A stretch of 30,881 nt of DNA from a virus. Below the pieces are notes generated by a model. That model had not been told where the DNA came from. It saw only the letters and a program-made list of their open reading frames with translations, and ran no database searches. Location: positions 1 through 30,881 of IMG/VR virus record IMGVR_UViG_3300044617_000932. One strand, written 5' to 3'. A program made the position numbers and the translations under genes. The stretch's first letter is position 1; every line of letters begins with the position of its first letter. Positions 1 through 30,881 of this stretch are shown piece by piece.

Positions 1-22
1 TAATTTTTGTTAGAATATTACA

Positions 23-625
23 ATGACAAGATCAGATATTATAAATGGTTTAATAAAAAAACATAATTATAAATCTTATTTAGAAATAGGCGTAAATACA
101 GCAGAACAACCCGGTTATAATTGGCCCAATATTAAAGTAGAATTAAAACATGGCGTGGATCCAGAAGTTGATACTACATATAAAATGACTTCTGATGAAT
201 TTTTTGAAAATCATATTTCCCAAAAATATGATTTTATTTTTGTGGATGGTTTACATATTTTTAATCAATGTTATAGAGATGTTTTAAACTCTTTGAAACA
301 CTTAAACGACAATGGAACTATTATGGTTCATGATTCCAACCCTTTATCTGAAATAACACAAAGACCAGAAAGAGCAAGTTCGGTTTGGCATGGAGATGTT
401 TGGAAAGCTATTGTAAAATTAAGATTAACAAATGAAAATGTTGAAATTTACACAGTAGATACCGACGAAGGTTGTTCTATAATCAGAAAAGGAAAGCAAA
501 AACTTTTAAAATTAAAAGAAAATTTTAAAGAAGAAGATATTTATTCATATAATGTATTAGAAGCTAATCGTAAAAAACTTTTAAATCTAATTACGATAGA
601 AGATTTTGTAAAAAATTATCTTTGA
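23..625 (+). CDS. SAM-dependent methyltransferase-like protein
   Basis: This 200-residue protein resembles small class I methyltransferases of the Methyltransf_24 type. A motif-I-like strand and turn (YLEIGV) lies at residues 19-24. An acidic strand with a VDG-LH motif follows at about 73-78, and a strand ending in HDSNP lies at 103-107. This fits a Rossmann fold that uses S-adenosylmethionine. The substrate is unknown; related genes in phages and bacteria often sit in glycan or cell-surface modification clusters, and a glycosyltransferase-like gene lies two genes downstream. The ATG at 23 is the first good start. Its TGA stop overlaps the ATG of gp46 by one base, so the two are probably translated together. 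The fold is fairly secure, the function is not. Confidence 0.7.
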   Translation: MTRSDIINGLIKKHNYKSYLEIGVNTAEQPGYNWPNIKVELKHGVDPEVDTTYKMTSDEFFENHISQKYDFIFVDGLHIFNQCYRDVLNSLKHLNDNGTIMVHDSNPLSEITQRPERASSVWHGDVWKAIVKLRLTNENVEIYTVDTDEGCSIIRKGKQKLLKLKENFKEEDIYSYNVLEANRKKLLNLITIEDFVKNYL

Positions 626-1317
626 TGAAAGAAGTCCATTTTAAATCCGTTTTTATTCAAAATTTTTTATCTATTGGAGAAAATACAATAGAAATTAATT
701 TTCATCAAGGAATTACTATAATAACGGGAGAAAACAAAGATAAAGGTGGAAAAAACGGAATAGGTAAAAGCACGATAGCTGATGCGATTTTCTGGTGTTT
801 ATTTGGTGACACGATAAGGGAGCTTAAGAAAGAAAATATACAACATAATTTAAACAAAGATGAATGTTGTGTGATTTTAAAATTTGATATCAAAAATTCA
901 AATGAAGTTAAAAAATATCAAATCAAAAGAATTTTAAATCCAGCAAAAATAGAAATTTTATGTGATGATAAGGATGTTACTTTATCAACCTTACCTAAAA
1001 ACGACGATTTTATTAAAAATCTTATAAATGCCAATCAAGAAGTTTTCAATAATGCCGTGATAATGTCAACGAACAGTACTGTTCCTTTCATGGCACAAAA
1101 AAAGACCGAAAAAAGAAAATTTATAGAAGGTATTTTACAATTAAATATTTTTGGAGAAATGCTTTTAAAAACAAGAGCAGAATATAATGATTTAAAAAAA
1201 GAAAATGATATTTTAAGTAATAATTTTTTAAATCAACAAAAAAATTTGGATATTTTTGAAAAACAAAAAGAAAAAGGTGAAGAACTGAAATACCACAAAG
1301 CAAAAATGAATTATTAA
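625..1317 (+). CDS. 46: gp46 recombination endonuclease subunit, N-terminal part
   Basis: This is the N-terminal ATPase lobe of a T4 gp46 (Rad50/SbcC-like) protein, which works with gp47 (Mre11-like) to resect DNA ends for recombination and host-DNA breakdown. An extended Walker A loop lies at residues 35-50 and ends in NGIGKST. An ATP-lobe strand and a Q-loop-like region follow, and a coiled coil begins near residue 165. I chose the ATG at 625, which overlaps the previous TGA, rather than the in-frame TTG at 622. The frame stops at 1317 inside the coiled coil, and the zinc hook and C-terminal lobe continue in another frame downstream. The two parts would give about 574 residues if joined, close to the 560 of T4 gp46. 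No gp47 gene is visible in the window. Confidence 0.85.
   Translation: MKEVHFKSVFIQNFLSIGENTIEINFHQGITIITGENKDKGGKNGIGKSTIADAIFWCLFGDTIRELKKENIQHNLNKDECCVILKFDIKNSNEVKKYQIKRILNPAKIEILCDDKDVTLSTLPKNDDFIKNLINANQEVFNNAVIMSTNSTVPFMAQKKTEKRKFIEGILQLNIFGEMLLKTRAEYNDLKKENDILSNNFLNQQKNLDIFEKQKEKGEELKYHKAKMNY
1281..1317 (+). other. Frame-change zone within gp46
   Basis: Both gp46 frames are open here. The upstream frame stops at 1315-1317 and the downstream frame opens after a TGA at 1278-1280, so any frameshift or lost base must lie in these 37 bases. An A5 run lies at 1302-1306. Restoring one base there would join Lys-rich coiled coil to Asn-Glu-Leu-Leu coiled coil. A classic slippery heptamer such as A AAA AAG is absent in the correct phase; the nearest is A AAA ATG. 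Confidence 0.6.
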
Positions 1318-1415
1318 AACAAAAAAATGATTTTGATTTAAAAATAATTGCTTTAAAAAAAGCAAATAACAAAGAAGTTGAAAAAATAAACAATTTTAAC
1401 TCTGAAATATTTAAA

Positions 1416-2348
1416 TTGGAAAACGAAATAAAAAATAAAAACACGGAAATTAAAAAATTCAAAGAAAAAGGCAATTTTTGTCCAGTTTGTAATAGGGAAT
1501 ATTGTGATAAAGATATTGATACTGTTAAAAATCAAATTCTTCAACTAGAAATAGAAACTGGTGAATTATCCGATAAAATAAAAGATATTAATTTAGAAAA
1601 ACAAAAAATTTTAGATTTTTCTCAAAAAATCGAAGATGGTATTGAAAAAATAAACGAAAAAAATAATGAAACAAAAAATTTATTATCAAAAATTGAAATA
1701 AATGATCAAAAAATTACATTGTACAATCAAAACATTAAAGAACATCAAAAATATATCGATGATTTAAACAATGAAAAACAAGATTACGATAAAAACATAG
1801 AAGAAACAGAGAAAAAAATAAAAGAACTGGAAAAAGAACTAAAAGAAGTTAAAAAAACAATGCAAATACTGGATTCTGTTAAGTTTATCTTATCAGAAGA
1901 TGGCGTTAAAACATATATAGTTAAAAAAATAATAACTTTTTTGAATGAAAGATTAAATTTTTATCTACAAAAACTTGAAACTCCATGTAAATGTTTGTTT
2001 GATGAAACATTTGAAGAAACAATTTATAATGAAAATGGAAAAGAAGTTTCTTATTTTAATTTTAGTGGTGGGGAAAGAAAAAGAATAGACACTGCAATAC
2101 TTTTTACCTTTCAAGATGTTTTAAGATTTCATTCTGGTACTTCATTTTCTTTAAACATATATGACGAACTATTTGATTGTGCGTTGGATACTAAAGGAAC
2201 AGATAGGGTACTGGATATTTTAAAAGACAAAACAAATAAATACAATGAATCAATTTATATTGTTTCTCATAAGAATTCAGAAATTTTAAATATCGAAAAT
2301 GTTATATTTTTAGAAAAAAACAACGGAGTAACAACTATAAAATCTTGA
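1416..2348 (+). CDS. 46: gp46 recombination endonuclease subunit, C-terminal part (out of frame)
   Basis: This is the second half of gp46. It has a CPVC zinc hook (bases 1479-1490), long Lys/Glu-rich coiled coil, the ABC signature FSGGERKRID near the end, a Walker-B-like segment (NIYDELFD) and a switch histidine (SHK). The frame is open from 1281, and coiled-coil sequence continues smoothly from about 1302. No ATG or GTG occurs between 1281 and 1416, and the only start-like codon is the TTG at 1416. Moving from the first frame to this one needs a -1 shift, or one base missing upstream between about 1281 and 1317. It may be joined by frameshifting, made as a separate chain, or split by mutation or sequence error. 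Confidence 0.8.
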   Translation: MENEIKNKNTEIKKFKEKGNFCPVCNREYCDKDIDTVKNQILQLEIETGELSDKIKDINLEKQKILDFSQKIEDGIEKINEKNNETKNLLSKIEINDQKITLYNQNIKEHQKYIDDLNNEKQDYDKNIEETEKKIKELEKELKEVKKTMQILDSVKFILSEDGVKTYIVKKIITFLNERLNFYLQKLETPCKCLFDETFEETIYNENGKEVSYFNFSGGERKRIDTAILFTFQDVLRFHSGTSFSLNIYDELFDCALDTKGTDRVLDILKDKTNKYNESIYIVSHKNSEILNIENVIFLEKNNGVTTIKS

Positions 2349-2372
2349 AATATTTTCATTATCTGATAAATT
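2345..2372 (+). promoter_or_regulatory. Promoter-like TTGAAA-N16-TAAATT before the glycosyltransferase-like gene
   Basis: TTGAAA at 2345-2350 is followed after 16 bases by TAAATT at 2367-2372. The -35 box overlaps the gp46 stop codon. The ATG at 2383 is only 11 bases past the -10 box, so a transcript would have a leader of a few bases. The same TTG-N19-TA geometry occurs upstream of 6354, 8246 and 12619. This is unproven and A+T-rich sequence gives chance matches. Confidence 0.4.
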
Positions 2373-2382
2373 AATAAATTAT

Positions 2383-3696
2383 ATGGCATTAAAAATAAAA
2401 GAAGAATCAAAACAATTAATTAATGATAATAATATAGCTTATCAATATGTTCCAATTTCAGCTGGAATACCGTACCCACCACCAATATTACCGATTGGTA
2501 TGCCTACACACTATTCGTATGCCGCATACACTCCCGTAAAAGTACCTACGGCTCCAAAATTGGAAATGCCAGAGGCGAATTTACCAAGAGCAATAAATTA
2601 TTATGCTGATTATGGTGGTTGTGGTTTTTGGAGAATGATTTGGCCAGAATTTTTAATGAATGCTTATAATAAAGCATGTATGTCCGGACTTACACAAATG
2701 ATTTTGGATTTAAGATTTTATAATGGCATAAAAGCTATTAGAATGCAACGACAAGCCACTCCAATTCAAAATAGTTTTGTAAAAGAATTGAAAAAGGCAC
2801 AAAAAGATTTAGGGTTCAGGCTTATATATGAAGTTGATGATATTGTTTTTAAAGATGATATCCCCGACTATAACAGGTGTAAAGAAGCTTTTGTTGATCA
2901 AAGCATCATTGATAGTATTTTAAGCATCATGCAAGAAATGGATGAAATCACAGTAACATGTGATTATATGAAAGAATATTACCAATATAAAACAGGAAAT
3001 AAAAACATCACAGTTATTCCAAATTATCCTCCAAAATTTTGGTTGGATAGATTCTACAATAAAGAAAGAGTTCAAAAATTATACGAAAAAAATAAAAAAA
3101 GACCTAGAATATTGTATTCTGGATCAGGAACACATATTGATGTGTTAAATAAAACAAATTTTAATGATGATTTTGCTCATGTTGTAAATGATATAATAAA
3201 AGCCAGAAAAAAATTCAAATTTGTTTGGAAAGGTTGTTTCCCATTAGCGGTCAAACCTTATATTGATAATGGTGAAATGGAGTTTATAAATTGGTCAGCA
3301 TTACATGACTACCCACAAGGTTTGGTTGATACAAATTGCAATGCATCTTTTGCTCCATTGATTGATAATGTTTTCAATAAATCAAAAAGCAATATTAAAA
3401 TGATAGAATCCGGTGCAATAGGAATGCCGGGAATATATCAAGACATGTGTACTTACAAAAATGCAGATTTGACATTCAAAAAAGGTTCCGATTTAATTGA
3501 ACAATTGGAATATTTGACATCAGATTTTGATAGGTATATGAAATATTCCAATAAAGCTAGAACTTTTGTTGAATCTTTATGGATGGAAGATCATTTAGAC
3601 GAATATGAAGCATTGTATTTTACAGATTTTGGTTCAAAAGAAAGAAATATCAAAGCTCCTACATTAATCAAAAACAATCCTGACCAAAAGACTTGA
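2383..3696 (+). CDS. Glycosyltransferase-like protein (GT-B type)
   Basis: This 437-residue protein resembles glycosyltransferases carried by T4-like marine phages. After a proline-rich, low-complexity N-terminus (about residues 20-60) there is an alpha/beta region with YEVDDIVF near 149-156. That acidic strand is typical of phage and capsule glycosyltransferases of the GT4-like fold. Later come the nucleotide-sugar-lobe features RILYSGSGTH, WKGCFPL and KMIESGAIGMPGI, the last resembling the donor-binding E-x-G-x-G turn of GT-B enzymes. The sugar donor and acceptor (phage DNA, virion or host surface) are unknown. It sits between gp46 and DNA polymerase, so a role in modifying DNA bases or blocking host nucleases is possible but inferred. 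The fold call is moderate. Confidence 0.65.
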   Translation: MALKIKEESKQLINDNNIAYQYVPISAGIPYPPPILPIGMPTHYSYAAYTPVKVPTAPKLEMPEANLPRAINYYADYGGCGFWRMIWPEFLMNAYNKACMSGLTQMILDLRFYNGIKAIRMQRQATPIQNSFVKELKKAQKDLGFRLIYEVDDIVFKDDIPDYNRCKEAFVDQSIIDSILSIMQEMDEITVTCDYMKEYYQYKTGNKNITVIPNYPPKFWLDRFYNKERVQKLYEKNKKRPRILYSGSGTHIDVLNKTNFNDDFAHVVNDIIKARKKFKFVWKGCFPLAVKPYIDNGEMEFINWSALHDYPQGLVDTNCNASFAPLIDNVFNKSKSNIKMIESGAIGMPGIYQDMCTYKNADLTFKKGSDLIEQLEYLTSDFDRYMKYSNKARTFVESLWMEDHLDEYEALYFTDFGSKERNIKAPTLIKNNPDQKT

Positions 3697-3717
3697 TCAA
3701 TTACTGTAAATATGCCA

Positions 3718-3723
3718 TAATAT
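3718..3723 (+). promoter_or_regulatory. Possible -10 box before DNA polymerase
   Basis: TAATAT lies 6 bases before the gp43 ATG at 3729. A TTG at 3693-3695 is 22 bases upstream, which is longer than the 19 seen at the other promoters. No Shine-Dalgarno sequence is present. If it is used, the mRNA would start at or next to the ATG. Confidence 0.3.
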
Positions 3724-3728
3724 AAAAC

Positions 3729-6305
3729 ATGGCTTATAGAAATGTTTATTATGACCACCGCATGGAGGCTGTTCACCTGTGGACTTGGGATGATAAAGGC
3801 GAAAGAACAAAAATTATATCATCTTTTGAGCCGTTTTTATATATTGAATCCGAAAAAGGAACAGATGCCAAATCAATTTTCAATAAACCATTGAAAAAAA
3901 TGACCTTTCGCAACCAAAAAGCGCGAAAGGATTTCGTTGAACAGACAACAATAAAAAGATTATTTTATAATTTGCCTGTTAGTCAGCAATTTTTATTACA
4001 AACATATAAAGATTCAGTCGATAAACCGGATTTTGGTTGCTATCCATTAAAAATATTCTTTTTGGATATTGAAACGTATGCGACGGATCATTTTTCAACA
4101 CCGGAAGCAGCAACAGATCCAATAAATCTTATAACTATATATGATTCCTTGGAGAAAAAATATTACACATGGGGTTGTTCCAATTATTATGACAAAAGTG
4201 ATGATGTAATATACACTAAATGTAAAAATGAACGGGATTTATTAAAAAGGTTCATGAAATTTTGGAGATCGGACCCTCCTGATATTGTTACGGGATGGAA
4301 TATTCATGGTTATGATATACCTTACATAATAAACAGACTTCCACAAATTTTTGAAGATGATTATAATCAAAAATTATCACCAATAGAAAATATATGGATA
4401 CAAAAAAACGCTAAACTTAACAAATTGGGTAAAGCTATTGATAGATGGTATATCGCAGGCGTTAGTATCATCGATTATATGGAACTTTATGAAAATTTGT
4501 GTGGTGGTAAAAGGGAATCCATGTCATTGAATTATATTTCAGAATATGAATTGGATGAATCAAAGGTTGCCATTGGAAGCACATCATTATCAAATTTAGC
4601 GGATAGGGATTGGACAAAATTTGTTGAATACAACATACAAGACGTTCGATTGGTTGTTGCATTGGAAGAAAAATTAAAATATTTAAAACTTATTCGCAAT
4701 TTGGCATACAAAGGTTTCATACCTTTTGAAAAGGGTATGGGAAAAGTTGCGATGATTACAGGTGCGATAGCCCACGAAGCACTAAAACAAGATTTAATTA
4801 TACCCACATTCAATCATGAGAACACAAAACAAGATTTCGTTGGTGGATTTGTATATGAACCAATAAAAGGATTGTATGAAAACGTGGTTACATACGATGC
4901 AAACAGTCTATATCCAAATACAATTATTACGTTGAATATTTCAACTGAAACAAAAATTGGAAAAATACTAGATAGATCTAGTGAAAAGGTAACAGTAAGG
5001 CTTATTAACGGAAAAGTTATTGATCTTGATAATGATAAATTTGAAAAGGTTGTTGAATCCGAAAAACTATCAATAACAAAAGCTAATGTTTTATATTCTC
5101 AAAAATTCAAAGGCATCGTCCCAACATTTATTGATCGTCTTTATAAGGAACGAATGGCTGCAAAAAATAAAATGTTGGAAGCGGAAAAAAAATTAAAAAA
5201 AGCAAAAGATCCATTGGAAATTCAAAAATATGAAGAAGAAGTCAATGATAACGATTCTTTATCGACTGTTTATAAAACATTTTTGAATTCTATATATGGT
5301 GTTTTTTCAAATATATATTCACCATTGTTTGATATTGACCATGCAGAAAGTGTAACTCTTTCTGGACAAGCTGTTGTTAAAAAAGGTCCAGAAATAATTT
5401 ATGATTATGCTAAATCTCAGGGATTTTCCGGTAAATTGGAAGATATTTTAATATATCAAGATACCGATAGTGAATTTTTTTCGTTTAAACATATTTTAGA
5501 AAATAAAAACATTCTTTTAAAGGATGAAAAAAATAAAATCACCAAAGAAGCACATAAAATAATTGAAGAATATGGAAATGTTTTAAACAAAGGAATAAAT
5601 GAATGGGCTAAATCTGAATTTAGATCCATTGATCCCCGCTACATGTTTAAAAGAGAAAAAATATGTGACGTTGCATTACTACAAGCCAAAAAATTTTATG
5701 TTTTGCATATTCTGGATAAAGAGGGTGTTGAAAAAAATGAGTTTGAATATAAAGGAATTGCAATTGCACAAGCTACATTTTCAAAAGAAGTAAAGGAACT
5801 TCTTAAAAATGTTGTTGAATCTGCTATTTTGTCAAAAAATAGAAAAGAGGCTTTACATATATTCCAAGATGGATATGAGAAATTTTGTAAATTGAGTGTT
5901 GAAGAAATTTCTACTAGAAAAAAAATCAATAATTATGAAAAGTGGGATAATTCATCATTAAAAGATGGTGATTATGAAAAGGGGACACCCATTCAGGTAA
6001 AAAGTGCAATGAATTTCAATAAAATATTGAAAAAATTAAACATAGAAGACAAATATCCACAAATAAAAAGTGGTTTAAAAATAAAATTCTTTTACTGTAA
6101 AAAGAATTTGTATGATTTTGAAACAATGGCTTTTGCTGACTATTATCCAAAAGAAATGGAAAATTTTGTGAAGCCGGATTACAGGTTTATGTTTGAAAAA
6201 AATGTTGTTCCGGTAATAAGTCGAATATTTGCTGTCGTTGGTTGGCCTTTACCGGCAATTGGTTGCGAAGAAGCAACGGATTTAATACAATTATTTTCAA
6301 AATAA
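3729..6305 (+). CDS. 43: DNA polymerase, family B (T4 gp43)
   Basis: This is the replicative DNA polymerase with a 3'-5' proofreading exonuclease. The exonuclease motifs are DIE (D113, E115), TGWN-x4-D (about 188-196) and YNIQD (301-305). The polymerase motifs are A (D390 followed by SLYP), B (K516 to G524, ending NSIYG) and C (DTDS, D578 and D580). All expected catalytic residues are present. Its 858 residues compare with 898 in T4 gp43. The C-terminus ends in a hydrophobic LIQLF segment that could bind the gp45 clamp. The ATG at 3729 has no Shine-Dalgarno sequence. An unusually G+C-rich perfect hairpin lies early in the coding sequence. It works with gp45, gp32, UvsX and gp41 encoded downstream; the clamp loader genes 44 and 62 are not in the window. 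Confidence 0.97.
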   Translation: MAYRNVYYDHRMEAVHLWTWDDKGERTKIISSFEPFLYIESEKGTDAKSIFNKPLKKMTFRNQKARKDFVEQTTIKRLFYNLPVSQQFLLQTYKDSVDKPDFGCYPLKIFFLDIETYATDHFSTPEAATDPINLITIYDSLEKKYYTWGCSNYYDKSDDVIYTKCKNERDLLKRFMKFWRSDPPDIVTGWNIHGYDIPYIINRLPQIFEDDYNQKLSPIENIWIQKNAKLNKLGKAIDRWYIAGVSIIDYMELYENLCGGKRESMSLNYISEYELDESKVAIGSTSLSNLADRDWTKFVEYNIQDVRLVVALEEKLKYLKLIRNLAYKGFIPFEKGMGKVAMITGAIAHEALKQDLIIPTFNHENTKQDFVGGFVYEPIKGLYENVVTYDANSLYPNTIITLNISTETKIGKILDRSSEKVTVRLINGKVIDLDNDKFEKVVESEKLSITKANVLYSQKFKGIVPTFIDRLYKERMAAKNKMLEAEKKLKKAKDPLEIQKYEEEVNDNDSLSTVYKTFLNSIYGVFSNIYSPLFDIDHAESVTLSGQAVVKKGPEIIYDYAKSQGFSGKLEDILIYQDTDSEFFSFKHILENKNILLKDEKNKITKEAHKIIEEYGNVLNKGINEWAKSEFRSIDPRYMFKREKICDVALLQAKKFYVLHILDKEGVEKNEFEYKGIAIAQATFSKEVKELLKNVVESAILSKNRKEALHIFQDGYEKFCKLSVEEISTRKKINNYEKWDNSSLKDGDYEKGTPIQVKSAMNFNKILKKLNIEDKYPQIKSGLKIKFFYCKKNLYDFETMAFADYYPKEMENFVKPDYRFMFEKNVVPVISRIFAVVGWPLPAIGCEEATDLIQLFSK
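3904..3930 (+). other. Perfect 8-bp G+C-rich hairpin inside gp43
   Basis: CCTTTCGC at 3904-3911 and GCGAAAGG at 3923-3930 are exact inverted copies around an 11-base loop. It lies about 175 bases into the polymerase gene (residues 59-68). Such a G+C-rich stem stands out in this A+T-rich sequence. It may be an RNA control element or a chance result of the codons. Confidence 0.4.
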
Positions 6306-6317
6306 TAAAAAATGCTA

Positions 6318-6345
6318 TTGAAAAATGAAATAAACATGTTAAATT
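6318..6345 (+). promoter_or_regulatory. Promoter-like TTGAAA-N16-TAAATT before the 140-residue gene
   Basis: TTGAAA at 6318-6323 is separated by 16 bases from TAAATT at 6340-6345. The ATG lies 9 bases past the -10 box. Hexamers and spacing are the same as upstream of the gene at 2383. It falls in the 48-base gap after the polymerase gene, so it could free the next gene from polymerase transcription. Confidence 0.45.
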
Positions 6346-6353
6346 TATAAAGT

Positions 6354-6776
6354 ATGAATGATACAAATACAGAAAAAACAGAAAATAAACAATTAATCGT
6401 AATCCTAGACACAGTTGGACGCACCATTCTTGGTGAAAAAGTCTGTTGTGGCGGAGAATGTTCAACCGAAACAAAAATTAAAATTAAAAACCCAGTAATT
6501 TTACATATTGTTCCGGCTGACAATCAAGGAAAGATGTCGGTTCAACTTCTACCATTGTTTTTCAGAGAATTTTTAGCTGATAAAACAGGTGATGTTACAT
6601 TTGCATATGATAAATCAAATATCGTAACAACTGATATTGATGCGCTTGATTTCAGATTACAAGGTCAATACGCACAAATGTTCAATCCACAGAATGTGTT
6701 TGTCGGAAATCAACAAACACCACAAACACCAAACAATGGCGAGTCTCCCAAGGTCGTTGATTTGTTTGACGAGTAA
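6354..6776 (+). CDS. Conserved-looking small protein, possible Sm-like fold
   Basis: I do not recognise this 140-residue protein with certainty. Residues 13-52 read as short beta strands with a central VGRTILGEKV turn, then a TKIKIKNPVILHIVP strand. That loosely resembles the Sm1 motif of LSm/Hfq-like RNA-binding proteins. A CCGGEC cluster (about residues 31-36) could bind metal or be chance. The last 30 residues are Gln/Pro/Asn-rich and acidic, ending in DLFDE, like a flexible tail. It is a single-gene unit, with its own promoter-like sequence upstream and a strong terminator directly after it. The Sm-like idea is speculative; the gene itself is well supported by its frame and boundaries. 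Confidence 0.7.
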   Translation: MNDTNTEKTENKQLIVILDTVGRTILGEKVCCGGECSTETKIKIKNPVILHIVPADNQGKMSVQLLPLFFREFLADKTGDVTFAYDKSNIVTTDIDALDFRLQGQYAQMFNPQNVFVGNQQTPQTPNNGESPKVVDLFDE

Positions 6777-6800
6777 TTGGTAATAACAAAAAAACAAAAA

Positions 6801-6836
6801 AACCCACAACGGCATTGACTGTTGTGGGTTTTTTAT
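6801..6836 (+). terminator. Rho-independent terminator
   Basis: A perfect 10-bp stem pairs AACCCACAAC (6801-6810) with GTTGTGGGTT (6821-6830) around a 10-base loop, and a T run follows. An A run on the left makes it likely to work in both directions. It ends the unit of the 140-residue gene. The loop holds TTGACT, which could be the -35 box of the next gene. Confidence 0.9.
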
Positions 6837-6842
6837 TATTAT
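6815..6842 (+). promoter_or_regulatory. Promoter-like TTGACT-N16-TATTAT embedded in the terminator
   Basis: TTGACT at 6815-6820 lies in the terminator loop. TATTAT at 6837-6842 follows after 16 bases, in the T-rich tail, and TATATT at 6840-6845 is an alternative -10. The ATG of the radical-SAM gene is at 6849. The 8-mer CATTGACT is also the -35 region of uvsX, which supports its being real. Confidence 0.45.
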
Positions 6843-6848
6843 ATTTTT

Positions 6849-8204
6849 ATGCATAACGATATTGAAAATAATTTATTTAAAAAATTAAATGAAAATTTTC
6901 AAAAACTTAATATTAAAGATATTTTATTAAAAGATTTTGAAAAATACAGTGTAGATTTTTATCAAAAACATAAAAACAAATATGATGCTCAAAATTTAAT
7001 AAATTATGAACCAATTGATGATTTAATCAAAATTGTTTTAGATCATTATAGCGAACAAACAAAAAATCCAAATCCACTAGCAAATTTAAATAAAGAAAAA
7101 CTTAAAAATCATTCATTTTTTAAAAATAAACCTTATGTTTGTTCTGCACCATGGACAACACTTCGGTTTGGATTCGATGGAAAAATTACAGTATGTTGTA
7201 TTAATGATTTATATGATTTAGGTTTTTATCCAGAAACAAAACCAATCGAAGCTTGGTTTGGAAAAGCTATTAAAATTTTAAGAGATTCATTAAAAAATTT
7301 TGATTTTTCAAAAGGATGTCAATTTTGTGAAAGATTTATTTTAAATAACACCGCTGATATTTCAGTAATACATTTACAAGAAGAAATAGGTTTAGGTAAA
7401 GATGTAAATAAAAAATATCCATCACAATTAATATTTCAACTACACAATACTTGTAATTTTGAATGTATAATGTGTGGAGGTATATATTCATCATCAATAA
7501 GAAAAAATCGTGATGGTCTTCCAAATTTTAAAAATATTTATGATGAAAATTTTTTAAAACAAATTGAAATTTTTATAAAAAATACAAGAATTATTGAATT
7601 TATAGGTGGTGAACCATTGCTCATACCAATTAACTATGAATTGATGGAATTAATTATAAAACATAATCCAGAATGTGAAGTAAATGTTATATCCAATGGT
7701 TCCGTATATAACAATAAAATAGAAAATATTTTTAAAAAACTTTTAAATTTAAAAGTTCATATTTCTTTAGATTCAATTAACCCAAAAACGTATTCATTCA
7801 TAAGAAGAAATGGAAATTTAGAAACTATAATGTTAAATATAAAAAATTTAAAAAAAATAAACAAAATGGGATCAATTGCTGTGTGTCCATTGATACAAAA
7901 TATATATGAAATTCATGATATTATAAATTTCTGTAAAAGTATCCCTACGGATATATGGTTTAATACTGTAGAATCAACGCTTGGTCTTACTATGTATGAT
8001 GATGTATACGAAACGGGTTTAAATAAAAGACCATTACAAGCCAATCCACCAAAATCATGCGAAAAAATACCGGAATTTAGACTTAGGTATTTATCAAAAG
8101 AAAAAAAAGAAGATGTTATTAGATATTTAAAAAAAGAAAAACACCCAAATATATATCAAAACAAAATAGATGGTCTTATAGAATATATTTTATCAACAGT
8201 TTAA
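6849..8204 (+). CDS. Radical SAM protein with Cys-rich N-terminal region
   Basis: This 451-residue protein has the radical-SAM iron-sulfur motif C-x3-C-x2-C at C202, C206 and C209, and a GGEP motif at 253-256 that contacts the methionine of SAM. Before this core lies a region with C98, C116, C117, C157 and C160 (SAPW, then KITVCC, then GCQFC), like the SPASM/twitch clusters that usually follow the core. Here the auxiliary cluster precedes it. Phage homologues are known, but their substrates are not. I chose the ATG at 6849; an in-frame TTG at 6822 lies inside the terminator stem. The gene is flanked by a terminator on one side and the uvsX promoter on the other, so it looks like an independently expressed cargo gene. 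The reaction is unknown. Confidence 0.85.
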   Translation: MHNDIENNLFKKLNENFQKLNIKDILLKDFEKYSVDFYQKHKNKYDAQNLINYEPIDDLIKIVLDHYSEQTKNPNPLANLNKEKLKNHSFFKNKPYVCSAPWTTLRFGFDGKITVCCINDLYDLGFYPETKPIEAWFGKAIKILRDSLKNFDFSKGCQFCERFILNNTADISVIHLQEEIGLGKDVNKKYPSQLIFQLHNTCNFECIMCGGIYSSSIRKNRDGLPNFKNIYDENFLKQIEIFIKNTRIIEFIGGEPLLIPINYELMELIIKHNPECEVNVISNGSVYNNKIENIFKKLLNLKVHISLDSINPKTYSFIRRNGNLETIMLNIKNLKKINKMGSIAVCPLIQNIYEIHDIINFCKSIPTDIWFNTVESTLGLTMYDDVYETGLNKRPLQANPPKSCEKIPEFRLRYLSKEKKEDVIRYLKKEKHPNIYQNKIDGLIEYILSTV

Positions 8205-8211
8205 TTTTTCA

Positions 8212-8239
8212 TTGACTATAATGGATCTTTTGTTATATT
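8212..8239 (+). promoter_or_regulatory. Promoter-like TTGACT-N16-TATATT before uvsX
   Basis: TTGACT at 8212-8217 and TATATT at 8234-8239 are separated by 16 bases. The uvsX ATG at 8246 lies at about the expected transcription start, so the message may be leaderless. No Shine-Dalgarno sequence is present. The -10 region also reads TATATTTT, close to the Bacteroidota TAnnTTTG box. Confidence 0.5.
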
Positions 8240-8245
8240 TTTAAT

Positions 8246-9355
8246 ATGGCTAAAACAAAAAATACAGACATTACAGAAAACACCGCATTGGAAGTTGGTG
8301 ATATCCAAGATGCGTTTGAAATTCTTGATAACCTTAATCCAGAAGCATCATTTCTCTCAGAAAACTCTTTATCCAATGTCAAAGAGTGGATAGATACAGG
8401 TTCTTTGGCTTTAAATGCCATTATATCAGGTTCTTTATATGGAGGAATACCTATGGGAAGACTTACTGGTTTTATTGGACCAGAATCTTGTGGAAAAACA
8501 TTGATGGCTAATAAAATTATGGCAAATGCACAGAAAAAAGGTATGCATGTTGCTTATTTTGATACTGAAGGTGCTTTGGATGAAGACACAGCCAAGAGAT
8601 TGGGTTGTGATTCCGCTAAAATCAAACATGTACCAAGCGAATTGACTGAAAACTGTAGAAATCAGATCGTAAAATTTTTAGATACAGTTGTTGAGAAGAA
8701 ACTTCAAGGAAAAGTATTAGTTGTTATTGATTCTTTGGGTAATTTAATCACAGCACAAGAAAAAAGAAAGATCGAAGAGGGTAGCGATACTCCTGATATG
8801 GGAAACAGGGCAAAAGCATTGAAATCCATGATGAGAGCAGTTACACACGCGGCTGCAAAGGCAAATTGTCCTGTTATTTTCACCAATCACGTTTATGAAG
8901 ACCCATCTCAAATGCATCCAACAGCTATTAAAAAACAAGCTGGTGGTTCTGGACCTTTGTATATGGCATCCGTGATTATCCAGATGGCTAAAAAGACAGA
9001 AAAAGCGGGTGACAACAAAAATAAGGATGCAAATGATACGATTGCGCCTATGGCAAAGGACATAAATGGTCTTACGCTGAGGGCATTTACAACAAAAAAT
9101 CGATTTGTGCCTCCGTTTCTTGAGATTGAGATGTATTTAAACTTCAGAACAGGTCTTAACAAGTATTCTGGTCTTTTAGAAATGGCAGAAGGATATAATA
9201 TTATTCAAAAAAATGGGCATAGATATGTTTTAGGTGATGAAAACTTAGGTTTTTTCAAAGAATGGAAAGATAGTGATGAAGTTTGGAGCAAAATTTTACC
9301 ATTACTTGAAGATAAACTTAAATCTGAATTGGTTTTTAAAAACGAAAATAACTAA
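8246..9355 (+). CDS. uvsX: UvsX RecA-like recombinase
   Basis: UvsX is the phage RecA: it coats single-stranded DNA and drives strand exchange for recombination-dependent replication and repair. The Walker A loop GPESCGKT is at residues 78-85. An ATP-lobe strand ending in AYFDTEGALD and a Walker B strand (VLVVIDSLGNL) follow. The KKQAGGSGPLYMAS segment is the DNA-binding-loop region typical of phage UvsX. Its 369 residues compare with 391 in T4. Its own promoter lies just upstream, and its TAA overlaps the ATG of the gp41 helicase by one base, so the two form an operon. It would act with gp32 (12619), while the gp46 gene upstream is split. Confidence 0.95.
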   Translation: MAKTKNTDITENTALEVGDIQDAFEILDNLNPEASFLSENSLSNVKEWIDTGSLALNAIISGSLYGGIPMGRLTGFIGPESCGKTLMANKIMANAQKKGMHVAYFDTEGALDEDTAKRLGCDSAKIKHVPSELTENCRNQIVKFLDTVVEKKLQGKVLVVIDSLGNLITAQEKRKIEEGSDTPDMGNRAKALKSMMRAVTHAAAKANCPVIFTNHVYEDPSQMHPTAIKKQAGGSGPLYMASVIIQMAKKTEKAGDNKNKDANDTIAPMAKDINGLTLRAFTTKNRFVPPFLEIEMYLNFRTGLNKYSGLLEMAEGYNIIQKNGHRYVLGDENLGFFKEWKDSDEVWSKILPLLEDKLKSELVFKNENN

Positions 9356-10749
9356 TGATTGAAAAAGAACTATCATTAGACTTTGATTATTTTGAAAAAA
9401 TAATCATATACAATGCGCTTTTTGATCAAACATATCTTGAAGCTATAATTGATTTTATCAATCCAATTTATTTCAAAGATAAAAATATTAAGGAGATTTT
9501 TGCTTTACTTAAAAGTTTTTATCTTACACATAAAATTCTTCCAAACCATACGGAACTGAAAGCTTGTTTGACAACATCAGAACAAAAAGAATCTTTTAAG
9601 TCAGTTGTTTTATCTTTTAATTCGATTGATAAAAAATACAATAAAGAATTGCTTTTAAAAAATACTGAAAGATTTTTAAAGGAAAAAGCTGTTTTACAAA
9701 CAATAAAAGAAACATCTATTGATGCAAGTAGTGGTGAAATAGATAGCTCTAAAATATTAAAAAAATTTGAAAACGCTTGTGGTGTTTCATTAACTACAAA
9801 TATTGGATTTGATTATCTTGAAGAGATTGATAAACATTGTAAAGATCTTACACAAGTGTTTGCAACAATTTCTTCCGGTTGGAAATGGCTTGATAAGCAT
9901 ATTGGTGGTGGTTTTATGGCGGAAGGTAGGTCGTTGTATGTGTTTTTTGGTATTACTAATGTAGGAAAATCAATATTTTTGGGAAATATAGCTACAAATA
10001 TTTTAAATCAAAATAAAACAGTTGTTTTAATCTCTTTGGAGATGCCCGAACAAGTTTATGCGAGAAGAATTTCAGCACAATTGACCAAAATACCTTTTGA
10101 TGATTTGAAATTACAAATAACTCCATTAAAAAGTCATTTACATCAATATAAAATCAAAAATAAAGATTCTAGACTCATTATTAAAGAGTTTCCACCTCAA
10201 TCTTTAACAATTCTTCAATTAAAAACATATATTAACAAATTGATTCAAAAAGGAATTAAACCAGATGCGGTTATTGTTGATTACATCAATTTATTGGCTC
10301 CGCCAACAAATGGATTAAGCTCATATGAAGCTATAAAAAAAATAACAGAAGGAATGCGTGCTTTGTCTTATGAATTTAATTGTCCATTCATATCAGCAAC
10401 TCAAGCAAACAGACAAGCCGTGAATATGGTTCAACCAGACATGGGAAAAACTAGTGAATCCATGGGATTGGCACATACTGTTGATGCCATGATTTCAATT
10501 TGGACCGAAGAAGGCGATTCTGATCTAGGAATAATCCATATGGGTATAGAAAAAAATAGATATGGTCCAAGAGAAGTTTATACACATTTAAATATCGATT
10601 ATCCAACTTTATCATTAACTGAACCCGACGATTTAGTTCAACAAAATTCAATAAAAGGAAATGTACCAATGTTAACAACAAATCTTGACGATGAAGTAAA
10701 TTCAAATATCATGGATACATTAAACATGATTGATAACATGACTTCTTAA
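9355..10749 (+). CDS. 41: Replicative DNA helicase (T4 gp41, DnaB-like)
   Basis: This is the hexameric 5'-3' helicase that unwinds DNA ahead of the replication fork and works with a primase. An N-terminal DnaB-like domain occupies about residues 10-145. The RecA-like motor follows, with Walker A GITNVGKS at 199-206, LISLEMPEQVYARR at about 225-238 (motif H1a with its catalytic Glu), Walker B IVDYINLL near 307-314, and a Gln/Arg sensor region (SATQANRQ). Its 464 residues match T4 gp41 (475). Translation is coupled to uvsX by the one-base TAATG overlap, and a DHH phosphoesterase gene starts one base after its stop. No gp61 primase is visible in this window. Confidence 0.93.
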   Translation: MIEKELSLDFDYFEKIIIYNALFDQTYLEAIIDFINPIYFKDKNIKEIFALLKSFYLTHKILPNHTELKACLTTSEQKESFKSVVLSFNSIDKKYNKELLLKNTERFLKEKAVLQTIKETSIDASSGEIDSSKILKKFENACGVSLTTNIGFDYLEEIDKHCKDLTQVFATISSGWKWLDKHIGGGFMAEGRSLYVFFGITNVGKSIFLGNIATNILNQNKTVVLISLEMPEQVYARRISAQLTKIPFDDLKLQITPLKSHLHQYKIKNKDSRLIIKEFPPQSLTILQLKTYINKLIQKGIKPDAVIVDYINLLAPPTNGLSSYEAIKKITEGMRALSYEFNCPFISATQANRQAVNMVQPDMGKTSESMGLAHTVDAMISIWTEEGDSDLGIIHMGIEKNRYGPREVYTHLNIDYPTLSLTEPDDLVQQNSIKGNVPMLTTNLDDEVNSNIMDTLNMIDNMTS

Positions 10750-10750
10750 T

Positions 10751-11635
10751 ATGAAAAAAGATATTTATCAAGTTTTCACACACAAAGATTTGGATGGAGC
10801 GGTTAGTTTGTTGACTTTTTTATGGTCAAAACCTGATGCAGTTGTATCTTATACTGAAGTCACAAATATACAAATTGATATAATTAAAGATTATGTCAAA
10901 AGAACTTGCAATCCACCCAATATTTTAATTTTTGATCTTGCTTTGAGGGAGGATATGATTCCAGATTTGGATTATGATTATATAACTTTTATTGATCACC
11001 ATAAAACATCGGAAGAATATATTAAAAAATTTAAACAAGCGAATATTATATATAAAGAATCTCCATCTAACACATTATTGATTCGATCTTTACTAAAAGA
11101 TAAAGCTCCGACATTTTCAGAAGAACAAAAAAAATTAATTTTATATGCTAATGATTTTGATAGTGGTGAATTTTCTTTTAAAGAATCATATGATTTAAAT
11201 ATTTTATTTTGGACTCAATTTAAAAATGAATTTTGTTATTTTTGCAAATATTATGAAAAAGGATTTAGACCTTTTACAAAGCAACAATTGGAATTGATTC
11301 AAAATAATAAAAATATTGCTGCTGAAATTACAAAAAACACAAAATGTTTCAACGGAAATATGGTAATTGATGGTAAGATTAAAAAAGTTACCGCTGCTTT
11401 AACTGAAAGTTACAATAATATTGTAATTGATATGCTTTCAAGTAAATATAAGCCAGATATTTTGTTTTACATAAACACAAAAACAGAAAAAGTCAGCATG
11501 AGGCAGAATAAAACTTCTGATCCTGTGGATTTATCTTTATTTGCAAAAAAATATTGTGATGGAAATGGAAATCAGCATACCGCTGGTGGAAAAATTACTC
11601 CATTGTTTATGGAATTGACGAAAAATCTAAAATAA
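10751..11635 (+). CDS. DHH/DHHA1 phosphoesterase (NrnA/RecJ-like)
   Basis: The DHH superfamily motifs are clear: H11, D13 and D15 in a HKDLDG loop, D62 in FDLAL, DHH at 82-84, a later NDFDSGE and a C-terminal GNQHTAGG element that fits the DHHA1 substrate-binding domain. These residues bind two manganese ions in enzymes that hydrolyse short RNA or DNA pieces, cyclic dinucleotides or single-stranded DNA. At 294 residues it is shorter than RecJ and closer to NrnA-type nano-RNases or DHH pyrophosphatases. It lies in the replication operon directly after gp41 (TAATATG junction), where T4 has no such gene. It may recycle primers or nucleotides or cut a second-messenger signal; the substrate is not settled by sequence. 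Confidence 0.85.
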   Translation: MKKDIYQVFTHKDLDGAVSLLTFLWSKPDAVVSYTEVTNIQIDIIKDYVKRTCNPPNILIFDLALREDMIPDLDYDYITFIDHHKTSEEYIKKFKQANIIYKESPSNTLLIRSLLKDKAPTFSEEQKKLILYANDFDSGEFSFKESYDLNILFWTQFKNEFCYFCKYYEKGFRPFTKQQLELIQNNKNIAAEITKNTKCFNGNMVIDGKIKKVTAALTESYNNIVIDMLSSKYKPDILFYINTKTEKVSMRQNKTSDPVDLSLFAKKYCDGNGNQHTAGGKITPLFMELTKNLK

Positions 11636-11636
11636 T

Positions 11637-11930
11637 ATGATAATTACATCGTCACAACAATTAGAAGATTTATCAAATCCATCAAATGCAATTAGTATTG
11701 AAGAATTTGAACGTATTACGTTAATATTTGGCTCCTTTGTCTGTATTTGCAAAGGTAAAAAATTAAATTATTTGAATTTTTTAAAATTTTTAGTAGATGA
11801 CAAACGCACACAAAAAATATATTTTGAATTATTGGGTGAATTTAATCTACAAAATATTATAAAAACATATTTAAGTTCTACGCCTAATGTTTATAAGAAG
11901 ATTTTTCGTTCAAAATTAAATAAAAAATGA
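11637..11930 (+). CDS. Unknown 97-residue protein in the gp33 position
   Basis: I do not recognise this protein. It is helical, with a Ser-rich N-terminus, a hydrophobic ITLIFGSFVCIC segment at about 27-38 and a basic C-terminus. It starts one base after the DHH gene stop and overlaps the next gene by four bases (ATGA), so it is in the same operon. In T4 a small gene 33, a late-transcription co-activator of 112 residues, lies just before genes 59 and 32, so this slot is suggestive. However, I see no sequence similarity to gp33 and no clamp-binding tail. The gene is supported by its tight junctions on both sides. Confidence 0.6.
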   Translation: MIITSSQQLEDLSNPSNAISIEEFERITLIFGSFVCICKGKKLNYLNFLKFLVDDKRTQKIYFELLGEFNLQNIIKTYLSSTPNVYKKIFRSKLNKK

Positions 11931-12547
11931 CTAATTTAACCGATTTTGAGAAAAGAATATATAATTGTTATTTAAAAAACTATAGAAGAGGTCAACCATA
12001 TAGACCAAGGAAAGATTTTTCCGATATAAACCCAAATATTTTGGTTTCTATAAAAAAAATTGCATACTTTTTAAATAAATTCCCCCATATAAAGCCGGAA
12101 GAATATTTTGAAGCCCCAAATGTTATATATGTTGATGAGAAATACCCACCTTTAAATTTTTTTACAGGGAGATCTGCTTTAAAAAACTATGCTTTGTATC
12201 AAAAACAAAAAGAAAACAGAAATCCAGAAGAACAATTTGACGATATAAAAAAAAGTTATCAATTTATTGCTATGTTTTGTGTTGGTAATAAGATTACTTT
12301 GAATCAATATCTATCACATAAAGTCGCAAACATGTATTCTTGGTTGAATCATTATCGGGAACACAAGGTAAATCCATATTGTTTGTTTGGTTTGGGTGAT
12401 ATTTTGTTCTATCTTAATAGAATACCATCAGATGAACTTAATTTATTCGCTCAAAACTTGAATGAAAATTTGGTGGCATACCAAAACAGATATAATAAAT
12501 CGATAAAAACACAAAATTATTGTAATGAGATAATAAAAATAATTTAA
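11927..12547 (+). CDS. Unknown 206-residue protein just before gp32, gp59-position candidate
   Basis: I do not recognise this protein. It is mainly helical and rich in Tyr, Asn and Lys, with a PPLNFFTGRSALKNY stretch near the middle and a C-terminal helix bundle. Its ATG overlaps the previous stop codon by four bases. T4 encodes gp59 (217 residues, the helicase loader that binds gp32 and gp41) at the same place, just before gene 32, and the length is similar. I cannot see gp59 motifs, so a loader role is only a positional guess. It is the last gene before the gp32 promoter. Confidence 0.65.
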   Translation: MTNLTDFEKRIYNCYLKNYRRGQPYRPRKDFSDINPNILVSIKKIAYFLNKFPHIKPEEYFEAPNVIYVDEKYPPLNFFTGRSALKNYALYQKQKENRNPEEQFDDIKKSYQFIAMFCVGNKITLNQYLSHKVANMYSWLNHYREHKVNPYCLFGLGDILFYLNRIPSDELNLFAQNLNENLVAYQNRYNKSIKTQNYCNEIIKII

Positions 12548-12579
12548 AAATTTATTAATTAAGAAATTTTAAAAAAAAA

Positions 12580-12607
12580 TTGACATATTATAAAAATACT
12601 TTAATAT
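12580..12607 (+). promoter_or_regulatory. Strong promoter-like TTGACA-N16-TAATAT before gp32
   Basis: TTGACA at 12580-12585 is a perfect -35 hexamer, followed after 16 bases by TAATAT at 12602-12607. It lies in a 71-base gap after the gene that stops at 12547, otherwise only A+T-rich sequence. The ATG at 12619 is 12 bases beyond. gp32 is needed in large amounts, which fits a strong independent promoter. Confidence 0.6.
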
Positions 12608-12618
12608 AGAAAAAGAAT

Positions 12619-13485
12619 ATGAGTACCAAATACAACACCAGTCTCTTTGAGACATTAAAAGACACCATCAACAACAAAACCAACATTGATTCTTACTTCA
12701 AGGATTTCATGAAAATGGAAGCTGGTAAGACTTACATTGTAAGACTTGTACCTAATGTTGAAAATATCAACAATAGCTGGTTTGAATATTCACAACATAT
12801 ATGGAAAAGCGTTGTTACCGGTAAGGTTACTTCGGTTATTTGTCCAAACACTTATAAAGATAAGTGTCCCATTTGCGAATACCGCTCTAAAATTTGGGCA
12901 ACCAAAGACCAAACACTAATTGATCAAATCAAACCCCTTAAAAAGTCAGATAAATGCCTTTATAATGTTTATGTGATATCCGATCCAACAAATCCCGATA
13001 ATCAAGGTAAAGTTAAAATCCTTAATGCGGGGACACAGCTTGATAAAATCATTAGAAATGCTGGTTTTGGTGAAGATTCAGATGAATTTGGTTCAAAAAT
13101 ATTTGATCTTACCGAAAATGGTTGCAACTTACAAATTAAAGTTGAAACAAATGAAGGGGGATACCCCACATATACAAGTTCTAGGTTTAAATCACCTTGT
13201 AAAATCGAAGGATTGGATGATGATGAAAAAATAAATGCTGTTTATGAATCATTTATACCTCTTGATACAATTTATAAGAGAAAATCTTATAATGAAGTCA
13301 AGGATCTTCTCGACATTCATTTCCTTGGAAAAGATGTAACCACTGTCAACAACACAATTGAGGAAGAAGAATTTAAACTTGAAACAACAAATATTGTTGA
13401 TGACGTAAAAATCACATCTTCTAAAAAAGATAATGATGACGATGAAGAAGATTCGCGTATTAAAGATATACTAAAGGATCTGTAA
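12619..13485 (+). CDS. 32: Single-stranded DNA-binding protein (T4 gp32)
   Basis: gp32 coats single-stranded DNA cooperatively during replication, recombination and repair. The zinc site is clear: H60, C75, C83 and C86, with the same layout as H64, C77, C87 and C90 in T4. The central domain has the basic and aromatic residues of an OB fold. The C-terminus is a long acidic tail (about 265-288) ending in a DDDEED cluster, typical of proteins that recruit partners through the tail. Its 288 residues compare with 301 in T4. It has its own promoter-like sequence and a weak A-rich Shine-Dalgarno-like region. An unknown gene follows after one base and then gp45, probably as one operon. Confidence 0.95.
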   Translation: MSTKYNTSLFETLKDTINNKTNIDSYFKDFMKMEAGKTYIVRLVPNVENINNSWFEYSQHIWKSVVTGKVTSVICPNTYKDKCPICEYRSKIWATKDQTLIDQIKPLKKSDKCLYNVYVISDPTNPDNQGKVKILNAGTQLDKIIRNAGFGEDSDEFGSKIFDLTENGCNLQIKVETNEGGYPTYTSSRFKSPCKIEGLDDDEKINAVYESFIPLDTIYKRKSYNEVKDLLDIHFLGKDVTTVNNTIEEEEFKLETTNIVDDVKITSSKKDNDDDEEDSRIKDILKDL

Positions 13486-13486
13486 T

Positions 13487-13978
13487 ATGACAAGAGAAGA
13501 TGCGCTTGAGGTTGCTAAAATGGCAGTATTTGCTGGTAGTCAATTAAAAACAATTGATAGTTATACATCTGAAAGAACGAACAATCCAGCAAATAAAATT
13601 GATATAAATAGATTTATAGCTCCAATTAAAAACCCAAACATCAAACTTAACACAGCTAGCTATTTAAATCAATATCCTAATGGGTTTGCTCCACCACCAC
13701 CGGAAGATTATATTCAAAATGCTGAACCGGATCGATCTATAGGTGGAACTTTAACCACAGTTCATACAAATGAACTGCAACAAGTACCCGTATCTTTACC
13801 GATAGCGGTTCCAGCAAATCTTCCAGTAGAAGATAACTCAAAAAAACCCGAAAAATTAAAAACAATAACGCAACAAGATTCAGTTTTAACAAGAAACGAT
13901 ATTGACAGTATTAAGAATTCTTTAAAAAACATTAATAATTCATTAAAAGGTATTATTGAAGTTTTAAAATCTAAATGA
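13487..13978 (+). CDS. Unknown proline-rich protein between gp32 and gp45
   Basis: I do not recognise this 163-residue protein. The N-terminus (MTREDALEVAKMAV) is helical. The middle, at about 60-125, is rich in Pro, Asn and Val and probably flexible, with a PPPP run near residue 65. The C-terminus is a Lys/Asn/Ser-rich helix. Upstream is one of the few clear Shine-Dalgarno matches in this window (AAAGGAT, 8 bases before the ATG). It starts one base after the gp32 stop and ends four bases into gp45, so it is co-expressed with both replication proteins. It might link or scaffold them, but no function is shown. Confidence 0.6.
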   Translation: MTREDALEVAKMAVFAGSQLKTIDSYTSERTNNPANKIDINRFIAPIKNPNIKLNTASYLNQYPNGFAPPPPEDYIQNAEPDRSIGGTLTTVHTNELQQVPVSLPIAVPANLPVEDNSKKPEKLKTITQQDSVLTRNDIDSIKNSLKNINNSLKGIIEVLKSK

Positions 13979-14730
13979 GCGAAATATTGATACCTGTTCC
14001 AAAAACATCTTTGGAAAAACTATTGAAACCAGTTAATCGTTTGACGGATTCATGTGTTTTAAGATGCAGTGATGATTGTTTATATACATTGTGTTCATCA
14101 ACTGATAATAGCGTTATTCTTTATGGAACAACAAATACACCATTAGCGGTTGATAATTTAAAATTAAACATTATCAGTATAAAAAAACTATTAACTGGTT
14201 TGGATTGTTTAGGTGATGATGGAGAATTTAAAATTATAAAAAACGAAAATCATATTGTTTGCAAATCATTTGATCCATCAACAAATGAAGAAAGTTATTT
14301 TAAATACCATCTTGTTGATGATAATATCATCAAAGAATCGCCTGTAAAAATTTCCAATATCTCCAATTTGAGTTTTGATATTGTTTTTGAAATTTCCATT
14401 GCAAAAATGAAACAAATCATCTCTGCTTATTCTTTTGCAAATGATGTAAATAAAATATATTTTTACACAAAGGATGATTTTGTTTTTATAGAAATTGATG
14501 ATAAGGAAAATCAAAACACTGATAATATATCTTTGATGGTTTCAAATTCATTTAGCGGAAAAGCTCTCATGGATCCCATCGCAACAAAAATTGAGATCTT
14601 TAAACTTTTATCTTCAAGCAAATCACCAATAAAAGTAAAGATATGCACCAATCCAAAAGTTCTTCTTTTTGAAATACAAGAAGATGAAAATACCCAATTA
14701 AAATATATAATTTCTGCACTTGTTAAATAA
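13975..14730 (+). CDS. 45: Sliding clamp (T4 gp45)
   Basis: gp45 is the trimeric ring that tethers DNA polymerase to DNA and, in T4, also activates late transcription. The protein has the alternating beta-strand and helix pattern of clamps, the double repeat of the clamp domain, an acidic surface and a C-terminal strand ending in KYIISALVK like other phage clamps. Its 251 residues are somewhat longer than the 228 of T4. The ATG overlaps the previous stop codon by four bases. The stop codon lies inside a perfect 12-bp inverted repeat just before the next gene. Identity is supported by pattern and by context next to gp32 and gp43. Confidence 0.85.
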   Translation: MSEILIPVPKTSLEKLLKPVNRLTDSCVLRCSDDCLYTLCSSTDNSVILYGTTNTPLAVDNLKLNIISIKKLLTGLDCLGDDGEFKIIKNENHIVCKSFDPSTNEESYFKYHLVDDNIIKESPVKISNISNLSFDIVFEISIAKMKQIISAYSFANDVNKIYFYTKDDFVFIEIDDKENQNTDNISLMVSNSFSGKALMDPIATKIEIFKLLSSSKSPIKVKICTNPKVLLFEIQEDENTQLKYIISALVK

Positions 14731-14752
14731 TTTACATGTGGTAAATTATTTA
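14724..14752 (+). repeat. 12-bp A+T-rich inverted repeat spanning gp45 stop and next start
   Basis: The arm at 14724-14735 pairs perfectly with 14741-14752 (12 base pairs, one of them G-C) around a 5-base loop. The gp45 TAA stop (14728-14730) lies in the left arm, and the next ATG begins at 14754. It could be a weak terminator, an mRNA-end stabiliser, an operator or a hairpin that controls translation of the next gene. It has no T run. Confidence 0.6.
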
Positions 14753-14753
14753 T

Positions 14754-15077
14754 ATGGCAAAAAACAAAATAACAACTGTTGGATATTTTATAAAAAGGTT
14801 AAGGGATTGTGGTTATATAACCGATAAGGTATTTACTGATTATAACCTCCACGATCCTAGATCATGGACAGTTGTGGTTGATCCCAAAAATACTTCTGTT
14901 TTTATAACTTGTTTCAACAATCATAATTCTTTGGGTGAAGAATATTTTGAACTTAATGATGGTGGACAATTTATACCAGAAAGATTTAAATTAAAAACAA
15001 GTTCAATTGAAACAATTATTGAATATCTTGTTAAATTTAATATAAATAATAAAGCAAGAGGATACAATGGCAAATAG
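14754..15077 (+). CDS. Unknown 107-residue protein after gp45
   Basis: I do not recognise a family. The protein has a TVGYFIKRLRDCGYI helix, a SWTVVVDP-x5-VFITCF strand pair, a LGEEYFELNDGGQFIP region and a C-terminal helix followed by a basic tail. It looks like a compact alpha/beta domain and is probably conserved, because such Gly/Asp/Trp-rich turns are unlikely by chance. Its ATG lies just past the inverted repeat, and its end overlaps the next gene by 11 bases. The context suggests a replication or middle-expressed accessory role, but none is shown. Confidence 0.6.
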   Translation: MAKNKITTVGYFIKRLRDCGYITDKVFTDYNLHDPRSWTVVVDPKNTSVFITCFNNHNSLGEEYFELNDGGQFIPERFKLKTSSIETIIEYLVKFNINNKARGYNGK

Positions 15078-15444
15078 AAAAAAAACAACAAATAACTCAT
15101 TGTCATCACAGAATTTAATATCTGAAAAAAAATTAAATGATGATGATCTCATTGATCTTCAAAAAAAGGTTTTTGATGCCGTTCATAATTTGGAACTCCA
15201 AAGAAGTTTAGATAAAATGCTAAAACAACATGTGCATGAAAATCAAATTATAAAAAGAGATTTTTCAATATTAAAAGATGCAATATCAGAGTATCTTGAT
15301 TCTTTTTTGGTTTTAGGTTATTCATTAGATGGTGATCGAATAGTTATTCAACATTTTAAATCACCCAAAGACAAAGATGCTATTGTTGAATTTATGAAAA
15401 ATATATTTTTAAAACAACAAAACGAAAACTTTTTTGGTGAATAA
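15067..15444 (+). CDS. Unknown 125-residue helical protein
   Basis: I do not recognise this protein. The first 25 residues are basic and Asn/Ser-rich. The rest is mainly helical with Lys/Glu/Leu repeats. A FSILKDAISEYLDSF helix and a LGYSLDGDRIVIQHF hairpin are the clearest elements. A good Shine-Dalgarno match (AGAGGA, about 6 bases before the ATG) starts it, in contrast to most genes here. It overlaps the previous gene by 11 bases, and its TAA overlaps the next ATG by one base, so it is in the same unit. Confidence 0.6.
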   Translation: MANRKKTTNNSLSSQNLISEKKLNDDDLIDLQKKVFDAVHNLELQRSLDKMLKQHVHENQIIKRDFSILKDAISEYLDSFLVLGYSLDGDRIVIQHFKSPKDKDAIVEFMKNIFLKQQNENFFGE

Positions 15445-16478
15445 TGGCTACTCTTTTTCCAAATACAGAAACTTGCTTTGTCGATCTTTCGTCCAACGGA
15501 TTAAATCCATCACTTTTTCCAGTTGGAACAGCACAACACCTTGATATAAATTATAATATTCTTCCGTTTTTATGTGATTTGTTAAAAGCAACAACTGATA
15601 ATAACGTAAGTCCACTTTTAACAGAAGGTCCAACACCATTTGATTTAACTCCATATACTGATTTTTCTATGTTGACGGGTGTTGGCGATCCAAGAGCTTC
15701 TTTGGGTGAAACGATGACACAAACATACATACATTTTTTACCTAGAGTTATCACACAGACAGAAGTTCGACAAGCGGGAGGAACACAAGTTATAGATAAC
15801 TATATATGTACCGATGACGGTTCTCCAATTAAAATATCTGAAACAATCCCTGTTCTTTTATCTTTGGATTTAACAGGCAAAAAACCATATCAATATGGTG
15901 CAATAACAGTTCCACCTGTTTCTGCAACTTTTTCCGAATTAATGAGGATAATTGATCCACAAGAAGTAAAAGATTTTGTAAATTCTTATATAAACGGAGC
16001 AAGAGAAAGACATGCTGAAGATTTTTCCAATTTTATAAAACAATATTTTTCGGATTGGAAAATTTTAAGTATAGATGTATACGAAGCCACCAAACATTTA
16101 ATTGTTAGTTTGAAAAAAAACAATAAAACAGCATATATAAAATATCATAGTGATGTGGCACAGACAGTTGGATGTCTTTTAAAGTTAAAAGAAGTTAAAT
16201 ATTTTTATTCCTATCAACCACCAGAAAACATGGCTTTAAGTATGGCTATGTCATCATTGATTAAAAATTTTAAATTGTTGATGCAAAACCCAAAAGAAGC
16301 TGAAAAGTATAGAGATTTGATAATAAACAATTATTCATCAACTCCTGATCAATCATATTCTTCATTGTCTCAAAATCCAACAGCCGCTCAATTATATTAT
16401 AATAGTTATTCATCAAATATTAATTCCATTAATGCTTTAAATCCACAATTGACATCAATAAAAATTGTTGAGTGTTAA
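15444..16478 (+). CDS. Unknown 344-residue protein at the strand switch
   Basis: I do not recognise this protein. The N-terminal half (about residues 1-165) is rich in Pro, Thr and Gly with beta-strand patterns. The middle has a KDFVNSYINGARERHAEDF helix. The C-terminus is Ser/Tyr/Asn-rich low complexity, as in many virion proteins. It is the last plus-strand gene, and its stop interlocks with the stop of the convergent needle gene. It could be a structural or accessory tail protein read from the replication side, which would be unusual, or an unrelated middle gene. Only its existence is well supported. Confidence 0.6.
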   Translation: MATLFPNTETCFVDLSSNGLNPSLFPVGTAQHLDINYNILPFLCDLLKATTDNNVSPLLTEGPTPFDLTPYTDFSMLTGVGDPRASLGETMTQTYIHFLPRVITQTEVRQAGGTQVIDNYICTDDGSPIKISETIPVLLSLDLTGKKPYQYGAITVPPVSATFSELMRIIDPQEVKDFVNSYINGARERHAEDFSNFIKQYFSDWKILSIDVYEATKHLIVSLKKNNKTAYIKYHSDVAQTVGCLLKLKEVKYFYSYQPPENMALSMAMSSLIKNFKLLMQNPKEAEKYRDLIINNYSSTPDQSYSSLSQNPTAAQLYYNSYSSNINSINALNPQLTSIKIVEC

Positions 16479-18643
16479 AAAGCATTGAAAGATGTTAATA
16501 TATTAAAAGTGGAAACTGTTTGATCGTCGGTAGTATCACAACCTAAATCCAAAGATGGTGGTGGATTTAAACTACCATCAGGATTAAATTTTAATGCTGT
16601 CACGGGAACAAAATTTGTTCCATTATAAACATTATTATACGCATTTGGGTCAAGACCATATTTTTTGTTTCTGTTTTTTGCATTTGGACCACCACCACCA
16701 AAAGGCCATATACAAGGAATACAAAGCTCTCCCATATTTTTATGTCCGGGTTTTGTTCCAGTTCCTTTTTGTTTTGGTGGCGATGGAACATGGCTTGGAT
16801 TTGGTCTGGAAGCTCTTGCGGCATTATTTGTTCCTACATAATTTCCTTGGAAAGCTGTATAATCATGAGAATGATTGCTACCGGGGCTACCATGATTGTG
16901 TGTAAAATTATAAACAGGGAATGTTTGACCGGGAACAACAAAAGTGTATACAAATGTTACCGGATAAGGTCCAGCAAAAGCTACACCATTAACAAGCAAT
17001 GGTGGTCCAGAAGGAAGTCCGGGTGGCGCAAAATATGTTGTACCAAATCCAGCAGGCATTCCTAAATTTTCTACACCAATACTTAAAATTGCAGTTGAAT
17101 ATGTTTCCTCAACCAAAGTTTTAAGCTCTGCCATACCATTTATTATGTTTAAACTTAAAACATTGAATACATCTCGACTGATTTTTTTGTAAATTTTATC
17201 ATATTGATCATAAATTGTGGCTTGCAATCCTGTAAATGGATTATTCCATTGTGCATTTGATTGAACTTGATGCGAAGGACCAGATGGACCTGTGGCAATT
17301 CTTTCGCCGGGAGCGGTAATGTGTGTGCAATATATGCCACCATCCATTGATATAGCACCTTTAACAGCCAAATCACCATTTACATTCAATGCACCCGTTG
17401 CTTTAACATTTTTTGCGTCTAATAAAATACCATCATCTCCAGAACGGTCATTTCCATCTATTATAATATTTTTTCCTTTTAATGTTGTAACATTATTTGA
17501 TGAAACTGTAAGTTCTCCTTTTGCTGATGTTATAACTATATCTTCTGCTTTTACATTCAATCTTCCACTTGTTAAAGTCTCGATACCGGGAGAACCAGTT
17601 TGAATTGTAAATTTTTCTGCAACAGTTAAGCTTAAACTTCCGGGATTTTGTAATGGTGGACAATAAACAGCCTTTTTACAATTACCTTTTGAACTAGGAA
17701 TAAACCCAACTTCATTATTTTCAAATCCAAATGGTATTGTGCCATGATGTTTTGTTAAAGCAACAGTTGGTGATTGATTTATAGCATCAGGTTGACCAAC
17801 AAATAAAGCAACATCACCACTAAATGGTCCAAAAACCTTTGTTCCACCCGATCCCATCTTTTTTTGAGCATCATTTAATTCTTTTTGTTTTGATTTTAAC
17901 TCCTTTGCAGCATTTTCATTTGCATCTTGAATGTCTTTTTGTGGACTTTTACAAGTACCACCTTTACAACCGGGACTTCCACAACCTTTACCCCCATTTA
18001 TTTGTTTAACTTCTTCTGGTGTGAGAAAGGGTATAGCTAAAAAATCCAAAAGTTTTTGTAAAATATCTAAAGGATATGGAAAATTTGGTATTGCTAAACG
18101 AATTAACTTCCAAACAAGATCGAGCAAACATTGTCCCCTATCCGTTAATACTGTCATTGAACAAGTTGGACATGGCACATCGGTTCCTTCACCTTTTTCT
18201 ATCGCTTCAACCTTTTTTTTATCAATATCTAATGCAATTTGTTTAGCTTTTTTTGTTGCTTCTATTTCTTCTTTTTTTGAACTACCAACAGTTTCTTGAT
18301 GATCACCTTTTATGACTGTATAATAATCACCTTGATTAACTATTTGAACATCACCAGCAATTGATTGGTAAAAATTTCCTTTTGAACCTATAAAAACATC
18401 ATTTCCTTTAATTGTAAGGTTTCCGTTATTCAATTGAAGAAGGGCTTTTGCTTTATCTTGCAAGAGAACATAAGAATTATCTTGTGGTTGAGATGATCCA
18501 TTAAGGCTTGGAAAAACATCCGTCCTCATTTCCAAACCACCAGCTTCAGTATAAAGCCCACTTTGTTCTTTTTTTCCTAAATCGGAAAAATCAGTACCCT
18601 CTGTATTTGAATAATTGAATACTGGTTTGTTTGTTTTTGCCAT
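16475..18643 (-). CDS. Baseplate needle-like beta-helical protein with metal-binding motifs
   Basis: This 722-residue protein follows the gp5 hub gene. It contains a long run of short beta repeats at about 335-440 (alternating V/I strands and Gly/Asn turns), as in the beta-helical needles of gp5 and VgrG proteins. In T4 the needle is the C-terminus of gp5, but here it is a separate gene. Two HxH pairs (H582/H584 and H591/H593) resemble the metal-binding tips of phage spike proteins. Cys clusters lie at 158-172, 221-231 and 641-644. A Lys/Glu-rich helical stretch (about 230-265) breaks the sequence. The role is probably puncturing the outer membrane or wall at the baseplate tip. A TAAATA motif lies 6 bases before the ATG. 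The beta-helix call is moderate, the exact role inferred. Confidence 0.65.
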   Translation of the reverse strand: MAKTNKPVFNYSNTEGTDFSDLGKKEQSGLYTEAGGLEMRTDVFPSLNGSSQPQDNSYVLLQDKAKALLQLNNGNLTIKGNDVFIGSKGNFYQSIAGDVQIVNQGDYYTVIKGDHQETVGSSKKEEIEATKKAKQIALDIDKKKVEAIEKGEGTDVPCPTCSMTVLTDRGQCLLDLVWKLIRLAIPNFPYPLDILQKLLDFLAIPFLTPEEVKQINGGKGCGSPGCKGGTCKSPQKDIQDANENAAKELKSKQKELNDAQKKMGSGGTKVFGPFSGDVALFVGQPDAINQSPTVALTKHHGTIPFGFENNEVGFIPSSKGNCKKAVYCPPLQNPGSLSLTVAEKFTIQTGSPGIETLTSGRLNVKAEDIVITSAKGELTVSSNNVTTLKGKNIIIDGNDRSGDDGILLDAKNVKATGALNVNGDLAVKGAISMDGGIYCTHITAPGERIATGPSGPSHQVQSNAQWNNPFTGLQATIYDQYDKIYKKISRDVFNVLSLNIINGMAELKTLVEETYSTAILSIGVENLGMPAGFGTTYFAPPGLPSGPPLLVNGVAFAGPYPVTFVYTFVVPGQTFPVYNFTHNHGSPGSNHSHDYTAFQGNYVGTNNAARASRPNPSHVPSPPKQKGTGTKPGHKNMGELCIPCIWPFGGGGPNAKNRNKKYGLDPNAYNNVYNGTNFVPVTALKFNPDGSLNPPPSLDLGCDTTDDQTVSTFNILTSFNAF

Positions 18644-18649
18644 ATACTT

Positions 18650-18655
18650 TATTTA
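18650..18655 (-). promoter_or_regulatory. Late-promoter-like TAAATA before the needle gene
   Basis: On the minus strand TAAATA lies 6 bases before the ATG at 18643, and its TAA is also the stop codon of the gp5 gene. It matches 6 of 8 positions of the T4 late consensus TATAAATA. The same placement recurs at 21558, 26922 and 28691. Confidence 0.4.
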
Positions 18656-20311
18656 GCCAATTGATTGAATATTGGAAGGGTCGTAAACTTGTCCCATATA
18701 TATTGGTCTTTGTGGACTACCTCCCTCAAACATAATCCAAACCTTTGCACCAACCATTGGTATGGAAAAATTTCCAACAGGACCGCCAAATCTTGACATA
18801 TTAACGCTACCATAAGCATTGACCCCTTGGTTTGTTGTTCTTATTACTAATCTTTCTCCTGATTTTGATCCATCAGCTAAAGGTTCGTTTCTTGTGATTT
18901 TTTCCCAAGTTGCTTTTCCTATAGTAGCACCCAAACCGTTATTGGGACCAATACCAACGGCAAATCCACCATAATCTTCACTACGCATGATAGCATCTCC
19001 CACAAAAAGTTTTGCTCTTAAAGCTAAATCCGCACTATCCAGAATTTCATCGGCTGTATAATCTCTATCTGGATCCAATCCATAACTTTTGGCTAATTCT
19101 CTATTATTAGTGCCTTTTTTATTAGCCCAACTTTTTATTTGAGCCGGACCAACTTGTAAAATACCAAAAGAACCACCGGGGTCTTTTAAATTAATTGTAC
19201 GGTTTTGATAACTGGATTCATAAGATGCTGTTTTAGCCCAAAATGTAGCCCAAGATTCAGGCGTTCCATTCAAACCATATGATTGTCCATTTCTTGGTAT
19301 ATTTTTACTATTATAAATTGAATTCGGATTATTTTTTATATATGTCAAAGCAGTATTATATACATCACCGGGAGCAACAAGACTAAATTTATCTTGAGCC
19401 AAACCGGAAAAACCACCAGAAACACCATAGGTTTGTTTAAAATCCGCATTTGAATTATTAATACCATCATCTGCGGTTTCTCTATTATCTGGATTAGCTG
19501 CAACGGCGGTTTGAGAACTACCATTTACGGAATAATTTGCATATTTCCCCAAATCTTGTTTATTTATTTGCCAATGCCATGGTTCTTTTTGTGTTCCACC
19601 AACACCTCTATTATCTGGACCAGATCTACCAACATAATTTGACCATCCATATTTGGAAGCATTATTAGCCAACCATGTATAAGCTTGCTCTTTAGTTGTT
19701 CCACCCGCACCTACAAAATCAAAAGCCAGCCCATAGCCATGATTACTTGTTCCGGGTGTTGCTGCTAAATCAGGTTTTCTTCTTTTCAAATCAACTTGTT
19801 GATCAAATGTTCTATAAGAATCAGTTAATCCTAAATTAACACCATCCGCTTTTGCTGCTGTTACTAGTTCTTGAAATTTCCCAGCAACTATTGGATGAGC
19901 ATAATGTCCATTAAAACCTTCAACCGGAACCAATTGATTTTTATTATTTGGATCCAATCTACCATTTGAACCATCCAAAGATATACTATTGTTGAATGCG
20001 GAATCGGAAGGAATAACATATGGATTTTGTGATGATGTTTCTGTAAAAGAACCCGTACCACCACCCCATAAAGGCATTGCGGGACGCGCCCAAGGTAATG
20101 TTTTTTTCAACCTTGATAACAATGTTGATGGAAATTTATCGGATGTCGGTGAAGCAAAATCAATATCCGTTTCTAAATTGTTCCAACCGTCATACAATGG
20201 ACCATTTTTTCCGGGAACAAATACTTTAACTCTACCTAAATCATCAGGATCACTTGATTCAACAACTAAACCAACATATGCACCAAAAAATAATTCATCT
20301 TTGACAGCCAT
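18653..20311 (-). CDS. 5: gp5-like baseplate hub with M15 peptidase and transglycosylase inserts
   Basis: This is a gp5-type tail hub protein. The OB fold is split: residues about 8-85 (VGLV...DPDDLGRVKVFVPG...PWARPAMP) give its first part and residues 505-545 (SIPMVGAKVWIMFEGG...PIYMGQV) its second. Two peptidoglycan-cutting domains are inserted between them. Residues about 140-250 are a VanY-like M15 peptidase with the zinc ligands H191, D198 and H246, a catalytic E243 and R167 in the DSYRTF motif. Residues about 350-450 resemble a lytic transglycosylase/SLT domain, with E365 as candidate catalytic Glu and GILQV at 383-387. T4 gp5 carries only one lysozyme domain, after its OB fold, so this arrangement is unusual. 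The protein would cut both peptide and glycan bonds as the tail tip crosses the wall. The domain calls are strong; the hub role is inferred from the OB fold and neighbours. Confidence 0.9.
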   Translation of the reverse strand: MAVKDELFFGAYVGLVVESSDPDDLGRVKVFVPGKNGPLYDGWNNLETDIDFASPTSDKFPSTLLSRLKKTLPWARPAMPLWGGGTGSFTETSSQNPYVIPSDSAFNNSISLDGSNGRLDPNNKNQLVPVEGFNGHYAHPIVAGKFQELVTAAKADGVNLGLTDSYRTFDQQVDLKRRKPDLAATPGTSNHGYGLAFDFVGAGGTTKEQAYTWLANNASKYGWSNYVGRSGPDNRGVGGTQKEPWHWQINKQDLGKYANYSVNGSSQTAVAANPDNRETADDGINNSNADFKQTYGVSGGFSGLAQDKFSLVAPGDVYNTALTYIKNNPNSIYNSKNIPRNGQSYGLNGTPESWATFWAKTASYESSYQNRTINLKDPGGSFGILQVGPAQIKSWANKKGTNNRELAKSYGLDPDRDYTADEILDSADLALRAKLFVGDAIMRSEDYGGFAVGIGPNNGLGATIGKATWEKITRNEPLADGSKSGERLVIRTTNQGVNAYGSVNMSRFGGPVGNFSIPMVGAKVWIMFEGGSPQRPIYMGQVYDPSNIQSIG

Positions 20312-20313
20312 TT

Positions 20314-21552
20314 TTATTTTGCCTTGTTTGTTTTAACCTCATTTGAATCCAAAGATTTTCCATATTGATCACAAGTACATTCTCTTGTTTTTTCCGGTCC
20401 CAAGTTCACGGGCGCGGGAGGATTATAACTATTACCGGGCATTGGATTTACAGTTCCAAGCATTTGACCAACAGCATTCATATTAACAAATGTTGGACCA
20501 TAATGATCAAGTAATGCATTCCATATATAACTTTGAGATGATTGTGCAGCAAGAGCATAACCATAGTTAACAACTAGATTTGATAAAAATGCTTCAGGAT
20601 TATTGCCAAACTGTTCGATCATGCCTATTATTTTGTTTACTTCCGGTGGGAAAAATTTTGAAACTGCACCAAAAGGATTGTTAACAAACGTTTTTATATC
20701 AAAACCAATAGTTTTACTAAGATAGCTAACAAAATTTTGTTCAAAATTATTAATTATTGCTGACATATTCATTAAAGATGTAAAAAATGGTATATCACCC
20801 GCCATTTTTTGTAAAATCAACAATAAAATACATAAAAGATCAAGAGGAATGATGCTTTCCAAAAAATTTGCAATCAATTGTTGTATTTTCGTAAGCAATC
20901 CATTTATAATTCCAAAAATTTGTTGAATATAAGCCATTATACCATTATAAATGTCTTGTATAATCTTATTAAATGCCGCTATAACACCATTTATAGCATT
21001 AGCCAATGCAACTAACGAAGCAAATGCTCTTTTTGGTAAAGCCATGAAAGCTGAAGTTCTTAATCTATTACAAAAAGCCTCTAAAGTGTTTAAAGAATCC
21101 GGTCTTGTGCGATTTATCATATACTGGATAAAGTTTGTTGTATTCATTCTTGGTCCTGTCATTGGATTTTCATCCATATTGAATGAATTTGCTTCAACTG
21201 CACCAAATTTTCCAAAATCTTCAAAACAACCCTTTTCATAAGCTGGAGTTTTCTTTAAAATATCAGCCAATAATGGATCTCTTGCCATTTTTATGAAATC
21301 ACTTATAAAACCTTTGTCGATAACACATTTTTCATCACCGGAATTATATATTCCAGCTTCTAAAACTTTATTATCAAACCCATAAACCAACATGTTTAAT
21401 AACAAATAATATTTATTTTTGTTTAAAGCATTAAATCTTTGTCTTACTCTTGCTAATTCACCAGCAAAAATATAAGGATATAATGTTAAATTTGTTTTCT
21501 TTTCTAAATTAGCTATTTCAGTCTTACCTATTGTGTGAAGTTGTGTAGCCAT
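20314..21552 (-). CDS. Unknown 412-residue hub-region protein with hydrophobic helices
   Basis: I do not recognise this protein. A charged N-terminal domain is followed at about 165-265 by long hydrophobic, Ile/Leu-rich helices (including one around IIPLDLLCILLLIL) that could be amphipathic or membrane-associated. A Pro/Asn-rich C-terminus contains CTCD. It is encoded just upstream of the gp5 hub gene, with two bases between them, so it is likely a tail-tip or baseplate component made with gp5. The hydrophobic part could sit in the tube lumen or interact with the cell membrane during infection. It could also be a chaperone for the hub. A TAAATA motif precedes it. Confidence 0.6.
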   Translation of the reverse strand: MATQLHTIGKTEIANLEKKTNLTLYPYIFAGELARVRQRFNALNKNKYYLLLNMLVYGFDNKVLEAGIYNSGDEKCVIDKGFISDFIKMARDPLLADILKKTPAYEKGCFEDFGKFGAVEANSFNMDENPMTGPRMNTTNFIQYMINRTRPDSLNTLEAFCNRLRTSAFMALPKRAFASLVALANAINGVIAAFNKIIQDIYNGIMAYIQQIFGIINGLLTKIQQLIANFLESIIPLDLLCILLLILQKMAGDIPFFTSLMNMSAIINNFEQNFVSYLSKTIGFDIKTFVNNPFGAVSKFFPPEVNKIIGMIEQFGNNPEAFLSNLVVNYGYALAAQSSQSYIWNALLDHYGPTFVNMNAVGQMLGTVNPMPGNSYNPPAPVNLGPEKTRECTCDQYGKSLDSNEVKTNKAK

Positions 21553-21557
21553 ATAAA

Positions 21558-21563
21558 TATTTA
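21558..21563 (-). promoter_or_regulatory. Late-promoter-like TAAATA before the 412-residue gene
   Basis: On the minus strand TAAATA lies 5 bases before the ATG at 21552, just after the stop of the 82-residue gene. It fits the recurrent placement of this motif. It is A+T-rich, so chance is possible. Confidence 0.35.
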
Positions 21564-21566
21564 ACT

Positions 21567-21815
21567 TTAAGATTGATTTTTTAACTGTTCTTCAGCCCAT
21601 TTAGCCCAAACTTCATTTGGATTTTCTATGTTATCATCTTTCATATCAATATTTACCGCAATATATATGGGTGCATTCCACAATAATTTATTTGTACCGG
21701 GTGTAATTGCTGGTAAATCACTATAAGCTTCTTTTTCTTGAGGAGATTCTAACTCTTTTTTTATTTTTGAAACTATTGGATCTTCTATTTGTTCAAAATT
21801 TTTATTTTCTTCCAT
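21567..21815 (-). CDS. Unknown 82-residue acidic protein
   Basis: I do not recognise this small protein. It is acidic in its first third (ENKNFEQIEDP), then has an APIYIAVNID strand and a C-terminal WAKWAEEQ helix. It is encoded just before the 412-residue protein, with 14 bases between them. Upstream is a 50-base divergent region shared with the plus-strand nucleotide kinase gene, holding a TAAATA motif about 40 bases from the ATG. It could be a small baseplate or assembly factor. Its frame and position support it as real. Confidence 0.5.
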   Translation of the reverse strand: MEENKNFEQIEDPIVSKIKKELESPQEKEAYSDLPAITPGTNKLLWNAPIYIAVNIDMKDDNIENPNEVWAKWAEEQLKNQS

Positions 21816-21849
21816 AAAACTCTTGTTTTTTTTGTAAAAAACATTAATA

Positions 21850-21860
21850 TATAATATTTA
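21850..21860. promoter_or_regulatory. Divergent control region between the 82-residue gene and the nucleotide kinase
   Basis: A TATAAT (21850-21855) lies on the plus strand 10 bases before the kinase ATG at 21866. A TAAATA (21860-21855, read on the minus strand) lies about 40 bases before the 82-residue gene. The two motifs overlap, so one 50-base gap may serve early plus-strand and late minus-strand expression. No good -35 box was found for the plus-strand side. Confidence 0.35.
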
Positions 21861-21865
21861 CGCGG

Positions 21866-22513
21866 ATGAATAACTATTTCACCAAATCATATCACCCAAT
21901 TATAGGCATTGCTGGTGCAGCAAGATCGGGTAAAGATACATTATGCAATGGATTAATACGACAATTTTCACTTTTGGGTATCAATGCTAGAAGAAAATCT
22001 ATAGGTGGTGATATCATAAAGAATGATTTAAAAAATATTTTGTTGGAAAAATGTCAAATTGATCCATTTTTATTAAAAAATGATGAAGAAAAAGAACTTA
22101 TAAGACCGATTTTGGTTGAATATGGTAGATTACAACGTCATATTACTAAAGGTCAGTATTTTATAAATAAATTTGAAGAAAAAAACAACAATTCTGTGTT
22201 AATTATCCCTGATATTAGATATGCTGAATATGAAAATGATGAAATTTTTTGGTTAAAAAATAAAAAGAATGGGTTATTAATTTTTATAGAAAGAGAAAAT
22301 GTTTTTGACGCAAATGAAGCTGAAAAATCAAACAATAAAAAAATTAAAGATGCTTCTGATTATATTTTAAAATGGGATACATTAAATGCAAATAATCCAG
22401 ATGATTTGAAAACAATAAATCAACACGCACAATTTATTATAAAAAATTATTATATACCATTAATGGTTAAAAATTACCATCTTCCTATTGGACAATTTGA
22501 ACTTTTTAAATAA
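21866..22513 (+). CDS. 1: Deoxynucleoside monophosphate kinase-like protein (T4 gp1)
   Basis: This P-loop protein has IAGAARSGKDT (about residues 15-25), as in T4 gp1 and other phage dNMP kinases, which phosphorylate dNMPs to supply DNA synthesis. An IIPDIRYAEYEND segment further on matches the strand-plus-Arg substrate region of these kinases (a VTDVRF-type motif). Its 215 residues compare with 241 in T4. It is the only plus-strand gene in the late half of the window. Its 3' end overlaps the minus-strand zinc-ribbon gene by 40 bases, so late transcription from that side would read antisense through it. The kinase class is well supported; the exact substrate set is not. Confidence 0.75.
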   Translation: MNNYFTKSYHPIIGIAGAARSGKDTLCNGLIRQFSLLGINARRKSIGGDIIKNDLKNILLEKCQIDPFLLKNDEEKELIRPILVEYGRLQRHITKGQYFINKFEEKNNNSVLIIPDIRYAEYENDEIFWLKNKKNGLLIFIERENVFDANEAEKSNNKKIKDASDYILKWDTLNANNPDDLKTINQHAQFIIKNYYIPLMVKNYHLPIGQFELFK

Positions 22514-22785
22514 GTTTTTATACCCATATTACATCCACATTTCGTACACCTATCTTGTAGTTTTGCGTAATAAGGACATGATTCACAAATACTTTTTCTT
22601 CTTTGAACTTCTGATGATTCCGCATTCAATGGATTTCCTTCCATAACACTTTTAACATTTTTGGAAATGTCATTTTTTAAATTATTTGCCATTTCTTTTA
22701 AAGAAGGAAATTGTGGTTTATTTGTATTTGAAATTCTTCTTAAACGATTCATCTGAATTGAATGTTTTAAAAGATCTTTATTCAT
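22474..22785 (-). CDS. Small zinc-ribbon-like protein
   Basis: The C-terminal 40 residues hold a cysteine pattern C-x2-C, then C-x2-C-x-C, then a final Cys-Pro before the end (CESCPYY, CTKCGC, NCPIGRW), typical of small zinc-binding modules. The N-terminal half is basic and helical. I chose the ATG at 22785 (MNKDLL...), which follows the hub-gene TAG after one base. A longer reading from 22833 would overlap the hub gene and start with hydrophobic, out-of-context residues. The stop lies 40 bases inside the convergent kinase gene. It may be a baseplate assembly or regulatory factor; no function is known to me. Confidence 0.7.
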   Translation of the reverse strand: MNKDLLKHSIQMNRLRRISNTNKPQFPSLKEMANNLKNDISKNVKSVMEGNPLNAESSEVQRRKSICESCPYYAKLQDRCTKCGCNMGIKTYLKSSNCPIGRW

Positions 22786-22786
22786 A

Positions 22787-24457
22787 CTATAACTTATTCT
22801 CCACTCCTTTAAATACAGTAGAAAAAGAATCAATTTTATTCGCAGTAACTTCTGTTCTATAATTTTCTTGTGTAAAACGATGAGAAACGTTTGTAATCAA
22901 CCATTGTCCTAAAACTCTGTCATCAAAAGTATTTTTTTCACCAGCACCAATCCGATCTATAAATATAAATTTTCCCGGAGTTCTTAAAGTTAAACCTAAA
23001 CTTTGAAATGAAATTGATTGATTTAAAAATATACTATCCAAAATCATTTGCAATAAAGGGGATTTTTGATTTCCAAAAGGACCATTATATGCAAAATGAT
23101 TTTTAGTCATCTGACCTGTTAGTTTTGTTTTATTTAAATTTAATAAAATTTGCGCTCCTTTTCCTTGTTGAAACGAATATAATCCTTTTGTTCCCATTTC
23201 GTTTAATTTTTTCAAAACATTGGAAACCGAATTATCTTCTTTTTTAATGGAAAAAAATCCGGTATGTTCATTATATAAAGCGACTGGTGAATTTAAAATT
23301 CTATTATCATCCATTGCAACCATTGGTGAGTATTTGTATGACAATATTCGAGAAGCGGCAATTGATGAAAAGTTATTTATTTCGGTTCCTTCGGATTCAT
23401 TTGCTCTTGCGACATAAGGAGGAATATCGCCTTTTTGATCTTGCACCAAACCATCCTCTATTACCAATCTTTCAACTTGTTCCAAAGTTGAATCCGCATA
23501 AATTTTTGAAATTGATGTTAAATGCCATCCTTTATCTTCACTTGATCTCCCATAATCCAATATAACAGGAAATCCATCAGTTGATATGCAATGAGACAAT
23601 ATATAATACATGTCATCAATAGCATTTCTATTGGCGGTTGAATAAAATAAACACAAATTATTTTCATCACCAATATCCCATTTATCATCTTTAATTTGAT
23701 CCAATCGAATGTTTGGTTTATCTATACTACCATTACCATCAAAACCAACATATATTGGTTCGTCGGTCATATCCCCATTAGTTGTTGCAAATTTTAAAAA
23801 TTCTTTTAAAACCGTGTTTGGATTCAAAGAGGATTCCGCATCCGTCAATGAAACATCTTCGGGTAAATTTTGTAATTTTGTTGAAAACATTTCAGAAGAC
23901 CATTCCAAATTTTTTTCTTTTAATATTTGATATCGCTCATCAACCAAAACATACATTCTTTTTTTTCTTTGATTGTTATCCACAGGAATATCTACAATTT
24001 CAGAAACAACAAAATCATAATCCATTTCCCAATATTTTTTGGGAAATTTTGAATCACTTGATTGATCTAAAGTAATTTGACCTTGATTAATTTTTGCATC
24101 AATTGGATGTATGTTTATATAAATTTTATTTCTTCCATCTGTTCTATCAATATATGGAGGCATATTGGTTTGTGGATTACCTCTTAAAAAGATTTCAAAA
24201 TCATTGTTAAAAACAATTTCTGCTTTTGTAATCCAATTAAACAAAGATTCATGTATCGTTAATGATTCTATTAAAAAAAACGGAACATACAATGGCGGTT
24301 GATCATCCAACTGGTTATACATTGCAACTTCCATATAATAATATTGATTATTTGGTCCTTGATAATATGAACCTTTTTTGCTATCCATTTTTTTGGCAGC
24401 ATTATTGTTTCCGGTAATATTGATAGCAACCCAATTTTTTACTTGTTCAACATTCAT
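22787..24457 (-). CDS. 27: Baseplate hub subunit (T4 gp27-like)
   Basis: This 556-residue protein resembles the tail-tube-like hub proteins (gp27 and the late-control D family). A N-terminal tube-like domain has strands such as YVPFFLIESLTIHES and ITKAEIVFNN. A central region holds Asp/Asn-rich loops. The C-terminal part (about 490-556) has the typical run GKFIFIDRIGAG, DRVLGQWLITNVSHRF and YRTEVTANKIDSF found in hub proteins. It would sit between the tail tube and gp5. It is longer than T4 gp27 (391). A perfect T4 late promoter box lies upstream inside the end of the tube-fold gene, 18 bases from the ATG. The gp27 identity is by pattern and context. Confidence 0.75.
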   Translation of the reverse strand: MNVEQVKNWVAINITGNNNAAKKMDSKKGSYYQGPNNQYYYMEVAMYNQLDDQPPLYVPFFLIESLTIHESLFNWITKAEIVFNNDFEIFLRGNPQTNMPPYIDRTDGRNKIYINIHPIDAKINQGQITLDQSSDSKFPKKYWEMDYDFVVSEIVDIPVDNNQRKKRMYVLVDERYQILKEKNLEWSSEMFSTKLQNLPEDVSLTDAESSLNPNTVLKEFLKFATTNGDMTDEPIYVGFDGNGSIDKPNIRLDQIKDDKWDIGDENNLCLFYSTANRNAIDDMYYILSHCISTDGFPVILDYGRSSEDKGWHLTSISKIYADSTLEQVERLVIEDGLVQDQKGDIPPYVARANESEGTEINNFSSIAASRILSYKYSPMVAMDDNRILNSPVALYNEHTGFFSIKKEDNSVSNVLKKLNEMGTKGLYSFQQGKGAQILLNLNKTKLTGQMTKNHFAYNGPFGNQKSPLLQMILDSIFLNQSISFQSLGLTLRTPGKFIFIDRIGAGEKNTFDDRVLGQWLITNVSHRFTQENYRTEVTANKIDSFSTVFKGVENKL

Positions 24458-24458
24458 A

Positions 24459-25052
24459 TTAAGAGCAAGCTATTTTATTTATATCCCTTTCCAAATTAAC
24501 TTCCAATTGATTAAAAACAAAAGTTACTGTTGAATTTATTTCCATAGGTTCTTGATTTGTATAATTTATTTCACTTAAACTTGTTGGAAATGCATGTTTA
24601 TACTTAAATGATATTATTTTATTGTTATATTCATCCAATCCATAAATTGTAAAAATAGATGTATATTCAGACATGGGATTTTCCATTCCTATTGAATTCT
24701 CAGGATAATTGTGTGCTTTAGATGATGATGTTTTAAAATCATTTAACAGATTCAACCAATTCCATATTATCCAATAATTTTTATATCCATTATCTATTAA
24801 AAATCTCACGGTTAATGGTTCATACGCGGGTCTGGAAAAACTTGATGTTTTATAAACCTGTCCACCAAAAGAAACATCTATGGCTGGAATATTAATTGAT
24901 GGTACGGGAGAACCATATATAGATAATTGTAAAGGATCTATTCTAAAATTTTCCCCAACAACATCGTTTAATTTTTTTTTCAATGCTGTCGGCACATCCA
25001 AAATTAATATAAATTTATCTGATCTTGATTTGTTTAAAGGTGTCTGTGTCAT
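24459..25052 (-). CDS. Tail-tube-fold protein (T4 gp19-like)
   Basis: This 197-residue protein has the strand pattern of phage tail-tube proteins: an opening FILILDV strand, a SIYGSPVPSINIPAIDVSFGGQVYKTSSFS region, a YEPLTVRFLIDNGYKNYWIIWNWLNLL segment, and a closing SLSEINYTNQEPMEINSTVTFVFNQLEVN. The same layout (interface residues, a W-containing helix and a final beta hairpin) is seen in gp19 and in the tube-like domains of gp54 and gp48. At 197 residues it is a little longer than T4 gp19 (163). It may be the major tube protein or a tube-initiator disc. It starts one base after the gp17 stop and ends one base before the hub gene, so the three are co-transcribed. Confidence 0.6.
   Translation of the reverse strand: MTQTPLNKSRSDKFILILDVPTALKKKLNDVVGENFRIDPLQLSIYGSPVPSINIPAIDVSFGGQVYKTSSFSRPAYEPLTVRFLIDNGYKNYWIIWNWLNLLNDFKTSSSKAHNYPENSIGMENPMSEYTSIFTIYGLDEYNNKIISFKYKHAFPTSLSEINYTNQEPMEINSTVTFVFNQLEVNLERDINKIACS
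24476..24483 (-). promoter_or_regulatory. T4-consensus late promoter box TATAAATA before the hub gene
   Basis: Minus-strand TATAAATA is an exact match to the T4 late consensus, located 18 bases before the gp27-like ATG at 24457 and inside the end of the preceding gene. It is the best late-promoter candidate in the window. Confidence 0.6.
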
Positions 25053-25053
25053 A

Positions 25054-26916
25054 TTAAAATAAAACTACGGGTCTAAATTCTTCTCCTAAAGGAATTGTTT
25101 CTTTTTCCTCAACAGGTTTTTTTTCAACAGGTTTGTCCCATAAAGAAGATAACCAACCTTTGAAATCAATGGTTTCTTGTTCTATGGATACTGGTTTTTC
25201 TGTTTCAAATTTACCAACAAAAGAAAATCCTGAATTTAAAACTGGATTCTTTTTAAAATTTGAAACTTGACCATAGAACAAAGGGCTTTTTTTAATTAAA
25301 TCTGAATTATTAACCAAAGGTATTATTTTTAAAGGTCTTCCTTGATCGTCAGTTTCAATTATATTAAAATACTTTACAGCAACATTTGGATCTAAAATAA
25401 ACAAAGCCCATATCAAAGCAAAAACTTTGTCATCCAAATCCGTTTCTTTTCTTTTACTATAAGTAAAATTTTCATGCCTGACAAAATTTGTCAATTCAAT
25501 TAAAGTATCTATATCATATAAAGAAACTGCTTTAAGTCCATTCAACCAATATCTAAAATTTGTAACACCCCTGTATTTTGTATTTGTATGGTTGTGTATT
25601 CCAAAACGATTTTCTGTATTGTAATGTTTACTAAAACCATCAAAATGATAAGAAACAACCGATTCGTAATTGTGGGTATGACATAGAATATCCAATACTT
25701 GTTGACCATTGTTGTTATTTTCAACTAAAATAGGAGGTCTTCCCCAATCATCCAATATACCCATCAATCTAGTTCCAAAATGAAATGGACTCATTTGATT
25801 TGTATTATAAATTGCAACTTGTTTTATGTTTGTTAAATCAGAAACATCTAAAATTTGAGCTACGGTGTTTGTTCTTCCAATACCTTCACCAACATCAACA
25901 CCAATTGCATAAAAAGATTCAGGGTTTGGTGTTTCAAATATTTTATAATTTCCGTTATCCATCACCAACACAGGTTCTTTTGATTGAGCTTTTAATCTTT
26001 CCAACACTTCTGGATCTATTGCTGTTTTAGTTTTATCATGAAAAACATTTCCATACTCTTGATCAAAATCATCTTTTGATCCAATTGCGTCCAATGCTTG
26101 TTTTTTCCATTCCTCATCCCTACCCGGAACATCCCACCAATTTACAATTTCCAAATGCCAATCACTATTGGGTTTTTGTGCTTGTTGATAAAGCTCATAA
26201 AATTTATTATCAACACCATTTGGTGTACTAATAACAACCAATTGAGATTTTTTCATGGAAGAAATAATTGGAATAGCAGATTTCCATAATTCTTTCATTA
26301 ATTCATTTGGACAATGTGCCATTTCATCAATAATCAAAAGATTACTTGTGGATCCACGAGGACCAGCCGCTGATGTGGAACTAATTGTTATTTTAGAATC
26401 ATTTTTTAATTCAAATCCATCTTTTCTCCAAGATTTGATTGGTGGTTTCATCCAAATCGGAAGTTGTTCAAAAGCCATTTTGATGCGAGAGAAAATTTCT
26501 TTTGCCGTATCTTCTTTGTTTGCAACAATAGTAATTCTTTTATCGGATTGAAAGCACACGATCCAAAGAGCATATATTGTAATTGTGGTTGTTTTTCCAC
26601 TTTGACGGCTTGATAAAACAACATTAAAACGATTGTTTACAAATGCTTTTAATAAACTTTTTTGATATTTATATAAATTAATCTTTTGTTTTCCATCTTC
26701 TGTAATAATATAAAAATAGTTTTCCGCAAAATGGTTTATTTTTTTTGAACACATTTTAAGTTCATCAACCATTTCCGGTGTCCATTTAATTTGTGCATCA
26801 TCCCTTAAAAGATTTTCATTGCCTTTATAAAAATTTGCATCAACCAAAACATCTTCATTTTGAAGATTGGAAAGGTCAAATGTTGGTTCTAAATCTATTT
26901 TCTTTTTTCTTCCCAT
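25054..26916 (-). CDS. 17: Terminase large subunit (T4 gp17)
   Basis: This is the DNA-packaging motor with an ATPase and a nuclease. Walker A SRQSGKT is at residues 103-109 and Walker B LLIIDE at 193-198. A coupling STPNG motif follows at about 230-234. The RNase-H-like nuclease has D341 in GVDVGEG, E399 in LVEN and D496 in DLDDK, the expected metal-binding triad. Its 620 residues match T4 gp17 (610). It packages DNA into the prohead and cuts it. In T4 it is next to gp16 and gp18, but here it lies between a gp53-like and a tube-fold gene. A TAAATA motif precedes its ATG and also supplies the stop codon of the upstream gene. Confidence 0.96.
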   Translation of the reverse strand: MGRKKKIDLEPTFDLSNLQNEDVLVDANFYKGNENLLRDDAQIKWTPEMVDELKMCSKKINHFAENYFYIITEDGKQKINLYKYQKSLLKAFVNNRFNVVLSSRQSGKTTTITIYALWIVCFQSDKRITIVANKEDTAKEIFSRIKMAFEQLPIWMKPPIKSWRKDGFELKNDSKITISSTSAAGPRGSTSNLLIIDEMAHCPNELMKELWKSAIPIISSMKKSQLVVISTPNGVDNKFYELYQQAQKPNSDWHLEIVNWWDVPGRDEEWKKQALDAIGSKDDFDQEYGNVFHDKTKTAIDPEVLERLKAQSKEPVLVMDNGNYKIFETPNPESFYAIGVDVGEGIGRTNTVAQILDVSDLTNIKQVAIYNTNQMSPFHFGTRLMGILDDWGRPPILVENNNNGQQVLDILCHTHNYESVVSYHFDGFSKHYNTENRFGIHNHTNTKYRGVTNFRYWLNGLKAVSLYDIDTLIELTNFVRHENFTYSKRKETDLDDKVFALIWALFILDPNVAVKYFNIIETDDQGRPLKIIPLVNNSDLIKKSPLFYGQVSNFKKNPVLNSGFSFVGKFETEKPVSIEQETIDFKGWLSSLWDKPVEKKPVEEKETIPLGEEFRPVVLF

Positions 26917-26921
26917 ATATG

Positions 26922-26927
26922 TATTTA
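26922..26927 (-). promoter_or_regulatory. Late-promoter-like TAAATA before gp17
   Basis: TAAATA lies 5 bases before the terminase ATG at 26916, and its TAA is the stop of the gp53-like gene. It fits the same spacing as the motifs at 18650, 21558 and 28691. Confidence 0.35.
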
Positions 26928-27281
26928 GTTGTTAATTTGTTTCTCAAGATTTGATATAATTGATGAAACAAAATTTCTTTTTAATAGTTTAATTTTGGTT
27001 CCCGGTTCTGGTATTTTGGTTGGATCTTGTATCCTATTATATTCACAAACCAACCACCATAAAAAAATTGTTCCATAATATTTGTATGAAATTAAAATCC
27101 AAGTATCATTAATAGAAACCAAATATTCATCTTCAACAGAAGTATCATTTGCTGGAAAAATGTTTATCGATCTCAATAAATTATAAAATTTATTTTGTTC
27201 ATCATCGGTATATATGTTGAAAAAATTTTCATACCTATATATTGATAAATCCGGTAAGTCTTTAAAATCTTTTTGTTTCAT
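26925..27281 (-). CDS. 53: Baseplate wedge protein, gp53/LysM-like
   Basis: This 118-residue protein has a C-terminal segment with the LysM/gp53 pattern: NDTWILISYKYYGTIFLWWLVCEYNRIQDPTKI then a P-x-PGTKI turn. This is the W...YYG...LWW...N...DP...GT signature of phage LysM-like wedge proteins and of T4 gp53. T4 gp53 is 196 residues, so this is a shorter form. Its ATG overlaps the stop of the gp48-like gene by four bases (ATGA), so the two are coupled. It is predicted to help hold the baseplate wedges around the hub. The gp53 assignment is by motif and context. Confidence 0.55.
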   Translation of the reverse strand: MKQKDFKDLPDLSIYRYENFFNIYTDDEQNKFYNLLRSINIFPANDTSVEDEYLVSINDTWILISYKYYGTIFLWWLVCEYNRIQDPTKIPEPGTKIKLLKRNFVSSIISNLEKQINN

Positions 27282-28684
27282 AATCTCATGGGTTGCGGTT
27301 GGGATGATGGTACAAATCTAGCTGGTATATTTGATCTAAATGATGCACTACCAAAAGTAGAGGGTGCTGGTGGTGGTGACGGAGGTAATGCGCTTGGATT
27401 GTTGCTTGAAGGTGGTGATGGTGGCAATGCGCTTGGATTGTTGCTTGGAGGTGGTGATGGAGGTAAGAAATTGTCGTTTGGTGTCACGGGAGCTATTGGG
27501 GCTTGCCCACCACCCCTTGTTGGCGTGTCTTGTCCTGCTGGTGCTGTTACTGTATCAGGATAAAATAAACCAGCAGCATTCCAACCAGCTTGTTCTGATA
27601 ATTGTTGTGCTGCATTTGGTAAATTTCCAATAAATCCAGTTACATTATTAAGTCCTTGATTGAGATTAGCTACAACTTCAGCGGTATTTGCATTTGTTAT
27701 TGATATTTTTGATCCACCCATCGCACCAGCAAAAACATTTGAACTTTGTGATAAAAGATCAGTAAATGTTATTGTTACCTTATATGCTTCTGGAATTAAA
27801 ATTTCACCAGTACCATAAGCACTCCATTCTCTCATTCTTCTAGTGGTTCCTATACTATCAACTTTAAAATTTGTTACAACAGCAGCCGCCATATAAAGAC
27901 CACCTATAGAACCAGCATCGACTTCATAAATTTTTGGTGGTATAAATGACATTAAAGATGTTCTTGTTTTTAATGATTGAAAGGTGAATAAATTTACAAA
28001 ACTGAAATGGGAAAAAGCGGATTCCAAATCAATTGTATTGTATAATGGAAATGATATTGTTACGGATTGTGGTTCCGTACTACCATATTGTTTCGTTTCC
28101 TCAAAACCAAATCCGGGAGTTGCAAACGCACCCACAATACCAGCACCCGTTCCTATTAATTTAGCGGCTAAAGCCAAATTATCTAATCCACCACCAAACG
28201 ATGAACCACCCGTTCCAGAACTTTTAAGCGCAGAACCTAATCCTTCAAAAGCAGCCCATGTATTTGAAACTGTTCTTATATTATCTCCCGTTTTTAACAA
28301 CCAAGGAAAATTATAAGTAAAACCTGTATTTTCAGCAGCATATAATTGAACAAACGAATCAACGGTTCCTGCTACAGCAGCTTGTGCGGTTCCATATAAT
28401 AAATTTGATAATTGCGTTGCCCATGCACCATATTGTAATTCTTTTTCTGTTACAAAAATTCTAGGTACTTCACTTCTATCACCACCGGGATTACACCAAT
28501 TCATGTCATCACAAACATTTACAAGACCATCACCAGAAGGTCTTAAAACAATATAAGGTGTACTCTCCAAACCAAATATATTAAGTGCCCTACTTTCGGC
28601 ATAAAAATATTTGTTTCCAGCCATTGTGGAATTAAATTTATTGGCTGAAGACCAATCCGAAGAGATTTGAGAAAAAGAAGCCAT
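27278..28684 (-). CDS. 48: Baseplate tube-cap protein (T4 gp48-like) with proline-rich tail
   Basis: The central part (about residues 205-330) resembles T4 gp48, the disc that caps and starts the tail tube. Similar stretches are the strand-rich VTISFPLYNT-x-DLESAFSHFSFVNLF (compare the TWDLTPRSTEDLMAIIN-x-YQYFNYFS region of gp48) and a late EAYKVTITFTDLLSQSSNVFAG (compare FTLEITMREIITL). A glycine-rich middle region (about 150-185) is low complexity. The C-terminus (about 370-468) is proline/serine/asparagine-rich, with two and a half copies of a 13-residue repeat. That tail is absent from T4 gp48. The protein is read just after the tape-measure gene, as expected for a tube-initiation component. 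The gp48 call is moderate. Confidence 0.6.
   Translation of the reverse strand: MASFSQISSDWSSANKFNSTMAGNKYFYAESRALNIFGLESTPYIVLRPSGDGLVNVCDDMNWCNPGGDRSEVPRIFVTEKELQYGAWATQLSNLLYGTAQAAVAGTVDSFVQLYAAENTGFTYNFPWLLKTGDNIRTVSNTWAAFEGLGSALKSSGTGGSSFGGGLDNLALAAKLIGTGAGIVGAFATPGFGFEETKQYGSTEPQSVTISFPLYNTIDLESAFSHFSFVNLFTFQSLKTRTSLMSFIPPKIYEVDAGSIGGLYMAAAVVTNFKVDSIGTTRRMREWSAYGTGEILIPEAYKVTITFTDLLSQSSNVFAGAMGGSKISITNANTAEVVANLNQGLNNVTGFIGNLPNAAQQLSEQAGWNAAGLFYPDTVTAPAGQDTPTRGGGQAPIAPVTPNDNFLPPSPPPSNNPSALPPSPPSSNNPSALPPSPPPAPSTFGSASFRSNIPARFVPSSQPQPMRL
27372..27467. repeat. 39-bp tandem repeat in the gp48-like gene
   Basis: Two full copies of a 39-base unit (27372-27410, 27411-27449) and a partial third (27450-27467) lie in frame. 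They encode a 13-residue Pro/Ser/Asn unit in the C-terminal tail, reading roughly PSPPP-x-NNPSAL. The copies differ at only a few positions, so the array is probably young and may vary in length. Confidence 0.85.
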
Positions 28685-28690
28685 TTATAA

Positions 28691-28696
28691 TATTTA
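28691..28696 (-). promoter_or_regulatory. Late-promoter-like TAAATA before the gp48-like gene
   Basis: TAAATA lies 6 bases before the ATG at 28684. Its TAA is the stop codon of the tape-measure gene, as at the needle and gp17 genes. A TATAAA lies even closer to the ATG (minus strand 28691-28686). Confidence 0.4.
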
Positions 28697-30865
28697 GCCA
28701 GTAGCACTATAATCTCTGGCGTGTTTCCACCAAGAACTTCTTTTGTCTAGGTTTACATCATAAATCGATTTAAATAAATATTCTTTGGATTCATTGTTGG
28801 AAGAAACATTAGTACTGTTATTATTAATTAAAATATTTTGATTATTCATCATATTTGTATTCATCAAAGATAATTGGTTACTAACTTCAGACATAATTTT
28901 TTTTAAATCATCAACACCTTTATCTAAAATTCCTCCTTTTTTAGATGCTAATATTTCGTCAGATGGATCTGATCTATACATGTCACCAGTTTGTCTATCA
29001 ATTATGTCATATGATGTTGATTTTGGTTTTAAAAGTTTGTCTTGAATGCGTTTTCCTTTTTCATCAAACATTTTATCCAAAAATTCTTTGTCTTCATCGC
29101 TAAGTTGACCTTTATTTTCTTCTCTGTAATATCTTTCAGCAGCATCTCTTTCAGTTTCTTCACCTTTAGGTTTTAAACGTTCTGCCATATCAATTGAATC
29201 TTTAGTAAGAAGGCGATTAGGATCCTCAAAAGCCATTGTAACCCTTTTACCCATTTGAGCGCCCATTCCACCAAAACTATAATCATCGGTCATACCACGC
29301 ATAAATTTTCCAACAGCATTTTCAGTTTTCCAACCTTTTCCTGTTAATAAATTCCAAATTCCAGTAGCACCTTCAGACACAATTCCAATTAAACTGGCAA
29401 TTCCATCACCCAACCCAAAAAAGGCAGATGTTAAAACTGCTATAGATTTTTCAAAAATATTTAAATTTTCATTATTCCACACATCAAAGAGTGTTTTCCC
29501 TGCTGCAACTAAAGGATCTAAAATTACCAAAAACGAAGCTAATGTTTTAAAAATAGATAAAACGGGTTTCATCCAATTACCAAATGGTTTTAAAACCTCA
29601 ACCACATCTAAAAATATTTTAACAATATTATCTCCAGTTTCTTTTAAAAAAGTCCAAAGCGGTTTTAATGATTCAGAAATTTTAGTTAAAATTTTTGCTA
29701 TATCATCAAAAAACGGCATAATTTTTTCATTATAAATATTTTCAAAAGATTTAAAAGCATTAGTAAAAGGCGTTGATACATATTTTTCCCAAGTATTGCT
29801 TACTCCAGTACCAAAATCTTCTATTCTTTTCCAAATGCCAGAAAAATTAAATGCACCTTTTGCTTTTTGTGCATTTGATAATTCTTTAGCTTTAGCAACA
29901 TCCGCTAATTCATCAAAATTCATTATTTCTTTAACTTTTTTAATAAAAGATGCCCATTTTTCTTTAAATGGGTTTGTTATAAATTCATCAAAATATGATT
30001 TTATATAATACCCAACATCTTTTATTGTATCAACAACCTTTCCCCATTTTAATCTCATCCAATCAGCCAAATCATCCAATTTTAAAAATTTTTTTATTTT
30101 TTCGGGAAGTTTTATTAAATCATCAACAAAATCAACAAGTGTGTTTTTAAAAGATCTTAACTTTTCTAAAACAGAAGTTATTGCAACAACTATACCACCA
30201 AGAATTGCTAAAACACCCATAAGTAATAATTCCAGAAATCCTCCTTTACCAGAACCACTTGGTTGTAAAGTTTTCATTAATTTATCTAAAGCATCTGTAT
30301 TTGCGTTTAATGCCTTATATATGGGATCTAAAAGTTTTTTTAATATAACTACGCCCTCTGGATGAAAACTAACCCTTACAATATCTTCTCCAAAGTTTTT
30401 TTGTTCGGATGTAGTTTTTTCTTGTGGTTTTAATTTATTTAAAAGAGTTTCAGGTAAATTATTTATACGTTTTAAAAAATCAAAAATAGAAGATTTATCA
30501 TTTTGTACATTTTCATTTTGATTTGATATATTTTTAATACCTTTTGGTATGATTTTATTGTAATCAAATTCTTGAAATTTTTCAAAATCACTTTTTTCTT
30601 GTTTTAAACGTTTTATTTTTTCATCGAAAACTTTTTTTTGAAGATCTTCTGTTTCTTTTTCTCGCTTTTCTCTTAATTTTTCTAAATCATCTTCCTTTTT
30701 CTTTGAATCTTTTTCAAATTTTAACTGTTTATCCAATCTTTTATTAAATAAAACTTCAATTTCTTTAAATAAATTTAAATTTTTTGAAACAATTTTATCA
30801 AAAAATTCTTTATCAACCCCATTGGGTTGATTCATAAAATTACTGAAATCTTGCGTGGCTTCCAT
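28694..30865 (-). CDS. Tail tape-measure protein candidate
   Basis: This 723-residue protein has the make-up of a tape-measure protein. A highly charged coiled coil occupies about residues 30-100 and long amphipathic helices fill the middle. Hydrophobic segments lie at about 210-233 (GGFLELLLMGVLAIL...), about 460-486 and about 500-535. The C-terminus is Ser/Asn-rich, ending in a conserved-looking WWKHARDY segment. It is the first gene of the minus-strand unit that I can see and is followed by the gp48-like gene, in agreement with the tail-assembly order. T4 gp29 is 590 residues. The ATG at 30865 lies 16 bases from the window edge, so the promoter is outside or at the edge. The class is well supported by composition, but detailed homology is not. 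Confidence 0.75.
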   Translation of the reverse strand: MEATQDFSNFMNQPNGVDKEFFDKIVSKNLNLFKEIEVLFNKRLDKQLKFEKDSKKKEDDLEKLREKREKETEDLQKKVFDEKIKRLKQEKSDFEKFQEFDYNKIIPKGIKNISNQNENVQNDKSSIFDFLKRINNLPETLLNKLKPQEKTTSEQKNFGEDIVRVSFHPEGVVILKKLLDPIYKALNANTDALDKLMKTLQPSGSGKGGFLELLLMGVLAILGGIVVAITSVLEKLRSFKNTLVDFVDDLIKLPEKIKKFLKLDDLADWMRLKWGKVVDTIKDVGYYIKSYFDEFITNPFKEKWASFIKKVKEIMNFDELADVAKAKELSNAQKAKGAFNFSGIWKRIEDFGTGVSNTWEKYVSTPFTNAFKSFENIYNEKIMPFFDDIAKILTKISESLKPLWTFLKETGDNIVKIFLDVVEVLKPFGNWMKPVLSIFKTLASFLVILDPLVAAGKTLFDVWNNENLNIFEKSIAVLTSAFFGLGDGIASLIGIVSEGATGIWNLLTGKGWKTENAVGKFMRGMTDDYSFGGMGAQMGKRVTMAFEDPNRLLTKDSIDMAERLKPKGEETERDAAERYYREENKGQLSDEDKEFLDKMFDEKGKRIQDKLLKPKSTSYDIIDRQTGDMYRSDPSDEILASKKGGILDKGVDDLKKIMSEVSNQLSLMNTNMMNNQNILINNNSTNVSSNNESKEYLFKSIYDVNLDKRSSWWKHARDYSATG

Positions 30866-30881
30866 TAATAACTACTTATTG

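Follow-up and report, generated by a model that had tools for sequence, protein, structure and literature searches.

The hub protein of the bacteriophage T4 tail tip, gp5, contains a contiguous OB fold with one lysozyme after it and, in the same chain, a beta-helix that is cut off by proteolysis (PMC3004832). The T4 hub sits between tube and spike, and tail contraction drives it into the periplasm, where the enzyme opens the wall (PMC3004832). Diffocin provides a known case of a tail hub with two lytic activities: its tail-tip protein CD1368 alone carries both a lytic transglycosylase and an endopeptidase (PMC10996793). A survey of pelagimyophages revealed unusually diverse gp5 clusters and proposed adaptation to the host wall; an insertion slot is not described in the accessible part of that survey (PMC7029224).

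We analyzed a window of 30,881 bases, positions 1 to 30,881 of the IMG/VR record IMGVR_UViG_3300044617_000932, with T4-like genes for DNA polymerase, UvsX, gp41 helicase, a gp32-like SSB, gp17 terminase, tail tube and a gp25-like wedge protein. The nearest cultured terminases were only ~30–36% identical to that of the window, which places the virus in a group without close cultured members, and no DNA similarity to phage records was found. Two ORFs (622–1317 and 1416–2348) match the SbcC/gp46 family (phrog_77), each over a successive part of it, and its first third was not seen; a radical-SAM-like ORF (6822–8204) showed weak similarity to QueE, and five plus-strand ORFs from the SSB to the spike gene (13487–16478) had no PHROG match. 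The features of the hub locus are listed in Table 1.

Table 1 Features of the hub locus in the window and of fused hub–spike genes in related contigs (prefix L)
Feature	Position	Strand	Basis
Hub gene, 552 aa; OB fold split around two lytic domains	18653..20311	-	Profile matches; orthologues in same gene order
OB fold, N-terminal half, residues 1–86 (strands 8–18, 28–31, 74–77)	20054..20311	-	HMM of orthologues, E 5e-33; joined-halves Pfam/PDB matches; model
M15/VanY peptidase domain, ~residues 113–262 (H191, D198, E243, H246)	19525..19975	-	Pfam VanY, E 1.8e-15; VanYB fold match, Z 12.7
Lysozyme-superfamily/SLT-like domain, ~residues 300–480 (E365, GILQV)	18872..19414	-	10-sequence profile; PDB lysozyme/SLT matches, E 2e-3 to 5e-3
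OB fold, C-terminal half, ~residues 505–545 (strands 523–529, 536–541)	18677..18799	-	Phage_base_V, 509–543 = profile 41–75; HMM, E 2e-30; model
Central spike, gp5C-like beta-helix, separate gene, 722 aa	16475..18643	-	Profile match to T4 gp5 beta-helix; adjacency; fusion in relatives
Conserved gene directly upstream of hub, 412 aa	20314..21552	-	Weak tape-measure-like PHROG matches
Hub and spike fused in one ORF, 1074–1246 aa	L073:16139-19600, L076:11733-15473, L083:15907-19443, L105:4989-8588, L107:4983-8207		Gene-order comparison

The initial annotation had placed two lytic domains between the halves of a single OB fold. Its coordinates, 18962–19894, correspond exactly to residues 450–140 of the hub ORF, all five residues named there lie at the positions claimed, and profiles, orthologous sequences and a modeled structure all bore out the split fold. 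Pfam Phage_base_V matched the window hub in two stretches (E 2.8e-10); the C-terminal one corresponds to profile positions 41–75 and the N-terminal stretch in relatives to positions 1–32, so the two pieces are complementary. When residues 1–86 and 509–551 were joined, the best Phage_base_V stretch spanned the junction (profile 31–75) and the E-value fell to 9e-13, and a profile of 17 joined halves matched T4 gp5 49–99 without gaps (51 vs 51 positions, E 2–3e-3). The N-terminal OB half had no credible match among 50,697 phage records. A structure model had been proposed as a check, and the AF2 model, a monomer built from natural sequences only, indeed closes residues 7..544 into one barrel, which superposes on the contiguous OB fold of P1 Gp5 3..83 (78 residues, rmsd 2.6, Z 8.2) and likewise on VgrG 9jg9 and Streptomyces CIS Vgr 9gtr. 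Mean pLDDT was 67, with ~90 in the best OB strands and the VanY core; the pTM of 0.38 says nothing of the relative placement of domains. A previous AF2 model from a mixed-cargo alignment was discarded (pLDDT 44, pTM 0.29). Profiles and model together support the view that the protein is probably a gp5-type hub of the Phage_base_V kind, with its two end segments as the halves of one OB fold.

The assignment of the first inserted domain to M15/VanY was unambiguous: Pfam VanY matched residues 136–248, VanYB in the PDB matched by sequence (E 1e-9), and the hub model superposed on VanYB over 126 residues with an rmsd of 3.0. The zinc peptidase motif SxHxxGxAxD ... E..H is present. For the second domain, annotated as an SLT-like transglycosylase, membership in the lysozyme superfamily held, but the window protein had no match to Pfam SLT (PF01464) even at E 1 and so did not reach the curated cut-off, below which the matches of three relatives (L033, L068 and L114) also remained. 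In the PDB, the 10-sequence profile, in which E365 is invariant, matched C-type lysozymes as well as one SLT protein, and E365 fell on their catalytic Glu. The structure comparison list of the hub model was filled by VanY relatives, and the absence of lysozymes from it is uninformative. The domain therefore seems better called lysozyme-superfamily/SLT-like than SLT proper. Judging from the intact motifs, the window hub may cut both peptide and glycan.

Analysis of neighboring genes showed that the same upstream gene adjoins the hub in nearly all orthologous loci, and that in most the spike follows the hub directly or is fused to it. A profile built from the first 140 residues of each of ten spikes matched the T4 gp5 beta-helix (best E 0.0044), consistent with a beta-helix spike encoded separately downstream of the hub in the window and fused to it in five relatives. 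By analogy, the T4 gp5 chain would be divided here between a pair of genes, with the division close to the domain border at which proteolysis cuts gp5 in T4.

The window hub thus resembles T4 gp5 as an OB hub beside a beta-helix spike with a wall-cutting domain, but its cargo lies inside the OB fold and comprises two domains, and its spike is a separate gene; it lacks the combination of contiguous OB fold, lysozyme and beta-helix in one chain that defines T4 gp5 in the strict sense. The annotated contrast with T4, whose lysozyme lies behind a contiguous OB fold, agrees with the literature (PMC3004832) and with the ungapped match of the joined halves, by which the T4 OB fold is unbroken. In diffocin CD1368, by contrast, the hydrolases are C-terminal on a gp27-like hub with none in the OB fold, and the glycan cutter comes first and NlpC/P60 second (PMC10996793). 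Cyanophages of the Kyanoviridae have both glycan- and peptide-cutting domains in the tail gene cluster, and their VanY is up to ~40% identical to that of the window; however, the VanY and SLT/glucosaminidase domains are separate tail proteins encoded between gp26 and gp5, and the gp5 examined has an unbroken OB fold and carries no enzyme. Similarly, Pelagibacter phage HTVC008M gp5 has a T4-like OB fold and a gp5C-like helix, but direct reading of its sequence showed a contiguous OB fold without the insert. The OB fold is a single stretch of 78–84 residues in phiM9, OLIVR5 and phiM12, and in Cr30, S-SSM6b and DSL-LC03 the match runs across the junction; all the cultured T4-like phages examined, including T4, cyanophages, HTVC008M, phiM9, phiM12, OLIVR5 and Cr30, have an unbroken OB fold. 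VgrG payloads of the type VI secretion system are C-terminal extensions or are bound to the tip. VgrG proteins with effector domains share with the window hub an OB spike with exchangeable payloads, but not their location in an OB loop.

A search of IMG/VR with the window terminase yielded 80 related contigs, and a search with the OB halves yielded 57 loci, some on the same contigs. HMMs of both OB halves identified 58 distinct proteins with both, 51 after removal of near-copies, of which 48 were similar enough to be placed on a tree. Scanning IMG/VR with the whole hub found only L008 and L009, and the N-terminal halves of 21 hubs gave an alignment too diverse for use in scanning. Nearly all of the 48 non-redundant orthologous hubs come from uncultivated T4-like viruses; no cultured member of the group was found, all relatives being IMG/VR contigs. 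In all 48 hubs the same OB loop, at the end of the N-terminal half and mostly behind a GGGT turn, holds an insert of 115–514 aa, and three more distant proteins have inserts of only 28–57 aa. By Pfam, the inserts include VanY, M23, M15_3, Phage_lysozyme (GH24), Phage_lysozyme2, SLT, GDSL lipase (SGNH) and Amidase_5/CHAP, several of these matches lying under Pfam's own cut-off. A further CHAP-like family, the first domain of L119, L120 and L123, is suggested by a Cys and a His that are both invariant, together with a weak match in the PDB. The peptide cutter precedes the glycan cutter in all 11 of the two-domain inserts with both parts classable (the window, L008, L009, L010, L016, L028, L033, L053, L093, L120 and L123); these are not independent events, since some of the inserts owe their common first or second domain to descent. 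Several relatives' inserts have no recognized fold, profiles of the L063/L042/L094/L134, L071 and L047 kinds matched nothing meaningful in the PDB, and a few inserts (L052, L061) look unstructured; thus not every insert need be an enzyme. SleB-like and RlpA-like identities had been guessed by eye for inserts and were dropped.

Two contigs depart from the single-hub arrangement. In L027, tandem hub genes (16955–18163 and 18165–19241) have OB halves that are 78% identical and differing inserts, SGNH/GDSL-like in one and of no assigned family in the other; a hetero-trimeric tip is possible. In L039, the OB halves lie in two ORFs (8925–9311 and 9319–9951) in different frames, with 7 bases from the stop to an ATG restart; this arrangement, seen on one contig, may reflect a natural split, a frameshift or an assembly error.

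Comparison of closely related hubs revealed OB halves that were 72–95% identical around unrelated or strongly diverged inserts. OB identity was 95% between L037 and L078, against 31% in the insert; for L073/L083 (78%) and L070/L071 (72%) no insert similarity was detectable, and for L114/L119 (82%) only 7% of the insert was alignable. OB and insert identity are uncoupled. The contigs are collinear on either side of the insert, and DNA homology is lost over it, the breaks lying inside the insert or about 25 nt at most from its borders; between L037 and L078, for instance, identity was 88% as far as 16952 and resumed at 17490 with 93.5%. Exchange also affects individual domains: L008 and L010 have a common second domain (57%) behind VanY in the former and M23 in the latter, the M23 domain being 44% identical to that of L134, and L016 and L028 have a common first domain and different second domains. 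On the OB tree of the 48 hubs, cargo labels required 37 changes (minimum 28, shuffled mean 42) and clustered mainly among near relatives. At the level of sequence comparison, these data demonstrate a conserved slot whose cargo is exchanged between viruses.

We favor, with a probability of roughly 0.8, the reading that this is a gp5*-type OB hub of a T4-like contractile tail whose strand 3–4 loop serves as an exchangeable payload slot, occupied here by a VanY/M15 and a lysozyme-like domain used at entry. All relatives being uncultured contigs, the exchange might instead reflect chimeric assemblies joined at conserved OB sequences; this is very improbable, since the inserts are in frame in the complete ORFs, dozens of contigs have the same two flanking genes, and one and the same architecture recurs in separate samples (L010/L011, L028/L066/L093, L041/L043/L072). 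The topology could also differ if the OB halves paired with the neighboring protomer in a strand-swapped trimer, making the insert a linker between subunits, not a loop insertion. Such pairing would suit the long low-confidence linkers flanking the cargo in the hub model, which covers only a monomer, and the two-ORF arrangement in L039; nevertheless, the closure of the barrel in that monomer, its superposition on contiguous OB domains and the very short inserts of the distant relatives make it unlikely.

As for function, inserts that look unstructured or lack a recognized enzyme fold would fit mainly wall-binding or structural domains, or a service in lysis at the end of infection. We doubt this account, because the catalytic residues are kept in the window, with E365 invariant in ten sequences, unrelated wall-cutting families have been recruited repeatedly, and the hub adjoins the spike gene. 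A broader proposal, which we regard as tentative, is that the strand 3–4 loop is a general payload port in this virus group, open to nearly every kind of small domain, non-lytic kinds (SGNH esterase-like, unknown folds) among them; with two hub paralogues of different payload in some viruses (L027), several activities could reach the host envelope from a single tip.

Under the exchangeable-slot reading, entry and wall opening as by the T4 hub would be the simplest use. The hub would form a trimer with the tail tube on one side and the separate beta-helix spike on the other, and every OB barrel would close around its own insert; upon tail contraction the tip would carry the enzymes through the outer membrane, and these would open the peptidoglycan at the entry point. 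Insertion in a loop leaves both OB ends free for tube and spike, which may explain the tolerance of many cargos. Recombination would replace the insert, whole or one domain at a time, with the barrel intact, and the slot would thereby adapt the tail tip to the host wall. We infer the trimer, the enzymatic activity, the use during entry and host-wall adaptation as the driving force.

The position of the insert within the OB fold and its swapping appear to be new; we found no description of such a slot in the open-access literature, where absence is no proof. The parts are ordinary; their arrangement is unusual and recurrent, and the general exchangeable slot across the whole virus group is more interesting than the domain pair in the window. 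It gives a concrete anatomy to the wall adaptation proposed in the pelagimyophage survey (PMC7029224). Whereas tail-tip lysins are known, here unrelated enzymes have been inserted repeatedly at one loop of the tip barrel, either alone or as a peptidase followed by a glycosidase. The slot could reveal the wall bonds whose cleavage a phage needs for entry into a given host, could help to infer host wall type from genomes of uncultivated phages, and could point to a site at which extra domains are tolerated in the contractile tips of phages used in the laboratory.
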